DNA of 64,000 bases from Halapricum desulfuricans (GTDB lineage Archaea; Halobacteriota; Halobacteria; Halobacteriales; Haloarculaceae), in assembly GCF_017094505.1 (NCBI RefSeq), contig NZ_CP064787.1, forward strand, positions 2,046,001-2,110,000, read 5' to 3'. This document shows positions 1 through 64,000 of the stretch, in pieces (positions within the stretch are counted from its first letter, which is position 1; the number at the start of each line of letters is the position of its first letter). Both the position numbers and the translations under genes were made by a program. The notes beneath the pieces were generated by a model. That model worked only from the letters and a program-made list of their open reading frames with translations. It had not been told where the DNA came from and did no database searches.

Positions 1-533
1 TCCCCGCTGGAGATGCCGGCCCCGCAGAACACGTCGACGTCCTCGTCGACGTTGGCGGCCGCCTCGACGGCGTCGGTGACGATATCGGGATCGGCCGTCG
101 CGACCGAGACGTCTCCGCCGATGAGTTCCGGGGGTTCGACGGCGACGGCGTCCGGACCGAGCGCGGTCACCGCGCCGATCTGTTCGGGGTTGTTAGCACA
201 GACGACCGTCTCCAGCCCGGCGCGCTCGGCGGCCTGGACCGACCCGTCGATGTCGGCGAGTTTCAGGCGGTGCTCGGAGTGGTTGATCAGCGTCCCGTCC
301 GCGCCGGCTTCGGCGACGGTCTCGGCGAGCGTGTGACCGGTGTTGCTCCCGTAGTCGATGGGGTCTACGTGCTGGGCCCAGGTCTCGACGCCGGTCTCGG
401 CGACGGCTTCGAGGTGTGCTGCCTGGGGTGCGACGCCGACCCGAACGCCGCTGTCGTCGGCGACGTCGGCGGCCGCTTGCGCCACTTCGATCGGATCGCA
501 CGGGTACGTCTTCAAGTTGACAAGAACGAACAT
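1..533 (-). CDS. tpiA: Triosephosphate isomerase, archaeal type (C-terminus outside window)
   Basis: Interconverts glyceraldehyde 3-phosphate and dihydroxyacetone phosphate in central carbon metabolism in the cytoplasm. Translating the minus strand from the ATG at 533 gives [13 protein letters not shown]. The Asn and Lys of VNLKTY fit the TIM substrate-binding Asn/Lys, NHSEHR holds the catalytic His, [10 protein letters not shown] holds the catalytic Glu, and FCGAGIS is a phosphate-binding loop. About 177 residues are visible, and archaeal TPIs are about 210-230, so only the last part is missing beyond base 1. It is divergent from the HalX regulator, with about 107 bases shared as promoter region. 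The short archaeal form is clear from the motif spacing. Confidence 0.93.
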
Positions 534-640
534 TCCGTATGGACCTTCTCAGGCATGTGGAAAATAGATTTCGAGTCTTCTCCCGAACTGCGAAGGAAAG
601 GTTAAGAAGGAGTCGATATCAACGTCCGGACGGTGAACTC

Positions 641-1195
641 GTGAGCGCTGCGCCCGCGGATCGAGGGACGGTACTGGTCGCCGAGGACGAACAGCATCTC
701 GCCGACCTCTATACGGACTACCTGAACGACCGGTACGAGGTTCGGACGGCCTACAGCGGCGGGGAGGCGATCGAGATGCTCGCCGACGACATCGACGTCG
801 TCTTGCTCGACCGCCGGATGCCGGTCGTCTCCGGCAACGAGGTGCTCGCGTCGATCGAAGAGGACGGCTACGACTGTCGCGTTGCCATGGTCACGGCCGT
901 CGATCCGGACTTCGATATCATCGACCTCGGCGTGGACGACTATCTGGTCAAGCCCGTCAGCAAGAACGCGCTACTGGAGGTCGTCGATCGGCTGTTGACG
1001 ATCACCGAGTACAGCGAGCGCATGCAGGAACTGACCTCCAAGAAGCTCAAGCGAAACGTGCTGCGGGTCGAGAAACCCAAGTCGGAACTGCGCGAGAGCG
1101 ACCGCTACGCCGAGCTCGAAGCTGAGATCGAGCGTCTCGAGTCGAAGCTCGACGAACTCTCCGAAGACCTATCAGAGAACGATCTGATCCGGTGA
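641..1195 (+). CDS. HalX-domain response regulator
   Basis: Cytoplasmic two-component receiver. The N-terminal half is a REC domain: the acidic pair is in VLVAEDEQ, the phospho-acceptor Asp is in VVLLDRRMP, and the conserved Lys is in YLVKPVS. The last 60 or so residues are a charged HalX helical domain (TSKKLKRNVL followed by a Glu/Lys/Leu coiled coil). I chose the GTG at 641 (184 residues). The in-frame ATG at 539 would place the N-terminus in the tpiA promoter region and add a basic, atypical leader. No histidine kinase is adjacent, so its partner is unknown. HalX proteins are haloarchaeal and their output is usually undefined. Confidence 0.85.
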   Translation: MSAAPADRGTVLVAEDEQHLADLYTDYLNDRYEVRTAYSGGEAIEMLADDIDVVLLDRRMPVVSGNEVLASIEEDGYDCRVAMVTAVDPDFDIIDLGVDDYLVKPVSKNALLEVVDRLLTITEYSERMQELTSKKLKRNVLRVEKPKSELRESDRYAELEAEIERLESKLDELSEDLSENDLIR

Positions 1196-1226
1196 CCCGC
1201 GCGGACGCGGGCGAAAACAGTGCCGG

Positions 1227-1781
1227 CTAGTCCTTTCGCTCGACGACGTCACCGAGCGTGTACTCGCCGCTTGCGGACCCGCCCTCCCAGTCGGTGTCTT
1301 CCTCGGGCGTTGCACCCGCCGAGAGATCGATATCGAGTTCGCGCTCGAGTTTCCGCTGTACGTCGTCGCTAGGAAGGATCTCACCGTGTTCGAGTTTGCG
1401 GATCAGGCTCGCCTTCTCGTTGAGTTTCTTCGCGAGCTCCTCCTGGCTGAGCCCGGCCGCCTCGCGGGCCGAGCGGATCCGGTTGTCGTAATCCTGTGCC
1501 ACCTCATCCATCTCGTCGAACATGTCGCGGCGACGCCGCCCGCCGCCGGACCCCCCAGAGGAACTCGAGCCGCTCGCACCGCCGGTCGAACTGCTCGTCG
1601 AACTACCGGAACTGCTTGACCCCGACGAGCCGGTCGAGTACTTCGTGCTCGTACTGGACTGCTGTGTCTTCACTTCGGTGCCGAACTCCGCACACTCGTC
1701 GCAGACCTGGAGTTCCGCGCCTTCGATCTTGACGGTGTTCGGTGAGTTCGTCTCCTTCCCGCACATCTCACACTGGACCAT
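1227..1781 (-). CDS. Archaeal multiprotein bridging factor aMBF1
   Basis: Likely general transcription or translation-associated HTH factor. The first 35 residues form a zinc ribbon (CEMC near residue 4, CDEC near residue 27). A low-complexity Ser/Gly/Thr linker follows at about residues 40-85, then an RRRRD basic patch. The C-terminal part is an HTH_3/Cro-type domain (GLSQEELAKKLNEK, IRKLEHGE). The length of 184 residues and the order ribbon-linker-HTH match aMBF1. The ATG at 1781 lies about 25 bases downstream of a TATA-like box, so the mRNA is probably leaderless. The Ser/Gly linker is longer than I would expect for a compact protein. Confidence 0.9.
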   Translation of the reverse strand: MVQCEMCGKETNSPNTVKIEGAELQVCDECAEFGTEVKTQQSSTSTKYSTGSSGSSSSGSSTSSSTGGASGSSSSGGSGGGRRRRDMFDEMDEVAQDYDNRIRSAREAAGLSQEELAKKLNEKASLIRKLEHGEILPSDDVQRKLERELDIDLSAGATPEEDTDWEGGSASGEYTLGDVVERKD

Positions 1782-1803
1782 GTTGCTCTATAACTCGCCC
1801 CGT

Positions 1804-1813
1804 GGCTTAAAAC
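1804..1813 (-). promoter_or_regulatory. TATA-like box for aMBF1
   Basis: Minus-strand gttttaagcc is centred about 27 bases upstream of the aMBF1 ATG at 1781. This is the expected spacing for a leaderless haloarchaeal transcript. The call rests on position and base composition only. Confidence 0.5.
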
Positions 1814-1996
1814 GTACGACGACGACCACGGCGTCGAGCCCGTCTCACGCAATCGGCCACGGAGTCGAACCCGGCCAGCGTGCTCGACTACGGAGCCGAA
1901 CCCGTCCCGCCCGACCGTTCGAGCGCGGCGTCAGAGATTTCGGACAGGCTTGCCCGTTTCCGTACGCATAGATCGACCGAGCCGAAACCGCGTGCA

Positions 1997-2506
1997 ATGG
2001 CAACAATCGCTGGCGACGCGACCGTGGACCAGTTCACGGCGGCGCTCGGAGACCTCGACGTCGGCTGGACGGTGACGACGGCCGACGAACTACCCGAGGC
2101 ACTCGAACGGTTCGCCGAGCCGATCGTCGGCGCGCCCTTCCCGTTCGAGGACCTGTCACTCCCGGACTCGATCCCGCGAGCCTCGGCGTCCGAGGACGTG
2201 AAAGACGCAAACACCGGTGTCACGGCGGGCGTGCTCGCGATCGCGGAGTACGGAAGCGTCGTGATCGGATCACAACCGCTGGAAACCGAACTCGTCAGTC
2301 TCTATTCGGACACGCACGTCGCCGTCGTCCGGGCGGAAGACGTCGTCGCCTCGATGGGCGAGGCGTTCGCCGAATTCGGGCCGCGGCTGCGAGAAGCCGG
2401 CGGGAACGCGATCGTCGCCACCGGCCCGAGCGCCACCGCCGACATGGGTGCACTGGTCCGCGGTGTCCACGGACCGAGTGACGTGCACGTGGTGATCGTC
2501 GAATGA
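1997..2506 (+). CDS. lutC: LUD-domain protein, LutC-like
   Basis: Small LUD-domain component of a lactate-oxidation type complex. Residues 60-168 carry the LUD fold signature: an AIAEYGSVV stretch, a THVAVVRAEDVV strand, and a C-terminal GPSATADMGALVRGVHGP with the typical xADIE-like turn. I chose the ATG at 1997 (169 residues). The upstream in-frame extension from 1880 is basic and Arg-rich, unlike haloarchaeal N-termini. It overlaps the next gene by ATGA at 2503, which indicates translational coupling with the Fe-S partner. The actual substrate (L-lactate or another hydroxyacid) cannot be read from the sequence. Confidence 0.85.
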   Translation: MATIAGDATVDQFTAALGDLDVGWTVTTADELPEALERFAEPIVGAPFPFEDLSLPDSIPRASASEDVKDANTGVTAGVLAIAEYGSVVIGSQPLETELVSLYSDTHVAVVRAEDVVASMGEAFAEFGPRLREAGGNAIVATGPSATADMGALVRGVHGPSDVHVVIVE

Positions 2507-4680
2507 GCCGCAAGTCCAAGCGAGCCAAGGCCGCACAGATCCGCGAGACGATGGCTGCGGAAGGTGCGTCCGTCCGGGAGAACACCCAGGGGTTCAATCA
2601 GGGTCGCTACGACACGGTGGCGGACCTCGAGAACTACGAGGAACTGAAAGACGAGGCACGCCAGATCAAGGAAGACGCCATCGAACGGCTTCCTGAACTG
2701 ATCGATCAGCTCACCGAGGCCATCGAAGCGAACGGGGGGACGGTCTATCTCGCCGAGGACGAGGCCGACGCCAACGAGTACGTCTCGTCGCTGGTCGAGT
2801 CCGGCGAGACGGTCGTCAAGAGCAAGTCGATGACCAGCGAGGAACTCGAGGTCAACGAACACCTCGAGGCTGCGGGTGCGAACGTCGTCGAGACGGACCT
2901 CGGGGAGTGGGTCCTGCAGGTCGCTGATGAGGCCCCGAGTCACCTCGTCGCGCCGGCGATCCACAAGTCCCGCGAGTCGATCGCCGACCTGTTTCGCGAG
3001 CGGTTCGACCCGGACCAGCCACTCGAGACGCCGGAAGACCTCACGGCCTTTGCTAGCGAGTACCTGGCCGACGCCTTCGAGGAGGCCGACGTCGGCATGA
3101 CCGGCGCGAACTTCCTCACCGCCGACAGCGGGTCGATGATGCTGGTCACCAGCGAGGGCAACGCCCGCAAGACCGTCGCCGCGACCGATACCCACGTCGC
3201 CGTCGCGGGCGTCGAGAAAATCGTTCCCAGCGTCGAGGACCTCCAGCCGTTCGTCGAGTTGATCGGTCGCTCCGGCACCGGTCAGGACATCACTGCCTAC
3301 GTCTCGCTGCTCACGCCGCCGGTCGAGACGGCGACGTTCGGCGAGGACGGGCTCGAGGGCAGCGACGACCGCGACTTCCACCTCGTGTTGATCGACAACG
3401 GTCGCATGGCCATGCGCGAGGACGAGCAGTTGCGCGAGACGCTGTACTGCATCCGGTGTTCGGCATGCGCCAACACGTGTGCGAACTTCCAGCAGGTCGG
3501 CGGCCACGAGTTCGGCGGCGAGACCTACACCGGCGGGATCGCCGGCGGCTGGGAGACCGGCGTCCACGGCCTCGACAGCAGCGAGGAGTTCGTCGATCTC
3601 TGTACCGGCTGTTCGCGCTGCGTCGAGGCCTGCCCGGTCGGGATCGACATCCCCTGGATCAACACGGTCGTCAGAGACCGGATCAACCGCGGGGCCGACG
3701 GCCACACCTACGACTTCCTGGTCGACGGCCTGACGCCGGACGCCGAGGAAGGCGGGATGAGCCTCCAGAAGCGGTTCTTCGGTAACTTCGTCACCGTCGC
3801 GAAACTCGGCAGCCTGTTCGCGCCGGTCTCGAACTGGCTGGCCAGTTTCGGCCCCAATCGGTGGATCGCCGAACAGCTTTTGGGCGTCGATCAGCGCCGG
3901 GAGATGCCGCAGTTCAGCCGAGAGACGCTCAAAGAGTGGGCCAGCGGCCGGGACGGGCCGGCCGACCCCGACCGCGAGGCCGTCTTCATGGCCGACACCT
4001 ACACCAATTACATGCACGTCGAGCGCGGGAAGGCCGCGATCCGGGCGCTGGAAGCGCTGAACGTCGACGTCGAGATCGCGGACGTGACCGAGAGCGGGCG
4101 GGCCGCGCTCTCTCAGGGGATGGTCAGGACAGCGGCCAATCACGGCAAAGCGGTCGCCGAGGAGTTGCTCCCGCACATCGCGGACGGCCGGGACGTCGTG
4201 ATCGTCGAGCCGAGCGACCTGGCGATGCTGCGCGACGACTACGAACGGCTGCTCGACGCGGAGACGTACGAACGGCTCTCGGAGAACAGCTACGAGATCC
4301 TCGAATACGTCTACGGGCTGCTGGAGAACGGGGCCGACGCCGACGCCCTGCGTGACGGCGACGGCGAGGAGATCGCCTATCACGGCCACTGTCAGCAGCG
4401 GACGCTCGGGCTTGCGGCCCACACAGAGGCCGTGCTGGAGGAACTCGGCTACGACCTCGTCACCTCCGACGTCGAGTGCTGTGGCATGGCCGGCTCGTTC
4501 GGCTTCAAACAGCAGTACTACGAGGTGAGCATGGCGGTCGGCGAGGAGTTGCGCGAGCAGTTCTCGACGCCCGAAGCCGAGGGTCGAACGGTCGTCGCCA
4601 GCGGCACGTCCTGTCACGACCAGCTGACGGACCTGATGAAACAGGACGTGCCCCACCCGATCGAACTCGTCGCACCCTGA
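2503..4680 (+). CDS. LUD/4Fe-4S/CCG-domain fusion protein (LutB-LutA type)
   Basis: Probable electron-transfer component of hydroxyacid (lactate-type) oxidation. Residues about 55-290 are a LUD domain (KSKSMTSEEL, MTGANFLTADSG). Residues about 313-390 hold two ferredoxin-like clusters (CIRCSACANTC and CTGCSRCVEACPVG). The C-terminal third has a Cys-rich CCG-type domain (HGHCQQ near 628, ECCGMAGSFG near 657, SGTSCHDQ near 707). At 725 residues it is longer than LutB alone (about 470), so it looks like LutB fused to the CCG module that normally forms LutA. It is coupled to lutC by a 4-base overlap. No FAD-linked dehydrogenase lies next to it in this window. Confidence 0.85.
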   Translation: MSRKSKRAKAAQIRETMAAEGASVRENTQGFNQGRYDTVADLENYEELKDEARQIKEDAIERLPELIDQLTEAIEANGGTVYLAEDEADANEYVSSLVESGETVVKSKSMTSEELEVNEHLEAAGANVVETDLGEWVLQVADEAPSHLVAPAIHKSRESIADLFRERFDPDQPLETPEDLTAFASEYLADAFEEADVGMTGANFLTADSGSMMLVTSEGNARKTVAATDTHVAVAGVEKIVPSVEDLQPFVELIGRSGTGQDITAYVSLLTPPVETATFGEDGLEGSDDRDFHLVLIDNGRMAMREDEQLRETLYCIRCSACANTCANFQQVGGHEFGGETYTGGIAGGWETGVHGLDSSEEFVDLCTGCSRCVEACPVGIDIPWINTVVRDRINRGADGHTYDFLVDGLTPDAEEGGMSLQKRFFGNFVTVAKLGSLFAPVSNWLASFGPNRWIAEQLLGVDQRREMPQFSRETLKEWASGRDGPADPDREAVFMADTYTNYMHVERGKAAIRALEALNVDVEIADVTESGRAALSQGMVRTAANHGKAVAEELLPHIADGRDVVIVEPSDLAMLRDDYERLLDAETYERLSENSYEILEYVYGLLENGADADALRDGDGEEIAYHGHCQQRTLGLAAHTEAVLEELGYDLVTSDVECCGMAGSFGFKQQYYEVSMAVGEELREQFSTPEAEGRTVVASGTSCHDQLTDLMKQDVPHPIELVAP

Positions 4681-4764
4681 TCGCTCGCGTTCGAGCGCGG
4701 CGAAATCGCCCCTTTCTTCCGGTGAGCGCGCCCTTATGCCCGTTCAATCCATACAACGCTCATC

Positions 4765-5898
4765 ATGATCCAGATTCGAGAAGCGGTTCGACGGTCCGGT
4801 CTGACGGTCGCAACCGTCGTGCTGCTGTGGGCGGCGATACGTCCCGCCGCGGCCCACGTCAGATACGTCACTGAGGACCCGCCTGACGACGGCCTGCAGT
4901 TCACCGTCGAAGTGCTCACAGAACCGATGAACGCGCTGCTGTTCGGCACGACGGGACTGCTCGCCGTTGCCGGCGTGGGTGCGTATCTGTGGGTTCGGCC
5001 GACGATCCCCGACTTCGAGGTCCTGCAGTCGGCGCTGCGGGAGTATCTCACCTACGTCCCCTGGATGCTCCGGCTGAGCCTCGGTCTCCCGCTGGTCGGT
5101 GCGGGCTTCATCGGCTACCTGTTCAGTCCGAGCGTGCGGACGGCCGACGTGCTCGGGACGACCGCCCAGGCCGAGGCCCGGATCCTGCTGATCGGGATCG
5201 GCTTCTTCCTGCTGTTCGGACTCGCCACGCGAGCGGTCGCGCTGGTCGGGCTAGCGACCTACGTCGGATCGGCGATCGCGTTCCCGACGGCGATCATCGC
5301 GCTCGAGTACGTCCCCGGGTTCGTCGCGATCGCGCTGCTCGGCGGCGGCCGACCGAGCGCGGACCACCTGCTCGAGCGCGTCGCCAGTTCGCCGGGCACC
5401 TACTACGGCCGGATCGATCCTGTCCACCGCAGGGCCGGGACGCTCCGGGATCGGCTCGATCCCTACACCGCCTACGTCCCCACCGTCCTGCGAATCGGCC
5501 TCGGGATGACCTTCGTGTTGCTCGGACTCGGCGAGAAACTCCTCCGACCGGGACCGGGGCTGGGCGTCGTCGAGAAGTACAATCTCACGGCAGTCGTGCC
5601 GGTCGATCCGGGCGTGTGGGTCGTCGGCGCGGGACTGGCCGAGATCGCCTTCGGGATCGCCCTGCTCTTCGGGCTGTTGACCCGCGCGACCGCGGCCGGA
5701 GCGTTCGTCCTGTTCACGGTCACGCTCTTCGCCCTGCCCGACGACCCCGTGCTCGCACATATCACGATGTTCGGTCTCGCCTCCGCGGTGTTCACGCTGG
5801 GCGGCGGGCCGCTCTCGATCGACGACTGGCTCGAGTCGTCCGCCGAACCCGATCGCAGACCTGCGCCGAGCGGTCGGTCCGGAACAGACGCCCGATAG
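4765..5898 (+). CDS. DoxX-like polytopic membrane protein
   Basis: Integral membrane protein of 377 residues starting MIQIREAVRRS, with a hydrophobic segment that could be a signal anchor followed by a short extracytoplasmic part (AHVRYVTEDPP). Several membrane helices follow. Two stretches resemble DoxX/SURF4-type modules, one around residues 95-200 and a clearer one around 235-350 (LGLGEKLLRPG, FGLLTRATAAGAF). The function of DoxX proteins in archaea is not settled. Roles in redox or quinone-linked membrane processes are proposed for relatives. It is a single gene, with a short spacer to the LUD operon and a convergent ABCE1 gene downstream. Confidence 0.7.
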   Translation: MIQIREAVRRSGLTVATVVLLWAAIRPAAAHVRYVTEDPPDDGLQFTVEVLTEPMNALLFGTTGLLAVAGVGAYLWVRPTIPDFEVLQSALREYLTYVPWMLRLSLGLPLVGAGFIGYLFSPSVRTADVLGTTAQAEARILLIGIGFFLLFGLATRAVALVGLATYVGSAIAFPTAIIALEYVPGFVAIALLGGGRPSADHLLERVASSPGTYYGRIDPVHRRAGTLRDRLDPYTAYVPTVLRIGLGMTFVLLGLGEKLLRPGPGLGVVEKYNLTAVVPVDPGVWVVGAGLAEIAFGIALLFGLLTRATAAGAFVLFTVTLFALPDDPVLAHITMFGLASAVFTLGGGPLSIDDWLESSAEPDRRPAPSGRSGTDAR

Positions 5899-5990
5899 TC
5901 CTACCGGAGTGGTTGCTATCCGTCCGTTTCGAGTCGATCACGCGACACACGGATCGGACCGGAAAATCGGTATCGCAACGACGACCGCTC

Positions 5991-6046
5991 GGAGACGTCG
6001 TAGTACTCGCTCTCACTTGGAGACGTCGTAGTACTCGCGTCTCACT
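5991..6046. repeat. 28-base tandem duplication abutting the ABCE1 stop
   Basis: Two near-identical copies (5991-6018 and 6019-6046) share the core ggagacgtcgtagtactcgc. A third partial match (gtagtactcg, 6057-6066) lies inside the ABCE1 coding end. On the minus strand each copy can read EYYDVS, similar to the real ABCE1 tail GEYYYAPE. The repeats therefore look like degenerate duplications of the C-terminal codons just past the stop codon. Confidence 0.7.
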
Positions 6047-7874
6047 CGGGTGCGTAGTAGTACTCGCCGGCCTGTTTCTGTTCGCGGTCGAGGTTGCTCC
6101 CGGGCTTGTTGATTCGGGGGCGACCGGTCCGCTCGTCGCGTCGGAAGGTGACGTCGAGGTTCGCGAGGAACTCGTTCATCCCCTCACGCATCCCCTGCGG
6201 CCGTGAGGCGTGACCGCGCTCGGCGGGTTCGCCGTCGAAGACCAGCAGTCGATCGGAGAGCAGGTCGATCATGTAGATGTCGTGGTCGATGACCATCGCC
6301 GTCGCGTCGTGGTTCTCCGCATAGCGGCGGATCGCCGACGTCGCCAGCACGCGCTGCTCGACGTCGAGGTGTGCGGAGGGTTCGTCCAAGAGATAGAGGT
6401 CGGCGTCTTTCGAGAGACAGGCGGCGATGGCGACGCGCTGGCGTTCCCCGCCGGAGAGATCGGTGAGGTTCTGCTCCATGATCCGCTCCAGTTGCAGCGG
6501 CTGGGCGATCTCGGTGTTCCAGTAGGAACTGCCGAACTCGTCGGTGATCGAAGCGAGGAACGCGTCGACGCGCATCGGCTGGTCGATCTCCACGTACTGG
6601 GGCTTGTAGGCGATATCGAGCCGAGCGTCGACCTCGCCCTCGTCGGGCTCGAGCCTGCCCGCGAGCAGTTTCGCGAAGGTCGATTTCCCGATCCCGTTGG
6701 GACCGACGACCCCGAGCACTTCGCCCTCGCGGATCTCGCCGCCGGAAACCGACAGCGAGAACTCGCCCTCGCCGTAGCTTTTCTCCAGCGCGGGGTACTC
6801 GACGACCGACTGGCCGCCGGCGACGCTTCGGGGCGCGTGCTGTTCGAACTCGATGGCGTCCTGGCGGATCCGCATGTTCTCGTTCTCCAGGTAGCCCTTG
6901 AGGTACTCGTTGATCCCGTTTTTCGTCGACTTGGGATCGGTAATGACACCGAACGCCCCCGGTTCACCGTAGGCGACGTGCAGGGCGTCCGCGAGCAGGT
7001 CCAAAATCGCGAGGTCGTGTTCGACGACCAGCATCGACCGGTCGCCGTCCTCGGCCAGTTCCTGAATGATCCGGGCGGCGGTCATCCGCTGGCCGATGTC
7101 GAGGTAGGGCGTGATCTCGTCGAGGAAGTAGAAGTCGGCGTCCCGCGCCAGCGCAGCCACGAGCGCGACGCGCTGGAGTTCCCCGCCCGAGAGCGTCCCG
7201 ATGTCCTGATCGACGACCGGCCCGATCCCGACCCGCTCGATCAGCGCGTCGAGTTCGCCCCGCTCGTCGGTCCGTTCGAGCAACTGGCGGGTCGTCCCGT
7301 CGAACTGATCGGGGATCTGATCGACGTACTGGGGCTTGCGGGCGACGGTCACGTCGCCGTCGGTCAGCGCCTCGAGGTAGTCCTGCAAGGCGGTCCCGCG
7401 GTACTCCTCGAGGACGGCGTCCCAGCCGGGGTCGGCGTTGTACTCGCCGAGGTTCGGCGTGAGTTCGTCCGCCAGAATGTGGACGGCCGTGGTCTTCCCG
7501 ATCCCGTTCGGACCGAGGATGCCGGTCACGCGTCCGTCGCCGGGCGCGGGCAGGCCGTACAGCGCGAAGGCGTTCTCGCCGTAGCGGTGGATCGGTTCGT
7601 CGTCCAGTTCCTGGGGGAGATTGATGATCTCGATGGCGTCGAACGGACACTTCTCGACGCAGATCCCGCAGGTCTCGCCCAGGCAGATCTCTTCGGAGAT
7701 GCGGACCTGATCGGGCCCGCCCTCGAACGGTTCGTCCTCTTCGTATGCGTCGCCGCGCGTGACGATGCACTCCTTGTCCGTCCGGTTGGGCGGACAGAAG
7801 TTCATACACTCGTAGTTGCAGCGGTCGGGCTGGCAACGGTCGAGGTCGACGACGGCAATGCTGTCATCAGCCAT
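6042..7874 (-). CDS. abce1: Ribosome recycling ATPase ABCE1 (Rli1)
   Basis: Splits post-termination ribosomes with aRF1/Pelota in the cytoplasm. The N-terminus has the two-cluster Fe-S domain (CNYECMNFCPPNR, then CGICVEKCPF). Two ABC cassettes follow: Walker A GPNGIGKTT near residue 128 with signature LSGGELQRVA, and Walker A GPNGIGKST near residue 398 with signature LSGGERQRVA. Between them are the hinge elements. The length of 610 residues is normal for the family. It lies 14 bases downstream of the EMC6-like gene on the same strand, probably in one transcript. Recognition is secure. Confidence 0.97.
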   Translation of the reverse strand: MADDSIAVVDLDRCQPDRCNYECMNFCPPNRTDKECIVTRGDAYEEDEPFEGGPDQVRISEEICLGETCGICVEKCPFDAIEIINLPQELDDEPIHRYGENAFALYGLPAPGDGRVTGILGPNGIGKTTAVHILADELTPNLGEYNADPGWDAVLEEYRGTALQDYLEALTDGDVTVARKPQYVDQIPDQFDGTTRQLLERTDERGELDALIERVGIGPVVDQDIGTLSGGELQRVALVAALARDADFYFLDEITPYLDIGQRMTAARIIQELAEDGDRSMLVVEHDLAILDLLADALHVAYGEPGAFGVITDPKSTKNGINEYLKGYLENENMRIRQDAIEFEQHAPRSVAGGQSVVEYPALEKSYGEGEFSLSVSGGEIREGEVLGVVGPNGIGKSTFAKLLAGRLEPDEGEVDARLDIAYKPQYVEIDQPMRVDAFLASITDEFGSSYWNTEIAQPLQLERIMEQNLTDLSGGERQRVAIAACLSKDADLYLLDEPSAHLDVEQRVLATSAIRRYAENHDATAMVIDHDIYMIDLLSDRLLVFDGEPAERGHASRPQGMREGMNEFLANLDVTFRRDERTGRPRINKPGSNLDREQKQAGEYYYAPE

Positions 7875-7888
7875 TGGAAGTCACCCGG

Positions 7889-8191
7889 TCAGACGGCGGA
7901 CGCAGTGAGAAGTAGCGTCCAGGAAACGAACCACAGCGAGAACGTCATGAACGCGACGTACAGGTAGTCTTTCGTGCTGAACTCCTGGACGTCGACGCCC
8001 AGCGCCTGGAGGATCGGGATCTGGACCGCGATCGCACCCAGCACGACGAACACGTTGATCCGCCCCGAGGGGTCCGCCCCGAGGCCGTACTCGGAGACCA
8101 TCGCCGCGACGATCCCCATCAGGGAGGCCAGCGTGGTCACCGTCACGCTGCGGACGTGGCCGGTCAGCCCGTCGGCCGTCTCGGTAGCCAT
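7889..8191 (-). CDS. EMC6-like small membrane protein
   Basis: A 100-residue protein with three predicted hydrophobic segments: VTTLASLMGIVAAMVSEYG near residues 17-37, FVVLGAIAVQIPILQALGV near 47-66, and YVAFMTFSLWFVSWTLLLT near 76-96. The conserved FSTKDYLYVAFMTF stretch is typical of a haloarchaeal family that I associate with EMC6/Rab5-interacting proteins, which are small membrane-insertase subunits. It is immediately upstream of ABCE1 (14-base gap), which suggests co-transcription. The EMC6 link is from memory of family resemblance, so treat the insertase role as tentative. Confidence 0.65.
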   Translation of the reverse strand: MATETADGLTGHVRSVTVTTLASLMGIVAAMVSEYGLGADPSGRINVFVVLGAIAVQIPILQALGVDVQEFSTKDYLYVAFMTFSLWFVSWTLLLTASAV

Positions 8192-8276
8192 ACCTCACCG
8201 TCGGCTACCCGAAGTGAAAAGCCGTTCGTTACGGGTCGGCTCGACGTCCGACTAGACTCCGGAACCGATTGCCTCA

Positions 8277-8286
8277 ATATTTATAC
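8277..8286 (+). promoter_or_regulatory. TATA box deciding the 8311 start
   Basis: The box atatttatac is about 30 bases upstream of the ATG at 8311. The longer reading from 8269 would start upstream of this box and cannot be on the same transcript. The start at 8311 is therefore preferred and the mRNA is probably leaderless. Confidence 0.7.
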
Positions 8287-8310
8287 GGGGCGGGGCCCTC
8301 CGTTCAGCCA

Positions 8311-8577
8311 ATGACAGAATCCGACGGGGAGGAGATCACGGATCTGCCACCGAGCGCGAAGCTCGTATTCAAAGTTCTCGAATACAACGGCCCGCTCACG
8401 CAGAAGGGAATCGTCGAGGAGTCGATGCTCTCGGCCCGGACGGTCCGGTACGCGCTCGAACGCCTCGAAGAGGTCGGGGTCGTCGAGGAAGACGTCTACT
8501 TCGCCGACGCGCGACAGAACCTCTACGAGCTGACGCTCGATGATTCCGACAAGTCCGAACAGGCGGTCTCCGACTGA
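8311..8577 (+). CDS. Small winged-helix (MarR-type) regulator
   Basis: An 88-residue DNA-binding protein made almost entirely of one winged helix-turn-helix. The recognition part is GPLTQKGIVEESMLSARTVR at about residues 31-50, followed by the wing (VVEEDVYFADARQNLYEL). The start at 8311 is set by the TATA box at 8277. Similar single-domain wHTH proteins are common in Halobacteria and mostly uncharacterised. It converges on udp and the stop codons nearly touch (8577/8578). No target can be proposed. Confidence 0.8.
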   Translation: MTESDGEEITDLPPSAKLVFKVLEYNGPLTQKGIVEESMLSARTVRYALERLEEVGVVEEDVYFADARQNLYELTLDDSDKSEQAVSD

Positions 8578-9414
8578 TTATCGCCGCTGTTCGTCGATCC
8601 GAAGACCTGGGTGCCAGCGATCCGCGCCCGCCTTCTCGGCTGTTTCGTCCATCTCCGCGAGAATCGAGACCGCCTCGCTCGCGGTTTTCGCGGCCTTTCG
8701 CTCGCCTTCAGTCCGGAATTCCCCGGTAACCCGGTTTGCGTAGACCGTACTGACCGCGCCCGCCCGGAGACCGTATAGCGCCGCCAGCGTCAGGATCGAG
8801 CTGGCTTCCATTTCGAAGTTGAGCACGTTCGCCGCCTCGAGTTCCGCGACCAGTTCGTCGCTACCCCGAGCCTCGAACCCCTCGAATCCGGGCCGTCCCT
8901 GCCCGGCGTAAAACGAGTCCGTCGAGCAGGTCACCCCGACGTGATAGCCGTAGCCCAGTCGCTCGGCGGCTGCGATCAGCGCCGAGACGACGGCGTGATC
9001 CGCGACGGCGGGGTAGTCCTCGCGGACGTATTCGTCGCTGGTCCCCTCCTGACGGACCGCGCCCGTCGTGATCACGAGGTCGCCGACCTCGGCTTCGGGC
9101 TGGATCGAGCCACAGGACCCGACGCGTATCAGCGTCTCGCCGCCGACGCGCGCGAGCTCCTCGACCGCGATGGCCGCCGAGGGACTGCCGATTCCCGTCG
9201 AGGTGACCGAGACGGGCGTGCCGTCGTAGGTTCCCGTCGCCGTCCGGTACTCGCGGTGGTCGGCGACGACCTCGTGGTCGTCCCAGACGTCGGTTATCTT
9301 CGGGACGCGATCCGGGTCGCCCGGAAGCAACACGCTGTCGGCGATGTCGTCCGGACCGACTTCGAGGTGGTACTGTTCGTCGTCGCTCGGGTCCTCGGCA
9401 GGGTCGGGTGTCAT
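8578..9414 (-). CDS. udp: Nucleoside (uridine) phosphorylase
   Basis: Cleaves a nucleoside with phosphate to base and ribose 1-phosphate in pyrimidine or purine salvage. It is a PNP/UDP family protein of 278 residues: VLLPGDPDRVPKI near residue 28, a phosphate-site Arg and TGIGSPSAAIAVEEL near 70-90, IRVGSCGSI near 96, and the substrate loop NFEMEASSIL near 198. It overlaps cdd by ATGA (9411-9414) and is the second gene of a cdd-udp operon. Substrate preference cannot be decided from the sequence, but the deaminase partner favours uridine. Confidence 0.9.
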   Translation of the reverse strand: MTPDPAEDPSDDEQYHLEVGPDDIADSVLLPGDPDRVPKITDVWDDHEVVADHREYRTATGTYDGTPVSVTSTGIGSPSAAIAVEELARVGGETLIRVGSCGSIQPEAEVGDLVITTGAVRQEGTSDEYVREDYPAVADHAVVSALIAAAERLGYGYHVGVTCSTDSFYAGQGRPGFEGFEARGSDELVAELEAANVLNFEMEASSILTLAALYGLRAGAVSTVYANRVTGEFRTEGERKAAKTASEAVSILAEMDETAEKAGADRWHPGLRIDEQRR

Positions 9415-9800
9415 CGGTCCAGATGGGCCGCAGTGATCGTGTTCGGGAGCAACTCGCCGAGCGTGTAGGTGCTGTGCTCGTCGCCTTCGTCGCAGTGGAT
9501 CGCGAGGTCGTCACCGCAGAACTCAGCCAGCGTCTGGCGACACATCCCGCAGGGCGTGACGCCGTCGCGCTCGCTGGACGCCACGGCAATCGCGTCGAAC
9601 GCCCGGTGACCGGCCTGAACGGCCTTGCTGATCGCCAGTTCCTCGGCGTGAACGCTGTTTGAGTAGTTGGCGTTCTCGATGTTACAGCCCGTGAAGACGG
9701 TCCCGTCCGCCGTCCTGATCGCCGCGCCGACGCGGTACTCCGAGTACGGGGCATACGAGTCGGACAGCGCGTCTCGCGCTCGCTCGATGAGACGTTCCAT
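9411..9800 (-). CDS. cdd: Cytidine deaminase
   Basis: Deaminates cytidine and deoxycytidine to uridine forms, feeding the adjacent phosphorylase. The 129-residue tetramer-type enzyme has the TGCNIENANYSN substrate loop, the catalytic HAEELAIS (Zn ligand and Glu in an H/C-A-E motif) and the Zn ligands of PCGMCRQTLAEF. First gene of the cdd-udp pair, with a 4-base overlap to udp. Divergent from thiB. Confidence 0.95.
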   Translation of the reverse strand: MERLIERARDALSDSYAPYSEYRVGAAIRTADGTVFTGCNIENANYSNSVHAEELAISKAVQAGHRAFDAIAVASSERDGVTPCGMCRQTLAEFCGDDLAIHCDEGDEHSTYTLGELLPNTITAAHLDR

Positions 9801-9868
9801 AGCGGCCTCTCGGGGGCCGCCAGCAAAAAGACGGGGGCCACAGCGCCGGTTGACCCACAGTGCGTGTG

Positions 9869-9876
9869 CTTTAATA
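9869..9876 (+). promoter_or_regulatory. TATA box of the thiB operon
   Basis: ctttaata lies 24-31 bases before the ATG at 9900, which implies a leaderless transcript. The alternative GTG start at 9864 would precede this box, so it is rejected. Confidence 0.65.
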
Positions 9877-9899
9877 TCACTCGGTACAACAACCCAGTA

Positions 9900-11027
9900 A
9901 TGAGACGCCGAACGTTCCTCAGGACCGCGGGTGTCGGCTCGGTCGTCGCGCTAGCGGGCTGTGCCGGAGACGGCGACCAGAACGGGACACCGAGTGACAC
10001 TCAGCAGGACGGGACATCGGGCGATGGCCCACAGAACGGGACGACGACCACAGGCAACCGGGAACGGACGCTCACGGTCGCCACCTACTCGTCATTCACC
10101 GGCGACGACACGGCCGGCAACTACCTCAAGTCGGCGTTCGAGGACGAACGCGACGGCGTGACCGTCGAGTTCGAGGTGCCGGAGAACGGGCTCAACCAGT
10201 ACATCCTGCAGAAACAACAGGGGTCGAACGTCAGCGCCGACATGTACGTCGGGCTGAACACGGCCGAACTCGTCCGCGCCGAAGACGGGCTCGACGCGGA
10301 GCTGTTTCTCGACTCGCGGGGCGAGCTCGACCGGGCCGACGCGATCAAGCCGGACCTGGAGATCGACCCCGAGGGACGGGCGGTCACCTACGACACCGGC
10401 TACATCACGCTCGTCTACGACGAGGACGAGGTCGACCCGCCGGCGACGTTCGACGAGTTGCTCGAGCCGGCCTACGAGGACGCGTTGATCACCCAGAACG
10501 CCCAGCAGTCCGATCCCGGCCGGGCGTTCCTGCTGTGGACGATCGCCGATCAGGGCGAAGACGAGTATCTCGACTACTGGCAGGGACTGCTCGACAACGG
10601 CGTCCGGATCCTCAGCGACTGGGAGCCCGCCTACAACGCCTACCTCGACGGGAGCGCGCCGATGGTCGTCTCCTACTCGACCGATCAGGTGTACTATCAC
10701 GGTCCCGACGTGGACATGTCCCGCCATCAGGTCGGGTTCATCGAGGATCAGGGGTACGCCAATCCCGAGGCGATGGCCCGCTTTGCCGACACCGACACCG
10801 CGGATCTTGCGCTTGAGTTCATGGACTTCGTTCTGCAGCCCGAACAGCAGGCCGAGATCGCGGTCCGAAACGTCCAGTTCCCGGCCGTCGAGGACGCCGA
10901 CCCCGGCGAGGAGTTCTCCGAGTACGCATACGAACCGCCCGAACCCGTCACCCACACCTACGACGAACTGCAGGGCAAAGTCGACGAATGGATCGAGCAG
11001 TGGGCCCGACAGATCGCCGGCCCGTGA
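9900..11027 (+). CDS. thiB: ThiB-like ABC substrate-binding lipoprotein
   Basis: Extracellular binding protein for a thiamine-type ABC importer. The N-terminus has a Tat twin-arginine motif and lipobox (MRRRTFLRTAG, then ALAGC), so it is folded before export and lipid-anchored. An acidic Gly/Thr linker follows. The mature domain starts TLTVATYSSFTG near residue 60 and resembles ThiB family proteins, with NAQQSDPGRAFLLW near 200 and DGSAPMVVSYSTDQVYY near 258. The length of 375 residues is about 40 more than bacterial ThiB because of the linker. It is the first gene of an operon with permease and ATPase. Ligand identity (thiamine, TPP or an iron chelate) is inferred. Confidence 0.8.
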   Translation: MRRRTFLRTAGVGSVVALAGCAGDGDQNGTPSDTQQDGTSGDGPQNGTTTTGNRERTLTVATYSSFTGDDTAGNYLKSAFEDERDGVTVEFEVPENGLNQYILQKQQGSNVSADMYVGLNTAELVRAEDGLDAELFLDSRGELDRADAIKPDLEIDPEGRAVTYDTGYITLVYDEDEVDPPATFDELLEPAYEDALITQNAQQSDPGRAFLLWTIADQGEDEYLDYWQGLLDNGVRILSDWEPAYNAYLDGSAPMVVSYSTDQVYYHGPDVDMSRHQVGFIEDQGYANPEAMARFADTDTADLALEFMDFVLQPEQQAEIAVRNVQFPAVEDADPGEEFSEYAYEPPEPVTHTYDELQGKVDEWIEQWARQIAGP

Positions 11028-11168
11028 TCGCCGCCGATCGACTGCCGTCACGAGACCGACAGTGCGAGTCGGCACGGCCGCCGTCGGCGCGTCCGGCTCA
11101 CGATGCGTCGACTCGAGGGTGTATCGAACATCGTCACGGACGTAAGTCCGGCTCCCGCAGCCCCACCA

Positions 11169-12974
11169 ATGACTGCTGATCGGACTGTCTCTCGGGCGCT
11201 CCAGCGCGCCGCGCTCCCGGTCGGAGTCGCGGCGACGATCGCCGTCCTGCTGGTCGTCTTCTACTATCCGGTCGGCAACGTGCTCGCGTCGGCCGTTCGC
11301 GACGGCGGCCACTTCACGAGTGCGCCGATTCGGGCGGTCCTGACCGACCCCTTCTACACGGGCGTCGCCCATCACCTGTTCGCCGACCCGCTCGGCGTCC
11401 CGGCCGGAGTCGTCGACTGGACCGGTGCCGGGTTCCCGTCGGTCCGGCTCGGTCTGTTCGGCTTCACGGCGTATCAGGCGCTGCTGTCGACGGTCGCGAG
11501 CGTCCTGCTCGGGCTTCCCGGAGCGTACGTGCTGGCCCGCTATGACTTCCGCGGCCGACGGACGATCACGTCGCTGACACTCGTGCCGTTCGTGCTCCCG
11601 TCGATCCTGGTCGCGGTCGGCTTCCGAGCGATGTTCAGCCGCCGCGGGGTCGCAAACGACCTGCTCGGCGCGGTCGGGCTGGGGCCGGTCGAGTTGCTCG
11701 GCACGCTGCAGATCGTCGTCCTCGCGCACGCCTTCTACAACGCGCCGCTGGTGACGCGGCTGGTGACGACCGCCTGGGAGGGCGTCGACCGACGGCAGGT
11801 CGAGAGCGCGCGTTCGCTGGGCGCGTCACGGATCCGGGCATTCAGCGACGTCGTCCTGCCGGCGCTGGCTCCGGCGATCCTTACTGGGGCCGTGCTGACG
11901 TTCGTGTTCACGTTCATGTCGTTCCCGATCGTGCTGACGCTCGGCGGGCTCGATCTGGCGACCGTCGAGGTGTGGATCTACGCCCGCGTCCAGTCGCTTG
12001 CACTCCGGGAGGCCGCGACGCTCGCGACCCTGGAGACCGTCCTCTCGCTCGCGTTCATCTACGTCTATCTGCGCTACGAGAACCGGCAGGTCACGACCCG
12101 GCGTGGCGGTCAGTCGCTCCCCCGCGAGCGGCTGGTCGCCGGCTGGCGGTCGCTTTTCGACCCGCGGCGGCTGGCGATCGCCGGCTACGTCGCGATCGTC
12201 GCCGTCGTTATCGTCGGGCCGCTGGTCAGCCTGCTCGTCGAGAGCGTCACCGATCCCAGCGGAAGCTTCACGACGGCCTACTACGAGTTCCTGCTGGCTC
12301 GACAGTCCTCCGGGGCCGTCGGTACCGTCCGGCCATTGCCGGCCGTGATCAACTCGCTGGTCTTCGGGGCGGGGACGCTGCTGCTTGCGATCCCGATGGG
12401 CGTGGTCGTCGCCGTCGCCGCGACGCGGGGCGGTCGCGGCAGTCGAATCGCGGAGGCGATCTTGACCGCGCCGCTCGCAGTCAGCGGGATCGTCGTCGGG
12501 ATCGGGCTGCTGCTGACGTTCGTCTTCGGGACGACGGTCGCGGGCCACCGGCTTGTGGTGACCGGTCCCGTCGCGATCGTCTTCGCACACGCCGCGGCGG
12601 CCTACCCGTTCGTGACGCGCAACGTCGCGCCCGCGCTGGGCGGACTCGATCCCCGGCTCCGGGAGGTCGCTCGCTCGCTGGGCGCGACGCGACTGCGGGC
12701 GCTGCTCGAGGTCGAACTCCCGGTGATCGCGCCGGCCCTTTTGGCGGGGGCGGCCTTCGCGTTCGCGATCAGCATCGGCGAGTTCGATTCGACGGTCTTA
12801 CTCGCGGAGGGCGTCGACAGTTACACGATGCCGGTCGCGCTGGAACGGTACATCGGCACGCGCTCGCTCGGTCCCAACCTCGGCCCGGCGACCGCGATGG
12901 GAACCGTCCTGCTCGCGGTGACGGCCGTCAGTTTCGTCGTCATCGATCGCCTCGGGGGGCGGTGGGAGCCATGA
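11169..12974 (+). CDS. thiP: ThiP-like ABC permease (two fused permease halves)
   Basis: Membrane permease of about 601 residues with roughly twelve helices and two binding-protein-dependent transport modules. The EAA-type loops are visible as ESARSLGASRIRAF (first half) and REVARSLGATRLRAL (second half). This duplicated architecture is typical of ThiP and FbpB permeases. I prefer the ATG at 11169 (MTADRTVSR). An in-frame ATG at 11103 would add 22 residues and cannot be excluded. It follows thiB after 141 bases and overlaps the ATPase gene by ATGA at 12971. Confidence 0.85.
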   Translation: MTADRTVSRALQRAALPVGVAATIAVLLVVFYYPVGNVLASAVRDGGHFTSAPIRAVLTDPFYTGVAHHLFADPLGVPAGVVDWTGAGFPSVRLGLFGFTAYQALLSTVASVLLGLPGAYVLARYDFRGRRTITSLTLVPFVLPSILVAVGFRAMFSRRGVANDLLGAVGLGPVELLGTLQIVVLAHAFYNAPLVTRLVTTAWEGVDRRQVESARSLGASRIRAFSDVVLPALAPAILTGAVLTFVFTFMSFPIVLTLGGLDLATVEVWIYARVQSLALREAATLATLETVLSLAFIYVYLRYENRQVTTRRGGQSLPRERLVAGWRSLFDPRRLAIAGYVAIVAVVIVGPLVSLLVESVTDPSGSFTTAYYEFLLARQSSGAVGTVRPLPAVINSLVFGAGTLLLAIPMGVVVAVAATRGGRGSRIAEAILTAPLAVSGIVVGIGLLLTFVFGTTVAGHRLVVTGPVAIVFAHAAAAYPFVTRNVAPALGGLDPRLREVARSLGATRLRALLEVELPVIAPALLAGAAFAFAISIGEFDSTVLLAEGVDSYTMPVALERYIGTRSLGPNLGPATAMGTVLLAVTAVSFVVIDRLGGRWEP

Positions 12975-14137
12975 GCTCAGTCACTCTCGAGGACGTCTCG
13001 GTCGCCTTCGACGGCGTCCCCGCGCTCGATTCGGTGTCGCTGTCGATCGAGGCGGGCGAGTTCTTCACGCTGGTCGGCCCCTCCGGGTGCGGGAAGACGA
13101 CGACGCTCCGGGCGATCGCCGGCTTCGAGACGGCCGACGCCGGCTCCGTCTCGATCGGCGGCGAAGACGTCGCGGGCGTGCCCCCGGAAAACCGGAACGT
13201 CGGCATCGTCTTCCAGAACTACGCGCTGTTCCCGCACATGAGCGTCCGCGAGAACGTCGCCTACGGTCTGCGCTATCGCGACCCGCCGGGGGGCGGCTCG
13301 ACGGAAGAACGGGTTGCGGAACTGCTCGATCTCGTGGACATGGACGGGATGGGCGACCGCGATCCCGAGTCGCTGTCGGGCGGCCAGCAACAGCGGATCG
13401 CGCTGGCTCGCGCGCTCGCGCCCGGCCCGGACGTCCTCCTGCTGGACGAACCGCTGTCGGCGCTGGACGCCCGACTCCGGGAGCGGTTGCGCGTCGTGAT
13501 CCGGGAGATCCAGCAGGAACTGGGCATCACGACGATCTACGTCACCCACGACCAGTCGGAGGCGCTGGCGATCTCCGACCGCGTGGCGGTCGTCTCCGAC
13601 GGCCGCGTCGAACAGGTCGGGCCGCCCGAGTCGATCTACCGCGCGCCGGCGACCCGGTTCGTCGCGGCGTTCGTCGGCGACAACAATCTACTGGCGGGCG
13701 TCGTCGTCTCCTCGGACCCGCCGCGAGTCGCGCTCGACGCGCGTTCCGGCCCCGCCGATCGCTCGGACGAGACCGTCGAGCGTTCGGGCGTGGCATCCTC
13801 TTTCGAGCGTTCGGACGTGACAGTCCCCGTCGACAGCCCACACGCGACGGGCCGGGCGGTGACGCTGTCGATCCGGCCCGAATCGCTCTCGCTCGTCGAG
13901 TCTGGTTCTCGGGATGGGGACAGCCGGATCACGTTCCCCGCGACCGTCTCGACAGCCGAGTTCATGGGCGACGCCTATCGCGTCCACTGTGAGTGGGGCG
14001 GCCGCGAGTTGCTGGTCAAGACCGACGCCGACGAGCCGCCGGACGGCGACGTGCGGCTGGCAGTCGACCCGGAAGACGTGACAGTCCTGGACGAACCACG
14101 AGCGAGTTCGCGTCCAGTGGAGGCCGACGATGACTGA
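12971..14137 (+). CDS. thiQ: ThiQ-like ABC ATPase
   Basis: Energises the importer from the cytoplasmic side. Walker A GPSGCGKTTT near residue 35, Q-loop VFQNYALFPHMSV near 82, signature LSGGQQQRIALARAL near 137, Walker B VLLLDEPLSALD near 156 and the switch His THDQSEAL near 191 are all present. After about residue 235 a C-terminal TOBE-like extension carries a low-complexity Ser/Asp/Arg region (about 275-305). The length of 388 residues makes it closer to PotA/FbpC/CysA-type ATPases than to short ThiQ. The start overlaps the permease stop. Confidence 0.85.
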   Translation: MSSVTLEDVSVAFDGVPALDSVSLSIEAGEFFTLVGPSGCGKTTTLRAIAGFETADAGSVSIGGEDVAGVPPENRNVGIVFQNYALFPHMSVRENVAYGLRYRDPPGGGSTEERVAELLDLVDMDGMGDRDPESLSGGQQQRIALARALAPGPDVLLLDEPLSALDARLRERLRVVIREIQQELGITTIYVTHDQSEALAISDRVAVVSDGRVEQVGPPESIYRAPATRFVAAFVGDNNLLAGVVVSSDPPRVALDARSGPADRSDETVERSGVASSFERSDVTVPVDSPHATGRAVTLSIRPESLSLVESGSRDGDSRITFPATVSTAEFMGDAYRVHCEWGGRELLVKTDADEPPDGDVRLAVDPEDVTVLDEPRASSRPVEADDD

Positions 14138-15137
14138 CCTCGGGAAGATCGACGCCGACTTCTTCGAGCGGGTGATCGCACCGAACCTCGGTGCCGACCG
14201 CGAGAACGTTTCGCTCGGCCCGACGGCCGGGATCGACTTCGGCGTCCTCGAACTCGGCGGGCGGGCGGTCGTCACCGCCACCGATCCCCTGTCGGTCCTG
14301 CCGGCGCTCGGCCTCGAGCGCGCCGGTCGGCTGGCGATCGACATCGTGCTCTCGGACGTCGCGGTTTCGGGAATCGAACCCGACCACCTGACACTCGGCC
14401 TGACGCTGCCGCCCGACTACGAACGGGAGACGCTGGCCGCCGTCTGGCGCGGTATCGACGCGCACGCGAGCGAACTGGGCGTCGAGGTGACTGCGACGCA
14501 CGTCGGGCGCTACCCTGGCGTCGAGCGCTCCTGGATCGGCTCGGCGACGGCGCTCGGCATCGGAGACCCGGAGGATCTGGTCCGCCCGGACGGCGCACGG
14601 CCGGGCGACGAACTCGTGGTCTCGACCGGCCCGGCCGCGGAGGTCGCTGGGCTGTTCGCCACGCTGTACCCCGAGCGACTCGGGCTCGATCCCGGGACGG
14701 TCGCGACTGCCCAGCGACGCGTGAACGACATCCCGGCGGTCGAAGACGCGCTCGCCGCCCACCGCGCCGGGGCCGTCACTGCGATGCACGACGCGACGGA
14801 GGGCGGGATCGCCGGCGGGCTCGACGAGATGGCCGACGGTGCTGGCGTCCGTTTCGAGATCGATGCCGGGGCGGTTCCGGTGGCCGAGGGCGTCGACGCG
14901 GTCTGCTCGGCGATCGACGTCGATCCCTGGCGCGTGACCAGTTGCGGGACGCTGCTGATGGCCGTCGAGTCGGGTGAAGGCGAGGCCGTCGTCGCAGCGC
15001 TCGAGGAGCGTGGAACCCCGGCTGCGGTCGTCGGGCGGGTGCGAGAAGGTAACGGCGTCTACGCCGACGGTCAGCGAGTCGAGCCACCGGCTCGTGACCC
15101 GTCCTGGAAAGCCGCAGAACGACTCTCGCAGTCCTAG
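14130..15137 (+). CDS. AIR synthase family protein (HypE/ThiL-like)
   Basis: A 335-residue ATP-binding protein of the PurM/ThiL/HypE/SelD superfamily. The N-terminal AIRS half has the metal/nucleotide Asp region (VTATDPLSV, near 50) and LAIDIVLSDVAVSGIEP near 70. The C-terminal half has MHDATEGGIAGGLDEMAD near 214 and VTSCGTLLMAV near 270, as in HypE. It overlaps the ATPase gene by 8 bases, so it belongs to the importer operon. In an operon with a thiamine-type transporter it could be a kinase acting on a thiamine precursor, but the HypE-like C-terminal half argues against a simple ThiL assignment. Its stop codon shares CTAG with the convergent ferredoxin gene. Confidence 0.8.
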   Translation: MTDLGKIDADFFERVIAPNLGADRENVSLGPTAGIDFGVLELGGRAVVTATDPLSVLPALGLERAGRLAIDIVLSDVAVSGIEPDHLTLGLTLPPDYERETLAAVWRGIDAHASELGVEVTATHVGRYPGVERSWIGSATALGIGDPEDLVRPDGARPGDELVVSTGPAAEVAGLFATLYPERLGLDPGTVATAQRRVNDIPAVEDALAAHRAGAVTAMHDATEGGIAGGLDEMADGAGVRFEIDAGAVPVAEGVDAVCSAIDVDPWRVTSCGTLLMAVESGEGEAVVAALEERGTPAAVVGRVREGNGVYADGQRVEPPARDPSWKAAERLSQS

Positions 15138-15301
15138 AGCGAGATCGCGTCGACCGGGCACTGCTCGGCAGCCTGCTCGGCTTCCGGCGTGACCTCGTCG
15201 CTGACGGCCGTCGCGACGCCGCCGTCCATCTCGAACGTTTCCGGTGCGACCGACACGCACACCTGACAACCCGTACAGATCGTCTCGTCGACTTCAACCA
15301 T
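15134..15301 (-). CDS. Small 4Fe-4S ferredoxin
   Basis: A 55-residue one-cluster ferredoxin (MVEVDETICTGCQVC). Cluster ligands are CTGCQVC near residues 10-16 and the distant CPVD near 48; the middle is acidic. It is an electron carrier with an unknown partner. The start at 15301 was chosen because the upstream in-frame sequence lacks ferredoxin character and the first residues match the family. It is monocistronic as far as can be seen and convergent with the AIR-synthase gene, with stops overlapping in CTAG (15134-15137). Confidence 0.9.
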   Translation of the reverse strand: MVEVDETICTGCQVCVSVAPETFEMDGGVATAVSDEVTPEAEQAAEQCPVDAISL

Positions 15302-15396
15302 TGTTACACGGGAGAGTACCGTCCCCCAATAAAAGGGGGTCTCGGCGATTCCCAGCCGCTGGAAACGGGGCTGTGGAACCGTGAATGTTATCAGTG

Positions 15397-16704
15397 TCAA
15401 GTCGCGATCGTCTCGACTCCGTCGGCCGGGCCCATGCGCCGGAGTCGGGGGTGGGCCAGCCAGTAGCCCGCCAGCAGCAGGACGTTCGCGCCGCCGGCCA
15501 TCATAACGACAGCCGGGCCGACGATCGAGGCGGCCAGTCCGCCGAGCAGTGCCCCGGCCGGGACAGCCGCGGTCGAAGCGCTCCCGAGCAGCCCCGAGAC
15601 GCGCCCCAGCAGTCGGTCGGGGACCGCGGACTGGACGATCGAGGACAGCAGGACGTTGCTCGCGCCGATCGGGACGACCGCGATCGCGAGCAGCGCGACC
15701 GTCGCCGGCAGCCAGTCCACGACGATCGCGGCGATCCAGAGGCACCCGCTCGCGAGGAAGGCCCCAATCGAGAGCCAGCCGAAGGGTAACTCGTCGAGAC
15801 CGGAAGCGACGACCGCGCCGGCGAGCATGCCGCCGGCGATCGCGGCCATCAACGCGCCGTAGGCGCCCGACCCGCCGAGCGTGTCCGCGAACGCCGGGAG
15901 GACGCCGATCGTCGCGCCGCTGGCCACGAAGTTCACCACCGCCGCGCCGAGGACGATCGGTGCCAGCACGGTCCCGCGGACGAAACCGACCCCTTCTAGC
16001 AGGGATTCGCGGTAGGTGTCGGACCCGTCGCTCGGGCTGCCCGCAGTCGATTCCGCACCGCCGTCGGCCAACGCGGTCGCGGTTTCGGCGGCAGTATCAG
16101 CAGACGCGGACGCGTCACTGTCCCCGGCCCCGGCGGGTGGCACGTGGACCGTCGCAAACAGCAGTGCGGCCGCGGCGAAGGTGATCGAGTCGATCGCGAA
16201 CAGGGCGACTGCACCGACGGCTGCGACCAGGATGCCCGCGGCGGCGTTAGCGACCAGCTCGGTGCCCTGGTAGGCCAGGCTGAACAGCGAGTTCGCCTCC
16301 ACGAGTTCCTCTCGTTCGACGATCCGCGGGAGCGCGGCCGACTGAGCGGGGTAGACGAACTGGTTGAGCAGCGAGAGTAGCGGCATCACCGTCAGTACGA
16401 CCCACACCGACAGCCATCCCAGATGGGCCGCGACCGGGAGCGTGAGGATCACGATGGCCTGAACGATCTGGGTCGTCACGAGCACTCGCCTGAGATCCCA
16501 GCGGTCGACCAGCGGACCGGCGAAGGCCTGTAATCCCTGTGGTGCCATCACGAGAAAACCGGCCAGCCCCGAGAAGAACGGATCGCCCGTCAGATCGTAG
16601 ACGAGCCACGTCGCCGCGACGAAGTAGAGACTATCTCCGACGTTCGTAACGAGCCGTCCCGCGAACAGCCGCCTGAAGTTCCGATTTCCGAGCAGTGGGC
16701 GCAT
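15397..16704 (-). CDS. MFS transporter (enterobactin-exporter-like)
   Basis: Polytopic membrane protein of 435 residues with about twelve helices. The start at 16704 gives MRPLLGNRNFRRLFAGRLV, the usual N-terminus of MFS_3-type exporters (NFRRLFAGR, SLYFVAATWLVYDLTG). A cytoplasmic loop at about residues 180-235 is rich in Ala/Ser/Asp and separates two six-helix halves. The long upstream in-frame reading to 17322 overlaps the neighbouring regulator and is not real. The substrate is unknown and could be a drug or metabolite. It lies 80 bases downstream of the winged-helix regulator gene on the same strand. Confidence 0.85.
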   Translation of the reverse strand: MRPLLGNRNFRRLFAGRLVTNVGDSLYFVAATWLVYDLTGDPFFSGLAGFLVMAPQGLQAFAGPLVDRWDLRRVLVTTQIVQAIVILTLPVAAHLGWLSVWVVLTVMPLLSLLNQFVYPAQSAALPRIVEREELVEANSLFSLAYQGTELVANAAAGILVAAVGAVALFAIDSITFAAAALLFATVHVPPAGAGDSDASASADTAAETATALADGGAESTAGSPSDGSDTYRESLLEGVGFVRGTVLAPIVLGAAVVNFVASGATIGVLPAFADTLGGSGAYGALMAAIAGGMLAGAVVASGLDELPFGWLSIGAFLASGCLWIAAIVVDWLPATVALLAIAVVPIGASNVLLSSIVQSAVPDRLLGRVSGLLGSASTAAVPAGALLGGLAASIVGPAVVMMAGGANVLLLAGYWLAHPRLRRMGPADGVETIAT

Positions 16705-16784
16705 ACGCGTTTGAATGCCGAGTGGGACAATAATAGTATCCAGAATGACATTTCTGTCCCCGTCGAAACAGAACGCCAGTTCTG

Positions 16785-17645
16785 TCAGGAGCGTGTCGTT
16801 TCGATGGCGCGCAGCCGGTCGTCGAGACGGATCGTGAGGCTTTCGTCGTCGATGGTGATCACGAATTCGAGCGCGGCGGGGTCGGACTCGTCGTCGACCA
16901 GTCGCTCGTCGCCGCCGAAGATCGGATCCTGAGCCCACAGTGGCGTCTCCTGCACGTCGAGGCCGTGCTCGCGGGCAAACGCGACGACTTCCGGGACCTG
17001 AAGTAGGGAGATGCCGGTGGACATCGTCATCTCGAGGCCACAGTGCTGACACTGGTGGTTTGCTCCGATTCCCTCGACCTCTGGGATGTCGAGTTCGACC
17101 TCGGTCGGCCCCAAGCAGAACGGGCAGAACCCGTCCGTGATCTGTCCGAGGACGTGGCGCGCGTACCGCGAGAAGACCGCCGGGAGTTCTTCGCGGTCCC
17201 GACCGCGGAGGATCCCCGGGGGCGCAGGATAGGCGATGACGTGGGTCTCGCAGTCCTCGCAGACGATCTCGAAGTGATCGCGATCGTAGACGGCAGTCAA
17301 CCGGCCGCCACAGAGCGGACACGGGTCGTCGATCGGCACGGGATCGATCGTCCGCTCCTCGTACGTCCCGGCGAACACTGCCCCGAGCACGCGAAACCCG
17401 CTCGTCGTCAGCTCGTACCCCTCCTCGGTCTGCTCGACGAACTGTCCCTTGAGCTTGCCGAGGTGGTAGTTGAACTGGCCGCTGTCGCGCATTCCGACGC
17501 GCTCGCGCAACTCGGAGAACGTCAGCGGGTCGTCCAGGGCGTACAGTTCCCGGAGGATCGCCAGTCGCGTCTCGTCGGCCAGAAGGGAGAAGGCGTCTTC
17601 CGCACTGGCGGGTTCGCGTCCGGTGTCGCGATCTGAATCGCCCAT
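16785..17645 (-). CDS. ArsR-like winged-helix regulator with zinc-ribbon C-terminus
   Basis: A 286-residue DNA-binding protein. Residues about 16-75 form an ArsR-like winged helix (AFSLLADETRLAILREL, then TFSELRERVGM and FNYHLGKLKGQFV). The middle carries two zinc-ribbon pairs (CPLCGG near 114 with CEDCETH near 133; CPFCLG near 176 with CQHCGLEM near 205). The C-terminus is acidic with a VITIDDESLTIRLDDR strand. This layout recurs in haloarchaeal regulators (I think DUF7351, unverified). It may control the MFS gene that follows. The start at 17645 is the first Met before the HTH. Confidence 0.8.
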   Translation of the reverse strand: MGDSDRDTGREPASAEDAFSLLADETRLAILRELYALDDPLTFSELRERVGMRDSGQFNYHLGKLKGQFVEQTEEGYELTTSGFRVLGAVFAGTYEERTIDPVPIDDPCPLCGGRLTAVYDRDHFEIVCEDCETHVIAYPAPPGILRGRDREELPAVFSRYARHVLGQITDGFCPFCLGPTEVELDIPEVEGIGANHQCQHCGLEMTMSTGISLLQVPEVVAFAREHGLDVQETPLWAQDPIFGGDERLVDDESDPAALEFVITIDDESLTIRLDDRLRAIETTRS

Positions 17646-17689
17646 AGCTGACAGTCGACTCTCCGGCCCAAAACGTTCGGGGTCGGATA

Positions 17690-18541
17690 TCAGTCGTCGG
17701 TCTCGTCCGTCACGAACTCGTACAGCTGGTCGCCGGTCACGTCCATCCCCTGGCGGGCGAAGAAGGCGGCGACGTTCTCGCAGTCCCGCTGGAGGAACTC
17801 CTCGGCGTTGGGGTGGTGTTTCGTGACGGCCTGTCCGAGGTCGATCACGACGAGTTGCCCGTCCTGGAAGACGATGTTGTACTCGCTGAGGTCGCCGTGG
17901 ACCAGCCCGGCGTCGTACAGCCGACGCATGTATTCGGCGACGACGTCGTAGGCAGTCTCGGGGTTTTCGACCTGGACCTCGTTGAGCCGCTTTGCGCGGT
18001 CGCCGTCGGTCGCGATGTACTCCATCACGAGGACGTTGCGCTCGACTGCGATCGGGTCCGGGACGCGGACGCCCGCCTTCTTTGCGCGCTTGAGATTGGC
18101 GAACTCCTTGCGGACCCAGGCCATCACGACCTTGCGCTTGTCCTGGCCGATCCCCTCGAAACGCGGGTCTCCGTCGAGATAGCCGCGCATGTCCTTGAAA
18201 TCGCTGGCGTTGATCCGGTAGACCTTGACTGCGACCGTTCGCTCGCCTGCTTTCGCCGTGTAGACGTTTGCCTCCTTGCCCGTCGAGATCGGGCCGCCGA
18301 AGGCGTCGATATGTCCGTCCTGAACGAGCTTGTAGATCGCGGCGTAGGTCGCCTCGTCGAACACCGACTCCTCGAGCTTGAACCGCTCGCTGTCTTTGAT
18401 GCGTTTGCGGAACTCGTTGAACTCCCGATCCCGCCGGCGGGCGATCCGGTCGGCCTCCGTGTCGGCGACGTCGATCTCCTCCCACTCGTCGCCGGGTGAA
18501 TCGACCGCTTCGGGCTCGACGAGCTCGAATTCCTCTGTCAT
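17690..18541 (-). CDS. rio1: Serine protein kinase RIO1
   Basis: Atypical kinase/ATPase needed for late small-subunit ribosome maturation. After an acidic N-terminus, the RIO nucleotide loop STGKEANVY is near residue 87 (RIO1 type; RIO2 has a different loop). VAVKVYRI holds the catalytic Lys near 105, the catalytic loop HGDLSEYN is near 211, and the metal-binding IDLGQAV is near 228. The length of 283 residues is normal. It is transcribed away from pth2, with palindromic element A in the intergenic region. Confidence 0.96.
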   Translation of the reverse strand: MTEEFELVEPEAVDSPGDEWEEIDVADTEADRIARRRDREFNEFRKRIKDSERFKLEESVFDEATYAAIYKLVQDGHIDAFGGPISTGKEANVYTAKAGERTVAVKVYRINASDFKDMRGYLDGDPRFEGIGQDKRKVVMAWVRKEFANLKRAKKAGVRVPDPIAVERNVLVMEYIATDGDRAKRLNEVQVENPETAYDVVAEYMRRLYDAGLVHGDLSEYNIVFQDGQLVVIDLGQAVTKHHPNAEEFLQRDCENVAAFFARQGMDVTGDQLYEFVTDETDD

Positions 18542-18628
18542 CTACTCGCCCGTTGGTCGCCAGCGACCAAAAGAACCGGGTCTGTTTCCGCGATCGATCG
18601 AAGAGCGGTGCCGTGCTCCGTCCGGAGG

Positions 18629-18700
18629 ATAGTGATCACCGTACGGTGTGACCGCGCACTTCGTGCGGTCGACCCGAAAGGACCGTACGGTAATCACGAT
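18629..18700. repeat. Palindromic intergenic element A
   Basis: Outer arms 18629-18647 and 18682-18700 are inverted repeats (17 of 19 positions match). An inner hairpin at 18650-18670 has gaccgc/gcggtc sides. The reverse complement aligns with element B (27289-27370) at equal spacing around the shared core tcgaccgcacg and gcggtcacaccg. It lies between the divergent rio1 and pth2 genes. It has no coding capacity and no transposase, so it is MITE-like or a conserved regulatory palindrome. Confidence 0.75.
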
Positions 18701-18708
18701 AGGCAGGC

Positions 18709-18716
18709 ATTTATTT
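18709..18716 (+). promoter_or_regulatory. TATA box of pth2
   Basis: atttattt lies 22-29 bases upstream of the ATG at 18738, giving a leaderless mRNA. It starts 9 bases after the end of palindromic element A, so that element sits exactly where an upstream activator or repressor would bind. Confidence 0.65.
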
Positions 18717-18737
18717 CGCGCTCGTCTCATATCGGAC

Positions 18738-19076
18738 ATGAAACAGGCCATCGTCGCCCGCGCGGACCTGAACATGGGCGAAGGGAAACTGGCGGCGCAG
18801 GTTGCCCACGCCTCGCTGTCGGCCTACGAGGACGCGACAGCGAGCGCACGCAAAGAGTGGAAAGGGAGCGGTCAGAAGAAGATCGTCCTGCAGGCCGACG
18901 GCGAGTCCCGGCTGTTCGAACTCGCCGAAAAGGCCGAGACGGAGGGTATCCCTCACGCGATCGTCCGGGACGCCGGCCACACGCAACTCGATCCCGGGAC
19001 CGTCACCGCGCTGGCGGTCGGGCCCGCGGCCGACGATCGCGTCGACGCCGTCACCGGCGATCTACAGCTCTACTAG
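18738..19076 (+). CDS. pth: Peptidyl-tRNA hydrolase, archaeal type (Pth2)
   Basis: Releases tRNA from peptidyl-tRNA that drops off ribosomes. A 112-residue single-domain protein with Pth2 motifs: [14 protein letters not shown] (catalytic-site Lys and Gln/His) near residues 12-25, [10 protein letters not shown] near 47, and the C-terminal [20 protein letters not shown] near 78-98. The length matches family norms. The ATG at 18738 is fixed by the TATA box and conserved [11 protein letters not shown] start. It is followed closely by the proteasome alpha gene. Confidence 0.95.
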
Positions 19077-19095
19077 CGACCGCAACCCAACCAAA

Positions 19096-19104
19096 TACTT
19101 ATAC
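19096..19104 (+). promoter_or_regulatory. TATA-like box for the proteasome genes
   Basis: tacttatac sits about 55-63 bases before the psmA ATG at 19159, giving a short leader of about 30 bases. A second AT-rich box (agatttatg, about 19114-19122) is closer. The region contains no stem-loop that I could find. Confidence 0.5.
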
Positions 19105-19158
19105 CTTTCTAAAAGATTTATGTATGTCGCCCCCTAACCCGGAGTGAACACCGACACA

Positions 19159-19902
19159 ATGCAAGGAAACCACGAACAGCAGGCCTACGACCGGGGAATC
19201 ACTATCTTCTCGCCGGACGGGCGGCTCTATCAGGTCGAGTACGCCCGGGAAGCGGTCAAGCGCGGCAGCGCCAGCGTCGGCGTCCGCACGCCCGAGGGCG
19301 TCGTCCTGGCGGCCGACCGGCGGGCCCGATCCCCGCTCATCGAGGAGGAGAGCATCGAGAAGATCCACGGCGTCGACGACCACGTCGCGCTCGCGAGCGC
19401 GGGCCACGTCGCCGACGCGCGCAAACTCATCGACTTCGCCCGGCGCCGGGCACAGGTCGAGAAACTGCGCTACGACGAGTCGATCGGCGTCGAGACGCTG
19501 ACGAAAGCCGTGACCGATCACATCCAGGAGTACACCCAGACCGGCGGCGCGCGCCCGTTCGGCGTCGCGCTTCTGGTCGGCGGCGTCGAGAACGGCGAGC
19601 CGCGCCTGTTCGAGACCGACCCCTCGGGCACGCCCTACGAGTGGCAGGCGACCGCCATCGGCGGCGGGCGCGAGGACATCCAGTCGCATCTCGAAGACAA
19701 CTACGAGGACGACCTCTCGCTGGAGGAGGGCATCGGGCTGGCGCTGGAAGCGATCGCGGAGGCCAGCGACGACGGCATCACGGCCTCGGGCGTCGAACTG
19801 ACGACGATCGCCGCCGAGTCCGGCCGGGTCGAGCCGGTCACCGAGGAGACGATCGCCGACCACATCGAGGACCGCGACCTCGGAGGTGAGGACGATGAAT
19901 AA
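19159..19902 (+). CDS. psmA: Proteasome alpha subunit
   Basis: Forms the outer rings of the 20S proteasome that gate substrate entry. A 247-residue protein starting MQGNHEQQAYDRGITIFSPD. The YDRGITIFSPDGRLYQVEYA stretch is the alpha-subunit N-terminal signature including the gating residues, and ARPFGVALLVGG is near residue 131. The ATG at 19159 was chosen over an upstream GTG at 19144 because it matches the conserved MQG N-terminus. An acidic C-terminus ends in EDDE. It overlaps psmB by 8 bases. Confidence 0.97.
   Translation: MQGNHEQQAYDRGITIFSPDGRLYQVEYAREAVKRGSASVGVRTPEGVVLAADRRARSPLIEEESIEKIHGVDDHVALASAGHVADARKLIDFARRRAQVEKLRYDESIGVETLTKAVTDHIQEYTQTGGARPFGVALLVGGVENGEPRLFETDPSGTPYEWQATAIGGGREDIQSHLEDNYEDDLSLEEGIGLALEAIAEASDDGITASGVELTTIAAESGRVEPVTEETIADHIEDRDLGGEDDE
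19882..19890 (+). promoter_or_regulatory. Shine-Dalgarno deciding the psmB start
   Basis: ggaggtgag within the end of psmA is correctly spaced for the ATG at 19895. An in-frame GTG at 19886 overlaps this site and is therefore rejected. psmB is translated from an internal ribosome binding site inside psmA. Confidence 0.75.
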
Positions 19903-20572
19903 CGACTTTGCCCCCTACGAACCCGAACTGGGCGGCTTCGAGGACGTCCCCGAAGCCGACGACGAACCGGTCGCCAAGACCGGGACGACGACCGTCGGCA
20001 TCGCGACCGAGGACGGCGTCGTGATCGCGACGGACAAGCGCGCCAGCCTCGGCGGACGGTTCGTCTCGAACAAGAACGTCCAGAAGGTCGAACAGATCCA
20101 CCCGACGGCCGCGCTCACGCTCGTCGGCAGCGTCGGCGGTGCCCAGTCGTTCATCCGCTCGCTGCGCGTCGAGTCGAACCTCTATGAGTCGCGCCGCGAC
20201 GAGCCGATGAGCATCCACGCGCTGGCGACGCTCGCTGGCAACTTCGCCCGCGGCGGGCCGTTTATCGCGATCAACCCGATCCTGGGCGGCGTCGACGAGG
20301 AGGGGAGCCACGTCTACAGCATCGACCCCGCCGGCGGCGTCATGGAAGACGACTACACCGTCACCGGCAGCGGGATGCAACTGGCCCACGGTGCGCTCGA
20401 AGGCGAGTACAGCGAGGACCTCTCGATCGAGGAGGCCCGGACGCTGGCCGCGCGTGCGGTCCACGCCGCCACCGAGCGCGACACCGGCTCCGGCAACGGC
20501 ATCTTCGTCGCCGAAGTCACCGAGGAGGGCGTCGAGATCGAAGACTACGACGACGTCACCGAGTTGCTGTAG
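19895..20572 (+). CDS. psmB: Proteasome beta subunit (catalytic)
   Basis: N-terminal nucleophile hydrolase of the inner rings of the 20S proteasome. A 225-residue precursor with an acidic propeptide of 30 residues. Autocleavage is expected before Thr31 (AKTG then TTTVGIATEDG). The active-site Asp and Lys of ATDKRAS lie near residues 46-49, and GSGMQLAHGALE and the Asp/Ser network are present downstream. It is translationally coupled to psmA through an 8-base overlap. The following gene is SRAP, 75 bases downstream on the same strand. Confidence 0.97.
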   Translation: MNNDFAPYEPELGGFEDVPEADDEPVAKTGTTTVGIATEDGVVIATDKRASLGGRFVSNKNVQKVEQIHPTAALTLVGSVGGAQSFIRSLRVESNLYESRRDEPMSIHALATLAGNFARGGPFIAINPILGGVDEEGSHVYSIDPAGGVMEDDYTVTGSGMQLAHGALEGEYSEDLSIEEARTLAARAVHAATERDTGSGNGIFVAEVTEEGVEIEDYDDVTELL

Positions 20573-20647
20573 CGACGCCGTCGCGTTTCGGACTCCGTTT
20601 CTGCGAGTGGCGACGCCCCTATTGGCCGGCAGTCCCAACGCCGGGAT

Positions 20648-21319
20648 ATGTGTGGCCGGACCTCGCTGTTCACTCCGCAGTCGCACCTCGAAGCGCGCTT
20701 CGACGCGAGGGCGGCGGAGACGCTCGAACCGCGGTACAACATCGCGCCCCGGGAGGAACTGGCCGTCATCCGCAACGATTCGCCCGGGACGATCGACCTG
20801 CTGGAGTGGGGCTTGCTCCCCTCGTGGGCCGACCCCGACGACGCCACGCGGCCGATCAACGCCCGCGCGGAGACGATTTCCGAGAAGCCGGCCTTCGCCG
20901 AGGCCTTCGAGCGGCGGCGGTGTCTCGTGCTCGCGGACGGCTTCTACGAGTGGGCCGACACCCGCGGCGGGAGCCAGCCCTACCGCGTCGAGCGGACCGA
21001 CGGCGAGCCCTTCGCGATGGCCGGGCTGTTCGAGCGCCGCGAGGGCGAGCGCGGGATCGAGGAGACCGTCGCCGTCGTCACGACCGAGCCGAACGCGGTC
21101 GTCGAACCACTGCACCACCGGATGGCTGTCGTCCTTGATCCCGAACAACAACGGCGATGGCTCTCGACGGCCGATCGGTCAGTGCTCGACGCGCCATCGG
21201 CCGAAGAGTGGCGCGCCTACCCCGTCTCGGCGCGAGTCAACGATCCGACCAACGACGGTCCGGGCGTCCTCGAGGAGGTCGAGCCCGCCACCCAGACCGG
21301 ACTCGACGAGTTCGCGTAG
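20648..21319 (+). CDS. SRAP/HMCES-type protein (abasic-site DNA-protein crosslinker)
   Basis: Family proteins covalently trap abasic sites in single-stranded DNA through Cys2. All key residues are present: catalytic Cys2 (MCGRTSLF), Asn in PINARAET near residue 75, Glu in GFYEWAD near 100, and the His in PLHHRMAVVL near 158. The 223-residue length is typical (YedK and human HMCES relatives). It lies 75 bases after psmB in the same direction and may share the transcript. The 'SOS response-associated peptidase' label is historical. Confidence 0.92.
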   Translation: MCGRTSLFTPQSHLEARFDARAAETLEPRYNIAPREELAVIRNDSPGTIDLLEWGLLPSWADPDDATRPINARAETISEKPAFAEAFERRRCLVLADGFYEWADTRGGSQPYRVERTDGEPFAMAGLFERREGERGIEETVAVVTTEPNAVVEPLHHRMAVVLDPEQQRRWLSTADRSVLDAPSAEEWRAYPVSARVNDPTNDGPGVLEEVEPATQTGLDEFA

Positions 21320-21405
21320 TGGTGTGCGGTCGGGCCGCGCGGGCGAGATGACGATACTCGATCTGTTCCGATATCATTATTAACGTTCCTGAAGAATAAC
21401 GAGAT

Positions 21406-21603
21406 ATGAGCGGAATCCACCACGCGCCGCAGGAAGGGTCGTTCGACAGTGAAGATCCGACGCGGGGGACGGTGCGGGTGGCCCGCGACGGCGACGAGGT
21501 GACGCTGTATCTCGACGCGCCGGGGATGACCGACGACGACCGCGCGACACACTGGCTCACTGCCGACGCCAGTGACGCGTACTCGCTCGAAGCGATGCGG
21601 TGA
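21406..21603 (+). CDS. Small haloarchaeal protein, function unknown
   Basis: A 65-residue acidic protein (MSGIHHAPQEGSF to DAYSLEAMR). It has a strand-like VRVARDGDEVTLYLDA and an ending WLTADASDAYSLEAMR that recurs in a family I associate with DUF7511 (unverified). A TATA-like tattattaa (about 21373-21381) lies about 25 bases upstream, supporting a real leaderless gene. It converges on tfb. No function can be proposed. Confidence 0.65.
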   Translation: MSGIHHAPQEGSFDSEDPTRGTVRVARDGDEVTLYLDAPGMTDDDRATHWLTADASDAYSLEAMR

Positions 21604-21614
21604 CGTCGTTCGGA

Positions 21615-22610
21615 CTAAGCGACCTGTTCGGCTTGCTCGTGAGCGTCGAGTAGTTCCTGGTAGCGGTTGCGGATCGTCACCTCGCTGACGTCGGTTTCCT
21701 CGGCGATCGTCTGCTGGGTGATCCGCTCGTTGCTCAACAGCGCGCCGGCGTACAGCGCGCCGGCGGCCAGTCCGACGGGCGATTTCCCGGAGTGGATACC
21801 CCGGGATTTGCCCGTTTCGAGGAGCTCGCGTGCCCGGCGCTCGACCGCTTCCGATACCTCGAGTTCGGAGGCGAACCGGGGGAGGTACTTCGCCGGATCG
21901 GCCGGTTCGATCGCTAGCCCGAGTTCGCGGGCGAGGTATCGGTAGGCGCGAGCGTACTCCTGACGGTCGACGCGGCTGATCGGCTGGAACTCGTCGAGAC
22001 TCCGGGGCGTGCCGCCCTGTCGCGCAGCGGCGTACAGCGACCCTGTCGCCATCGCCTCGATCGATCGGCCGGGCAACAGGTCGTCGTACAGCGCCTTTCG
22101 GTAGATGACTCCCGCCGTTTCCCGGACGTTCTCGGGCAGCCCCAGCGCCGAGGCCATGCGGTCGATCTCACCCAGTGCCTGTTTGAGATTGCGCTCGCGG
22201 GCGCTTTTGGCCCGAAACCGCTCGTCCCAGGTCCGGAGCCGGACCATCTGTGAGCGCTTGCGCGCCGACAGTGCCGATCCGCTGGCGTCGCTGTCCTTCC
22301 AGTCGATCTTCGTCGACAGGCCCTTGTCGTGGAGCGTCTTCGTCGAGGGCGCGCCGACCCGGGACTTCTGGTCGCGCTCGCGGGAATCGAACGCCCGCCA
22401 CTCCGGTCCGTGGTCGATCATGTCGTCTTCGATGACGACACCACACTCCTCACAGACGGTCTCGCCGCGCTTCTCGACTGTGATCCCCGTCGCGCCACAC
22501 TCCGGACAGGTCAGTTCGTCGCTGTCTTCGGTCTCCTGCTCGCTTTGCGTTCGTTCGCGTGCGGTTCGAGTCTGTGCGTGCGCTCGGAATCTGGTGTTGG
22601 TCTCTGACAT
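21615..22610 (-). CDS. tfb: Transcription initiation factor TFIIB (TFB)
   Basis: Recruits RNA polymerase to TBP-bound promoters. Residues about 34-60 form the zinc ribbon (CPECGA and CEECGVV). The B-finger/linker (GPEWRAFDS) follows, then two cyclin-like repeats from about residue 135 to 325, ending in an HTH that contacts the BRE (TQQTIAEETDVSEVTIRNRY near 300). The length of 331 residues is slightly above the usual 300-320 because of a charged N-terminal extension. Halobacteria carry several TFBs, and which paralogue this is cannot be told. It is divergent from a TrmB regulator gene. Confidence 0.96.
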   Translation of the reverse strand: MSETNTRFRAHAQTRTARERTQSEQETEDSDELTCPECGATGITVEKRGETVCEECGVVIEDDMIDHGPEWRAFDSRERDQKSRVGAPSTKTLHDKGLSTKIDWKDSDASGSALSARKRSQMVRLRTWDERFRAKSARERNLKQALGEIDRMASALGLPENVRETAGVIYRKALYDDLLPGRSIEAMATGSLYAAARQGGTPRSLDEFQPISRVDRQEYARAYRYLARELGLAIEPADPAKYLPRFASELEVSEAVERRARELLETGKSRGIHSGKSPVGLAAGALYAGALLSNERITQQTIAEETDVSEVTIRNRYQELLDAHEQAEQVA

Positions 22611-22648
22611 CGTCTATCTATCTCGCTCAGGTCCGGCCCCGAGCATTT

Positions 22649-22665
22649 TTTTCTATCGTAGAAAA
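22649..22665. promoter_or_regulatory. Palindrome in the tfb/trmB intergenic region
   Basis: TTTTCTA-TCG-TAGAAAA is a perfect 7-base inverted repeat starting about 40 bases upstream of the tfb ATG, near its core promoter. A similar half-site tagtagaaaa recurs at 22761-22770, about 60 bases upstream of the TrmB gene. Together they look like an operator for one of the two divergently transcribed regulators. The regulator is unidentified. Confidence 0.5.
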
Positions 22666-22829
22666 TGGACTGTTACGATATAAATCTGACCCTCCCGGCA
22701 ACGGGTCCGTAATTCGATCGTCACTCTGGGTTCTGTAGGCGCTTCGTAGCCTTTCGAGGATAGTAGAAAAATCAAAGCGATTTTACCGATCCCACGCGAA
22801 AGGCGCGCAGATCAGCGGGGCGTCCACCA

Positions 22830-23663
22830 ATGACAAAACGAACATCATCGGACGGCATCGACGCGGTGGTCGAAGAGTCCGTCGAGTTGCTCCAGGGGTT
22901 CGAACTGACCGAATACGAGGCCAAGAGTTTCGTCGCGTTGTCGCGCATTTCGACCGGGACGGCCAAAGAAGTCGCGGAGGTCGCCGACATCCCGCAGGCG
23001 CGAGTCTACGACTGCATGGAGACCTTACACGACCGCGGGTTGGTCGACATCCAGCAGTCGACGCCGCGGCGGTTTCGCGCGTCTGAACCCGAGGAAGCGG
23101 TCGCGACGCTTCAGCGACAGTACATGGACCGGCTCGATCGCCTCCGGGAGTTGTTTCCGCGGCTAGAATCGCCGGACCGCGAGGACGAGAGCGTCGACGT
23201 TTGGGTAATGGAAGGGTCGACCGAGGTGAGCGAGCGACTCCGGGAACTCGCTTCTGCTGCCGAAGACGAGGTCCTGCTCGCGCTGGCCGTCGAGGAGTTG
23301 CTCACCGACGAACTTCTGGGGGCACTCGACGACGCCGCCGAGCGCGGGGTGTCGGTCGTCGTCGGATCGCCGGGCGAACCGATCCGCGACCGGGTGGCGG
23401 CGACCGCGGCGACCGCCCGGGTCGTCGAGACCTGGACCTGGTGGGAGGCCTACCCCGTTCGACCCGGTGCCGTCAGTGCCGTGTTGATGGTCGACGGCGA
23501 GTCGATGCTGGTCAGCGCCGACGCGGCGTCGGCGCTGCCCGGCGTGAGCAACCATCGCGCGGTCTGGACCGACAGCGAGCGCGCCCCGCTGGTGAAGATG
23601 TTGCGACCGCTGCTCGCACGCGCAGTCGATCCGTCCGGTGTCGACAGCTTCGCGAGCCCCTGA
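22830..23663 (+). CDS. TrmB family transcriptional regulator
   Basis: A 277-residue regulator. The N-terminal winged helix (LTEYEAKSFVALSRI, IPQARVYDCMETLHDRGLV) at about residues 25-75 is the classic TrmB helix-turn-helix. A coiled coil (YMDRLDRLRELFPRL) and a C-terminal ligand or effector domain follow, with VWVMEGSTEVSERL near 128. In Halobacteria TrmB paralogues sense sugars and switch between glycolysis and gluconeogenesis, but this one lacks an obvious sugar-binding signature, so its effector is unknown. Divergent from tfb. Confidence 0.88.
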   Translation: MTKRTSSDGIDAVVEESVELLQGFELTEYEAKSFVALSRISTGTAKEVAEVADIPQARVYDCMETLHDRGLVDIQQSTPRRFRASEPEEAVATLQRQYMDRLDRLRELFPRLESPDREDESVDVWVMEGSTEVSERLRELASAAEDEVLLALAVEELLTDELLGALDDAAERGVSVVVGSPGEPIRDRVAATAATARVVETWTWWEAYPVRPGAVSAVLMVDGESMLVSADAASALPGVSNHRAVWTDSERAPLVKMLRPLLARAVDPSGVDSFASP

Positions 23664-23719
23664 TTTCGTCCGGACCGCCGGCCCCGCGAGTTCCCGCCTG
23701 TCGCTGCGGAGCGTCCGCC

Positions 23720-25057
23720 CTACCGCTGGTGGAGCGTCATCGGCATCCCGCCGCGCGGATGGGCCGTCAGCGACGGGAGGAGGTCGAGTTCCCCCTCGCG
23801 GTCGGTGTCGAGACTGAACTCGCGGGCGACGGTTGTCAGGATGACCTGTGCCTCAAGCATCGCGAGGTGCTTGCCGATACAGTGGCGTGGCCCGCCCCCG
23901 AACGGGAAGTACGCGAACCGGGGTCGATCGCTCTGGTCGAGCCAGCGGTCCGGCTCGAACCGATCGGGCTCGTCCCAGAAGTCGGGCGACCGATGGACCG
24001 CCCACTGTGGCAGCATGACTGCCGATTCTTTCGGGACGCGGTAGCCGCCGAGTTCGACGTCTCGGGTCGGCTGACGGAACATCACGTAGACGGGCGGGTA
24101 TAGCCGCATCGACTCCTGGATCACCCGCTCGATGAGGTCCAGTTCCCGGACGGCCTCAAACGTGACCGGCCCCTCGACGGCGTCGGCTTCGGCCTGAACC
24201 GCCCGCTCGATTTCCGGGTGGTTCGCCAGCAGATACCAGCTGTAGGTCAGCGTCAGTGCCGTCGTGTCGTGTCCGGCTAGAAGCATCGTGACGACCTCGT
24301 CGCGCAGCTGCTTGGCGGACTGCTCGCCGCGGTTGCGCGCCCGCAACAGAATCGACAACACGTCCATCGGCGGATCCTCGTCGTCCTCGTGACCCTCGGA
24401 CCCGCGACGCTCGGCGACGATTTCCGAGACGACCCTGTCAAGTTCGTCCAGAGCTGCCTGGTATCTGCGGTTGTCCGGCGTCGGGACCCAGTCGGGCGTG
24501 ATGAACCGGATCGGATCGGGTTCGAACCGGGCGCCGATCGGCTCGAGGTTCTCCCGGATCGTCTCGCGCTGGCCGTGGGTTAGCTCCACGTCCAGCATGA
24601 GGTCACAGATAACGTCCAGTGTCACCTGAGTCATCTCCAGTTCGATATCGCGACTGTTCCCGTCCTGCCACGTATCGACCATCGCCTGTGCGTGACCGGC
24701 GATGGTGTCGGTAAACTGGCCCAGCCGCGTCATCGCGAACGCCGGGTTGGCGAGCTCGCGCTGGCGCTGCCAGACGTCACCTTCGCTCAACAGCAGTCCA
24801 TCTCCGAGGAGGTCACCGATCGCGTCGTCCTGAAAATCGGGTTTGATATAATCGTCCGCATCGGCGACGAGTACCCGCTGAATCTCGTCGGGGTCGGTGA
24901 GCATGTACGTCTCCAGCGGGCCGAGGTCCAGACTGACGACGTCACCGTACGATCGTTCGCACGCCGTCAGAAACCGGAACGGATCGTCTGCGTACTGCCT
25001 GGCGTTGCCAAACAGCGGCTCGCCTTTCGGCCGTGGCGGAGTCGGGCGCATCACCAT
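23720..25057 (-). CDS. Cytochrome P450
   Basis: Haem-thiolate monooxygenase of 445 residues. The oxygen-binding I-helix motif AGHDTTALT is near residue 255, the K-helix ExxR is in QESMRLYPP near 312, and the haem Cys lies in FGGGPRHCIGKH near 391. The N-terminus (MVMRPTPPRPKGEPLFG) has no membrane anchor, so it is soluble. The start at 25057 (alternatively 25051) removes a non-homologous upstream reading. The redox partner and substrate are unknown, and no ferredoxin gene is adjacent. Confidence 0.94.
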   Translation of the reverse strand: MVMRPTPPRPKGEPLFGNARQYADDPFRFLTACERSYGDVVSLDLGPLETYMLTDPDEIQRVLVADADDYIKPDFQDDAIGDLLGDGLLLSEGDVWQRQRELANPAFAMTRLGQFTDTIAGHAQAMVDTWQDGNSRDIELEMTQVTLDVICDLMLDVELTHGQRETIRENLEPIGARFEPDPIRFITPDWVPTPDNRRYQAALDELDRVVSEIVAERRGSEGHEDDEDPPMDVLSILLRARNRGEQSAKQLRDEVVTMLLAGHDTTALTLTYSWYLLANHPEIERAVQAEADAVEGPVTFEAVRELDLIERVIQESMRLYPPVYVMFRQPTRDVELGGYRVPKESAVMLPQWAVHRSPDFWDEPDRFEPDRWLDQSDRPRFAYFPFGGGPRHCIGKHLAMLEAQVILTTVAREFSLDTDREGELDLLPSLTAHPRGGMPMTLHQR

Positions 25058-25183
25058 CTGAACGGGCTCGATCGTGATAAGCCCCCGCACAGCGGCTAGT
25101 ATCGAGGTTTCATCGTAGCATACGAGACAGTTTCGTTCGTTGCTCTGTCCGCCGTCGGCCGCACGGCGCCGCCCGGACAACGC

Positions 25184-25810
25184 CTACAGACTGTCGAGCC
25201 GATCGACGCGGTGGTCTGCGAGAACGCAGTGGCCGCGCTCGGCGGGATCGAACCGTTCGACGTGTGCCGCGTCGAGGCCGGCGTTCCAGGCCGCACCGAC
25301 GTCAGACGGACTGTCACCGACGAGGATCGTCTCCCCGTCGCCGGAGACGCCGAGGTCATCGAGCGCCCGGTAGACCGGGCCCGGGTCGGGTTTCCAGCCG
25401 ATGTCCTCGCCACAGCAGACGACGGCGTCGAACCAGTCCGCGATCTCGAGCCGATCGAGCACGGCCTCGGTCAGCGGCGGCTGGCTGTGGGTGACGACGC
25501 CGACCGGCCCCTCGAGTTCGGCGAGCAGCCGTTCGGCGTCGTCATAGAGGTAGGTCGCTTCTGCGCGGCGGACGGGGTCTTCGACCTCGTGAAAGAGCTC
25601 CCAGAACGGGTCGGGGTCGAGCCCCCACTGACGGAGTTGCGCGTTGCGCGAGCCGCCGAACCCGTGCCAGAGCGTCGTCACTTCGGCCTCGGAGAACTCA
25701 CGGCCGAGGCGGTCGCCGATCTCGTCGAAAACCCGCCGTGGGTGAGCGGGATCGACGTCGACCAGCGTCCCGTCGAGATCGAACAGCCACGCGTCGTAGG
25801 CGCTCGCCAT
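25184..25810 (-). CDS. HAD superfamily hydrolase
   Basis: A 208-residue phosphatase-like protein. Motif I is DLDGTLVDVD near residue 8, motif II is the Thr/Ser of VGVVTHSQPP near 98, motif III is the Lys of GWKPDPG, and motif IV is ILVGDSPSDVG near 165. The all-helical cap suggests a phosphoglycolate-phosphatase-like type C1 HAD. The start at 25810 is the last Met before motif I. A phosphatase for a sugar phosphate or phosphoglycolate is likely, but specificity is not readable. It precedes the CinA-like gene in divergent orientation. Confidence 0.85.
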   Translation of the reverse strand: MASAYDAWLFDLDGTLVDVDPAHPRRVFDEIGDRLGREFSEAEVTTLWHGFGGSRNAQLRQWGLDPDPFWELFHEVEDPVRRAEATYLYDDAERLLAELEGPVGVVTHSQPPLTEAVLDRLEIADWFDAVVCCGEDIGWKPDPGPVYRALDDLGVSGDGETILVGDSPSDVGAAWNAGLDAAHVERFDPAERGHCVLADHRVDRLDSL

Positions 25811-25892
25811 CGGACCGATCGATAGGCGGCCGTCGAGTAAGAGCGTTGCGCCGGGAGAAACCTTGAGGGCGATCGAGTCCTCACGCCAGATA

Positions 25893-26660
25893 ATGAACGT
25901 CGCAGTGTTGACTGTGGGCGACGAACTCCTCTCCGGAGACACCGACAACACCAACGGGACGTGGCTCGCGCGCGAGTTGACCGACCGCGGGGCCGACGTC
26001 CGGCGGATCCTCGCGCTGCCGGACGATCGAGCGACGATCGCTGATGTCGTCGGTCAGTCCGGCGACACCTTCGACGCCGTGATCGTCACCGGCGGGATCG
26101 GCGGCACGCCAGACGACGTGACCATCGAGGCCGTCGCCGACGCGTTCGACCGCGGACTCGTCGTCAGCGAGCAGGCGCGCGCCCGGATCGAACAGCGCCT
26201 CTCGGAGATCGGCGAGTCCGTCCCGGAGCTGGAGCTCGACGTCGACGCGGAGGCGTCGATCCCGGACGGGGCCGAACCGCTCGTCAACCCGGAGGGGCTC
26301 GCGCCCGGCTGTCGGCTGGACAACGTCTACGTGCTGCCGGGAATCCCCGGCGAGATGAAAGCCATGTTCGAGACGGTCGCCGGGGACTTCGCGGGCGACC
26401 TCGACTCGCAGTTCCTGTATACGGTCGAACCGGAGGCCAACATCGTCTCCGAGCTGCGCGCCGTCCGTGAGCAATTCGGCGTCCGCGTCGGCTGCTATCC
26501 CGACCGGGAAGCGCGACATAACCGTCTCAAACTGACCGGAAGCGACGATCAGTCGCTTGAGGCGGCGACCGAGTGGCTGCTCGAGGCGATCGACGCCAGC
26601 GAGACGCCCGTCGAACGGGAGTGGAACCCCGACGAAGAGCCGGCCGGCGGCCCCCAGTGA
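25893..26660 (+). CDS. CinA-like/molybdopterin-binding domain protein
   Basis: A 255-residue protein of the CinA N-terminal (COG1058) family with a MoaB/MogA-like fold: VLTVGDELLSGDTDNTNGTWLA near residue 4, and the nucleotide or pterin loop VTGGIGGTPDDVT near 67. The NNPEGLAPG-like stretch (NPEGLAPGCR) and VLPGIPGEMKAMF are typical of this family. The C-terminal amidohydrolase domain of full-length CinA is missing, as in many archaeal versions. The start at 25893 is preferred because the 10 residues upstream are unlike the family. It lies just before the candidate ncRNA. Confidence 0.85.
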   Translation: MNVAVLTVGDELLSGDTDNTNGTWLARELTDRGADVRRILALPDDRATIADVVGQSGDTFDAVIVTGGIGGTPDDVTIEAVADAFDRGLVVSEQARARIEQRLSEIGESVPELELDVDAEASIPDGAEPLVNPEGLAPGCRLDNVYVLPGIPGEMKAMFETVAGDFAGDLDSQFLYTVEPEANIVSELRAVREQFGVRVGCYPDREARHNRLKLTGSDDQSLEAATEWLLEAIDASETPVEREWNPDEEPAGGPQ

Positions 26661-26730
26661 TCCGTCTCCCGCAGTGGCCCCCGGCCAGATCTCTCAGTTT
26701 GCGAGAGAGTACCAAATCCATTCAGAATGA

Positions 26731-26737
26731 TTTATTA
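26731..26737 (+). promoter_or_regulatory. TATA box of the candidate ncRNA
   Basis: tttatta in an AT-rich patch lies about 26-30 bases upstream of the first strong hairpin of the candidate RNA (26761). This is the spacing expected for a transcription start near 26758. Confidence 0.55.
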
Positions 26738-26757
26738 CCATAGACACCGTACATTCA

Positions 26758-27133
26758 CATCCCGTTAGAAAACGGGGACACACCGGACGACGCATCTCGG
26801 AGCTCCCGACAGGGACAAAGGGATGCGTTTGGGGCACAACCAAGCGTCCCGTAACAGGGATCCGAGGTCGCGCCCTGAAGGAGAACCGAAGCAGTCCACA
26901 ACTGGTCCGGCCGGCCGGATCAGCGCGAAGGCCAATTACCGGACGCCACGTAAGTGGCATTCGGGAACCCGACACGCTGGCAAACGCTGGTGAAAGCCCA
27001 GATAAAGTCCGCAAGGACAAGGCCGATGGAAACTCGGCTACAGCCGGCACGTGTGTCGGCACGGCCGAACGGACTGTGGAAAACGGCTCCTGTCCGGGTC
27101 CAAACCGTTTCAGCGGGGTTTTCCGCTTTCTTC
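26758..27133 (+). ncRNA. Candidate structured noncoding RNA, identity unknown
   Basis: This region has no plausible protein gene but many mutually compatible helices. A closing helix is 26783-26788 with 27092-27097. Hairpins are 26761-26776 (AGAA loop), 26790-26828 (with an inner tcccgacaggga), 26847-26860, 26903-26922, 26945-26958 (GTAA loop), 27007-27018 (GCAA loop), 27022-27038 and 27043-27060. A long-range helix pairs 26891-26897 with 27071-27077 and encloses the last five hairpins. A TATA box (26731) and a terminator (27112) frame it. The topology recalls RNase P RNA, but I do not find the universal RNase P sequences, nor SRP-RNA helix 8. Boundaries are estimates. Confidence 0.6.
27112..27133 (+). 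terminator. Hairpin plus T-rich tail after the candidate ncRNA
   Basis: AGCGG (27112-27116) pairs with CCGCT (27123-27127) around the loop GGTTTT, followed by TTCTTC. This is a simple intrinsic-type terminator at the expected 3' end of the candidate RNA. Confidence 0.5.
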
Positions 27134-27160
27134 GAGGTCTGAGCGGTTGCCTTTCTTCGA

Positions 27161-27240
27161 TGTCGGAGCAACTGCTCTCCGGTCATGTCTGTCCTGCTCT
27201 CCGGTCATGTCTGTCCTGCTCTCCGGTCATGTCGGAGCAA
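27161..27240. repeat. 22-base tandem repeat flanked by direct repeats
   Basis: Units at 27172-27193 and 27194-27215 are identical, and a third partial unit runs 27216-27233. The block is bounded by gtcggagcaa on both sides (27162-27171 and 27231-27240). Spacing and number are too low for CRISPR, and the units are contiguous without spacers. It lies between the candidate RNA terminator and element B. Confidence 0.85.
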
Positions 27241-27288
27241 TTGCGCCGGTGAAATCCGTCCAGTTCCAGTCATCGAAGACCAGAGTTC

Positions 27289-27370
27289 ATAGTGACCGTT
27301 GTACGTCTGTTCCGGATCGACCGCACGCAGTCGTGCGGTCACACCGGTAAATCGTTACAACGGACACTAT
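27289..27370. repeat. Palindromic intergenic element B
   Basis: Outer arms 27289-27304 and 27354-27370 are inverted repeats (ATAGTG ends). The perfect inner hairpin pairs 27319-27326 (gaccgcac) with 27333-27340. It aligns with the reverse complement of element A and shares gtaacgat and a gcacgac-type core with element C. Its right end is the A of the TGA stop of the GH13 gene. It has no ORF, so it is a MITE-like or conserved regulatory palindrome, possibly acting as a terminator for the glucosidase gene. Confidence 0.75.
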
Positions 27371-29130
27371 CAGCTGATCCGGTAGACCCGCGCCTCGTAG
27401 GGACGAAGCTCGAATTCGGTGGGGTCGTCGCCGGCGTCGTCGTAGTTGCTGATCAGCAGTTTCGGGTCCTCGGCGTCGAGATTCGGCGGGAGTGTGAACG
27501 CTTCTTCGTAGGCAAAGACGTTGAGGACGACGAGCACGCCGCTGTCGCCGAGCGTCCGGAGATACGCGAAGATGTGGGGGTGATCCTCGTACAGGGGATG
27601 GAAGTCGCCGTAGACGATCGTGTCGTTGTCCTCGCGCAGGTCGATCAACTCGCGGTAGTAGTGCCAGATGGAGTCTTCGTTCTCGCGAGCGTCCTCGACG
27701 TTGATCCGCTCGTAGTTAGGGTTGACCTTGATCCAGGGTTCGCCGTCGGTGAACCCCGCGTTTTCCTCGTCGGACCACTGGACCGGCGTCCGGGAGTTGT
27801 CCCGGCTCCGGTGTTTGACGACGTGTTTGACGTCCTCGAAGCCGACGTCGTGGCGTTCCATCAGTTCTTCGGCCTGCTGGATCGCCTCGACGTCCCGCAG
27901 TTCGTCGAAACTCTCCCACTCGACGTTGGTCATGCCGATCTCCTCGCCCTGGTAGATGAACGGCGTCCCCTGCAGCGTGAACTGCAGCGTCGCCAGGAGT
28001 TTCGCCGAGGCGACCCGGAAGAAACCGCTGTCGCCGAACCGCGAGACGGTTCGGGGATGGTCGTGGTTGCCGAGATAGTTGGCGTTCCAGCCCTCGCCGT
28101 CGAGGCCGATCTGCCAGCGCGTCAGCACGTCCCGCAGTTCGTGCAGGTCCCAGTCGTTGAAGTGGGTATCCGGATCGTTCAGGTCGTCGAGTTCGTCGAG
28201 TTCGACGTCGATGTCCTGAAGGTCCCACTTCCCGCCGGGTCGGTAGGGGATGTCGGCGTGTTCGAAGTGGACGATCATGTTCAGGCCGTCGCCGTTCTCC
28301 CCGCAGTACTGCTTGGCTTCCTCAACGCCACAGCCGGGCATCTCCGCGACGGTCATCATGTCGTAGTCGGCGAACACCTCGTCGTGCATCTCGGAGATGT
28401 ACTCGTGGACGCGCGGCCCGTTGACGATGTGTTCCCAGCCGACCCAGCCGGGGTTGTCCTCGCCGTCCGGGAGCCCCTCACGTTTGGAGATGAGGTTGAT
28501 CACGTCGAGGCGGAACCCGTCGATGCCCTTCCCGAGCCACCAGTGGAGCATCTCGAAGAGGTCCGCCCGGACGTCCTCGTTGCGCCAGTTCAGATCGGGT
28601 TGTTTCTCGTCGAAGACGTGCAGGTAGTACTGCTCGCGTTCCTCGTCGTACTTCCAGGCGTCGCCGCCGAAAATCGACGTCCAGTTGTTCGGGAGTTCGC
28701 CGTCCTCGCGGCCGTCGCGCCAGTAGTAGTAGTCGGCGTACTCGCTGTCGGGGTCTTTCGACTGGAGGAACCACTCGTGCTCGTCTGAGGTGTGGTTGAG
28801 CACCATGTCCATGATCAGTCGCATGCCGTGATCGTGGACGGTTTCCAGCAGGCGCTCCCAGTCGTCCATCGTCCCCATCTCGTCCATGATGGCCTGATAA
28901 TCGCGGATGTCGTAGCCGTTGTCCGCGTTCGGGGAGTCATAGACCGGACAGAGCCAGACCACGTCGACGCCCAACTCGTCGAGATACGGCACTTTTTCGA
29001 TGACGCCGGGGATGTCACCGATTCCGTCTCCGTTGCTATCGTTGAAACTCCGCGGATAGATCTGGTAGACGACGGCCTCTTTCCACCACTCGCGATCGAC
29101 TTCGTCTTCGCGCTGCGTGTCTGCGGCCAT
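27370..29130 (-). CDS. GH13 alpha-glucosidase (oligo-1,6-glucosidase type)
   Basis: Hydrolyses short alpha-glucosides in the cytoplasm (no signal peptide seen). It is a 586-residue (beta/alpha)8 GH13 enzyme. Conserved regions: DMVLNHTSD near residue 108, the nucleophile Asp in GFRLDVIN near 203, the acid/base Glu in VAEMPG near 260, and NHDHPR near 356. VVYQIYPRSF near residue 20 is the typical start. Region II QPDLNW suggests an oligo-1,6-glucosidase/alpha-glucosidase of the GH13_31 type. The gene ends inside palindromic element B, and a TATA box lies at 29161-29170. Confidence 0.92.
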   Translation of the reverse strand: MAADTQREDEVDREWWKEAVVYQIYPRSFNDSNGDGIGDIPGVIEKVPYLDELGVDVVWLCPVYDSPNADNGYDIRDYQAIMDEMGTMDDWERLLETVHDHGMRLIMDMVLNHTSDEHEWFLQSKDPDSEYADYYYWRDGREDGELPNNWTSIFGGDAWKYDEEREQYYLHVFDEKQPDLNWRNEDVRADLFEMLHWWLGKGIDGFRLDVINLISKREGLPDGEDNPGWVGWEHIVNGPRVHEYISEMHDEVFADYDMMTVAEMPGCGVEEAKQYCGENGDGLNMIVHFEHADIPYRPGGKWDLQDIDVELDELDDLNDPDTHFNDWDLHELRDVLTRWQIGLDGEGWNANYLGNHDHPRTVSRFGDSGFFRVASAKLLATLQFTLQGTPFIYQGEEIGMTNVEWESFDELRDVEAIQQAEELMERHDVGFEDVKHVVKHRSRDNSRTPVQWSDEENAGFTDGEPWIKVNPNYERINVEDARENEDSIWHYYRELIDLREDNDTIVYGDFHPLYEDHPHIFAYLRTLGDSGVLVVLNVFAYEEAFTLPPNLDAEDPKLLISNYDDAGDDPTEFELRPYEARVYRIS

Positions 29131-29160
29131 GGTGGTCTCTCACCCTGTAGTAAGTGAGTA

Positions 29161-29170
29161 CAATTATATG
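29161..29170 (-). promoter_or_regulatory. TATA box of the GH13 gene
   Basis: Minus-strand catataattg is about 35 bases upstream of the ATG at 29130. Next to it on the plus strand, gtagtaagtgagtac (29146-29160) contains a gagta half-site, which I cannot extend to a full TrmB motif. Confidence 0.55.
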
Positions 29171-29354
29171 TGTTGATCCGGCCGAGAATTGCTATGCGGG
29201 CCCCTGACGCGCCGTCGTGATCGAACGGTTCTGACTGCTGACTGTAACGTTTCGGGACCACCCTCTCGTTCGCTTCGGACGTGTCCCGCCAGCGCTCTTC
29301 GCTTCGCACGGGTCCAGCCGGCACCTTTTTCTTCGGACTGTTCTACGTACGTCC

Positions 29355-30347
29355 ATGCGCAGGCGCACACTCGGTTCGACAGGAATGGATCTGACGGAGA
29401 TCGGACTCGGAACGTGGAACGTCGGTCCGGTCTGGGGCGACGTGACCGACCGCGAGGTCAAAGAGTCGATCCACGCCGCGCTGGACGCGGGCGCGAACTT
29501 CGTCGACACGGCCGAGGTCTACGGCGACGGTCGCGCCGAGCGACTCATCGGCGACGTGCTCGACGCACGCGACGACGCCGACGCGATCCGCGTCGCGACC
29601 AAGGCTGCACCCGACGAGGACGAACGCCACTCCGAGGCCGGCCTCCGCGAGTCCGTCGAAGGTTCGCGGGACCGACTGGGCGTCGAGACGCTGGATTTGA
29701 TCCAGCTACACTGCCCGGAAACGGCCGCTTTCTACGAGCCCGAGACGTTCGAGGTCCTCGAGGACCTCAAGGACGAGGGCGTGATTAGTCACGCCGGCGT
29801 CAGCGTCGAGAAGGTCGAAGAGGCGAGCAAGGCAATCGAGTACGACGTCGTCGAGTCGGTCCAGATCATCTTCAACCCGCTTCGCCAGCGTCCCAGCGAA
29901 CGCTTTTTCGAGCGCGCGGCGAACGAGGACGTGGGGATCATCGTCCGCGTCCCGCTCGCGTCGGGACTGCTCGCGGACGCGTTCGACGATATCTCGGACC
30001 TCGACGAAGACGACCATCGCCGGATCGCAGCCGAAGACGGCGTCGAGGCCGGCGTCGGCCGAAAGGGCGGAGAGACCTTCGCCGGCGTCCCCTTCGAGGT
30101 CGGACTTGCGGCAGTCGACGACATGCGTCGGCTCGTCCCCGAGGGGGCGTCGATGGCGCAGTTCACGCTCCGGTGGATCCTCGATCACGACGCTGTGACG
30201 ACCGTCATCCCGGGCTCGACCACAGCCGAGCACGTCCGTGAGAACATCGCCGCGGCCGACCTGGAACCGCTCAGCCACGAAACCCACGGCGCGGTCCGTG
30301 ACGTCTACGAGCAGCGAGTCTACGAACACGTCCACCATCGGTGGTGA
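29355..30347 (+). CDS. Aldo/keto reductase
   Basis: NAD(P)H-dependent oxidoreductase of 330 residues. The AKR tetrad is visible: Asp and Tyr in FVDTAEVYGDGRAE near residues 52-58, Lys in VATKAAPDED near 86, and the His-equivalent in LIQLHCPET near 115. The C-terminal cofactor motif lies around VIPGSTTAEHVREN near 285. The substrate cannot be deduced. It is divergent from the GH13 gene, with 224 bases between them holding the promoters of both and nothing else I can identify. Confidence 0.9.
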   Translation: MRRRTLGSTGMDLTEIGLGTWNVGPVWGDVTDREVKESIHAALDAGANFVDTAEVYGDGRAERLIGDVLDARDDADAIRVATKAAPDEDERHSEAGLRESVEGSRDRLGVETLDLIQLHCPETAAFYEPETFEVLEDLKDEGVISHAGVSVEKVEEASKAIEYDVVESVQIIFNPLRQRPSERFFERAANEDVGIIVRVPLASGLLADAFDDISDLDEDDHRRIAAEDGVEAGVGRKGGETFAGVPFEVGLAAVDDMRRLVPEGASMAQFTLRWILDHDAVTTVIPGSTTAEHVRENIAAADLEPLSHETHGAVRDVYEQRVYEHVHHRW

Positions 30348-30422
30348 GAGGGGCGATCACCGTTCGTTCTGTACGAGTGATATGACCAAGAGCTTTTGAT
30401 TGCCGGTCGCGTGTCGCCACCT

Positions 30423-30833
30423 ATGGTCCTCCAGCGAAGCGATCTGATCGCGAGCGCGATGCTAGTCCTCGCGGCCCTCGCCGGTGTCGCTTTCTGGGAC
30501 GCACTGCCCGCCGAGATGGCGATCCACTTCGGCCCGGGCGGCGACCCCGACTCGTACGTTTCCAGACCGGTCGGGGTAGTGCTCGCTCCGGCGATCGGCC
30601 TCGGTGCGATCGCGATTGCACGCGCCGCGATCCGCGCCGATCCGACGGCGGATCCACGTATCGGCTCCGCGGCGATCTACTTCGTCGGCGGCGTCGTGAG
30701 CTACGTCCACGGGCTCGTGCTCGCGTACAATCTCGGGCATCGGTTCTCGATGACGGCCGCGCTCGTTCCGGTGTTCGTCACAACGGCCGTCCTCGTCGCG
30801 TGGGCCGTCTACCGGGATCGGATCGCATCCTGA
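30423..30833 (+). CDS. DUF1648-type small membrane protein
   Basis: A 136-residue membrane protein (MVLQRSDLIASAM) with four hydrophobic segments. LPAEMAIHFGPGGDPDSYVSR near residues 30-50 matches the conserved loop of DUF1648 proteins (SdpI-related). Helices lie at about 8-24, 53-73, 82-104 and 111-130. In Bacillus, SdpI relatives act as immunity or signalling proteins, but this small form is uncharacterised. The start at 30423 is preferred over a TTG at 30396. Its TGA stop (30831-30833) is also the left edge of palindromic element C. Confidence 0.7.
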   Translation: MVLQRSDLIASAMLVLAALAGVAFWDALPAEMAIHFGPGGDPDSYVSRPVGVVLAPAIGLGAIAIARAAIRADPTADPRIGSAAIYFVGGVVSYVHGLVLAYNLGHRFSMTAALVPVFVTTAVLVAWAVYRDRIAS

Positions 30834-30912
30834 TACTGGTGGCTATACGTTCGTAACGATATCTGGCACGACGGCGTGCCAGATCAGTTCGAAATGGTAT
30901 AGCCACCAGTAT
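30833..30912. repeat. Palindromic intergenic element C
   Basis: A perfect 16-base inverted repeat (30833-30848 with 30897-30912) encloses a perfect inner hairpin (30861-30870 with 30875-30884, atctggcacg). It shares gtaacgat and a gcacgac/gcgtgc core with the reverse complement of element B, and has the same overall length (80). It begins at the A of the TGA stop of the DUF1648 gene and lies 35 bases from the stop of DUF368. It may serve as a bidirectional terminator. Confidence 0.8.
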
Positions 30913-30947
30913 GACACGCGGCGTGCAACCGGCGCGTCGTTCCTGGG

Positions 30948-31922
30948 CTAGTACGACAGGTCGTCGGTGTAGTGATCGAGCGCGAGCACTGCCCCACCAC
31001 CGGCGAGGACGGCAAGCGCGAGCGGCGCGACGGCCGCGAGCGAAAGCGTCTCGACGTTCGCTCGCATCTCGATGACCGGAAGCCGAAGCGCGCCGACCAT
31101 GAGGCTGACAAGAAACGACAGCGTCGCCGCCCGGTAGCGGTTGAGCGCCCACCGGATCGCGTGAGCGACGGTGACGACGCCGATGACAGCGCCGCCGACG
31201 AACGTCACGACTGTCGTCGCCGGATCGAGAAGCGACGCGATCGACCGCTCGCCCAGCAGCGCCGCGATCGCGCCGTCGACGAACGCCGTCAACGTCCCGG
31301 TGAGATACTCGTACTGGCCGAGCAAGACCAGAAAGAAGGCCCCGGAGACGCCGGGTAGAATCATCGCGACGATAGCGATCGCTCCGGAGACGAACACGAT
31401 CGGCAGCGTGTGGATCCCGTCGGCCCCGGCCGTCACGCCGGAGACGAGAAACGCAAGCGCAAACCCCGCGACTGCGGCGACAATTCGGCCGGGCGTCGAC
31501 AGCGACAGCTGGTCATAGAGGACGATCGCCGAGGCGGCGATCAACCCGAAGAAGAACGCGAACGTCGCCCCGGGGGCCTGCTGTAAGGCCCCGTAGACGA
31601 CCCGGGACATCGCCACGACGGCCGTGACGATCCCGGTCCCGAGCACGACCAGAAACGGCACGTCCATCTCGACGAGCCGCTCGTACAGCCGCCGCCTCCC
31701 GGACGAACTGCCGACACCCCCCAGCAGGGCGAACGCGTTCGGATCGAGGTTCGTGATCGCCGTGATGAGCCGCTCGTAGATGCCCGTGATGAACGCGATG
31801 GTCCCGCCGGAGACGCCGGGAATCGAATCGGCCATTCCCATCGCGACGCCTTTCAGGTAGACCGACAGCCAGCTGTACAGGGGCGTGTCCCCGATGGCGT
31901 GGCGCTGGCTGTCGTCAATCAC
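30948..31922 (-). CDS. DUF368 membrane protein (polyprenyl-phosphate carrier recycling candidate)
   Basis: A 324-residue polytopic membrane protein with the DUF368 hallmark repeats: KGVAMGMADSIPGVSGGTIA near residue 24, and ILPGVSGAFFLVLLGQYEY near 190. About eight helices are visible. In bacteria, DUF368 proteins have been linked to flipping of undecaprenyl phosphate. Here the gene directly follows aglB (2 bases between the aglB stop and this start), so by inference it could recycle dolichyl phosphate after N-glycosylation. It ends near palindromic element C. Confidence 0.85.
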   Translation of the reverse strand: MIDDSQRHAIGDTPLYSWLSVYLKGVAMGMADSIPGVSGGTIAFITGIYERLITAITNLDPNAFALLGGVGSSSGRRRLYERLVEMDVPFLVVLGTGIVTAVVAMSRVVYGALQQAPGATFAFFFGLIAASAIVLYDQLSLSTPGRIVAAVAGFALAFLVSGVTAGADGIHTLPIVFVSGAIAIVAMILPGVSGAFFLVLLGQYEYLTGTLTAFVDGAIAALLGERSIASLLDPATTVVTFVGGAVIGVVTVAHAIRWALNRYRAATLSFLVSLMVGALRLPVIEMRANVETLSLAAVAPLALAVLAGGGAVLALDHYTDDLSY

Positions 31923-31924
31923 GA

Positions 31925-34900
31925 TTACCCCGCGACTCTGGTGGTCGCCAACTGTTCGAGACCGATCTCGGGGGCGAGGAGGTCCGACGCGGTCTCGTTG
32001 TCAGTTGTGTTGTTCGATCCGTCCGTTTCGTTTCCGTTGGTACCGTCAGACCCGTCAGTCCCGTTACCGTTCGACCCGTCGGTTTCGTTTCCGTCGGTGC
32101 CGTCGGTCTCGTTCGTCGTCGGAAGCGTCGTCTGATCCAGCGTGACTTCGACCGGCTCGGGGTCCTCACCGATCACTTGTGCTTCCGTGACGTCCGCGGT
32201 GGTGTTGTACCGGATCCAGTCGGACCCGTCGTAGCTGATACCGGTCGAGAACGTGTACGACGACTCGGCACGGACGCTGACGTTCGTGTATCCGTTCTCC
32301 GGGCCCCACTCGTCGTACCCGGTCGTCGAGTACGGTAGCGTCATCGTGAACGTCCCGTCCGGTCCGGCCTCGGCGCTCTGGACGTACTCGAAGGTCTGGT
32401 TCGTCGTCGGGATCTCCATGTTCACGCTCGCGTAGACGGTTTCGTTCGACGCGCCGTCGATCTCTCCCTCGACTGTCGCTCCCGGAACGCGCTCGAAGGT
32501 CTTCGTCCACGAAGAGTAGCGCTCGGCGTACGCGAAGGATTGCTGGACACCGGTGAACGCACGTCCGAGCGACGGTTGCATCGCCGTGATCGGGTTCTGC
32601 CGATCTTCGGTCGCGTGAACGAGCCGGTAGTGTTCCAGCGCGGGCACGTGCTCGCTGGGGAACTTCCCGAGGCCGCCGATCTGCGCGTTGGGGTTGTCTT
32701 CGACATATTCCTGTGCGGCCTCGAGGCTCGGCTCGAAGCGCGTCGTATTTCCTTCGCCCGGTGCCGGCACGGAGGGGACTCCCTCTCTGCTGTCCGTCTG
32801 GACGATCGGGACCGGACTGTCGCCACCTTCGAACTCGCCCTGTGCGTACGGCGGAAGCTGGCCGATGGCGTTCCCCGGCACGTAGTCCGCCCAGGCACCG
32901 CTCCCGTGGTATCGATAGAGCCGGTTGACCATCGTCTCGTAGTAGTCCTGCTTGTGAACGGTAAGGTACGGGCGTGCCGGGACGATATCGCCGTCCTGGT
33001 TCTGTCTGAGCGTGGCGACCTGCTGGTAGTAGTCGTCCGTCGAAACGCCGTCGACGAACGATGGGGGGGCGAAGAACTTCGTGCGGAATATCGGGTCCGA
33101 CGCAGTCGCCATCTTCCAGTCGATCATGACGTAACGCGTGTCGCGGTTCTCCCCGTCGCTCATCGTGTCCCGCCGTTCCTCGTCGGCCCGACTCTCGCTC
33201 TGTGCGAGCAGGAATCGGGCTGCCTCAGTCGCCGACTCCTGGAACGGATTCGCGACCGGGATCCGCTCGGCCACGCTGGTGATCCAGTGACCGTAGTCCC
33301 ACCACGAGAGGACGCCGTAGGACCCTTCCTCGTAGTCGTAGTCGTCGGTCTTGGCGTACTCGCCCCAGTACTCGAGGTCGTTGCCAGCGTCTTCGAAGTC
33401 ACCGACGGCCGGGGTATTCTCACTTATCCATTCGAGGCCACCGTCCCACTGCTGGACGCCGCCCGGCCCACCGTTGAACGTCGCGTTCGACTGCGTGACG
33501 GGGTCCTGGCGATACCCTCGGTCGTCCATTGCCATGACCATCGGTGCCGTCACGAGCAACAGCACCGTGAACACCGCCATGAGCTGGTAGGGGCTGACAC
33601 CGACCGAAGCGCCGTCCGTGACCGTCGTGAGGTATCTGAACCCGGTGCCGATCGCGTATGCGGCCATCACTGCGACCGGAACTGCAAGGTAGTACCCGAA
33701 CCGGGCCTGAGTGTACGTCATAGAGAAGACGACGGCCAGCCACAGCGAGACGAACAGCAGTTCAGACCGCCTGTTCGAGGTGATCACTTGCCGTGCGACT
33801 GCGAGAATCACGCCGAGGGCAGCGATGACGTGTGCGAACCCGTACCAGTTGTAGAGAGTCGTCCCGGGGTCGCGCAGCGGCGTGACTTCGCCGACTGTCG
33901 CGGCCGCCGCACTTGGCTGCTCTCCGACGAGTCGACCGAACACGCGAACGAGCTGGTCCGCGAAGAGGTCGAACGTCGTCGGGACGAGGACCATCAGTCC
34001 GAGCAACCCGCCGACGACGACGCCGACGGCCGCGAGCGGGTACGCCCAGACGGGTTCGGAACGCCGGTCGAGCACGCGACTCAGTCCGGCGAGGAACCCG
34101 ACCCAGACGACGCCGGCCAGCGCGAGCCCGGGCTGCAGCAGCGAGAACTTGACCGGCGCGATCCTGAAGGCGTCCAGCGGAAGCACCATCAGGACTGCCG
34201 TGACCCCGAAGAGGACGCCGCTGACGAGCAACATCGGCTCCGGAGTCGCCCCCCGGAGGTGGTCGAGGATTGCCTGAATTGTGACGTACATGCCGAGGAC
34301 CCCGACCAGCACGACACCCGGCGGCCATACCCACATGTAGAGCGCCGTTGCCACACCGGCAAGCGCCGCGTACCCGACCGGCCTTCGAAGCCCGGCCACG
34401 TCACGGTCGACGACCAGTTCCCAGATCGGCTTCTCGGTGTCGGCGACCTGAAGGGCGACGACGATCGCCAGTGCCGCGAGCGCCTGGGTGAACGCCTCGG
34501 CGACGTGGTGATCGGAGAAGCCGACGAGACTTCGGCTGAGGAAGCCGCCGGTCGAGAGTGCGACGATCAGTGCAGCGACGACGCCGCTAAACCGGCTCTT
34601 GCCGAGTCGCTTGCCGAGGAAATACGACAGGACGACGGTCGACGCGCCGAGGACCGCCGGCGTGAACAGGTGCACCATCCGGATGGTCGTCTGATCGGGG
34701 TTCCCGAGGCCGACGACCAGCGCGACCGTCGCGACTACCTGATCGAGGATCGTCCCGAACTGCGAGACGGACGTGCCGGTCGGGAAGTTCGTCCACGCCT
34801 CGAAAGGCATCGTCTCCGGCCAGTTGCGCACCGTGTACTCAACCTGCCGGAGGTGATACCAGGCGTCGTTCCCGCTGAACATGACTTCCCCGTCGACGAC

Positions 34901-35035
34901 GAAGTTCCCCCACGTCCGGGCTCGCACCCACAGCGCGAACACGAACAGCGCGAGAACGGACGGGACGTGATACCACGTGCTGAACCACTCGACCGCCTCC
35001 TCGAGGTCCTCTGACATCCCTTCGTCCTGACTCAT
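31925..35035 (-). CDS. aglB: Oligosaccharyltransferase AglB
   Basis: Transfers lipid-linked glycan to Asn in N-X-S/T sequons outside the cell (S-layer, archaellins, pilins). A 1036-residue STT3-family protein: about thirteen membrane helices in the first 500 residues, EAVEWFSTWYHV near residue 9, the catalytic-type acidic loop in FSGNDAWYHLRQV near 55, and the WWDYGHW motif near 577. A DK/MI-type helix may be VMIDWKMAT near 640. The C-terminal tail (about residues 980-1022) is an Asn/Glu/Thr/Asp/Gly repeat full of potential sequons. It is in an operon with DUF368 downstream. Confidence 0.96.
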   Translation of the reverse strand: MSQDEGMSEDLEEAVEWFSTWYHVPSVLALFVFALWVRARTWGNFVVDGEVMFSGNDAWYHLRQVEYTVRNWPETMPFEAWTNFPTGTSVSQFGTILDQVVATVALVVGLGNPDQTTIRMVHLFTPAVLGASTVVLSYFLGKRLGKSRFSGVVAALIVALSTGGFLSRSLVGFSDHHVAEAFTQALAALAIVVALQVADTEKPIWELVVDRDVAGLRRPVGYAALAGVATALYMWVWPPGVVLVGVLGMYVTIQAILDHLRGATPEPMLLVSGVLFGVTAVLMVLPLDAFRIAPVKFSLLQPGLALAGVVWVGFLAGLSRVLDRRSEPVWAYPLAAVGVVVGGLLGLMVLVPTTFDLFADQLVRVFGRLVGEQPSAAAATVGEVTPLRDPGTTLYNWYGFAHVIAALGVILAVARQVITSNRRSELLFVSLWLAVVFSMTYTQARFGYYLAVPVAVMAAYAIGTGFRYLTTVTDGASVGVSPYQLMAVFTVLLLVTAPMVMAMDDRGYRQDPVTQSNATFNGGPGGVQQWDGGLEWISENTPAVGDFEDAGNDLEYWGEYAKTDDYDYEEGSYGVLSWWDYGHWITSVAERIPVANPFQESATEAARFLLAQSESRADEERRDTMSDGENRDTRYVMIDWKMATASDPIFRTKFFAPPSFVDGVSTDDYYQQVATLRQNQDGDIVPARPYLTVHKQDYYETMVNRLYRYHGSGAWADYVPGNAIGQLPPYAQGEFEGGDSPVPIVQTDSREGVPSVPAPGEGNTTRFEPSLEAAQEYVEDNPNAQIGGLGKFPSEHVPALEHYRLVHATEDRQNPITAMQPSLGRAFTGVQQSFAYAERYSSWTKTFERVPGATVEGEIDGASNETVYASVNMEIPTTNQTFEYVQSAEAGPDGTFTMTLPYSTTGYDEWGPENGYTNVSVRAESSYTFSTGISYDGSDWIRYNTTADVTEAQVIGEDPEPVEVTLDQTTLPTTNETDGTDGNETDGSNGNGTDGSDGTNGNETDGSNNTTDNETASDLLAPEIGLEQLATTRVAG

Positions 35036-35086
35036 GGATACACGACACTCCGGGGACTCATTAGCCGGTCAAACTGCCAACTCGCG

Positions 35087-35099
35087 CATAAGCCTTATG
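35087..35099. promoter_or_regulatory. Palindromic AT-rich element between aglB and the NRDE gene
   Basis: cataag-c-cttatg is a near-perfect palindrome about 55 bases from the aglB ATG and about 100 from the NRDE ATG. It could hold core promoter sequences on both strands. Its role is inferred from position only. Confidence 0.4.
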
Positions 35100-35194
35100 G
35101 AGTCACGTTAGCGCTCGGCCGGTGGAGTCACCGGAAAGCGAGTTCGTCGGACAGCGTGGCCACAGTTTCATACCGTGGAGTCCTACAGCGACCC

Positions 35195-35935
35195 ATGTGC
35201 ACGCTCGTGTTCGCCTGGCGGACGTTTCCCGACGCGCCGATCGTCGCGGCCGCCAACCGTGACGAGTCGCTGGATCGTCCCTCCAGACCGCCCGAGACGT
35301 TCGGCTCCGACCTGAGGGTTCTCGCGCCCCGGGACGTCGAGGCCGGCGGGACCTGGATCGGAGTCAACGACCGGGGCCTGTTCGTCGCGCTCACAAACCG
35401 CTGGACAGACGTCGAACTGAGAGGCGACCGCTCCCGGGGATTGCTTGTCCGTGACGCGCTCGGTCAGGAAAGCGCCGAGGACGCCGTCCGGTACGTCGAA
35501 CGGGAACTCGACGCGCGCGGCTACGAGCCGTTCAACCTCGTCGTCGCGGACCGGACCGCCGCGCTGCTCGTCGAGTACGATGGCAACGTGGCGGTCCGGA
35601 ACTTCGATCCCGGCGTTCACGCCGTCGCCAACACGGGCGCCGACGGACGGTACACGATCCCCGAATACCGTGGCGAGCACGCCCGGGAACAGGCCGCAAA
35701 CGTCGATCGGCTGCGGACGGATCTCCAGCCCGAACCCGGCGAGGACGGCCGATCGTGGCGACGGCGGGCACGGGAAGCGATCCGCGATCACGACTACGGG
35801 GTCTGTGTCCACGGCGACGGGTTCGGCACGCGCTCGTCGTCGCTGCTCACGATCGGCACTGACAGCGTCGAGTACCACTTCGCGGACGGCCCACCCTGCG
35901 AGACGGAGTACCGGCGGGTCGAGGTCGACCTGTAG
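35195..35935 (+). CDS. NRDE/TANGO2 family protein
   Basis: A 246-residue protein with the family start MCTLVFAWRTFPDAPIV and the NRDE motif AAANRDESLDRPS at about residues 21-33. LAPRDVEAGGTWIGVN near 48 and FVALTNRW near 66 are also typical, and Cys2 is conserved. TANGO2 proteins are implicated in haem or lipid handling in eukaryotes. The prokaryotic role is unknown. The ATG at 35195 fits family starts better than one at 35156. Confidence 0.88.
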   Translation: MCTLVFAWRTFPDAPIVAAANRDESLDRPSRPPETFGSDLRVLAPRDVEAGGTWIGVNDRGLFVALTNRWTDVELRGDRSRGLLVRDALGQESAEDAVRYVERELDARGYEPFNLVVADRTAALLVEYDGNVAVRNFDPGVHAVANTGADGRYTIPEYRGEHAREQAANVDRLRTDLQPEPGEDGRSWRRRAREAIRDHDYGVCVHGDGFGTRSSSLLTIGTDSVEYHFADGPPCETEYRRVEVDL

Positions 35936-35988
35936 CCTCGAGCCGATCGAAAGCCACCTTTAAGCGAATCGGGGCGCGAAGATCATAC

Positions 35989-36339
35989 ATGAGCACGTCA
36001 TCGGCCGAGGACGACCTCTCGGAGGACGAGCGACGCGGTCTCGAACTCATCCGTCAGTCGGGGGGCGTCCACCAGAGTGACTTCTGGAAGGAACTGGACG
36101 TCAGCTCTCGAAAGGGCAGCCGGATCGTCGAGTCGCTCGTCGAAGAGGACCTGATTGACCGCGAGGAGACTGTCTACAACGGCCACAACACCTACTACCT
36201 CTCGCCGAAGGCCAAAGATCTGGACTTCTCGCTGTTGATGGCTGGAGACATGCTCTCGCCGTTCATCGGCGACGAGGAAGTCAATGCACAGAGCGACGCC
36301 TTCACCCAGTGGATCATGAACCTGGCATACGAGGAGTGA
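35989..36339 (+). CDS. Winged-helix transcriptional regulator
   Basis: A 116-residue protein with a MarR/Lrs14-like wHTH at about residues 12-70 (GGVHQSDFWKELDVSSRKGSR, then VESLVEEDLIDRE and a wing). The C-terminal 40 residues may mediate dimerisation. The upstream spacer (ttcgaaag-like, taagcg) contains no clear operator. It is immediately upstream of the VWA pilin-like gene (130 bases), so it could regulate pili, but nothing in the sequence proves this. Confidence 0.8.
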   Translation: MSTSSAEDDLSEDERRGLELIRQSGGVHQSDFWKELDVSSRKGSRIVESLVEEDLIDREETVYNGHNTYYLSPKAKDLDFSLLMAGDMLSPFIGDEEVNAQSDAFTQWIMNLAYEE

Positions 36340-36439
36340 GGCGAATCTCACTTCGAGATCGGATATTAATATCTACTGATACGACTGCTCAGGTGAGCCC
36401 CTATCTTAGAGGACGCGTCCATCACCAGCACCAAAACAT

Positions 36440-36449
36440 CTTTTTATGA
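36440..36449 (+). promoter_or_regulatory. TATA box of the VWA pilin-like gene
   Basis: ctttttatga is about 21-30 bases upstream of the ATG at 36470, giving a leaderless mRNA. It shows that this gene has its own promoter, separate from the pilus operon on the other strand. Confidence 0.6.
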
Positions 36450-36469
36450 TTGGATAGAGATACGAAACT

Positions 36470-38782
36470 ATGAGACGGCGGAAGAGAGGATCAATACAGG
36501 GGGACGAGCGCGGGGTTTCGGAACTTATCGGTGCCGTCATCATCGTCGGACTCGTGCTGACAGGGTCGGTACTCGTCGTTTATTTCGGGACGAACGTGAT
36601 CGACGAGACGAGACAGGGCCAGAGCGACGAGTCGACTGAAATCGGGATTCAGGAAATCGATTCGCGTTTGAGCACGCTGTCGACCTCCAGCGCGGCGACG
36701 ACAACTAGTTTCGAGATAGGATCGAATATCGAAGGAGACGCCCATCTCGTCGAAAACGAGGGATCCCTCAACCTGACAGTCAACACGCGCAGCACGTGTT
36801 CCGTGCAGGAGCCACTTGATTCTGTGCGCATCGAGCGCGATGACGGGCAAATCGTGGCCTACGAAGCCGGTGGAACGTGGATCAAAAGTCCCGACGGCGG
36901 TGCGATTTACAATACGGCCCCGGACGTGTCCTACAGGAACGGGACGATCGACGTCTCGCTGCTGAACCTCACTGGTCGCGTCAGCGAAGGGTCTAATCAA
37001 GCAGTCACGGATGTCAACACGTCTCGACGCGATAGCAAGAGCGCCGTCAATACGGTGTTGCAGGGCGAGTGTGTCCGCCCGGACAACGTAACGCTCCGCA
37101 TTCAGAGTGATTTCTATCGAGGATGGGCGGACTATCTGGAGACCGAGACCGGACTTGAGCCGAACGCATCGCCGGCACCGGGTGACAGTTATCTGCGTGT
37201 TGACGATACCACGCAAACGGTCACCGTCTATCTGAACCAGAGTTCGCTCCCGCGGCGGACGAACGACGAGATCAACAACGTCGTCAACGTGACCGGTTCG
37301 GACTACATGGATGAGGTGACGATTTCCGACGATGGAATCCTGATCGATAAGGGCGTCAACAACACGTATACGGTCTACAGCGAGCCGATCTCCGAGCGGC
37401 CCGAAATCGGGACCGTCCGCAAGGTGTCCCAGGCCGATAACGTGACTCGACCGCCGCTCGACGTGGTTTTCGTCGTCGACGAGTCGGGGTCGATGGCTTG
37501 GAGCACTGCAGGCGACTCGAAGGCCAAATACGAGGCTGTTCGGGATGCAATGAGAGACTTCACAACGTATCTCGACAGCAATATGGATCGCGTGAGTCTC
37601 GTAGGCTACAACCAGTACCACACTGGAGGCATTGTCGATAACGGGGGCGTAGATTACTCTCTCGACGGAAATGATCGGGAAATAAATGAAGGATCTAACC
37701 GGGGTGCGATATATAGAACGAATAATCGGATGCTAACGGCAGACTTTGTTGAGTTCAATAGTTCAACTGTCCCTGAAACTGAGGCGGTCGGTGGTACGTA
37801 CTCAGCGGGAGGGATGAAAAAAGCGTCGAGCCTCCTTGATCTCCAGAGTGACGAAAGCCGAAACCGGATCGTTGTGATGTTAACGGATGGGAAAAATACA
37901 GGATCAGACACTTGGCATATCGGGAAATACTCATACATCGGGAGCAACAGTGCGACGATCGAGCTCGCCAAACGAATGTATCGGACGGGAGTGACTACCT
38001 ATACTATCGGATTCGCCGATGACGACGATAGCGTTGACAAAAACTTCCTGAGAAACACTGCCGACGCGGGCGGTGGCAAGTACTACTTCGCAACAGACAG
38101 TGAGGAACTTGAAGATGTCTTCTCTTCGATCGCCGAGCGCGTTTCGAGCACCGAACAGGTCGGCCACTACGGCGTGACCACGAATCTCTCCACTGACGAT
38201 ACAGTACATCCGCCACAGATCACTGGCGATATCAGCCGCGTTGCAACCGCGACCGCGGATGGTAAGGAGTGGCTGAACGTCAACGATCCCACGGCACCGT
38301 CGACATTTAGCCACGCCTTCGCCGTCAGTGGCGGGGACATGGTCAACTTCACAGCCACTCAGTACAGCTGTGACAAGTGGGTCGGGACTGGACAGACGGA
38401 GGTCATTAACGGTTCGTCTATCCCCGTCACGCGGTGTGCAGAGCTGAACACTACCGATCCGACCGTCATAGGCGGTGACAACGCCACCGTGTTCACGAAC
38501 GACGACTCCGCAGTGTTCAACGACTTCCTCGACAACACGACGTCAGCCGAGTGGCAAACCAATCTCACCGAAGCGCTCGACGACTACGGCGGCCTCTACG
38601 ACGAGTCGTCCAAAGAACTGACTCTCGATAGCAACCAGGTGCTGGTTCTGTATGACTTCCCGGACGGAAAACACACCGACAACCGGATGTTGCTGCTCTA
38701 CAGCGTCGGTCTCTCCGAAGAGGAAGCACGCCCGACCGGCGTGATCGATATCGATATCGACAACGTCGAGATATCGAACTGA
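36470..38782 (+). CDS. VWA-domain protein with type IV pilin-like N-terminus
   Basis: A 770-residue secreted or pilus-associated protein. The N-terminus has a basic leader (MRRRKRG) followed by the pilin-like GVSELIGAVIIVGLVLTGSV, a probable class III signal and hydrophobic helix. A beta-rich region follows, then a VWA domain at about residues 330-560. Its MIDAS Asp/Ser is in VFVVDESGSMAW near 335, and VVMLTDGKN near 465 supplies a second ligand region. The C-terminal 200 residues are Cys-poor and Asn/Asp/Thr-rich with many sequons. Probable adhesin or pilus tip. The VWA-coding part (about 37650-37960) is clearly less GC-rich than its flanks. Confidence 0.85.
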   Translation: MRRRKRGSIQGDERGVSELIGAVIIVGLVLTGSVLVVYFGTNVIDETRQGQSDESTEIGIQEIDSRLSTLSTSSAATTTSFEIGSNIEGDAHLVENEGSLNLTVNTRSTCSVQEPLDSVRIERDDGQIVAYEAGGTWIKSPDGGAIYNTAPDVSYRNGTIDVSLLNLTGRVSEGSNQAVTDVNTSRRDSKSAVNTVLQGECVRPDNVTLRIQSDFYRGWADYLETETGLEPNASPAPGDSYLRVDDTTQTVTVYLNQSSLPRRTNDEINNVVNVTGSDYMDEVTISDDGILIDKGVNNTYTVYSEPISERPEIGTVRKVSQADNVTRPPLDVVFVVDESGSMAWSTAGDSKAKYEAVRDAMRDFTTYLDSNMDRVSLVGYNQYHTGGIVDNGGVDYSLDGNDREINEGSNRGAIYRTNNRMLTADFVEFNSSTVPETEAVGGTYSAGGMKKASSLLDLQSDESRNRIVVMLTDGKNTGSDTWHIGKYSYIGSNSATIELAKRMYRTGVTTYTIGFADDDDSVDKNFLRNTADAGGGKYYFATDSEELEDVFSSIAERVSSTEQVGHYGVTTNLSTDDTVHPPQITGDISRVATATADGKEWLNVNDPTAPSTFSHAFAVSGGDMVNFTATQYSCDKWVGTGQTEVINGSSIPVTRCAELNTTDPTVIGGDNATVFTNDDSAVFNDFLDNTTSAEWQTNLTEALDDYGGLYDESSKELTLDSNQVLVLYDFPDGKHTDNRMLLLYSVGLSEEEARPTGVIDIDIDNVEISN

Positions 38783-38846
38783 TCGCGTAGACGAGCGTCA
38801 GATCGATCTGAGATCAAGTCCCGGTACGTCTGCAATTGCGATCAGT

Positions 38847-39641
38847 CTATGAATACGTAATCGAGATGGTTGACTGGCGAACATACACGCTATCGAGATC
38901 AGTACTCGCGCCGCACTGAACCGTCACCGAGGCATCGGTTTTACCCGTGACCGTCCAGTCACCGTCCGCGTTCTCGAAGTAGTTAGCCCACTCTCTGGCA
39001 CGACTCTCACCGGAGAACGTCAATTCCACCTCGATCGTATCGACCGTCGAAGCGTTGCCGGTTCCCGAAGACGAGGCGGGATAGAGCAGCGTCTGGTTTG
39101 TCAGTCGGCCGGTGACTCGGAGCGTCCCCTCGCCACCGATCTGCCGCTCAGTATCGCCTTTGAGAGTCACGAACGAAAGGATCGCTGTCCCGTCCGAACA
39201 GACGAATCCGGGACCGCTGGTGATGATTCCGGCATCCGATCGCTCCTGAACACGGAACAGCGCCCCGTTCTCGTACCCGATTTGGACATCATTGTTCTCG
39301 TAGACCAGTGCATTGAGCGGGAACAACTCGGTATACGTCTTGCCGGAGTCCGTTGTGACGTTCACAGTAGCTGAGGACGATGGCGAGAGCGTGAGCGACC
39401 CGCCGCTGAGATCGATTGCATCAGTCCGAGTGGTTGCCTGACTTTCTTCGAGTTCGGTGAACGAGCGCGAGATCAGATCGAAGGTCCGTTCGGCGTTGTT
39501 CAGTTGCTGGTTCTCGTCGAACGACTCGAGCTCCGACAGCCCGAACGTCGCGACGAGTCCAACCGACGTGAGGATGATCCCGAACATCAACACGAATCCG
39601 ACGACGTCACTCACTGACCGTTGATCCGCACGAACAGACAT
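38847..39641 (-). CDS. Pilin-like protein (DUF7289 type)
   Basis: A 264-residue protein with a short basic leader and hydrophobic helix (SVSDVVGFVLMFGIILTSVGL at about residues 9-29). A coiled region (NNAERTFDLISRSFTELEES) and a beta-rich Ser/Thr ectodomain follow. Similar proteins accompany PilB/PilC modules in Halobacteria and are named DUF7289 (from memory). It is directly adjacent to the LamG/PKD gene and ends 64 bases from the VWA gene on the other strand. Confidence 0.75.
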   Translation of the reverse strand: MSVRADQRSVSDVVGFVLMFGIILTSVGLVATFGLSELESFDENQQLNNAERTFDLISRSFTELEESQATTRTDAIDLSGGSLTLSPSSSATVNVTTDSGKTYTELFPLNALVYENNDVQIGYENGALFRVQERSDAGIITSGPGFVCSDGTAILSFVTLKGDTERQIGGEGTLRVTGRLTNQTLLYPASSSGTGNASTVDTIEVELTFSGESRAREWANYFENADGDWTVTGKTDASVTVQCGASTDLDSVYVRQSTISITYS

Positions 39642-42278
39642 TTATGATTCCTCCAGTGAGACACCGTGTAACTCGGGACTTCCCTTGGGTAAGTCCGAGT
39701 GCAGTTCGACTTCGACCCAGAACGTATCGGCGTTTTTGTTGATTCCCGTCAGTGTTTTGGTGCCGGATCCGTCATCGGCCGGTTTGAGTGTAACCGAATC
39801 AGACCGCACGTTGCCGTTTTTCCACTCCGCATGTACTGTCAGTTCGATTTCTTCTCCGCTATCGATATCGGCGTCGTAGAGTATATCGATACCACTTTTA
39901 CCTATCGTCGGTCCTGACCGCTCATCCGTCGTAATTGAGCCCTCAGTCACATCTGCTAACTCGTCGATTTGGCTCCCACTAAGTGCGTTATCGTAGATCC
40001 GAACGTTATCGATAGTCGCGTGGGTATTCCACTGATCAGTTACCGTGCTACCCCCAATGCCGATATCTGAGGAGGAAGATAATATTCTAGTCGGTGCTGA
40101 ATTATCTCCAGTTTGAAACCCGTTGACATACGACTGACCCTCGGTCTGATCGAAGGACCCGGCAACATGATAGTACTTATTTGGACTATTCACATCATGT
40201 ATATCCTCGCCAGGATATGTGGTGTACCATTTGGAATCGCCATATATTTCAAAAGCTATATCGTCTCCATACATTCCGAGCCCATACGACTGATATTCTT
40301 CCAGAAGGACCTGCCAGTCAGAGCCGCCGTTGCTATGCGTATTCACCCACATCGACACTGTCACCTCGTCATTATTGGACATCTCCAGGGAAGGATCGTC
40401 GGGAATTTCGATATGATCGTCATTCCCGTCGAATTTCAAGGCAGAGGTCCCTGAGGTCCCGTCCTCGACAACTGTCGGTGACCCGTGCTTGATGCCGTCA
40501 TTTCCACCGACAACATCTTTCACAGAGCCATCGTCGAACGGCCAGTAACTGACCAGCGAGGAATCAACACTCCCGGGCGGGTTGCCGAGCGCGACGCTGT
40601 CAGCGTCATAGTTGCCGAGATTCTGATGAACAACGGTATCCGACGACTGGGCACTATCCCAGTCGCCCGTTGTCTGCCAGGCGTAATCGCCGCTACCCAA
40701 GATCGTCGCAGTCCTGTTTCGCGGGAGTGAACTCGCCGCGTTACCGGACGTGTCCTCTGCACTGTGCAACTCAACGTAGTACGCCCCGGGAGACCGCGGG
40801 AACGATGCCTCGTACGCGTAGGTCTTGCCGGATTTCGACTCCGAAAAGTCCGACAGCGACAGCGACGTGCTGGTAGAGCCGCTCCCGATTTCGGCGCTCA
40901 GTGAGCCCAGCTGGCGAGTCGAGTCGAAACTGACGACGATATCATCACTGACTGCTTCAACGTCGTAGCTCGAAACGTATCCCCGGTCAGGATCCACCAC
41001 TGTTCGGTTAGTCGCACCATTCACCCAATAGCGGAGGCCAACTGCTGTGTCTTCTGCATTGCCGCCGCCCTTGTATTTACACATACTGACAGTGACCGTC
41101 TCAGAGGGGTCGATCACAACCGGGTCATTATCGAACTCGCCCTCAGCACTCCGGAGTCGAACGATCGTCCCGTCCGGTTTGTCCCGTAAGTCGATCGACC
41201 CGAACTCATACTCCCTGTCCCAGACGCCATCGCCGTCTGTATCGAATGCGATCTCACTTCCGCTCTTGTACTCGAGCTTGTTTATGTTCTTGACGTCAGC
41301 TGCCGGGTTGATGCTTAGATGCGTCACTCTAGCAGCGTCTCCCCACTCGTTGGTCACACTGAATGTGGTACCGACGCCGCCACACCTACTTCCGCCACCG
41401 GCTCCGGAAGTAAAGTCGTCGTTATACGCCAGACCCGAAACGCGCATCAGGCGCGTCCGGGTCGATCGTGCGCCCTCGTCGTCCTCGACCCGTAAGGTCA
41501 CGTTGTGCTTTCCGGGCGACAGCGGTGTGCTGTACGTCTCGCTCCCCGAGTGTTCGAGCGAACCGTCGATGTGCCACTCGTAATCGACGATCGTTCCGTC
41601 CGGGTCGCGGCTATCTGCCGCGTCGAAGTACACTGGAGTTCCACTCTCTGGGAAATCAGGAGAAAACGTGAACTTCGGGATCGGGGGTCGGTTCGTCGGA
41701 TCGATCACCTCGCCGTACTTGTTGCGATCGATGTCTTGCCCGACACCGATCTGCATCGTTCGCGTCATCGGCACGACGGCGCCGCTACTGCTCCCGCCGC
41801 TCGTCTTCGTTGCTGTGAGTATGAACTCCGAGCCCGAGCGCGTCAGGTCAGCGGATACGTCCGAAGGGACCGAAAGCGGTACTGTCTGTGAGACGTCTTG
41901 GCCAACCACAGACATAGCGAGACAGGTGTCGGTCACACCAGCACAGGCCCCCGAGGTGTTCTCGTACGACACCCTGTATTCGTTGCCGGCGATTGCGTCC
42001 GGGTGCTCGACAGTCACCGTGACTGATCCCCCCTGTTCGCTCAACGCGACAACTTTCTGAATGTCGTCAGCCAATCGATTCCCGATCGTATTCAATTCGT
42101 CCTGGGCTGCGTACTCCTGTTGATCGGTGAGAAATCCATTGGCCGTACTTAACAGTAGTACCAGCAAGACGCCGGTGATCCCGATCGTCAAGACGTGTGT
42201 GACGGGCGTCGAGAGCCCGCGATTGTTCCCCCGTACTGACTCGACGTTAGTTTCCCCGCGTCGTCTGCTATCGATCAT
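39642..42278 (-). CDS. Large pilin-like protein with PKD and LamG domains
   Basis: An 878-residue probable surface protein. After a basic leader it has a hydrophobic helix (THVLTIGITGVLLVLLLSTA, near residues 27-46). Beta-rich parts follow, then a PKD domain at about 195-280 (PVYFDAADSRDPDGTIVDYEW) and a linker. A LamG/concanavalin-like domain lies at about 570-780 (LVSYWPFDDGSVKDVVGG, IDNVRIYDNALSGSQI). LamG and PKD are common in adhesins that bind glycans or other proteins. The LamG-coding stretch (about 39960-40460) is visibly AT-richer than the rest. Domain order suggests an adhesive pilus tip or fibre. Confidence 0.85.
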   Translation of the reverse strand: MIDSRRRGETNVESVRGNNRGLSTPVTHVLTIGITGVLLVLLLSTANGFLTDQQEYAAQDELNTIGNRLADDIQKVVALSEQGGSVTVTVEHPDAIAGNEYRVSYENTSGACAGVTDTCLAMSVVGQDVSQTVPLSVPSDVSADLTRSGSEFILTATKTSGGSSSGAVVPMTRTMQIGVGQDIDRNKYGEVIDPTNRPPIPKFTFSPDFPESGTPVYFDAADSRDPDGTIVDYEWHIDGSLEHSGSETYSTPLSPGKHNVTLRVEDDEGARSTRTRLMRVSGLAYNDDFTSGAGGGSRCGGVGTTFSVTNEWGDAARVTHLSINPAADVKNINKLEYKSGSEIAFDTDGDGVWDREYEFGSIDLRDKPDGTIVRLRSAEGEFDNDPVVIDPSETVTVSMCKYKGGGNAEDTAVGLRYWVNGATNRTVVDPDRGYVSSYDVEAVSDDIVVSFDSTRQLGSLSAEIGSGSTSTSLSLSDFSESKSGKTYAYEASFPRSPGAYYVELHSAEDTSGNAASSLPRNRTATILGSGDYAWQTTGDWDSAQSSDTVVHQNLGNYDADSVALGNPPGSVDSSLVSYWPFDDGSVKDVVGGNDGIKHGSPTVVEDGTSGTSALKFDGNDDHIEIPDDPSLEMSNNDEVTVSMWVNTHSNGGSDWQVLLEEYQSYGLGMYGDDIAFEIYGDSKWYTTYPGEDIHDVNSPNKYYHVAGSFDQTEGQSYVNGFQTGDNSAPTRILSSSSDIGIGGSTVTDQWNTHATIDNVRIYDNALSGSQIDELADVTEGSITTDERSGPTIGKSGIDILYDADIDSGEEIELTVHAEWKNGNVRSDSVTLKPADDGSGTKTLTGINKNADTFWVEVELHSDLPKGSPELHGVSLEES

Positions 42279-42398
42279 TGCATCCCCTCTCTTGGACTCG
42301 TGGTGCAGCTTGCTGCCGCCGCGAATATACTGGATCCTTCAACTACCGATGCGAGATCCGGTCGGTCCCGCATATACCCCGATGTTTCTGGCCATAAC

Positions 42399-42405
42399 AT
42401 ATAAA
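42399..42405 (-). promoter_or_regulatory. Possible TATA box upstream of the LamG/PKD gene
   Basis: Minus-strand tttatat in the 208-base gap between the two pilin-like gene groups is about 120 bases upstream of the ATG at 42278, implying a long leader. A closer AT-rich hexamer (42325-42330) is an alternative. The gap suggests that the two LamG-side genes have their own promoter. Confidence 0.35.
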
Positions 42406-42486
42406 TACTATGCTGCAGTTAGCGAACGCGAAAAAGCGCCATTACCGACAGTTAAGGAGAGTATCACGGGGCGCGCCCGAGACACG

Positions 42487-43464
42487 TCACGACCCGTAGA
42501 CGGAGACGTTTCTCGTCGTGGTGAAGTCCGTCTGGTCGGACCGATAGGTCACATCGACTTGTCCCTTCCAGACGATCGGTGACAGACAGGGGACGGGATC
42601 CCCTGGCGAACACGCTGAATAATCGTACGTACTCCCGTTAGCAGCCTCAGCATCGACGTCTTTCGACCACTCCGTGTCGACCGCCAGATCGTACTGCCCT
42701 TCGATGTTGTTTCCGTTCGAGATGCTGACGGAGTACGGCGGAGACAGCGTCTCGATCCCACGGAACGTACACTCACTGGCGAACGCTTTGCCACTCCGCA
42801 GATCCAGCAACACTCGGCCACCGGTCGACTCGCAAGTAGTTGTATCAGAACCGCCAGCACTATCTGTTGTCTGCACCCGCAAGTCGGCCCCGTTCCCGCC
42901 GTCCGAACGGTTGAGTTGGTACGTCATCGCTTCGTTCTCCCCGTCGACTTTGAGAGTCGTGTGTTCGCCACTCGTGTTTCGCAAATCGACGTTGACCACG
43001 AACCAGCCGATATCGACTCGATCGTCGGTGAACGACCAATTTGAGACCGTTGCTCCGCTACTCGAATACGTGAAGTTCCGATCGTGGTTTTGTACGATTC
43101 TCGTTGCCGTGATGAGCGTCTGGTTGTACGACACGTCGACGAATTTCGAACCGGATGACGCATACATGCGAGCCATCCCATCGCTGTAGTCAGCAATGCG
43201 ACGACGAACATTCGCGTTCAATTCAGATACCGTCCTCGTCTCGTTGGCGTGGTTGATCCGGAGCAGGAGGGATCGCACATCCCTTTGAGACTCGAACGTG
43301 AACTCGCTAATTTCGGACGATTCGACGCGGTCCTCACCTGTACCGACGTTCTCAGTGAACAGTACGGTGTTGACGACGACCGACAACCCGAGGATAATAA
43401 CTGCGAGTGCGACTGCGCCCACGAGCAACAACTGCCCGCGTGACGAGAGCTGACGGGAGGTCAC
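42487..43464 (-). CDS. Pilin-like protein (DUF7261 type)
   Basis: A 325-residue protein. RGQLLLVGAVALAVIILGL at about residues 9-27 is a pilin-like hydrophobic N-helix just after Arg-Gly. A helical region follows (QRDVRSLLLRINHANE), then a beta-rich ectodomain with Cys pairs near 210 and 240 and several N-X-S/T sequons. It overlaps the upstream gene by ATGA at 43461-43464, so it is in the pilB operon. Likely a minor pilin. Confidence 0.78.
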   Translation of the reverse strand: MTSRQLSSRGQLLLVGAVALAVIILGLSVVVNTVLFTENVGTGEDRVESSEISEFTFESQRDVRSLLLRINHANETRTVSELNANVRRRIADYSDGMARMYASSGSKFVDVSYNQTLITATRIVQNHDRNFTYSSSGATVSNWSFTDDRVDIGWFVVNVDLRNTSGEHTTLKVDGENEAMTYQLNRSDGGNGADLRVQTTDSAGGSDTTTCESTGGRVLLDLRSGKAFASECTFRGIETLSPPYSVSISNGNNIEGQYDLAVDTEWSKDVDAEAANGSTYDYSACSPGDPVPCLSPIVWKGQVDVTYRSDQTDFTTTRNVSVYGS

Positions 43465-44141
43465 CAGACGATCACCCGTATTTCGACAATATTGTAGACC
43501 GGCCCGGGAACGGCGTTCGGGACCGGATAATAACCGCTTTTCCCGTCGACCGGATTACGGGTCGGATACGTGTCGTACTGCCACAACTCCGCTGACCCGG
43601 CAGTCGGCGACGTCAGCGTCATGTTATCGTAAAGAGTGATCCGATACGACGCGACGACTGCGCTGTCTGAGGGTGTCCCTCTGGATGCGATGACTGTTCG
43701 TTGTATCCCATCGGACTGATTCTTCGGCAGGTACCGCATCTCGACGTTGTACATCCGGTCGCGTTCGTCGAACGTCTCGTTTAGCATCGTCCCCAGTGGA
43801 CCCGGTAGCTGTTCGGTCCCGTACCCGATCCGTGGATTCACTGCCCCGTAGAACGTTTGCCGACTCTGTGACCAGTTGCGAGCGAGTTCCGAGAGATGAC
43901 CGGTGTCGTTACTGCCGGCGATAGTGAGGATGTCTTCAGCCTGCTGTTTGATCTCCGTTCGGACACCCTGATCGACTGTTCCTCCTGTTGTCGGTGTGAT
44001 CGTAACCGCCTGAAGCGCGTATAACAGCGCGGTCAATACGACAACGGCGCTGATAATGCCCTCTAGAGTGTATGCTTGCCCGCGATCAGTTGAACTGCCC
44101 CCACTCGGTACGTTTCCTGTGATTGCATCGATCTCTTTCAT
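43461..44141 (-). CDS. Pilin-like protein (DUF7288 type)
   Basis: A 226-residue protein. The start at 44141 (MKEIDAITGN) was chosen because it begins one base after the preceding gene ends. The N-terminal leader is followed by DRGQAYTLEGIISAVVVLTA at about residues 19-38, a pilin-like hydrophobic helix. The ectodomain is Asn/Thr rich with potential sequons. Probable minor pilin in the pilus operon. Confidence 0.75.
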   Translation of the reverse strand: MKEIDAITGNVPSGGSSTDRGQAYTLEGIISAVVVLTALLYALQAVTITPTTGGTVDQGVRTEIKQQAEDILTIAGSNDTGHLSELARNWSQSRQTFYGAVNPRIGYGTEQLPGPLGTMLNETFDERDRMYNVEMRYLPKNQSDGIQRTVIASRGTPSDSAVVASYRITLYDNMTLTSPTAGSAELWQYDTYPTRNPVDGKSGYYPVPNAVPGPVYNIVEIRVIVW

Positions 44142-44142
44142 C

Positions 44143-44598
44143 TTACCACACTCGGACAACGAGTCGACATGCTGGAGAACATCCCTCAACCGTGACTATT
44201 CGTGCCGACGTTGCGACTTCTCTGTCGTAGAACGAATTGTCTGTGCCGTTGATCGTTTTCTCCCCGCTGAGCGTCTCGACAGTGATATTGATATTCGTCG
44301 TCCGTGGGAGTCCGTATCGATCGCGCAGGTCGCTTTCCGACTGATCGAGAACTCTCCACAGCCGCGTCTCGTTGAGGTGGTGTAGATCCGATCCCTCCGA
44401 CAAGTTCTCGACCATCTGGGTTGTCACCTGTTCTGCCTGTGCCCGTTCGGAACCACCAGTAGCGGATTGAAAAGGACTCAACAGCCCGGGAAACAGCGAT
44501 AGCACGAATATGAACACGACGAGGAAGACGCCGATTCCAACGGCGAAGTCCTGCAGTGTCTGTCCCCGTTCGTCGGTCAGGAGTCGTCCCCGTTCCAT
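44143..44598 (-). CDS. Pilin-like protein (DUF7287 type)
   Basis: A 151-residue protein with the leader MERGRLLTDERGQTLQDFAV and a hydrophobic helix (VGIGVFLVVFIFVLSLFPGL at about residues 20-39). The ectodomain has sequons (NINITV, NGTDNS) and two Cys near the C-terminus (GCSPACRL). It overlaps pilC by 22 bases, so it is probably translated by coupling. Likely a minor pilin. Confidence 0.75.
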   Translation of the reverse strand: MERGRLLTDERGQTLQDFAVGIGVFLVVFIFVLSLFPGLLSPFQSATGGSERAQAEQVTTQMVENLSEGSDLHHLNETRLWRVLDQSESDLRDRYGLPRTTNINITVETLSGEKTINGTDNSFYDREVATSARIVTVEGCSPACRLVVRVW

Positions 44599-46766
44599 AG
44601 TTGTGTCACCCTCGTGCGGAGTCGCCGCAGATCGTGGCCGACGGGCCCCGCTGCCAGCAGCAGAAGCGCCGCTTCGGCCGTCTCGTTGGAGCCACCACCG
44701 GTCGCGGTGTCGCCACCGCCGACGGCGATCCAGACCACCAGCGCGATGGTCCCGAGGATCACCGCGTATTTCACGCCCGATACGAGGTTGACGTCTCTAA
44801 TATAACCTGCGATAAAGGCCGAGAGAATCGCCTGCAGCGTCACGGCGTGGAAGAACAACATCGACAGCGGGCCCAGCGATTCGACCTGGAACTGCCCGGA
44901 GCCGGCCCCGCTCCCGCCCGACGCCGCCGACTCCAGCCCCTGCATCGTATCCAGGAACTGCACCTTCAGCAGCGCGATCACGCCCAGCAGCGTGAGATAC
45001 GTCATGATGATGATCACGACCTGCATCCGCGTGCGGGACTTGCGGTCGCGTTCGATGTCGTCCTGGTTCTCGCTGGCCTGTGCGGCCGTCGAGAGCACGT
45101 CCTGGATCTGACTGGAGGCCTCCTGTGCCTCGCTGATCAGTTTCACCGTTCGGGCCATCCGGGGGACGTGGAACTTGTTGTTGAACTCCCGGAGGCTCTG
45201 CTTGAGACTGGTCCCGTAGTTGGTCTTGGCGTGGATCGTATCCAACTCGTCTGCCAGCCGCCCGGTCGAGGTGTCGGCGACGACGTTGATTGACTCAAGC
45301 AGCGTCATCCCGGTGTCGTTGGCGCTTGCGAGCTTGCGGAGGTTCTCAGAGAGCTTACCGATCACCGATTTCCGGTAGCGCTGATTCCACTCGTAGAAAA
45401 TCGCCAGTGGAATGAAGTTGATATACATCGGCAGGTAGACCCAGAAGAACGTCTGCTGGATCGGGTTGTCGGCCATCTTCGAGAAGAACCCGGTGCCGTC
45501 GGCCGTCTGGAACGGGAACGGCAGCGCCGCCCAGCCGGCGGCGATCGAGACGACGAGCGCGAGCAACGAGATCGGGACTGTCAATCCGAGTACGTACAGC
45601 GGGTTGTCACGGAAGAAAATGTGAGGCTGACGGAGGATTTCCGTGAGCTGGTAGCTCCCCTCGCGGTTCTTGATCCGGTCGAAAATACTGTACTCGCCGG
45701 TAAACTGCTCGACGAGCCCGAGATTGAGCAGCCCGCTTGACGTATGCGTCTTGATCTGCTCGCCCCGGTCGGCCTCGAGATACCCGTCGCCGACGGTGTC
45801 GTGGGTCACTGTCGAGACCAGCACCAGAAACGCCATGCTCGTCAGCGGGATCAGCCCGTAGACGGTCCCATACATGAGCATCGGGTTTCCGCTCCCCATC
45901 ATGTTCATGATCACGAGAATGATGATCAAAAGCAGCGGGAACAGCGAGATCGTCATGTACATCTCGCCGAACAGCTCAAGCGTCTCTAAGAGCTTTTCCT
46001 GTTCCTGTTTGGCCGTGCGCATGTGTTTGTTCTTCTGGTCTTCGAGGAAACTCGTCATGTCCCCGCCGGAGTTGATGATCGACAGCATGTCCGTCAGGAA
46101 CTGACTGAGTTCGTCGCTAGGCGTCTGTAGCGCCTGATTTCGGATTGCGGTCCGGTAATCGGTATCGAAGTACTCCGTTTCGAGGACGATCGACTGGAAC
46201 TCCTTGGCGGCCTCGCCGTAGGTGTCCTCGGCTTTTGCCATCGCCTCCAGAATTTCGAGCTGATTGAGACCGCCGACCGAGAGCGCGTACATGAACGATA
46301 TCGAATCGGACAACAGGACGTTAATCTCGCGCTTGCGGGCGCTCGATCTGAAATACGGGATCGACACGAGCGAGCCGAACCCGATGCTGAACCCGACCGC
46401 ACCGAAAAAGAGGCCACTCACGAGGACGAGCGCCGGCATCTTGAGGGTATTGACGAGCTGGTTGTACTGGCCGAGGTCGATCCCGAGGATTAGCCACTCG
46501 TCGGGCAGGAACAGCGAGACGACGAGATAGCCCAGTAGCGACCCGACGAGCCACAGCGCGAACCCGGCGATCAGTCCGACAGCGAGCGCCCTCGAGAGGA
46601 ACATCTCGACGTTGTCGGCCATCCGCGCCTCCGCGAGCTTGTCCTCGACGTTGGCGACGAAATCCCCCTCTTCGTCGAACAGCCACTGGTACACCGGGTA
46701 AAACGTGTCTCCGACGGCACTACTGCTCGCGAACCCGCCTTCGGTCGTGCGCGTGTCGAGGCTCAT
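44577..46766 (-). CDS. pilC: Type IV pilus inner-membrane platform protein (PilC/T2SF)
   Basis: A 729-residue membrane platform protein. It carries two T2SF-like modules (SFMYALSVGGLNQLEILEAM near residue 155 and NDTGMTLLESINVVADTSTG near 485) and about seven helices. A long variant is typical for haloarchaeal PilC. The ATG at 46766 overlaps the pilB stop by ATGA. It interacts with the PilB ATPase to drive filament assembly. The archaellum FlaJ is smaller, so a pilus role is preferred. Confidence 0.88.
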   Translation of the reverse strand: MSLDTRTTEGGFASSSAVGDTFYPVYQWLFDEEGDFVANVEDKLAEARMADNVEMFLSRALAVGLIAGFALWLVGSLLGYLVVSLFLPDEWLILGIDLGQYNQLVNTLKMPALVLVSGLFFGAVGFSIGFGSLVSIPYFRSSARKREINVLLSDSISFMYALSVGGLNQLEILEAMAKAEDTYGEAAKEFQSIVLETEYFDTDYRTAIRNQALQTPSDELSQFLTDMLSIINSGGDMTSFLEDQKNKHMRTAKQEQEKLLETLELFGEMYMTISLFPLLLIIILVIMNMMGSGNPMLMYGTVYGLIPLTSMAFLVLVSTVTHDTVGDGYLEADRGEQIKTHTSSGLLNLGLVEQFTGEYSIFDRIKNREGSYQLTEILRQPHIFFRDNPLYVLGLTVPISLLALVVSIAAGWAALPFPFQTADGTGFFSKMADNPIQQTFFWVYLPMYINFIPLAIFYEWNQRYRKSVIGKLSENLRKLASANDTGMTLLESINVVADTSTGRLADELDTIHAKTNYGTSLKQSLREFNNKFHVPRMARTVKLISEAQEASSQIQDVLSTAAQASENQDDIERDRKSRTRMQVVIIIMTYLTLLGVIALLKVQFLDTMQGLESAASGGSGAGSGQFQVESLGPLSMLFFHAVTLQAILSAFIAGYIRDVNLVSGVKYAVILGTIALVVWIAVGGGDTATGGGSNETAEAALLLLAAGPVGHDLRRLRTRVTQLWNGDDS

Positions 46767-49270
46767 TCTTCCTCAGACGCCTCCGCGCCGGCCTTCGGAA
46801 CGAACTGGCCGAAATCCGCCTTTTCGGTCGTTTCATCGACGGTGATGTCCTCCTGAGTCTCGACGCCGGTCAGCGCCTTGACGATGTCCGACGTCTCGGC
46901 CGAGCGGAGCTGTCGGAACAGCGGATCGGCGTTGTCCAGGATCTCTTCTGCCTCTTCGAGGGTTTCGTCGCCGGGGTCCGGCCGCGGCACCAGCTCCTCC
47001 TTTTCGGCGTCGACCTCGATCTGGACCGACTCCATCTCCCGCAGGTCTTCGAGGCTCCGGGCGAGCTGGTCGTTGGCGATCAGCGTCATGATCGCGTCCG
47101 GATCGTTGATGAACGCCTGCAGCGTCGCGGCGACCTCTGTGTAGGTGTTGAGCCCGTTCTCGATGAGATACGCCAGTACGACCTTGCGCTTGAACAGCTC
47201 CTCGTCGAGGCGATCCTGGTCCCACCCCCGGTCGAACTTGATCTCCTCGAGTGTGTTTGAGTTGCCCATCTGGATGAACTGGTCCGTGTCGGCCTGCCAC
47301 TGGTAGACGTCCCTGACGTTGATCTCGTCGTTTTCGGGCGTGTACTCGTTAATCTCGGTCAGCGTCTTGTTGCGCCTGACCTTCGAGCCGCCGACGCGGG
47401 TCTGGGTCTGGATCGAGACCAGATCCAGCGCCGTGAACAGCGTCTTCGAGACGTTGATCGGATCGGTCGTGAACCGCTTGATGACCTCGCCGACCGAGTC
47501 GGCGTGGAACGTGGTGTAGGTCGTGTGCCCGGTCGACATGACCTGAAACAGCGTCCGACCCTCCTCACCGCGGACCTCGCCCATGACGATGTAGTCGGGT
47601 CGCTGACGGAGCGCGGCTTCCAGCAGGTCGAACTCGTCGACGTCGCCGGTGTCGTCCTGTCCGAACGAGGGGCGAGTCACCGAGGCGACCCAGTTGCGCT
47701 GTGGCAGTTCGACCTCTCGGGTGTCCTCGATCGAGACGATCTTGGAGTTGCTCGGGATGAAAAGCGAGATGGCGTTCAGACTGGTCGTCTTCCCCGAGGC
47801 GGTACCGCCGGCGAAGATCATCGACTTGTTGTTCTCGATACACAGCCAGAGGAACGCCATCTCGTCGAGGTTGAAGGTGTTCCAGTTGATCAGGTCGATC
47901 GGCGTGAACGGGACGTCCTTGAACTGACGGATCGTGTAGTTGGTCCCGTGATCGGAGACCTCCTTGCCGAGCGTGAGCTGTGCACGCGAGCCGTCCGGAA
48001 GCGTCGCGTCGACCTGCGGCTGGCGTTTCGAGATGCCCTTGCCGGATCGCTGTGCGAGTTTCACCACGAAGTCGTCGAGTTCCTCGCGGCCGTGTTCGAC
48101 GTTTGAGATGATGTTCTCGTACTCGGTGTGATAGACGAACACACGGGAGTTGTAGCCGTCACAGGAGACGTCCTCGACGTTGATGTCGTGTTTGATCGGG
48201 TCTATCTTCGAGTACCCGATGAAGTCACGCTTGAGATAGTACAGGAGTTTCTCGACCTGGTATTCCGTGAGCGTCTTCGGATCGTCCTCGAGAACGGCCG
48301 GTTCCGGGCGGGCTTTGATGCCCTCGAGTTCGCCCGAGGTGTCGCTGACCTCGACGTCCATCCCCAGCAACTTCTTGAGTGTGCCGAACTGGCCGACGCC
48401 GTTGGTCGTCGGGCCGCTGTAGAGGTCGTATCGATCGAGCAACTGCTCGGTCTCGCGCTGGATCACGTTCGCGCGCTCGGCCTGTGACCCGTCGATCGCC
48501 GCCTCGTCGTCGGCGTACTTGATCGCCGTCCGAAGCTTCTTCTCCAGAAACCCCCTGACGTCCTCTTCGATCGGGTTCAGGTGCGGCTGGACGACGTAGT
48601 ACTTGCGTTCGTTCTCCTTTCGGGAGTGAAAGACGATCGCACAGGCGTAGGGCTTGTTGACCCAGTACCGTTCGACCTCGTCGAAGTGCTTTTTCTTCTC
48701 CATCGGGACGGCCTTCTCCAGATCGTACCGATTGACGACCGTCGTGTGGCCCTCAGTCGTCGAGAAGAACTCGTCCTCCTCGATGTCTTCGTTGACGTCG
48801 ACCGTGCGTTCGTCGACGATGTCTTTCAGCACCCGCGCGTCGTCTCCGGCCTCGTACAGCCGCTGTTCGGTCGCCTCGGGATCGAACCCGAGATACTCCT
48901 CGGGTTCGAACGGGATCCTGTTCCCGTCGCCGTCCCGCGGCGGTTCGCCGTCGCGTTCGTAGTAGTATTCCCGCTTGAAATGCTCCCAGAGATACCTGCC
49001 TCTGGTGACCGGGGTCGATTCGACGTCGAGAAACGACTCCCAGTGCTGGTTGAGCGTCTTGGCGGCCGTGGCCCCGTCTTCGAGTCGGTCCCCCGTATGA
49101 TGGGGATCGAACCCGAGATACTTGCTCCGGTCGAATCGGCCACCGTTGTGAAACTCACGCCTGAAGTCAGTCCAGTCGTACCCACCCCCGGCACTGACGT
49201 TCTGTAACAGCCGGTCTCTGTCGGAGCGAGTCGCCTCACTCTCTCCCCCGTCAGTGTCATCGATTGCCAT
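46763..49270 (-). CDS. pilB: Type II/IV secretion ATPase (PilB-like)
   Basis: An 835-residue hexameric ATPase powering pilus assembly at the cytoplasmic membrane. The N-terminal half contains a long haloarchaeal extension with a repeated KYLGFDPHHTG/EYLGFDPEATE motif. The core has Walker A FAGGTASGKTTS near residue 485, an Asp box SKIVSIEDTREVELP near 510, Walker B DYIVMGEVRGEE near 557 and a His box TGHTTYTTFHADS near 576. Length and order match haloarchaeal PilB. It is the first gene of the operon, with a TATA-like ctacataaag (minus strand) about 40 bases upstream. Confidence 0.92.
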   Translation of the reverse strand: MAIDDTDGGESEATRSDRDRLLQNVSAGGGYDWTDFRREFHNGGRFDRSKYLGFDPHHTGDRLEDGATAAKTLNQHWESFLDVESTPVTRGRYLWEHFKREYYYERDGEPPRDGDGNRIPFEPEEYLGFDPEATEQRLYEAGDDARVLKDIVDERTVDVNEDIEEDEFFSTTEGHTTVVNRYDLEKAVPMEKKKHFDEVERYWVNKPYACAIVFHSRKENERKYYVVQPHLNPIEEDVRGFLEKKLRTAIKYADDEAAIDGSQAERANVIQRETEQLLDRYDLYSGPTTNGVGQFGTLKKLLGMDVEVSDTSGELEGIKARPEPAVLEDDPKTLTEYQVEKLLYYLKRDFIGYSKIDPIKHDINVEDVSCDGYNSRVFVYHTEYENIISNVEHGREELDDFVVKLAQRSGKGISKRQPQVDATLPDGSRAQLTLGKEVSDHGTNYTIRQFKDVPFTPIDLINWNTFNLDEMAFLWLCIENNKSMIFAGGTASGKTTSLNAISLFIPSNSKIVSIEDTREVELPQRNWVASVTRPSFGQDDTGDVDEFDLLEAALRQRPDYIVMGEVRGEEGRTLFQVMSTGHTTYTTFHADSVGEVIKRFTTDPINVSKTLFTALDLVSIQTQTRVGGSKVRRNKTLTEINEYTPENDEINVRDVYQWQADTDQFIQMGNSNTLEEIKFDRGWDQDRLDEELFKRKVVLAYLIENGLNTYTEVAATLQAFINDPDAIMTLIANDQLARSLEDLREMESVQIEVDAEKEELVPRPDPGDETLEEAEEILDNADPLFRQLRSAETSDIVKALTGVETQEDITVDETTEKADFGQFVPKAGAEASEEE

Positions 49271-49384
49271 TAGTTTCTTGTTCTGCGGCTATCCCGGAAA
49301 AACTTTATGTAGAGAATATCATATTTGGTTCTCCGGCGATACCTGTCGGAAGTCATAACACTCGGTGACGCATATCTGGCGGTG

Positions 49385-49693
49385 ATGGCCGAATCGACTG
49401 TTTCACAGCGCGGATGGGAATTCGTCGCCGAGCACGACGGGATGGCCTCGGTCCTCGGCGCGATCGTCGAACTGGAGCCGGGCGAGTCCTACACCCGTGC
49501 GGAACTCGCCGACGCCGCAGGGATGTCACTCAAGGACCTCTATCTCTCCGAGACGTTAACGGCACTGACAGGCGTCGGACTGCTCAACCGTGACGAGGGC
49601 GAGGGCGAAGCGACCTACGCTATCGACGACGACTCGCCGGTCTACGAGCGTGCGGTCGACTTCGAGCAGGCGTTGACAGAGAACACCGAGTAG
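49385..49693 (+). CDS. Small winged-helix-like regulator
   Basis: A 102-residue protein (MAESTVSQRGWEFVAEHDG). The middle contains an HTH-like segment (YTRAELADAAGMSLKDLYLSE) and ends with an acidic tail. I chose the ATG at 49385; the longer reading from 49325 overlaps the promoter of pilB. It is divergent from the pilus operon and is a candidate regulator of it, inferred only from position. Confidence 0.65.
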   Translation: MAESTVSQRGWEFVAEHDGMASVLGAIVELEPGESYTRAELADAAGMSLKDLYLSETLTALTGVGLLNRDEGEGEATYAIDDDSPVYERAVDFEQALTENTE

Positions 49694-49751
49694 GACATGC
49701 CCTGCCGTCGGCGACACCGCTTTCCCCCCGCTGCCCGTAGCCGTATCTGTC

Positions 49752-50342
49752 ATGGTTTCGCTTGACACTGACAGCTATCGGCTCGAGCGCGGCGACGAAG
49801 CACCGGCGTTCGAACTGACTGGCACGGACGGCCGGGACTACAGCCTCGACGACTTCGGAGACTTCGAGGCGTTGCTCGTGGTCTTCACCTGCAATCACTG
49901 CCCGTACGCCAGAGCGAAGGTGGACGAACTCAACTACCTTGCAGAGACCTACGACGACCTCGCAGTCGTCGGGATCAATCCGAACGACGCCGAGGCGTAC
50001 CCCGACGACTCCTTCGAGCGCATGCAGGAACTGGTCGAGGACGGCACCGTCGCCTACGACGCCTACCTCCGTGACGGCTCACAGGAGGTCGCGGCGGCCT
50101 ACGGCGCGGTCTGTACGCCCGATCCGTTCCTGTTCGGAAACGAGGACGGGACCTTCCGGCTGGCCTATCACGGCCGGATCGACGACGCGCTGAACCCCGA
50201 CGACGAGCCGACCGACTACGAGATGCGCGAGTACGTCGAGGCGGTGCTGGCGGGCGAAGACGTCGACGCCGAGGACAAGCCCTCCCGCGGCTGCTCGATC
50301 AAGTGGAAAGACGGGAACGAGCCGGACTACTTCGAGGCCTGA
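49752..50342 (+). CDS. Thioredoxin-fold peroxiredoxin-like protein
   Basis: A 196-residue redoxin. The motif FTCNHCPYAR near residue 40 gives a CxxC pair in a thioredoxin fold. FELTGTDGRDYSLDDFGD near 20 is the AhpC/TSA-type start, and INPNDAEAYPDDSFERM follows. The C-terminus has an extra Cys in RGCSIKWK. Family members reduce thiols or peroxides, but their partners in Halobacteria are undefined. Confidence 0.85.
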   Translation: MVSLDTDSYRLERGDEAPAFELTGTDGRDYSLDDFGDFEALLVVFTCNHCPYARAKVDELNYLAETYDDLAVVGINPNDAEAYPDDSFERMQELVEDGTVAYDAYLRDGSQEVAAAYGAVCTPDPFLFGNEDGTFRLAYHGRIDDALNPDDEPTDYEMREYVEAVLAGEDVDAEDKPSRGCSIKWKDGNEPDYFEA

Positions 50343-50366
50343 GGCCTTACCCAAACAGGTTTCGAC

Positions 50367-51164
50367 CTACTGCGACGGGGACGGCGACACCGAGTCGTAG
50401 GTCGAGCAGATGACCGCGGCGAAGGCCGCCCCGAAAACTGCCGTACCGACGACCGTCCCGGCCACGACCGCCGTCGAACCGTCCAGCAGTCTGAACCACG
50501 GGAACCCCGACAGCCAGTACTGGGCGAGCGCGAGAAGGAAAATCGTGAGCGCTACGTCGGGGATTCCCCTGGAGACACTCCAGCTCCAGCGAACCGCGGC
50601 CAGTGGATCACGGCCATCGCGGACGATCGACACCGGGGCGGCGAACAGCCGCGCGAGGAGATACGCCAGCACGACCGTCAGGAGCGTACTCGTGAGCCGT
50701 CCCGTCACGGGGAGCCACGCGACGAGCGCCGGGACGGACGCGACGACAGCGACGGTGACGAATACACCCAGCCACAGGAGTCGGCGGGTCGACGGGAGCC
50801 AACCCGTCGTCTCCGGTGCAGTTCGCCAGGTGACCGTCGCGAGCGCGAGCGTGACTGCGACGAGCGTCACCACGACACCCACGGCGTAGGTCGCGATCAG
50901 GAGCGGATGGAGCCCGACGAACGTCCCCGGGAGCGGGTGGGCGACGAGCGGGCCACTCGGCACGAACGACAGCATCGGGTAGAAGAACCCCTGTCGCGGA
51001 TAGGTAAACGTGACCAGCGGAATTTCCACCGCGATCCAGACCGCTACAAGCAGCCCCTTGACGAGCCCGAGTAGCGCGAACGCCGGCAGTGTCACCCGGG
51101 TTCGGAAGAGATAGTCGGACGTCCGACCGAGATGTTCGCCGCTCGAGAGTTCCTGCTCAGTCAT
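50367..51164 (-). CDS. Polytopic membrane protein, function unknown
   Basis: A 265-residue membrane protein with about six hydrophobic segments (FALLGLVKGLLVAVWIAVEI near residue 28, LLIATYAVGVVVTLVAVTLA near 87, and others). I recognise no domain. The start at 51164 overlaps the PQQ-propeller gene by ATGA, so the two are co-translated and may work together at the membrane. Confidence 0.65.
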   Translation of the reverse strand: MTEQELSSGEHLGRTSDYLFRTRVTLPAFALLGLVKGLLVAVWIAVEIPLVTFTYPRQGFFYPMLSFVPSGPLVAHPLPGTFVGLHPLLIATYAVGVVVTLVAVTLALATVTWRTAPETTGWLPSTRRLLWLGVFVTVAVVASVPALVAWLPVTGRLTSTLLTVVLAYLLARLFAAPVSIVRDGRDPLAAVRWSWSVSRGIPDVALTIFLLALAQYWLSGFPWFRLLDGSTAVVAGTVVGTAVFGAAFAAVICSTYDSVSPSPSQ

Positions 51165-52501
51165 GGCTCCTCCAGCGCGACGAGTCCGTGGCCGCTGATC
51201 AGGAGATACAGGCGACCGTCGTAGACGACCGGTTCGCTGACTTGCCCATCTATGAACCCGCTTGTGCCCTCCAGTTTGGATCGCAGCCGCATCCGCCACC
51301 GGACGGACCCGTCCGTCATCGAGAGGGCGGCCACATGATCTCGAAAGGCGGCGCAGTAGACCGTTTCGGAGCCGATCGAGATCGATACACCCTCCGGTGC
51401 CGGGTCGTGAAACGGCGTGAACACGTGCTCGCGCCACTGCTTGTCGCCAGTCTGTCGATCGAACGCCGCCGCGAGTATATCGTCCCTGGAATCGCCGTCC
51501 CTCGACCACCCGATCGCTACGACGACTTGTTCCGGACCGGCAGCACTGGCCAGGACGTAGGTGTCAGCCGGTCCGACCCGGACCTCCCACTGCCGTTCGA
51601 GACTGTCGACGTCGTAGGCTCCGAGTCGGGGTGACTCGTCGTTCGGAGACGCCGTAACGTAGACGGTTCCGTCTCTCGCCATCGACCGAGACCACCGTCC
51701 CTCGGAGACCTCCCGGAGCGTGTGTCCGTCGTCGGGATCGAGCGTCCGTATCGTCGACGGGGACTCGTCGTAATCGATCGTCGACACGAGGCGCCCGTCG
51801 GTCGCGACCAGCGACCAGGCCGCCTCGATATCCAACTGCCGTCGCCAGCGCGTTCGACCGTCGTCGAAGTCGACGGCGAGTACCTCGTCCGGACTGGGAT
51901 ACATCCCCCATCGGCGATAGTTGTCTACGGTGTAGTACCACGTCCCGTCGAGGACGGTCTGTGAGTCAGCGAGCGGTCGAAACCTGAATCCGAGAGTGCC
52001 GGACCGTCCGTGAGTCCAGCGGTGGGGTTCGAAGCCACCGCCGGGATTGATCCCGAGCATGGCGCTGTCGTCGTACGTTCCCGTGCCGCGACCGAGGATC
52101 ATTCCGTTTTCGTAAGACGTAGTGGCTCCCAGCGCGAACAGTTGTGTGACGTTCGGTACACGGAACGTCGTCTCGCCGGTTTCGGCGTCGATCCCGTGGA
52201 GACTCAGTTGCTCCGAGAGGTACTTCCCTTCACCATCCGCGAATAGCGTGTACAGCGTGCCGTCCAACAGAAACAGCGGCTTGCTGCCGTGCGTGGTCGG
52301 GATCGGTCTCGACCACGCGATCTCGGCGTCTTCGGCGGGACCGGACGCCGGCGAGTAGTTCGTCTGCCCGGAATCGGCGCGCAAACGGGGCCAATCGCCG
52401 TCGTCGAAAGACGGCCGTCGTGCCGTCGAGAGACACCCCGCGACACTGGCTACGGACGCCCCGACCCCGCCGAGGAGAGCACGGCGTGACAGGCGAGCCA
52501 T
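51161..52501 (-). CDS. PQQ-type beta-propeller lipoprotein
   Basis: A 446-residue protein with a Tat leader and lipobox (MARLSRRALLGG, SVAGC), so it is exported folded and lipid-anchored. The rest is built of repeated beta-propeller blades with W/G/Y signatures (DGTWYYTVDNY, EVLAVDFDDGRTRWRRQL). In bacteria, similar proteins are scaffolds (BamB-like) or quinoprotein relatives; no PQQ-ligating residues are obvious. First gene of a two-gene operon with the membrane protein. Confidence 0.8.
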   Translation of the reverse strand: MARLSRRALLGGVGASVASVAGCLSTARRPSFDDGDWPRLRADSGQTNYSPASGPAEDAEIAWSRPIPTTHGSKPLFLLDGTLYTLFADGEGKYLSEQLSLHGIDAETGETTFRVPNVTQLFALGATTSYENGMILGRGTGTYDDSAMLGINPGGGFEPHRWTHGRSGTLGFRFRPLADSQTVLDGTWYYTVDNYRRWGMYPSPDEVLAVDFDDGRTRWRRQLDIEAAWSLVATDGRLVSTIDYDESPSTIRTLDPDDGHTLREVSEGRWSRSMARDGTVYVTASPNDESPRLGAYDVDSLERQWEVRVGPADTYVLASAAGPEQVVVAIGWSRDGDSRDDILAAAFDRQTGDKQWREHVFTPFHDPAPEGVSISIGSETVYCAAFRDHVAALSMTDGSVRWRMRLRSKLEGTSGFIDGQVSEPVVYDGRLYLLISGHGLVALEEP

Positions 52502-52706
52502 AGACTTGTTTCAGTCCTCCAATCGAAAAAAGTTTCGACACACTTGTGAGAGAGAGACACTGTCGTGACGGCCACGGTGACTTCAACACGGCAACGCCGA
52601 CCTCATCGACGACGAGATCGCGAGTACCCCAGAGGCATGCGATTTTCGTGAGTCGTGCTACCACGAATCTCCAATCACTTAACCGTGCTGGGGGGCTAGG
52701 AGGTGC

Positions 52707-52991
52707 ATGAGCAACGAATCACAGCGCAAGAATTTGCGAATGCCGTCAGACAAGCAAGTATTTGCCGTCGTCACACGACACGAGGGCGGCAACCACGTTC
52801 GACTCCAGTGTCAGGACGGCGAGACGCGAATGGGGCGAATTCCCGGGCGGATGAAGTACCGGACCTGGATCAACGAGGGCGACGTCGTCATCGCCGAACC
52901 GTGGGACTGGCAGGACGAGAAGGCAAACGTCGAGTGGCGTTACGACGAGCAGGACGCCCAGCAGCTCCGGCAGGAAGGCCACATCGAGTAG
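52707..52991 (+). CDS. eif1A: Translation initiation factor aIF-1A
   Basis: Helps start-codon selection on the small ribosomal subunit. A 94-residue protein with the OB-fold signature of eIF1A ([20 protein letters not shown] near residue 18, [20 protein letters not shown] near 43). An acidic/basic C-terminal tail is as usual. The ATG at 52707 closely follows ggaggt. A cttaacc TATA-like box is about 30 bases upstream. Confidence 0.95.
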
Positions 52992-53074
52992 TCGTCGGAC
53001 AGGCGCCGAAGCTGCTCTAGATGTCCGAAACCGCGAACGCGGCTCTTTTGCCCGTCAAAGCCGAACCCAGACGC

Positions 53075-53497
53075 ATGAACCGCGCCAGCGAGGTCTCTCC
53101 GTCGACGCTCTCGGTCGAACTCACGGACGGCGGCATCGAGATCGAGTATCTCGACGGCCGACAGGTGTTCTACCACGGCGTCCCCTCGAAGACCTCCGAA
53201 AGCCACCGAACGACTCCGGGAACGGACGTCCACGTGCTGGTTACCGACCGGGACGGGACCGAGGGGATCCTCGTATATCTCAACGACCGCAAGACCGACG
53301 GCGAAATCCTGGAGGAGAGCGGCGTCGGGCGCGTCCTGTTGGCGGACGGCGAGTCGACGACCGTCTTCCCCGGCGTGGCGGTCTCGCGGGACGGGTTCGC
53401 CTTCGAGATCGACGCCGACGTCGAGACCGTCGACGGGCGCGTGTTCGTCTTCGAGGAATCGGAGATGACCGAACGACGCTACGAGATCGTCGCGTAG
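53075..53497 (+). CDS. Haloarchaeal DUF5796-like protein
   Basis: A 140-residue soluble protein (start 53075, MNRASEVSPSTLS). It is beta-rich with conserved IEYLDGRQVFYHGVP near residue 25 and DADVETVDGRVFVFEESE near the C-terminus. It is a family I associate with DUF5796 (from memory). The ATG at 53021 would add 18 residues that do not fit the family start. No function is known. Confidence 0.7.
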   Translation: MNRASEVSPSTLSVELTDGGIEIEYLDGRQVFYHGVPSKTSESHRTTPGTDVHVLVTDRDGTEGILVYLNDRKTDGEILEESGVGRVLLADGESTTVFPGVAVSRDGFAFEIDADVETVDGRVFVFEESEMTERRYEIVA

Positions 53498-53525
53498 CAC
53501 TCTCAGCGATAGGCCGCGACGACCG

Positions 53526-54461
53526 CTAGTCCCAGGGCGATTCGCGGGTCGTCACCGCGGGGTCAGTCGTCGCTCCGCCGAGCGTCTCGATCAGTTCGGC
53601 CAGCGGTTCGGGACTGCCGACGAACAGCGGCGTCCGCTGGTGTAGCCGCTCGGGTTCGGTATCGAGGACGGAGCGCTCGCCCTGATATGACACTCCGCCC
53701 GCCTGCTCGATGACGAACGCGATCGGATTGGCCTCGAACTGGAGGCGAAGTTTCCCCGAGGGCCGCGTCTCCAGACGCGGATAGGCGAACACGCCGCCGT
53801 GGCTGAGCACCTGATTCACGTCGGCGACGAGCGCGCCGCCGTATCGGCGCTTCAGCCGCCGCTGGACCGACATCGCGTACCGGCGGAACGCGCCGGACCA
53901 CTCGGGAACCGGTCCCCCGAACCCGTAGACGGTACCCGTCTCCGGGAACGACACCGACGGGGTCAGCACCTCGCGTCCGCCCTGGGTGAGGAGGTACTCC
54001 GTGACGCCGTCGCGGGTGGCGACCATCGCCGTCGTGGTCGGGCCGTACAACACGTATATCGCCCCGATCAGGTCGCGGCCGCCGGCCGGGAGGTCGCCGT
54101 CGTAGACGCCGACGATCGTCCCCACGCCGTTGTTCGAACCCAGGTTGCTGGAGCCGTCGAGCGGGTCAACCGCGACGGACAGCCCGGAGCCGACCGAGAC
54201 AGGGTCAGCCCGCTCTTCGCTCGCGTACGTGCCGACACAGGCGAGTTTGCCGAGCCGGGATTCGAGCAGTTCGTCGGCGTAGACGTCGGCCGCGAGCATC
54301 TCCTCGCCGCTCGGATTGGCCTCGCCCTCGTAGCTTCGATGCGTCTCGAAGGCCGTGCGTAGTTTCGGAACGGCTTTGGCGACCGTGTCGACGATACTGG
54401 TAATACAGGCCGGTTCTGCCGCCGCCTCGAGGTCGTTCGACCCGGGGCCGGATGTGCCCAT
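53526..54461 (-). CDS. fbp: Fructose-1,6-bisphosphatase (class I type)
   Basis: Hydrolyses fructose 1,6-bisphosphate in gluconeogenesis. A 311-residue enzyme with the phosphatase metal site VDPLDGSSNLGSN near residue 119, and ALVADVNQVLSHGG near 218 followed by LRLQFEANPIAFVIEQAGG near 247. The start at 54461 gives the usual length and the acidic N-terminus. Haloarchaea often use this class I enzyme. Confidence 0.93.
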   Translation of the reverse strand: MGTSGPGSNDLEAAAEPACITSIVDTVAKAVPKLRTAFETHRSYEGEANPSGEEMLAADVYADELLESRLGKLACVGTYASEERADPVSVGSGLSVAVDPLDGSSNLGSNNGVGTIVGVYDGDLPAGGRDLIGAIYVLYGPTTTAMVATRDGVTEYLLTQGGREVLTPSVSFPETGTVYGFGGPVPEWSGAFRRYAMSVQRRLKRRYGGALVADVNQVLSHGGVFAYPRLETRPSGKLRLQFEANPIAFVIEQAGGVSYQGERSVLDTEPERLHQRTPLFVGSPEPLAELIETLGGATTDPAVTTRESPWD

Positions 54462-54622
54462 CTCGTGTGAGCGTCCTCGAAGAACACGTAATATTCTTCT
54501 GTCTAGTGGCCTTAGTCTTGACTTCAGGTTATACATCCCTAGAGTACCCTACATTGTGGTAATACTTTCAATTCTGAGGAACGATTACGTCACGTCTCGA
54601 CGGATCTGCATGCGATAAAAAC

Positions 54623-54676
54623 ACAGGGAAACCCGGCGCAAGGAGTATGACAGGGGCATCCGGCGCAAGGAGTATG
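54623..54676. repeat. 27-base tandem repeat carrying a ribosome-binding-site-like motif
   Basis: Two 27-base units (54623-54649 and 54650-54676) match at 24 of 27 positions. Each ends aaggagtatg, a Shine-Dalgarno-like site close to an ATG. They lie 37 bases upstream of the preferred UspA start (54713), which has its own gggg-ag site. The first ATG (54647) opens a 22-codon in-frame extension with a low-quality N-terminus. Confidence 0.75.
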
Positions 54677-54712
54677 GAAACATACAGGCGTCCTGACGGC
54701 CAACGGGGAGTA

Positions 54713-55114
54713 ATGACTCTCGTCGTCGTACCGGTGCGGTATCCGCTTACTGAACACTCCAGAGCGACCCTCTCGAAAGCGATCAGGATCGCAAACGAGG
54801 AGGACGCGTCGCTGTCGATTCTCCACGTGAACCTCTATCAGGAGAACGGGCGGGTCACCCGGACGGACCTCAAGGAGGCAGTCGAGGACGCGTTCGGCTA
54901 TCTCTCGGACGCGCGATACGTCGTTCGGTCGGGGTTTCTCGTCGAAGAGACGATCCTCGACGAGATCATCGACGAGGACGCGGATGTCGTGGTGATCGGC
55001 CAGAAGCAGACGAGCAGGTGGCGTGAGATGATCCGGCGGTTGCTCGACGATCCGGACCTCGAACGGTTTCTCGACGGCGAACTCGACTGTCGGATCGTCA
55101 CTGTCTCCCGGTAG
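54713..55114 (+). CDS. Universal stress protein (UspA family)
   Basis: A 133-residue single-domain Usp: MTLVVVPVRYPLTEHSRATL start, ILHVNLYQENG near 38, VVVIGQKQTSRW near 97. A Gly-rich ATP loop is not obvious, so it may be an ATP-independent Usp. The start at 54713 has ggggag a few bases upstream. The ATG at 54647 adds a repeat-derived leader and is less likely. It ends 17 bases into the convergent MscS gene. Confidence 0.88.
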   Translation: MTLVVVPVRYPLTEHSRATLSKAIRIANEEDASLSILHVNLYQENGRVTRTDLKEAVEDAFGYLSDARYVVRSGFLVEETILDEIIDEDADVVVIGQKQTSRWREMIRRLLDDPDLERFLDGELDCRIVTVSR

Positions 55115-56039
55115 CCTCTCCATCGCGCATCGAGACGGGAAGTTCGCCGCTGGTCTCGTCGAAGACGACGTGTGAGTGTGGGTACGCGATCTCGACGTCG
55201 GCGTCCTCGAGCCGGTCCCAGATCTCCGTCTGGATCTCCGATCTGACCGCCGGAAGCTTGTACGGTTCCTCGACCCAGTAGCGAAGTGTCAGACTCACGC
55301 CGTGATCGCCGTATTCTGCGATGTAACAGGTCGGGCTGGCGGGGTACCGTGCCGGCCCGATCCGGATGTTCGGCCCGCCCTTGAGGACACCGTCGACCGA
55401 CCGGGCGGCGCTCTCGATCAGCCGTCGCGCCTGTGCGAGGTTCCCCTCGTAGGTGACGACGACCTCCAGCGACTGGCGGGTTCGCGTGTCCTCGGCGGAG
55501 TAATTGATGACGTCCCGATCGCGCATCGTCCCGTTCGGGACGACGACGAACGTGTTGTCCAGCGTGAACACCTTGGTGTACCGGAGCGTGATGTCCTCGA
55601 CGAAGCCGCGCTGGCCAGTGTCGGCGATCTCGATCATATCGCCGATCTCGTAGGGCTGGTCGGCAAGTAGGAAGACCCCGCTGATGAAGCTGCCGACGAT
55701 CGGCGCGAGGATGACACCGATCACGGCCGTGAGGACGGTGACCGTGAGCGCGATCTGGCTGAGGCGAAAGCCGTAAATCCGAAGCACCGAGAACAGCGCG
55801 ATCAGGTAGATAGACGCCGTCGCGCCGCGGATCGTCATCCGGGCGAGACTGGGGCGGTCAAACCGCTGGGAGATGCGTCGGCCGAACAGTCGCACGAACA
55901 GCTGTGCGAGGACGTACGCCAGCGCGAACACGATGGCGGCCAGCAATAGCCCCCAGAGGGCCGAAATCACGGTCTCGCTGACGGCGGTGATCCGCTCTTG
56001 AATCGCCGAGACGATCAGCGGGTGTGCGGGTCCGGACAT
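55098..56039 (-). CDS. Mechanosensitive ion channel (MscS family)
   Basis: A 313-residue MscS-type channel that releases ions under osmotic down-shock. Several N-terminal helices (WGLLLAAIVFALAYVLAQL near residue 30), a pore helix region (VLTAVIGVILAPIVGSFISG near 100), then the beta-domain (VEDITLRYTKVFTLDNTFVVVPN near 145) and an alpha/beta C-terminus. Relevant to a halophile exposed to dilution. It overlaps UspA at the 3' ends (17 bases). Confidence 0.92.
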   Translation of the reverse strand: MSGPAHPLIVSAIQERITAVSETVISALWGLLLAAIVFALAYVLAQLFVRLFGRRISQRFDRPSLARMTIRGATASIYLIALFSVLRIYGFRLSQIALTVTVLTAVIGVILAPIVGSFISGVFLLADQPYEIGDMIEIADTGQRGFVEDITLRYTKVFTLDNTFVVVPNGTMRDRDVINYSAEDTRTRQSLEVVVTYEGNLAQARRLIESAARSVDGVLKGGPNIRIGPARYPASPTCYIAEYGDHGVSLTLRYWVEEPYKLPAVRSEIQTEIWDRLEDADVEIAYPHSHVVFDETSGELPVSMRDGEATGRQ

Positions 56040-56051
56040 CGATCGTGTGCG

Positions 56052-56906
56052 TCAGTCGTACCGGCGGACGCCCTCGTCGGTGACGATCGAGTCCAGCAAC
56101 TCGACGGGCGTGGCGTCGTAGTTGGGGTTCTCGATGACGAACCCCTCCGCCGGTTCGCGCATGACCTCGCTGACCGGCCGGAACTCGTTTTCGAACTGGA
56201 AGCCGCCCTCGGGGATCTTCGCGCTCGCGCCGACCGCGGTGACGGGCACACCGACGTCCGCGGCAGTCGCCGTGATCGGGTACGTCCCGATACGATTGTG
56301 CAGGAACCCGTCGACGACGCTGTCCATGCCGACGATCACGCGGTCGCACTCCGGCAGGAAGTGCCCGCTGGCGTTGTCGACGATCAGGTGCGTATCGACG
56401 CCCTCCAGTTCCGCGAGCGTCCGGGCGGTCTTGCGACCCAGATATCGCGGTCGGCCCTCAGTGATGTAGACTGTCAGTTCGTATCCCGCGTCCACGGCGA
56501 GTTCGAGTGTGCGCAAGACGGTCGTCGAGTAGTCGTGGGTGAGCAGCGTCGATCCGTCCTCGAGCAGCTCGACGGCCCGCTCGGCAGCCTCTTGCTTGGC
56601 GGACTCGACGGTCTCGACCACCTCGTCGATTACCTCCTCAGTGAGCGCCTGGGCCTGTTCGACCGTGTCGAGATCGGCCTCCGAGACGGTCGTGACGATC
56701 TGGCGCTGGGTCTTGTACAGCGACGCGTGGGACGGCTTCGCACGGCGGAGCGCGCTGCTGTTGCGATCGAGGGCGCGGACGTACTCCTCGACCGTCGGGA
56801 AGTCGTCGTCGGTCAGCGACCGCAGCGCTTCGGCCGCCTTGACGGCCACGATCGAGGAGCTGTGCGTCTGCATCTCCTCGATCTCGTCGATGGTCTGGTC
56901 GATCAT
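56052..56906 (-). CDS. Ribose-1,5-bisphosphate isomerase / eIF2B-alpha-like
   Basis: A 284-residue member of the eIF2B/methylthioribose-1-phosphate isomerase family. The start at 56906 (MIDQTIDEIEEMQTHSSS) fits the family's helical N-terminus; conserved blocks include ILTHDYSTT-like (STLLTHDYSTTVLRTLE) near 120, VIVGMDSVVDGFLHNRIGTY near 190 and GVPVTAVGASAKIPEGG near 220. In Halobacteria and Thermococcus such proteins isomerise ribose 1,5-bisphosphate to ribulose 1,5-bisphosphate in nucleoside breakdown. The alternative is a regulatory eIF2B-like role. Confidence 0.85.
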   Translation of the reverse strand: MIDQTIDEIEEMQTHSSSIVAVKAAEALRSLTDDDFPTVEEYVRALDRNSSALRRAKPSHASLYKTQRQIVTTVSEADLDTVEQAQALTEEVIDEVVETVESAKQEAAERAVELLEDGSTLLTHDYSTTVLRTLELAVDAGYELTVYITEGRPRYLGRKTARTLAELEGVDTHLIVDNASGHFLPECDRVIVGMDSVVDGFLHNRIGTYPITATAADVGVPVTAVGASAKIPEGGFQFENEFRPVSEVMREPAEGFVIENPNYDATPVELLDSIVTDEGVRRYD

Positions 56907-56965
56907 ACACCCACAATCGGCGCTTCCGTCCAAAGGCTTTCTGATACTGTCGGACGGCCTGTCGG

Positions 56966-57604
56966 CTACTGGTCGAGATCCGCGAGCAGTGTCTCGATCG
57001 CGTCCGTCGCGCCGTGGCGAACGTGTGAGCCGTGAGAGACGAGAAGCGTCTCGATCGACAGGCCGGCCAGCCGACGGACGCTCTCGCGAGCGCGGGCGTC
57101 GTCGTCGCTGAACCGACCGTCGACGACCGCGAGCGGGCCGCTCCAGTCGTCGTCGGCCGCGAACGCCGAGTCGCTCCCGACGACCGTGTCGCCGGCGAAC
57201 AGCACGTCTCCGGCCCGATACGCCATGTTCCCGGGCGTGTGTCCCGGCGTCGCGATCGGTTCGATCCCCCAGCGAGGTTCGCCGTCTCGCAGGGAAACGT
57301 CGGCCTCGATTCCGGCTCGGGACAGCGCGGAACGGTCGCGCGCCGGTACTGCGACGGTGACGCCGAGTTCCGTCCGGAGTCGAGGGACCGCCCCGTAGTG
57401 ATCGACGTGGGCGTGTTCGACGACGACGGCCTCGACGTCGTGCTTCCGGGCGAACGCGACGACGTCCGAGGCGATGGATTGGTCGCCCCCGCCGACCATG
57501 ACGGTCGTCTCCGCGGGGCGAGCGACGTGCACCGACAGCGGCTCCTCGTAGTCGCCGTAGGACCACTCGATTGCGCGCGTCCAGACGCGGGGCGAGATCT
57601 CCAT
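56966..57604 (-). CDS. MBL-fold metallo-hydrolase
   Basis: A 212-residue metallo-beta-lactamase-fold hydrolase. The metal motif is EHAHVDHYG near residue 62 (HxHxDH). ATPGHTPGNMAYRAG near 117 supplies a His ligand, and FAGDTVVGS near 134 an Asp ligand. The late His of SHGSHVRHG near 190 completes the site. The start at 57604 was chosen; the ATG at 57631 is possible. The substrate is unknown. It is divergent from the M29 peptidase gene (74-base gap). Confidence 0.88.
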   Translation of the reverse strand: MEISPRVWTRAIEWSYGDYEEPLSVHVARPAETTVMVGGGDQSIASDVVAFARKHDVEAVVVEHAHVDHYGAVPRLRTELGVTVAVPARDRSALSRAGIEADVSLRDGEPRWGIEPIATPGHTPGNMAYRAGDVLFAGDTVVGSDSAFAADDDWSGPLAVVDGRFSDDDARARESVRRLAGLSIETLLVSHGSHVRHGATDAIETLLADLDQ

Positions 57605-57678
57605 ACGTCGGGGATCGAAACCGACGCTCAAGACCGTTTCGCCGTAGCGGTTTTGACGACGCTGCCCGAACCCGACGT

Positions 57679-58770
57679 ATGGACGGACGAATCGAGGAGC
57701 ACGCCGAGACGCTGGTCGACTGGAGCGCGCGGATCGAACGTGGCGACGATGTCGTGCTGGCGGTCGCGGACGGCGCCCATGACCTCGCGGTCGCGACCGC
57801 TCGCGTGCTGGGCGAGCGCGGCGCGAACCTCCTGTCGCTGTATCGGTCCGACGAGATCCAGCGGGCGTATCTCCGGGCCCACGACGGCGAGTTCGACACC
57901 GACCCCGAGTACCAGCGCGCGCTGTACGAGCACGCCGACAGCGTGCTGTTTCTCGGGGGCGGTCGCAACACCGCCGCGACGGCCGACGTGTCTGGCGAGC
58001 GCCTGAACGCTTACGGCCGCGCCCGCAAGGCGATCAGGGAGGCCCGGATGGACACCGACTGGGTCTCGACAGTCCACCCCACGCGATCGCTGGCCCAGCA
58101 GGCGGGCATGAGCCTGCCCGCCTACGAGGAGTTCGTCTACGACGCCGTGCTCCGCGACTGGGAGGCGCTGGCCGCGGAGATGGCCGATCTGAAAGAAATC
58201 CTCGACGAGGGGAGCGAGGTCAGGCTCGTCGGCGAGGGGACCGACCTGACGATGTCGATCGAGGGCCGAACCGCGGTCAACAGCGCGGCCTCGGTCGCCT
58301 ACGACTCGCACAACCTGCCCAGCGGCGAGGTCTTTACTGCCCCTGACTCGCCCGAGGGGCACGTGACCTTCGACGTGCCGATGACGATCCGCGGCAAGCG
58401 CGTTCGGGACGTGCGCCTCGAGTTCGAGGACGGCGTCGTCACCGATTACAGCGCGGCCGTCAACGCGGACGTCATCGGCGAGGTGCTCGAGACCGACGCG
58501 GGGGCGCGCCGCCTCGGGGAACTGGGGATCGGGATGAACCGCGGGATCGATCGGCCGACCGATTCGATCCTCTTCGACGAGAAGATGGCCGAGACGGTCC
58601 ACCTGGCGCTGGGTCGGGCCTACGACGCCTGCCTGCCCGACGGGGAGAGCGGCAACGACAGCGCCGTCCACGTCGATCTCATCACGAACATGGACGAGGG
58701 ATCGCGGCTCGAAATCGACGGCGAGGCGATCCAGCGCGACGGGCGGTTCCGCTGGGAAGACGGCTTTTGA
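57679..58770 (+). CDS. Aminopeptidase, M29 family
   Basis: A 363-residue metallopeptidase of the thermophilic aminopeptidase (AmpS/AmpT) group that removes N-terminal residues from peptides. Conserved: the Glu metal-site segment of SGEVFTAPDS near 215, a second Glu near FDEKMAETVHLALGRAYD, and HVDLITNMD near 330 near the C-terminus. N-terminal part EHAETLVDWSARIERGDDV matches the family. The start at 57679 follows the promoter of the MBL gene. Confidence 0.9.
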   Translation: MDGRIEEHAETLVDWSARIERGDDVVLAVADGAHDLAVATARVLGERGANLLSLYRSDEIQRAYLRAHDGEFDTDPEYQRALYEHADSVLFLGGGRNTAATADVSGERLNAYGRARKAIREARMDTDWVSTVHPTRSLAQQAGMSLPAYEEFVYDAVLRDWEALAAEMADLKEILDEGSEVRLVGEGTDLTMSIEGRTAVNSAASVAYDSHNLPSGEVFTAPDSPEGHVTFDVPMTIRGKRVRDVRLEFEDGVVTDYSAAVNADVIGEVLETDAGARRLGELGIGMNRGIDRPTDSILFDEKMAETVHLALGRAYDACLPDGESGNDSAVHVDLITNMDEGSRLEIDGEAIQRDGRFRWEDGF

Positions 58771-58925
58771 GACCGTCGGCTATAGATTCGCACGTCCGCG
58801 AGGGGGAGAAGGGAAACTCACAGTGGCCCGTGAATTTGCACCCAGATACGAACGCTCATATCAAGCGACCAGCGAGCGGAGCGAGGGTGAACAGCCGCCT
58901 GCCGGCGTTACCGAAGCCTTAGTCA

Positions 58926-58935
58926 GATTTATATA
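58926..58935 (+). promoter_or_regulatory. TATA box of the small zinc-finger gene
   Basis: gatttatata lies 24-33 bases upstream of the ATG at 58959, giving a leaderless mRNA. The 188-base gap before this gene holds nothing else I can name; it includes a GC-poor-to-GC-rich switch but no clear repeat. Confidence 0.65.
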
Positions 58936-58958
58936 ACTATCGATCGAAATGTATTGCC

Positions 58959-59144
58959 ATGGGAGACACACTGACCTGCCCGGAGTGTGGAGCCGAGATC
59001 GAATCGATGGACGACCTCGAAACTGGCCACGAGGTCGCCGAAGTCGAACCGCAAGACGACGGCTCGTTCAACCTTTTCGAGAACAAGGACCTGTTCCTCT
59101 GCAAAGGGTGTAAGAGACCGCTGGGCGTAAAAAAGCTGCAGTGA
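58959..59144 (+). CDS. Small CxxC zinc-finger protein
   Basis: A 61-residue protein with a CPECGAE pair near residue 7 and a CKGCKRP pair near 48, which together form a four-Cys zinc ribbon. The middle is acidic. Small CPxCG-type zinc proteins are abundant in Halobacteria and mostly of unknown function. A strong TATA box supports expression. It is not in an evident operon. Confidence 0.85.
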   Translation: MGDTLTCPECGAEIESMDDLETGHEVAEVEPQDDGSFNLFENKDLFLCKGCKRPLGVKKLQ

Positions 59145-59217
59145 CAGGACGGCCAACTTCGCAGACGAGAACTGCCCCGTATACGAGAGATATCTGGGAT
59201 AGATCTGTGGCGGTTGA

Positions 59218-59526
59218 CTACCAGCCGACTGTCGTCGCGTGGACCTCGTAGTCGCCGGTTTCGTCGATACCCATGATCGCCCAGTCGTATTCCAGCTGTT
59301 GGCGCTGTAGTCGCCGTTCGAGCTCACGACAGTTCCCCTCCCGTGTCACGAAACACCTGAACCGCCCCGATGTGGGAGCGTCGTCCGGCTCGGGCATCGG
59401 CGTCACGTGAACGACCCGCCACTTGCGCTCGGCCGTGATCTCCCCTCCCTCGTGAGAAACCGTGTACCCGAGGTCGTCAAAGATCGATTTCGCCTGCGTG
59501 TCGAGGCGCGTGGTAACAGCCCCCAT
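59218..59526 (-). CDS. Haloarchaeal protein, DUF7116-like
   Basis: A 102-residue acidic protein (MGAVTTRLDTQAKSIFDDLG), with ERKWRVVHVTPMP near 33 and DYEVHATTVGW at the end. I associate this family with DUF7116 (from memory). No motif suggests a function. A short leader and an AT-rich upstream tract (attaaag near 59556) support a real gene. Confidence 0.7.
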   Translation of the reverse strand: MGAVTTRLDTQAKSIFDDLGYTVSHEGGEITAERKWRVVHVTPMPEPDDAPTSGRFRCFVTREGNCRELERRLQRQQLEYDWAIMGIDETGDYEVHATTVGW

Positions 59527-59598
59527 TCAGAGGAACGATACTCGTGCCAGTCTATTAAAGATTGACACGTGACAGGTTCCGGAGAGAACGGGCGCGTG

Positions 59599-60597
59599 TC
59601 AGAACTCCTCTCGGGTTTTTAGTTGCTCGACGACGTCGCGAACGCGCTGGACAGCGTCTCTGTCGGCGACGAGCGTGCGGTCGTCGAACGACGCGATAAC
59701 CAGGTTTTCGACGTCGACAGTGCTGACGTGACCGTCGCTGGCGATGACGTTGTCCGCGGCCTCGAGCGCGAGGTGATCGCCGAGCACGGCGTTGCCGTCG
59801 GTGTCGGTCTCGAAGACGCGCGCGAGCGCGTCCCAGGTTCCCAGGTCGTCCCATTCGTAGTCGGCAGGGACGACCGCGATGTCGGAGGCCGATTCCATGA
59901 CGGCGTAGTCGACACTGATCGACGGGACTGCCCCGTACCCCCGCACCGGTTCGCCGTCGTCGAGTGCCGTGACGAGCGGCCCGAGTTCGGTCTCGGCCGC
60001 CGCGTCCAGAAACGCCTCGGGAACCCACGCGAACGTGCCGCTGTTCCAGTAGTAGCCGTCGTCGAGATACCGTTCAGCGCGCTCGCTGTCGGGCTTTTCG
60101 GTGAACGACTCGACTTCGAAGTACGCCCCCAGATCGGCTCCGGGTTCAACGTAGCCGTACCCGGTCGCCGGCCGGTCGGACTCGACGCCGATCGCGACCA
60201 GCCGTCCGGTATCGGCCGCGACGCGACAGGCTTGCCGCGCGGTCGACTCGAAATCCCCTTCGACGTGGTGATCGCTCGGGAGCGCGAGCACGACACATGG
60301 CCCCACTTCCTCGCGGACGCGGTGGGTGGCGTACGCCAGCGCGGGCCCGGTGTCTTTCGGCTCCGGCTCAGTGAGAACGGTCACGTCGGGCACGAGCGTT
60401 TCAACGTCGTCGCGAAACGCCGGCCGCGTGAGAACGTACACTTCGTCGGCGAAGCCGGCGCGCTCGACGGTCGCCTCGAGCATCGACTGTTCGTCGCCGA
60501 ACGAGAGGAACTGCTTCGGTCGGTCGCTGCGAGTCGCCGGATACAGTCGCGTGCCAGTGCCGCCGGCCAGCACGACGGCCGCGATCGGACGGTCCAT
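59599..60597 (-). CDS. Mannose-1-phosphate guanylyltransferase
   Basis: Makes GDP-mannose for glycan synthesis from mannose 1-phosphate and GTP. A 332-residue nucleotidyltransferase: VVLAGGTGTRLYPATRSDRP near residue 8 (NTP site), KQFLSFG near 28, VVLALPSDHHVEGDF near 98, FTEKPDSERAERYL near 148 and NSGTFAWVPE near 170. The start at 60597 is set by the conserved MDRPIAAVVLAGG. It could supply sugars for AglB-dependent N-glycans, though it lies 25 kb away. Confidence 0.93.
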   Translation of the reverse strand: MDRPIAAVVLAGGTGTRLYPATRSDRPKQFLSFGDEQSMLEATVERAGFADEVYVLTRPAFRDDVETLVPDVTVLTEPEPKDTGPALAYATHRVREEVGPCVVLALPSDHHVEGDFESTARQACRVAADTGRLVAIGVESDRPATGYGYVEPGADLGAYFEVESFTEKPDSERAERYLDDGYYWNSGTFAWVPEAFLDAAAETELGPLVTALDDGEPVRGYGAVPSISVDYAVMESASDIAVVPADYEWDDLGTWDALARVFETDTDGNAVLGDHLALEAADNVIASDGHVSTVDVENLVIASFDDRTLVADRDAVQRVRDVVEQLKTREEF

Positions 60598-60708
60598 ATC
60601 AGCCCGTGCTCGCCCGACGACAAAAACCCACGACAACGCGCGGCAGGTTCCTATTTACGTCTCGACGAACAACGTATAGACGTGCCGGACGAATCCGGCC
60701 TGATCCCC

Positions 60709-60858
60709 ATGACCCACACGCTCGAAATCAGCGACGACCTCAAGGAGCGACTCGACACCCACGTCGAGGAAGACGAGTCCTACGAGGAGTTCATCGAGGA
60801 ACTGGTCTCGGTCTACGAGACCGAAGGTGCGTTCCTCCAGGAAGGCTACTCCGAGTAG
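60709..60858 (+). CDS. 49-residue RHH-antitoxin-like protein
   Basis: A 49-residue acidic protein (MTHTLEISDDLKERLDTHVE). Its start (strand then helix, DDLKERLDTHVEEDESYEEF) resembles ribbon-helix-helix antitoxin-like proteins, and I associate it with DUF7557 (from memory). There is a TATA-like ctatttacg (60651-60659) upstream. No toxin gene is adjacent, so if it is antitoxin-related it is an orphan. Its stop codon abuts that of the convergent gene. Confidence 0.7.
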   Translation: MTHTLEISDDLKERLDTHVEEDESYEEFIEELVSVYETEGAFLQEGYSE

Positions 60859-61143
60859 CTACCACGTCTCGATCCGGCTCTCGCGGATGTCCTCGACACA
60901 GCCCTCGCAGTCGGGATGGCCGTCCTCGAAACACGACGGTTTCCCGTCGCCGCCGACCGGGACAGCACGCCGCTCGGCGTAGCGACGGCAGACGAGGCGC
61001 GCGTTTCCCTCGTCGTCGACCGGGAGATCGGCGGCCGTGGCGTTCCGGGCGCGCCGGTAGGCGTCCTGCGCAAGAGCGACCTGCTGGCCCGCCGACTGGA
61101 GTTTCGCCCGGAGCAGCCGTTCGAGCCGACCGTCCTCGTCCAT
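60859..61143 (-). CDS. Haloarchaeal protein, DUF7091-like
   Basis: A 94-residue protein (MDEDGRLERLLRAKLQSAG). It has a helical N-terminal half and a C-terminal Cys-containing part (CRRYAERRAVP near 52, CFEDGHPDCEGCVEDIRE near 71). Four Cys and a His suggest a small metal site. The family is known to me as DUF7091 (unverified). It precedes the RPA operon in divergent orientation. Confidence 0.7.
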   Translation of the reverse strand: MDEDGRLERLLRAKLQSAGQQVALAQDAYRRARNATAADLPVDDEGNARLVCRRYAERRAVPVGGDGKPSCFEDGHPDCEGCVEDIRESRIETW

Positions 61144-61305
61144 ACCCGGACTCGGAACTCCGGACACATAGGCCTTCTCCGGACGGAGTGGAACAGCGAG
61201 CAGTAGGGCGGTTTTCACTTTCACTCCGGCCGCCGAGGGTTTATACGTGAAGACGACCAACTGTCTGATGTCTCCCGTCGAAAACAGAGCGGAGACAGTG
61301 AGACC

Positions 61306-62238
61306 ATGACCGATTTGCGTACCCACGCGGAAGAGATACACGAGCAGTTTTCCGACCAGCTCGAGATCGACGTCGAAGACGTCGAGAGCAGACTCGACAC
61401 GCTGGTCAACGAATACAAGGTCCCCCTCGAGGAGGCACGCCGGAGTGTCACGAACGGCTACCTCGACGAGGCGGGCATGGAGCGAGACGACCTCGGCGGT
61501 GGCGGCGGCAACGAGCACGTCGCGCTCGCCGACATCGACACGGCCGAGCAGTGGGTCGACGTCACCGCGAAGGTCGTCGACCTCTGGGAGCCCCGGAGCG
61601 ACTCCGTCGCGCAGGTCGGCCTGCTGGGCGACGAGTCGGGCACGATCAAGTTCACCAAGTGGGCCAAGTCCGACCTCCCCGAACTCGAAGAGGGGCAGGT
61701 CTACGACCTCGGCAACGTCGTGACCGACGAGTACCAGGGCGATTACTCGGTCAAACTCAACCGGACGACGACGATCGATGAAGTCGAGGAGGACATCGAG
61801 GTCGGCGACGACACCCGGACCGTCGAGGGCGCGCTGGTCGACATCCAGAACGGGAGCGGCCTCATCAAGCGCTGTCCCGAAGACGGCTGTACGCGCGTGC
61901 TCCAGAACGGCCGCTGCAGCGAGCACGGCGAGGTCGACGGCGAGTTCGACCTGCGGATCAAGGGCGTGCTCGACGACGGCAACGAAGTGCAGGAAGTCAT
62001 CTTCGATCAGGAGGCGACCGAAGAGCTGACCGGGATCGAACTCGAGGAAGCGAAGGACATGGCCATGGACGCGCTGGATACGACAGTCGTCGCCGATGAG
62101 ATGCGCGTGGCCACGCTCGGGCGGTACTACCGCGTCACCGGTCCGACGCTGGGCCGATACCTGCTGGTGAACGACCTGGAGACGCTGGACGAACCGATCG
62201 ATACTGAACAGGCGCTGATCGAAGCGAGGTCGATCTAA
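61306..62238 (+). CDS. rpa3: Single-stranded DNA-binding protein RPA (RPA3-like)
   Basis: Binds single-stranded DNA in replication and repair. A 310-residue protein: a helical N-terminus (QLEIDVEDVESRLDTLVNEY near 22), an OB-fold at about 70-150 (VDVTAKVVDLWEPRSDSVAQ), and a zinc finger CPEDGC/CSEHG near residues 189-206. One clear OB-fold plus a zinc finger and this length match haloarchaeal RPA3 rather than the longer RPA1. It is followed directly by the RPA-associated protein gene (one base between stop and start). Confidence 0.9.
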   Translation: MTDLRTHAEEIHEQFSDQLEIDVEDVESRLDTLVNEYKVPLEEARRSVTNGYLDEAGMERDDLGGGGGNEHVALADIDTAEQWVDVTAKVVDLWEPRSDSVAQVGLLGDESGTIKFTKWAKSDLPELEEGQVYDLGNVVTDEYQGDYSVKLNRTTTIDEVEEDIEVGDDTRTVEGALVDIQNGSGLIKRCPEDGCTRVLQNGRCSEHGEVDGEFDLRIKGVLDDGNEVQEVIFDQEATEELTGIELEEAKDMAMDALDTTVVADEMRVATLGRYYRVTGPTLGRYLLVNDLETLDEPIDTEQALIEARSI

Positions 62239-62239
62239 C

Positions 62240-62839
62240 ATGAGTTCCACGCCAACCCGCGAAGTCGCTCGCCGCGTCTTCGCACGCGAGTTCAACGACG
62301 CGACCTACACGTTCAAGGAGAGCGACGACGACCGCGCGCCGGTGTACGTCCTGTTGCCGACGGGTGCCCGGGCCAACCGGATCTTCGTGGTCGGGACGCT
62401 GACCGAGACCGAAGACGTCGGTGAGGACAGCGAGTACTGGCAGGGGCGGATCGTCGATCCCAACGGCGGAACGTTCTTCGTCTACGCCGGCCAGTACCAG
62501 CCCGACGCGGCCGCCACCCTGCGGGAACTGGAGCCGCCGGCGTACGTCGCCGTCGTCGGCAAGCCCCGAACCTACGAGACCGACGAGGGCGACGTCAACG
62601 TCTCCGTGCGTCCCGAGTCGATCACGAGCGTCGACGAGACGACCCGCGATCGGTGGGTCGTCGAGACGGCCGAGCGCACGCTCGAACGGATCGAGCGCTT
62701 CGAGTCCGAGACGGCCGACGAGTACGTCGAGATGGCCGGCGAACAGTACGACCTGCCGGTCGAGAACTACCGACGGGCCGCGCTCGAAGCGCTCGAGAGC
62801 CTGGAAGACGAAGAGACCCCCGCCGAAGCGAGTCCCTAG
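62240..62839 (+). CDS. rpap3: RPA-associated protein (RPAP3-like, COG3390)
   Basis: Partner protein of the haloarchaeal RPA3 complex. A 199-residue OB-fold protein: PTREVARRVFAREFNDATYT near residue 5, YVLLPTGARANRIFVVGTLT near 36, YVAVVGKPRTYETDEGDVNV near 98, and a helical C-terminus ending in an acidic tail. It begins one base after the rpa3 stop. It ends with a TAG inside a CTAG shared with the convergent VOC gene. Confidence 0.88.
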   Translation: MSSTPTREVARRVFAREFNDATYTFKESDDDRAPVYVLLPTGARANRIFVVGTLTETEDVGEDSEYWQGRIVDPNGGTFFVYAGQYQPDAAATLRELEPPAYVAVVGKPRTYETDEGDVNVSVRPESITSVDETTRDRWVVETAERTLERIERFESETADEYVEMAGEQYDLPVENYRRAALEALESLEDEETPAEASP

Positions 62840-63252
62840 GTTTCCAAAAGCTCCACGAGGTTCCCTTCGGGATCGCGGACGAACAGGATCCGCGTCCCGC
62901 TCTCGGTCGTCTGCGGTTCGCTGAGCGTGTCCACACTGTCGGGTAGCCCCGCATAGACCGAATCGAGGTCGTCGACCGCGAGTCCGAGATGTGTCGCCCC
63001 CGGTTCGTTCAGCGACGGCTGCGGTCGGCGATCGCCCTCGGGGCCGTACTCGACGAGTTCGATCCGGGCGTCGCCGCCGTCGAGGTGGACGAACTCGGCG
63101 CTGGCTCCCGGGACGTCGACGCCGGTCGCGAAGGCTTCGCCGCCGACGGAAAACTCGGCGAGAACGTCCAGACCGAGCACGTCCCGGTAGAACGTCACCA
63201 TTCGATCCAGGTCCGAGACGGTGATTCCGTAGTGGTGTGCAGTCAGGTCCAT
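62836..63252 (-). CDS. VOC/glyoxalase-fold protein
   Basis: A 138-residue protein with two betaalphabetabetabeta modules of the VOC family: MDLTAHHYGITVSDLDRMVT start, FYRDVLGLDVLAEF near 21, HLGLAVDDLDSVYAGL near 88, and VRDPEGNLVELLET end. The His and Glu near HHYGI and LVELLE may be metal ligands, as in glyoxalase I or dioxygenases. The substrate is unknown. Convergent with rpap3, with shared CTAG stop codons. Confidence 0.88.
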   Translation of the reverse strand: MDLTAHHYGITVSDLDRMVTFYRDVLGLDVLAEFSVGGEAFATGVDVPGASAEFVHLDGGDARIELVEYGPEGDRRPQPSLNEPGATHLGLAVDDLDSVYAGLPDSVDTLSEPQTTESGTRILFVRDPEGNLVELLET

Positions 63253-63312
63253 ATTCGATGCGGCGACCTCACAGAGATAAATAGTTACGACTGGGAGGCC
63301 AACGCCGACCCG

Positions 63313-64000
63313 ATGGGAACGCGGCTCAGCTACGAGGACGGGACGATCCGAATCGACGGCGAGAGGCCGGATCTCCCGTTCGTCGAAGTCGACTCCCGGA
63401 GCGAGACCGCCCGCGCGCCGGCCTTTCGCTACCGGGAGTTGCGACGCTGGCTCGCAGATCGACCCGGCAACCACGAGGATGCGGTCTTCCGGACCGAACC
63501 GCTGAATCTCGCGACCGACTACGAGCTCCGGTCCTACCAGCGTGAGGCGCTCGAGGCGTGGCGCGACGCGGGCGACCGGGGCGTGCTGGAGTTACCGACC
63601 GGCAGCGGCAAGACGGTAATCGCCGTCGTGGCTGTCGCGGCGCTCGGCGTGCCGACGCTGGTCGTCGTGCCGACGATCGACCTGCTCGAACAGTGGCGCG
63701 AGGAACTCGATCGGGAGTTCGACGTCCCGATCGGGCAACTCGGTGGGGGGACCCAGCGCGTCGAATCGATCACCGTCGCGACCTACGACTCGGCGTATCT
63801 CCGGGCCGAGGAACTGGGCGACCGCTTCGAGCTCGTCGTCTTCGACGAGGTCCATCACCTCGGCGGCGAGGGCTACCGGGAGATCGCGCGACTGCTGGCC
63901 GCGCCGGCGCGCATGGGGCTCACGGCGACGTTCGAGCGCCCGGACGGCGCACACGAGGCACTCACCGATCTGGTCGGTCCGAAAGTCGTCGAGATCGATC
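63313..64000 (+). CDS. XPB/Rad25-type DNA helicase (N-terminal part only)
   Basis: Superfamily 2 helicase for repair or transcription-coupled unwinding. Only the first 229 codons are in the window. Present: an N-terminal DRD-like region, ELRSYQREALEAW near residue 73, Walker A LPTGSGKTVIA near 95, the DEVHH box VVFDEVHHLGG near 178, and motif III MGLTATFERPDG near 203. The DEVHH box is typical of XPB. The RED motif and thumb domain would lie beyond base 64000. The ATG at 63313 has no competitor close by. Confidence 0.9.
   Translation, partial: MGTRLSYEDGTIRIDGERPDLPFVEVDSRSETARAPAFRYRELRRWLADRPGNHEDAVFRTEPLNLATDYELRSYQREALEAWRDAGDRGVLELPTGSGKTVIAVVAVAALGVPTLVVVPTIDLLEQWREELDREFDVPIGQLGGGTQRVESITVATYDSAYLRAEELGDRFELVVFDEVHHLGGEGYREIARLLAAPARMGLTATFERPDGAHEALTDLVGPKVVEID

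Follow-up and report, generated by a model that had tools for sequence, protein, structure and literature searches.

A structured noncoding RNA family of salt-loving archaea, apparently undescribed, with bulge-helix-bulge ends and a genomic link to HARP

The 64-kb stretch of DNA analysed here (the window, whose positions are used below) holds, at 26661-27369, a region whose neighbours on either side are genes resembling cinA and an alpha-glucosidase. A preliminary description of the sequence had placed a structured noncoding RNA in it, framed by a promoter and a terminator, and this proposal is borne out: the RNA is conserved and covarying, a promoter-like box precedes it at near-constant spacing and Rfam holds no match to it. 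The plus strand, on which all features given below lie, folds at -175.9 kcal/mol, compared with -138.3 +/- 5.9 kcal/mol for dinucleotide shuffles (z = -6.4; 0 of 100 shuffles reach the value). The TATA box anticipated at 26731 is found as a TATA-like promoter box, TTTATTA, at 26731-26737; such a box recurs upstream of the inner closing helix of the relatives, at a distance of 40-100 nt in 40 of 54 members and mostly of 50-56 nt. The proposed terminator corresponds to a T-rich, terminator-like stretch at 27112-27133 (its start being approximate), recognised from sequence. An imperfect tandem repeat, CTCTCCGGTCATGTC(TGTCCTG), lies shortly 3' of it, at 27174-27240. No conserved reading frame that could denote a protein-coding gene was found in the region, where conservation tracks the helices and comes with compensatory changes. 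The open reading frames that overlap it are mechanical only (45-122 aa, on both strands), and indels in the alignments of the relatives have lengths that are not multiples of three.

What kind of RNA could this be? At gathering scores, Rfam 15 gave no match anywhere in the 64-kb window, and the candidate stretch had none even at E<=10; the 15 loci that hold relatives returned nothing but neighbouring tRNAs and one chance match below the threshold. Neither Rfam nor ARAGORN matched the candidate to SRP RNA, rRNA, tRNA, tmRNA, introns, omega RNA or any other Rfam family. The same description had considered a divergent RNase P RNA, given the nested topology and the size, and we now assign this identity next to no probability: the archaeal RNase P model RF00373 finds the RNase P RNA of this genome at another locus (C1:1166533-1166935, 150.7 bits), about 0.9 Mb from the candidate, which has no Rfam match itself. 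Moreover, RNase P RNA is an essential RNA and would not be missing from most haloarchaea, as the candidate is. There is a connection to RNase P of a different kind, a co-occurrence with the protein-only RNase P HARP, which is developed below. The other identity considered, an unknown RNA family, agrees with the conservation, the covariation and the lack of an Rfam match. No earlier description of such a family was found in the open-access literature, subscription papers and preprints lying outside the scope of the search; the RNA thus appears to represent an undescribed large noncoding RNA family of salt-loving archaea, a novelty that is provisional because of this scope.

Relatives were detected by blastn in 23 of 97 related genomes, and the RNA covaries strongly. 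With a covariance model of the core (R1), built from 17 of these 23 blastn-positive relatives, the RNA is detected in 79 of the 293 genomes of the order, mostly as a single copy, and also in three further genomes that belong to other families of the phylum. For a second model (R2; 180 positions, 43 pairs), 28 diverse members were aligned, the variable hairpin region having been removed from several of them beforehand; the 3' strand of P2 is misaligned in the three distant members, which lowered the score of that helix. In this alignment 89.2% of base-pair cells are paired and 33 of the 43 pairs show two-sided changes, counts that lean towards the structure because it was derived by RNAalifold from the same sequences. 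When the partners are shifted by one to three columns, pairing falls to 33-46% and the covariation score from 0.55 to 0.08-0.14, and 0 of 500 shuffles equal the observed measures. Both long-range helices, P4 and P8, show two-sided changes, which together with the size of the effect leaves little doubt that the structured RNA family is genuine.

In the window, R2 matches 26829-27084 with 148.6 bits. The core is preceded by a variable 5' hairpin (26789-26829, from single-sequence folds) that differs in length and sequence among members. P2 (26831-26835 / 26872-26876) covaries and encloses P2b (26839-26841 / 26866-26868, the whole element spanning 26839-26868), which in turn surrounds P3 (26847-26850 / 26857-26860, loop GUAACA); covariation is seen in all of these helices. 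Next comes the most conserved single-stranded block, GAAGGAGAACCG (26877-26888), which includes invariant columns, and then the 5' strand of P4 (26891-26897), pairing with 27071-27077. This long-range helix had been predicted at these positions and is real: 95.9% of the cells of its 7 pairs are paired and 4 of the pairs show two-sided changes among members. The P5 hairpin (26902-26923) covaries as well. The 5' strand of P8, GGC at 26930-26932 inside the conserved block AAGGCCAANUA, pairs with 27064-27066, with 98.8% of cells paired and a middle pair that covaries as GC, AU and UA. P6 (26939-26964), with its GNRA loop GUAA, has 10 pairs, 7 of them with two-sided changes, and is followed by P7 (26969-26975 / 27053-27059, a pairing read from the window sequence), in which 4 of 4 modelled pairs covary and which surrounds the T-loop hairpins described below. 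The core ends in a conserved 3' block (27064-27084, from the alignment and the R2 match) made of the 3' strands of P8 and P4 and of GUGGAAAAC. The hairpins with GTAA and GCAA loops noted earlier are both found, but the GCAA hairpin lies outside the conserved core. In the three relatives found in other families of the phylum (L063, L064 and L065, in G322, G331 and G340), an extra hairpin is present between P2 and the GGAGAACC block.

The preliminary description had a closing helix at 26783-26788 / 27092-27097; the helix is real but longer (26783-26789 / 27091-27097), and what was overlooked is that it forms the inner arm of a bulge-helix-bulge, continued by 26770-26779 / 27098-27110. The two termini read AAACGG-GGAC-ACA-CCGGACG (26770-26789) and UGUCCGG-GUCC-AAA-CCGUUU (27091-27110). 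From the outside inwards, an outer arm h (AAACGG at 26770-26775 with CCGTTT at 27105-27110) is followed by a central 4-bp helix H (GGAC at 26776-26779 with GTCC at 27098-27101), by a 3-nt bulge 3' of each of its strands (ACA at 26780-26782; AAA at 27102-27104) and by the inner closing helix h', or P1. This is the arrangement of the archaeal tRNA-splicing endonuclease substrate, a 4-bp helix between two 3-nt bulges on opposite strands (PMC7714728). By the known rule, cuts are predicted between 26781 and 26782 and between 27103 and 27104, which would release a 322-nt RNA (26782-27103) for circularisation.

The geometry was scored across 70 members with the inner helix as anchor: among 3888 tested sets of lengths for the bulges and helices, the 3-4-3 arrangement came out at the top, with 8 of 8 judged pairs in 39 of the 70 members, and on reading the sequences a misplaced automatic anchor is the sole cause of the shortfall in several of the others. 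A looser shuffle control, in which any position was allowed, is uninformative (46 of 213 shuffles pass its low threshold), so that only the fixed-position test is used here. Helix H changes in a compensatory manner (GGAC/GUCC, GAAC/GUUC, GGAG/CUCC, AGAC/GUCU, GGGC/GCCC and AGGC/GCCU), the last variant coming from L063, whose genome belongs to a different family of the phylum. Two of the three loci outside the haloarchaea (L063, L064, L065) retain the bulge-helix-bulge, and one locus (L077, G237:C2:120100-122800) carries the RNA twice in tandem, the copies lying 444 nt apart and each having a bulge-helix-bulge. In a set of diverged variants (L105, L107, L108, L109 and L111) the 5' core is shortened and the bulge-helix-bulge is not clear. 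Ligation of the predicted ends would create a junction loop, GUCCAAA in the window, whose positions 2, 4 and 6 are U, C and A in 39 of 54 members, a pattern that resembles a T-loop. The genome of the window has a gene for EndA. We infer that the termini are a canonical EndA substrate; on this geometry, the RNA looks designed for excision and closure to a circle. Published circRNA-seq of Haloferax volcanii lists seven bulge-helix-bulge circles, and the candidate RNA is not among them (PMC7714728). The genus does carry the RNA gene, in Haloferax larsenii (G269, locus L092), and low expression, the energy filter of that study or a circle that does not accumulate may account for its absence from the list. 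In Haloferax the RNA locus is flanked by a transporter-like gene and an inositol-monophosphatase-like gene, and a tRNA gene lies upstream of this copy (508-591 of L092).

A possible partner is suggested by the genes next to the RNA. In 17 loci, the adjoining genes belong to one family, TIGR03875, annotated as 'RNA ligase partner protein', which is HARP, homologous to the RNase P of Aquifex (PMC12153264). The copy in the window genome scores over the TIGR03875 cut-off, and seven solved structures that it matches bear the name RNA-free ribonuclease P. HARP is over the cut-off in 75 of the 79 genomes with the RNA and in 43 of the 214 others (odds ratio 75, p=1.5e-33, the 293 genomes being non-independent); phylogeny was taken into account to genus level only, where HARP is found in 33 of 35 genera with the RNA versus 18 of 52 others (p=8.6e-9). 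In 24 of 75 genomes, against an expectation of 0.09, no more than 1.5 kb separates the RNA core from the HARP gene. The two are arranged divergently in some of these genomes and convergently in others, and the cases come from several families (for example from Halorussus, Haladaptatus, Halorarius, Halogeometricum, Haloprofundus and Halegenticoccus). Could the two merely be co-distributed, through joint transfer or a shared salt niche and with no joint function? Both occur patchily, related genomes share history, and in two thirds of genomes, that of the window included, the RNA lies far from HARP; but adjacency has arisen in several arrangements and in several families, the association holds at genus level and the three genomes with the RNA outside the haloarchaea agree (HARP in 3/3), so that we regard mere co-distribution as quite improbable. 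In G007 and G089, both nearly complete genomes, a diverged RNA occurs without HARP, and both RNAs are among the diverged variants without a clear bulge-helix-bulge.

R1 finds no RNA in 43 HARP genomes, all of them with Rnl3, and 40 of these gave no match when rescanned with R2; a search of 33 other HARP-positive genomes of the phylum likewise returned nothing significant. Weak R2 matches inside Haloarcula HARP genes (L210, 29 bits; L208, 19 bits) were judged to be chance. Where empty sites can be compared, at L117 in the congener G005 and at L125-L130 in relatives from a different genus, they are short and clean, with the same neighbouring genes and with HARP and Rnl3 present in the genomes, which suggests that the RNA is gained or lost as a whole unit. 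The 43 genomes thus seem genuinely to be without it, and HARP does not need the RNA everywhere. No copy was found in phages or IMG/VR by exact 19-mer, and the RNA occurs on plasmid-labelled replicons in Halorussus only.

Rnl3 (TIGR01209) is a circularising RNA ligase and the known companion of HARP (PMC12153264), and in our sample it is always found with HARP (84/84 Rnl3 genomes). The RNA is present in 34 of 34 genomes that have HARP and lack Rnl3, compared with 41 of 84 that have both proteins (p=6e-9); every sampled HARP genome therefore carries Rnl3, the RNA, or both. In the window genome, HARP and Rnl3 sit side by side (C1:1127571-1129397), remote from the RNA gene, while all three are clustered, in differing order, in two genera (L107, G127:C3:576500-580200; L072, G068:C74:6700-9900). 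This distribution could mean that the RNA restrains HARP in the manner of an RNA antitoxin, HARP genomes needing either Rnl3 for repair or the RNA for sequestration, and it would fit that H. volcanii tolerates deletion of HARP without harm (PMC12153264). We think such restraint unlikely given the 41 genomes that have both Rnl3 and the RNA and the adjacency to HARP in only a third of genomes. In addition, HARP has no known toxicity.

The P7 region is enlarged in many members by hairpins whose loop of seven nucleotides reads UGNRANY: 24 of 60 members contain 42 such T-loop hairpins between them, whereas mononucleotide shuffles average 0.025. The window has two, at 26986-27001 (loop UGAAAGC) and 27022-27038 (loop UGGAAAC), assigned on this recurrence. 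HARP recognises the tRNA elbow, the site of the T loop (PMC10941002), making these hairpins plausible HARP contacts, with the caveat that over half of the members lack them. They also raise the possibility that the RNA is a substrate, its precursor or circle being cut by HARP at tRNA-like elements to yield a product that acts elsewhere. HARP, with its recognition of tRNA elbows, is indeed a nuclease (PMC10941002) and the RNA is nearly restricted to HARP genomes; nevertheless, the bulge-helix-bulge already accounts for both ends and the T-loop hairpins are missing in many members, which makes a substrate role improbable in our view.

The reading that we favour, with moderate confidence, is that of a stand-alone gene for an EndA-excised circular RNA that serves as a dedicated partner of HARP. 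The RNA would be transcribed from its own promoter, the TATA-like box seen in 40 of 54 members. Its paired ends would form the bulge-helix-bulge, EndA would cut twice to free the 322-nt RNA, and the tRNA ligase RtcB, or Rnl3 where present, would close it to a circle, two steps that we derive from the geometry. Archaeal pre-rRNAs are likewise excised by EndA and circularised. The circle would then fold into the conserved core of P2/P2b/P3, P4, P8, P5 and P6, from which T-arm-like hairpins would protrude in many species. Finally, co-occurrence and gene adjacency point to binding of the RNA by the dodecameric HARP, for which it could act as cofactor, restraint or scaffold. Going further, haloarchaeal HARP and a dedicated circular RNA might form a ribonucleoprotein in which this RNA, and not tRNA, is the key to the archaeal role of HARP, a proposal that we put forward tentatively, at somewhat less than even chances.

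Many archaea have HARP in addition to an RNA-based RNase P, no effect of deleting HARP is known, and its archaeal function is described as unclear in reviews (PMC10941002, PMC12153264). A structured and apparently circular RNA that is almost confined to HARP genomes, often adjoins HARP and is always present where Rnl3 is missing is a specific, testable missing component, and it therefore offers a concrete route to the archaeal job of HARP. The genera that carry it include Haloferax, which is genetically tractable as a matter of routine. A stand-alone gene, moreover, appears to employ the rRNA and tRNA splicing signal for circle-making. In this respect the RNA is like archaeal circular pre-16S and pre-23S rRNA, in which a bulge-helix-bulge terminal stem also surrounds a large structured RNA and with which it shares the predicted EndA cutting and circularisation, but it is unrelated to them in sequence and structure, it is a gene of its own and its circle is the predicted product, whereas the ribosomal circle is an intermediate. 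Archaeal circular tRNA introns and box C/D sRNAs are excised or ligated circular noncoding RNAs, as is predicted here; the present RNA differs from them in (i), its much larger size; (ii), its conserved multi-helix core; (iii), the absence of tRNA exons and of any Rfam match. With archaeal RNase P RNA (RF00373) it shares a size of about 300-400 nt and nested helices, but it has no match to that family, whose member in this genome lies at another locus. T-loop hairpins are building blocks of other large noncoding RNAs such as raiA, ROOL and cobalamin riboswitches; the present RNA differs from these in architecture and has no Rfam match. A parallel in genomic context is the HARP-Rnl3 pair (Seshadri and Gopalan 2025, PMC12153264), with which the RNA shares the HARP genomes, co-occurrence, adjacency and the theme of circularisation. 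That pair was described as consisting of two proteins, with C/D box RNAs proposed as substrate, whereas the family described here would add a third component, an RNA, present in every sampled genome that has HARP and lacks Rnl3.

Follow-up and report, generated by a model that had tools for sequence, protein, structure and literature searches.

DUF368 proteins include the bacterial translocases PopT and VCA0040, and a haloarchaeal relative has been connected with them: Sit et al. (2022, PMC9876793) report that the Haloferax volcanii DUF368 protein HVO_RS12060 at least partially complements a Vibrio cholerae Δvca0040 mutant. Complementation of a bacterial DUF368 mutant, put forward as a check in the initial annotation of the locus described here, thus already exists in a published version for the H. 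volcanii homologue. By locus tags, this gene lies two tags after H. volcanii aglB (HVO_RS12050), and its orthology to the gene described below is assigned by position. We found no paper joining HVO_RS12060 with H. volcanii aglB, and neither “AglB” nor “N-glycosyl” occurs in the main text of the study that tested the Haloferax protein.

The N-glycosylation pathway has been described separately. The agl cluster of Haloferax is reported to span HVO_1517 to HVO_1531, with aglM at its end (PMC3871713), and the Halobacterium Agl cluster runs from VNG1048G to VNG1068G (aglB). In the euryarchaea described in PMC3871713 and PMC5222938 the carrier is dolichyl monophosphate, and a pyrophosphatase step need not be invoked. 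Of the dolichyl (pyro)phosphate that the initial annotation expected to be left outside the cell, the monophosphate therefore agrees with these accounts and the pyrophosphate is superfluous. For the Sulfolobus pathway, the account in PMC5222938 attributes the recycling of DolPP into DolP to a pyrophosphatase and names no translocase. Our literature search turned up no haloarchaeal protein to which the return of the used carrier, dolichyl phosphate, has been assigned, and the string “recycl” does not occur in the body text of the Haloferax review (PMC3871713).

The window analyzed here, a 64,000-nucleotide stretch of the Halapricum desulfuricans genome, carries aglB, encoding the archaeal oligosaccharyltransferase (positions 31925-35035, minus strand, 1036 amino acids), and, next to it downstream in the same orientation, a gene encoding a DUF368 or PopT-like protein, the proposed inward dolichyl-phosphate translocase (30948-31922, 324 amino acids). 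The aglB gene ends with TAA, and two bases later (31923-31924, read from the sequence) a GTG codon opens the DUF368 frame. The coordinates, strand and gap given in the initial annotation are exact, and matches to TIGR04154 and PF04018 confirm both gene identities. The short gap suggests that the two genes are co-transcribed, and we infer that they constitute an operon.

The AglB translation matches NCBIfam model TIGR04154 with 776 bits (cut-off 450) over model positions 2-830 of 831, and also carries the AglB core and L1 Pfam domains. Among solved structures, 5gmy and 3waj, both oligosaccharyl transferase chains, are closest to it in sequence. Its translation contains a WWDYG motif. The DUF368 protein matches PF04018 with an E-value of 1.9e-61 and 208 bits (cut-off 26) over model positions 1-227 of 246, and has two PGVSG motifs. 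In an alignment of 13 archaeal and bacterial DUF368 sequences, three of them bacterial, 33 positions are invariant, including P35, G36, S38 and G39 of the first PGxSG motif and P190, G191, S193 and G194 of the second. The protein scores below the 400-bit cut-off of both NCBIfam polyprenyl-phosphate transporter equivalogs (NF052564 and NF052563; 187.1 and 75.4 bits) and is thus assigned to neither, although it may work alike. A search of solved structures with the DUF368 sequence gave no match up to an E-value of 1, and an AlphaFold model built from 11 sequences has a mean pLDDT of 52. DUF368 is single-copy in this genome, and the genes adjoining the pair in the window are a TANGO2-like gene and a DUF1648 gene, with no glycosyltransferase. 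A PAP2 search of the same genome, made for pathway context, returned four matches.

In haloarchaea, aglB is usually followed by DUF368. At least one DUF368 copy is present in 239 of 242 haloarchaeal genomes, and 237 have both genes; in 171 of these DUF368 follows aglB in the same orientation and no more than 4 kb away, a linkage seen in 52 of 73 genera and 9 of 11 families by the labels of the genomes. The genes lie apart in the other 66. No other arrangement within 4 kb occurs among the 228 genomes with coordinates for both genes, and the predominance of one order and strand rules out chance adjacency. The conserved adjacency envisaged in the initial annotation accordingly holds in most genomes but not in these 66, which often carry a different DUF368 paralogue. 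These counts use the best TIGR04154 match per genome, further weaker matches being present in many genomes; seven genomes (G229, G238, G232, G214, G234, G224 and G215) were counted as linked on the basis of fetched loci, not of the coordinate join, and two (G231 and G239) were scored as apart, having no aglB within about 6 kb. Among single exceptions, the genome G021 encodes AglB but lacks a DUF368 match, another (G226) has a DUF368 of the linked type and no AglB match in its assembly, and a third (G118) has only weak TIGR04154 matches (best 1.3e-22).

The two genes are often packed tightly. An overlap or a gap of at most 7 nucleotides is found in 19 of 42 linked loci examined, with gene starts in fetched loci set by a codon-usage script; the 2-base gap recurs in four loci (L092, L093, L100 and L112), and overlaps of 1-4 nucleotides recur in four families (f1, f2, f8 and f9). 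General conservation of gene order is ruled out, since none of seven other window genes tested is present in more than 2 of the 42 linked loci; these loci were picked for linkage, so that the test compares the pair with its surroundings and not with unlinked genomes. Long open frames occur at some DUF368 matches, and the one that was compared, a 1066-amino-acid frame in G134, was rejected as an AglB-DUF368 fusion because the two coding frames, worked out by hand from the coordinates, are not the same.

Glycosylation genes are found near aglB or DUF368 in other haloarchaea. The gene directly upstream of aglB belongs to one homology cluster in 33 of 58 aglB loci, and the four members of this cluster that were scanned are family-2 glycosyltransferases. 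In three loci (L108 and L050 by scanning, L051 by clustering) an AglM-type UDP-glucose dehydrogenase gene lies between aglB and DUF368, matching the H. volcanii order by locus tags. In two loci where DUF368 is apart from aglB (L069 and L082), the gene before DUF368 belongs to the same dehydrogenase cluster.

Rooted trees suggest a single origin of haloarchaeal DUF368 and early linkage to aglB, the ancestral linkage being read from the tree by eye with the base of the haloarchaeal clade poorly resolved. The trees also suggest that an unlinked DUF368 paralogue replaces the linked copy in many genomes; a paralogue of this clade is carried by 15 of the 20 apart genomes sampled. Its scanned neighbors vary, including chaperonin, MutS-like and peptidase genes, and no conserved partner was found among them. 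A member of the glycosyltransferase cluster adjoins the unlinked paralogue in four f3 loci (L039, L067, L079 and L089) as judged by clustering, with L067 alone scanned. In the same phylum outside haloarchaea DUF368 has a scattered distribution (45 of 279 genomes), and none of 20 loci examined from these 45 genomes has AglB beside DUF368. The DUF368 frame was recovered in 18 of the 20, and no frame matched the window AglB at an E-value of 1e-4, a test that a very divergent AglB could escape and for which some contigs are short. The link is therefore a haloarchaeal one in the genomes covered, narrower than the archaeal step of the initial annotation.

We propose, with a probability of roughly 0.6, that the DUF368 protein encoded after aglB is a PopT-type translocase carrying dolichyl phosphate inward across the membrane, from outer to inner leaflet. 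The gene identities, the conserved linkage, the single haloarchaeal clade and homology to bacterial DUF368 translocases point to this function, as does the published partial complementation by the H. volcanii homologue; dolichyl phosphate as substrate, the inward direction and N-glycosylation as main client are inferred. AglB would move the glycan from its dolichyl-phosphate carrier onto the target asparagine outside the cell, the bare carrier on the outer face would be flipped back in by DUF368, and Agl glycosyltransferases would recharge it inside. Expressing the two genes together would keep the return of the carrier in step with its release. Against this reading stand the 66 genomes with the genes apart, the exceptions G021 and G226, the absence of a glycosyltransferase gene beside the window pair, the NCBIfam scores below cut-off, and the DedA proteins, which could do this work. 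A tighter version, in which AglB and DUF368 act as one unit that passes released dolichyl phosphate directly to DUF368 and loses this coupling where the mobile unlinked paralogue takes over, is distinctly unlikely. If true, haloarchaeal N-glycosylation would have a dedicated, physically coupled carrier-recycling partner.

An unlikely alternative is that DUF368 recycles dolichyl phosphate generally, for N-glycans, exopolysaccharide and glycolipids, and that its adjacency to aglB is ancestral without special coupling. The substitution by the unlinked paralogue in most sampled apart genomes and the unrelated types of its neighbors favor this view, as do bacterial relatives described as serving peptidoglycan and other surface polymers (PMC9876793, PMC12826051). 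However, the pair outlasts each of the seven nearby genes tested, and its short overlaps recur in four families. DedA proteins could be rival or parallel recyclers, and DUF368 might then, by analogy with Vibrio, act only conditionally at high pH and high salt. This second polyprenyl-phosphate translocase family is present in all 79 haloarchaeal genomes scanned, including three copies in the window genome, and G021 has DedA in addition to lacking a DUF368 match; V. cholerae and Staphylococcus aureus are described as using both families conditionally (PMC9876793). The core idea that DUF368 is a candidate for carrier return withstands the refuting finding named in the initial annotation, a lack of conserved adjacency, but DUF368 is not the only candidate. 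That DedA proteins are the main recyclers we nevertheless regard as quite improbable: in the window genome their genes lie at 1.79, 2.38 and 2.89 Mb, and aglB at 2.08 Mb.

Adjacency to the gene of the enzyme that uses the charged lipid would also suit an outward flippase exporting glycan-charged dolichyl phosphate for AglB. The window genome, however, has four PF13440 matches of the polysaccharide-flippase type, presumably kin to AglR. Moreover, AglR and Agl15 have already been proposed for such steps (PMC3871713), and loss of bacterial DUF368 is reported to raise surface C55-P (PMC9876793), which points to inward transport. Export by DUF368 is accordingly highly improbable.

The conserved pair, with DUF368 as a probable inward translocase, offers a concrete candidate for the carrier-return step of archaeal protein glycosylation and singles out one gene for deletion in a species amenable to genetics. 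Two bodies of literature meet in it, one on the Agl cluster of haloarchaea and one on bacterial DUF368 proteins.

Among known systems, DedA/UptA proteins (PF09335) have been linked to this type of lipid return in bacteria as well (PMC12826051), but they belong to a different Pfam family, and the DedA genes of the window genome are not beside aglB. HVO_RS12060 is likewise a haloarchaeal DUF368 protein, encoded two tags after aglB as in the three loci with an intervening dehydrogenase gene; by tags one gene lies between, whereas the window pair has none. With PopT and VCA0040 the window protein shares the PF04018 family and both PGxSG repeats, with 31-37% identity to Vibrionaceae DUF368 proteins. 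It differs from these bacterial proteins by up to about 20 additional residues inserted behind the second motif in all seven haloarchaeal rows aligned, by its pairing with an oligosaccharyltransferase, and in its expected carrier, dolichyl phosphate.

The gene for the archaeal oligosaccharyltransferase AglB (window 31925-35035, minus strand; 1036 aa) matches TIGR04154 with 776 bits and carries AglB Pfam domains. It is followed, after two bases on the same strand, by a GTG-initiated reading frame (30948-31922, minus strand; 324 aa) matching PF04018 (DUF368) with 208 bits, a family described as undecaprenyl phosphate translocase-like. This adjacency, reported in the initial annotation, is confirmed by the window sequence. 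A genome-wide family search indicates that the DUF368 gene is single-copy, and the closest of 11 named relatives, from Halapricum hydrolyticum (81% identity), belongs to the same two-base arrangement with aglB.

Both families were searched for in 242 haloarchaeal genomes, with unlisted coordinates filled in separately. DUF368 is present in 239 and both genes in 237, while neither was found in two genomes of one genus (G187 and G206; 180 and 160 contigs). On the question raised in the initial annotation, whether the pair is conserved, DUF368 is linked to aglB (downstream, same strand, within 4 kb) in 171 of the 237 two-gene genomes, and the genes are apart in 66. Linkage spans 52 of 73 genera and 9 of 11 families, according to the taxon labels of the genome set, and no other arrangement within 4 kb occurs among the 228 genomes with coordinates for both genes. 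The window's own family is split evenly (24 linked, 24 not). In 19 of 42 linked loci examined the two genes overlap or are no more than 7 nt apart, and each of seven other window genes tested appears in two or fewer of the 42. The aglB and DUF368 genes are a real, conserved haloarchaeal gene pair, whose linkage is probably ancestral in this group.

Gaps of 1.5-2.5 kb separate the genes in five of these 42 loci. In two (L108 and L050) the intervening gene was identified by scanning as an opposite-strand UDP-glucose dehydrogenase, and homology clustering places that of a third (L051) with them. The gene preceding DUF368 falls in the same cluster at two loci where DUF368 is apart from aglB (L069 and L082). 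Directly upstream of aglB, one homology cluster supplies the neighbor in 33 of 58 loci, and its four scanned members (two from L108, one each from L050 and L067) are family-2 glycosyltransferases. The window departs from this arrangement, in that a TANGO2-like gene on the opposite strand precedes its aglB.

Two other features lie near the pair. A palindromic element of ∼75 bp (30842-30920; DNA fold z-score −4.25), flanked by the 3′ ends of DUF368 and DUF1648, is REP- or MITE-like. It has 70 matches in its own genome, some places being counted on both strands, and 65, 27, 16 and 1 in genomes G069, G178, G521 and G165, with none in G522 (same genus, 78% complete) or in 14 genomes outside the genus. 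Window 36001-44000 is lower in G+C (0.56 versus 0.60-0.65 in adjoining 4-kb blocks) and encodes several large proteins, of which some look pilin-like at the N terminus on visual inspection.

In a phylum-wide set of 344 genomes, divided by hand, PF04018 matches occur in 64 of 65 haloarchaea versus 45 of 279 others. The control genomes of the 242-genome search, Methanocaldococcus jannaschii, Sulfolobus acidocaldarius and Methanosarcina acetivorans, have none. Loci from 20 of the 45 contain no reading frame matching the window AglB beside DUF368. Ten scanned neighbors of non-haloarchaeal DUF368 include uracil permease, uracil phosphoribosyltransferase and aminoacyl-tRNA synthetases, and no glycosylation gene. 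At one such locus (L125, 7471-9391) DUF368 adjoins uracil phosphoribosyltransferase and a uracil/xanthine-type permease; four more (L127, L128, L135 and L136) have reading frames of similar size.

Among 83 haloarchaeal DUF368 proteins placed in a tree, 23 that are never linked form a clade (support 99/96). Of 20 genomes in this tree with the genes apart, 15 carry a paralogue from this clade and five a relocated copy of the linked type; some genomes have both types (G181, G143, G005, G209, G216 and G211). A second, quick tree (SH-aLRT only) combined 75 haloarchaeal, 18 non-haloarchaeal and three bacterial rows. All haloarchaeal rows form one clade (100). A 33-row group (100) that includes linked Haloferacaceae-type rows contains the unlinked clade (94), here thinned to 20 rows. 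Basal order is poorly resolved. The simplest reading of these trees is a single haloarchaeal origin and early linkage to aglB, with a later derived copy crossing families and displacing the linked one. Unlinked copies from two different families (L083 and L085) lie near one another in the second tree, as expected from recent transfer, and an unannotated DUF368-like stretch in three pieces (H1), outside the tree sampling, resides on a 616-kb Haladaptatus pallidirubidus plasmid; together these suggest a mobile lineage. Behind the second PGxSG motif (about residues 213-235 of the window protein), the seven aligned haloarchaeal rows, linked and unlinked alike, all have an insertion of as many as ∼20 residues; it is absent from the three non-haloarchaeal archaeal and three bacterial rows.

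The initial annotation proposed that DUF368 returns dolichyl (pyro)phosphate to the inside during N-glycosylation. The Haloferax glycan is assembled on dolichol phosphate (PMC3871713), and Methanococcus voltae AglB uses a donor linked to this lipid, while Sulfolobus is proposed to use the pyrophosphate (PMC5222938). With a phosphate-linked donor, AglB transfer would leave dolichyl phosphate outside, a counterpart of the C55-P transported by DUF368 proteins in bacteria. Because forward flipping has already been proposed for AglR/Agl15 (PMC3871713), and the window's genome has four PF13440 matches, DUF368 is proposed to carry this lipid inward, its substrate, direction and coupling being inferred. 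Counting against this proposal are one genome with AglB and no DUF368 match (G021), its converse (G226, which with G118 makes two genomes having DUF368 without a full AglB match), and the score of the window protein, which falls under NCBIfam cut-offs for named transporters; its structure model was too poor for use. Carrier recycling may also be shared with DedA proteins (PF09335), a second translocase family found in all 79 haloarchaea scanned. A role for DUF368 as the dolichyl-phosphate returner beside AglB is plausible.

Sit et al. 2022 put DUF368 proteins forward as candidates for undecaprenyl phosphate translocation, noted their enrichment in Halobacteria, and acknowledged that their data leave room for transport-independent activities (PMC9876793). 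Neither the family nor its likely activity is new. The main text of that paper contains neither ‘AglB’ nor ‘N-glycosyl’, and the literature searched, which held few subscription papers, yielded none joining DUF368 to AglB, so the partnership is not described there. The DUF368 gene from H. volcanii that at least partially complemented V. cholerae Δvca0040 is HVO_RS12060 (PMC9876793). In two other papers aglB carries the tag HVO_RS12050, and one of them assigns aglF, aglI and aglG to tags 12035, 12040 and 12045. Since tags step by fives here, HVO_RS12060 is two tags on from aglB. According to a review, aglM (HVO_1531) closes the agl cluster (PMC3871713), and we infer that HVO_RS12055 is aglM, consistent with the aglB-dehydrogenase-DUF368 order of the three wide-gap loci L108, L050 and L051.
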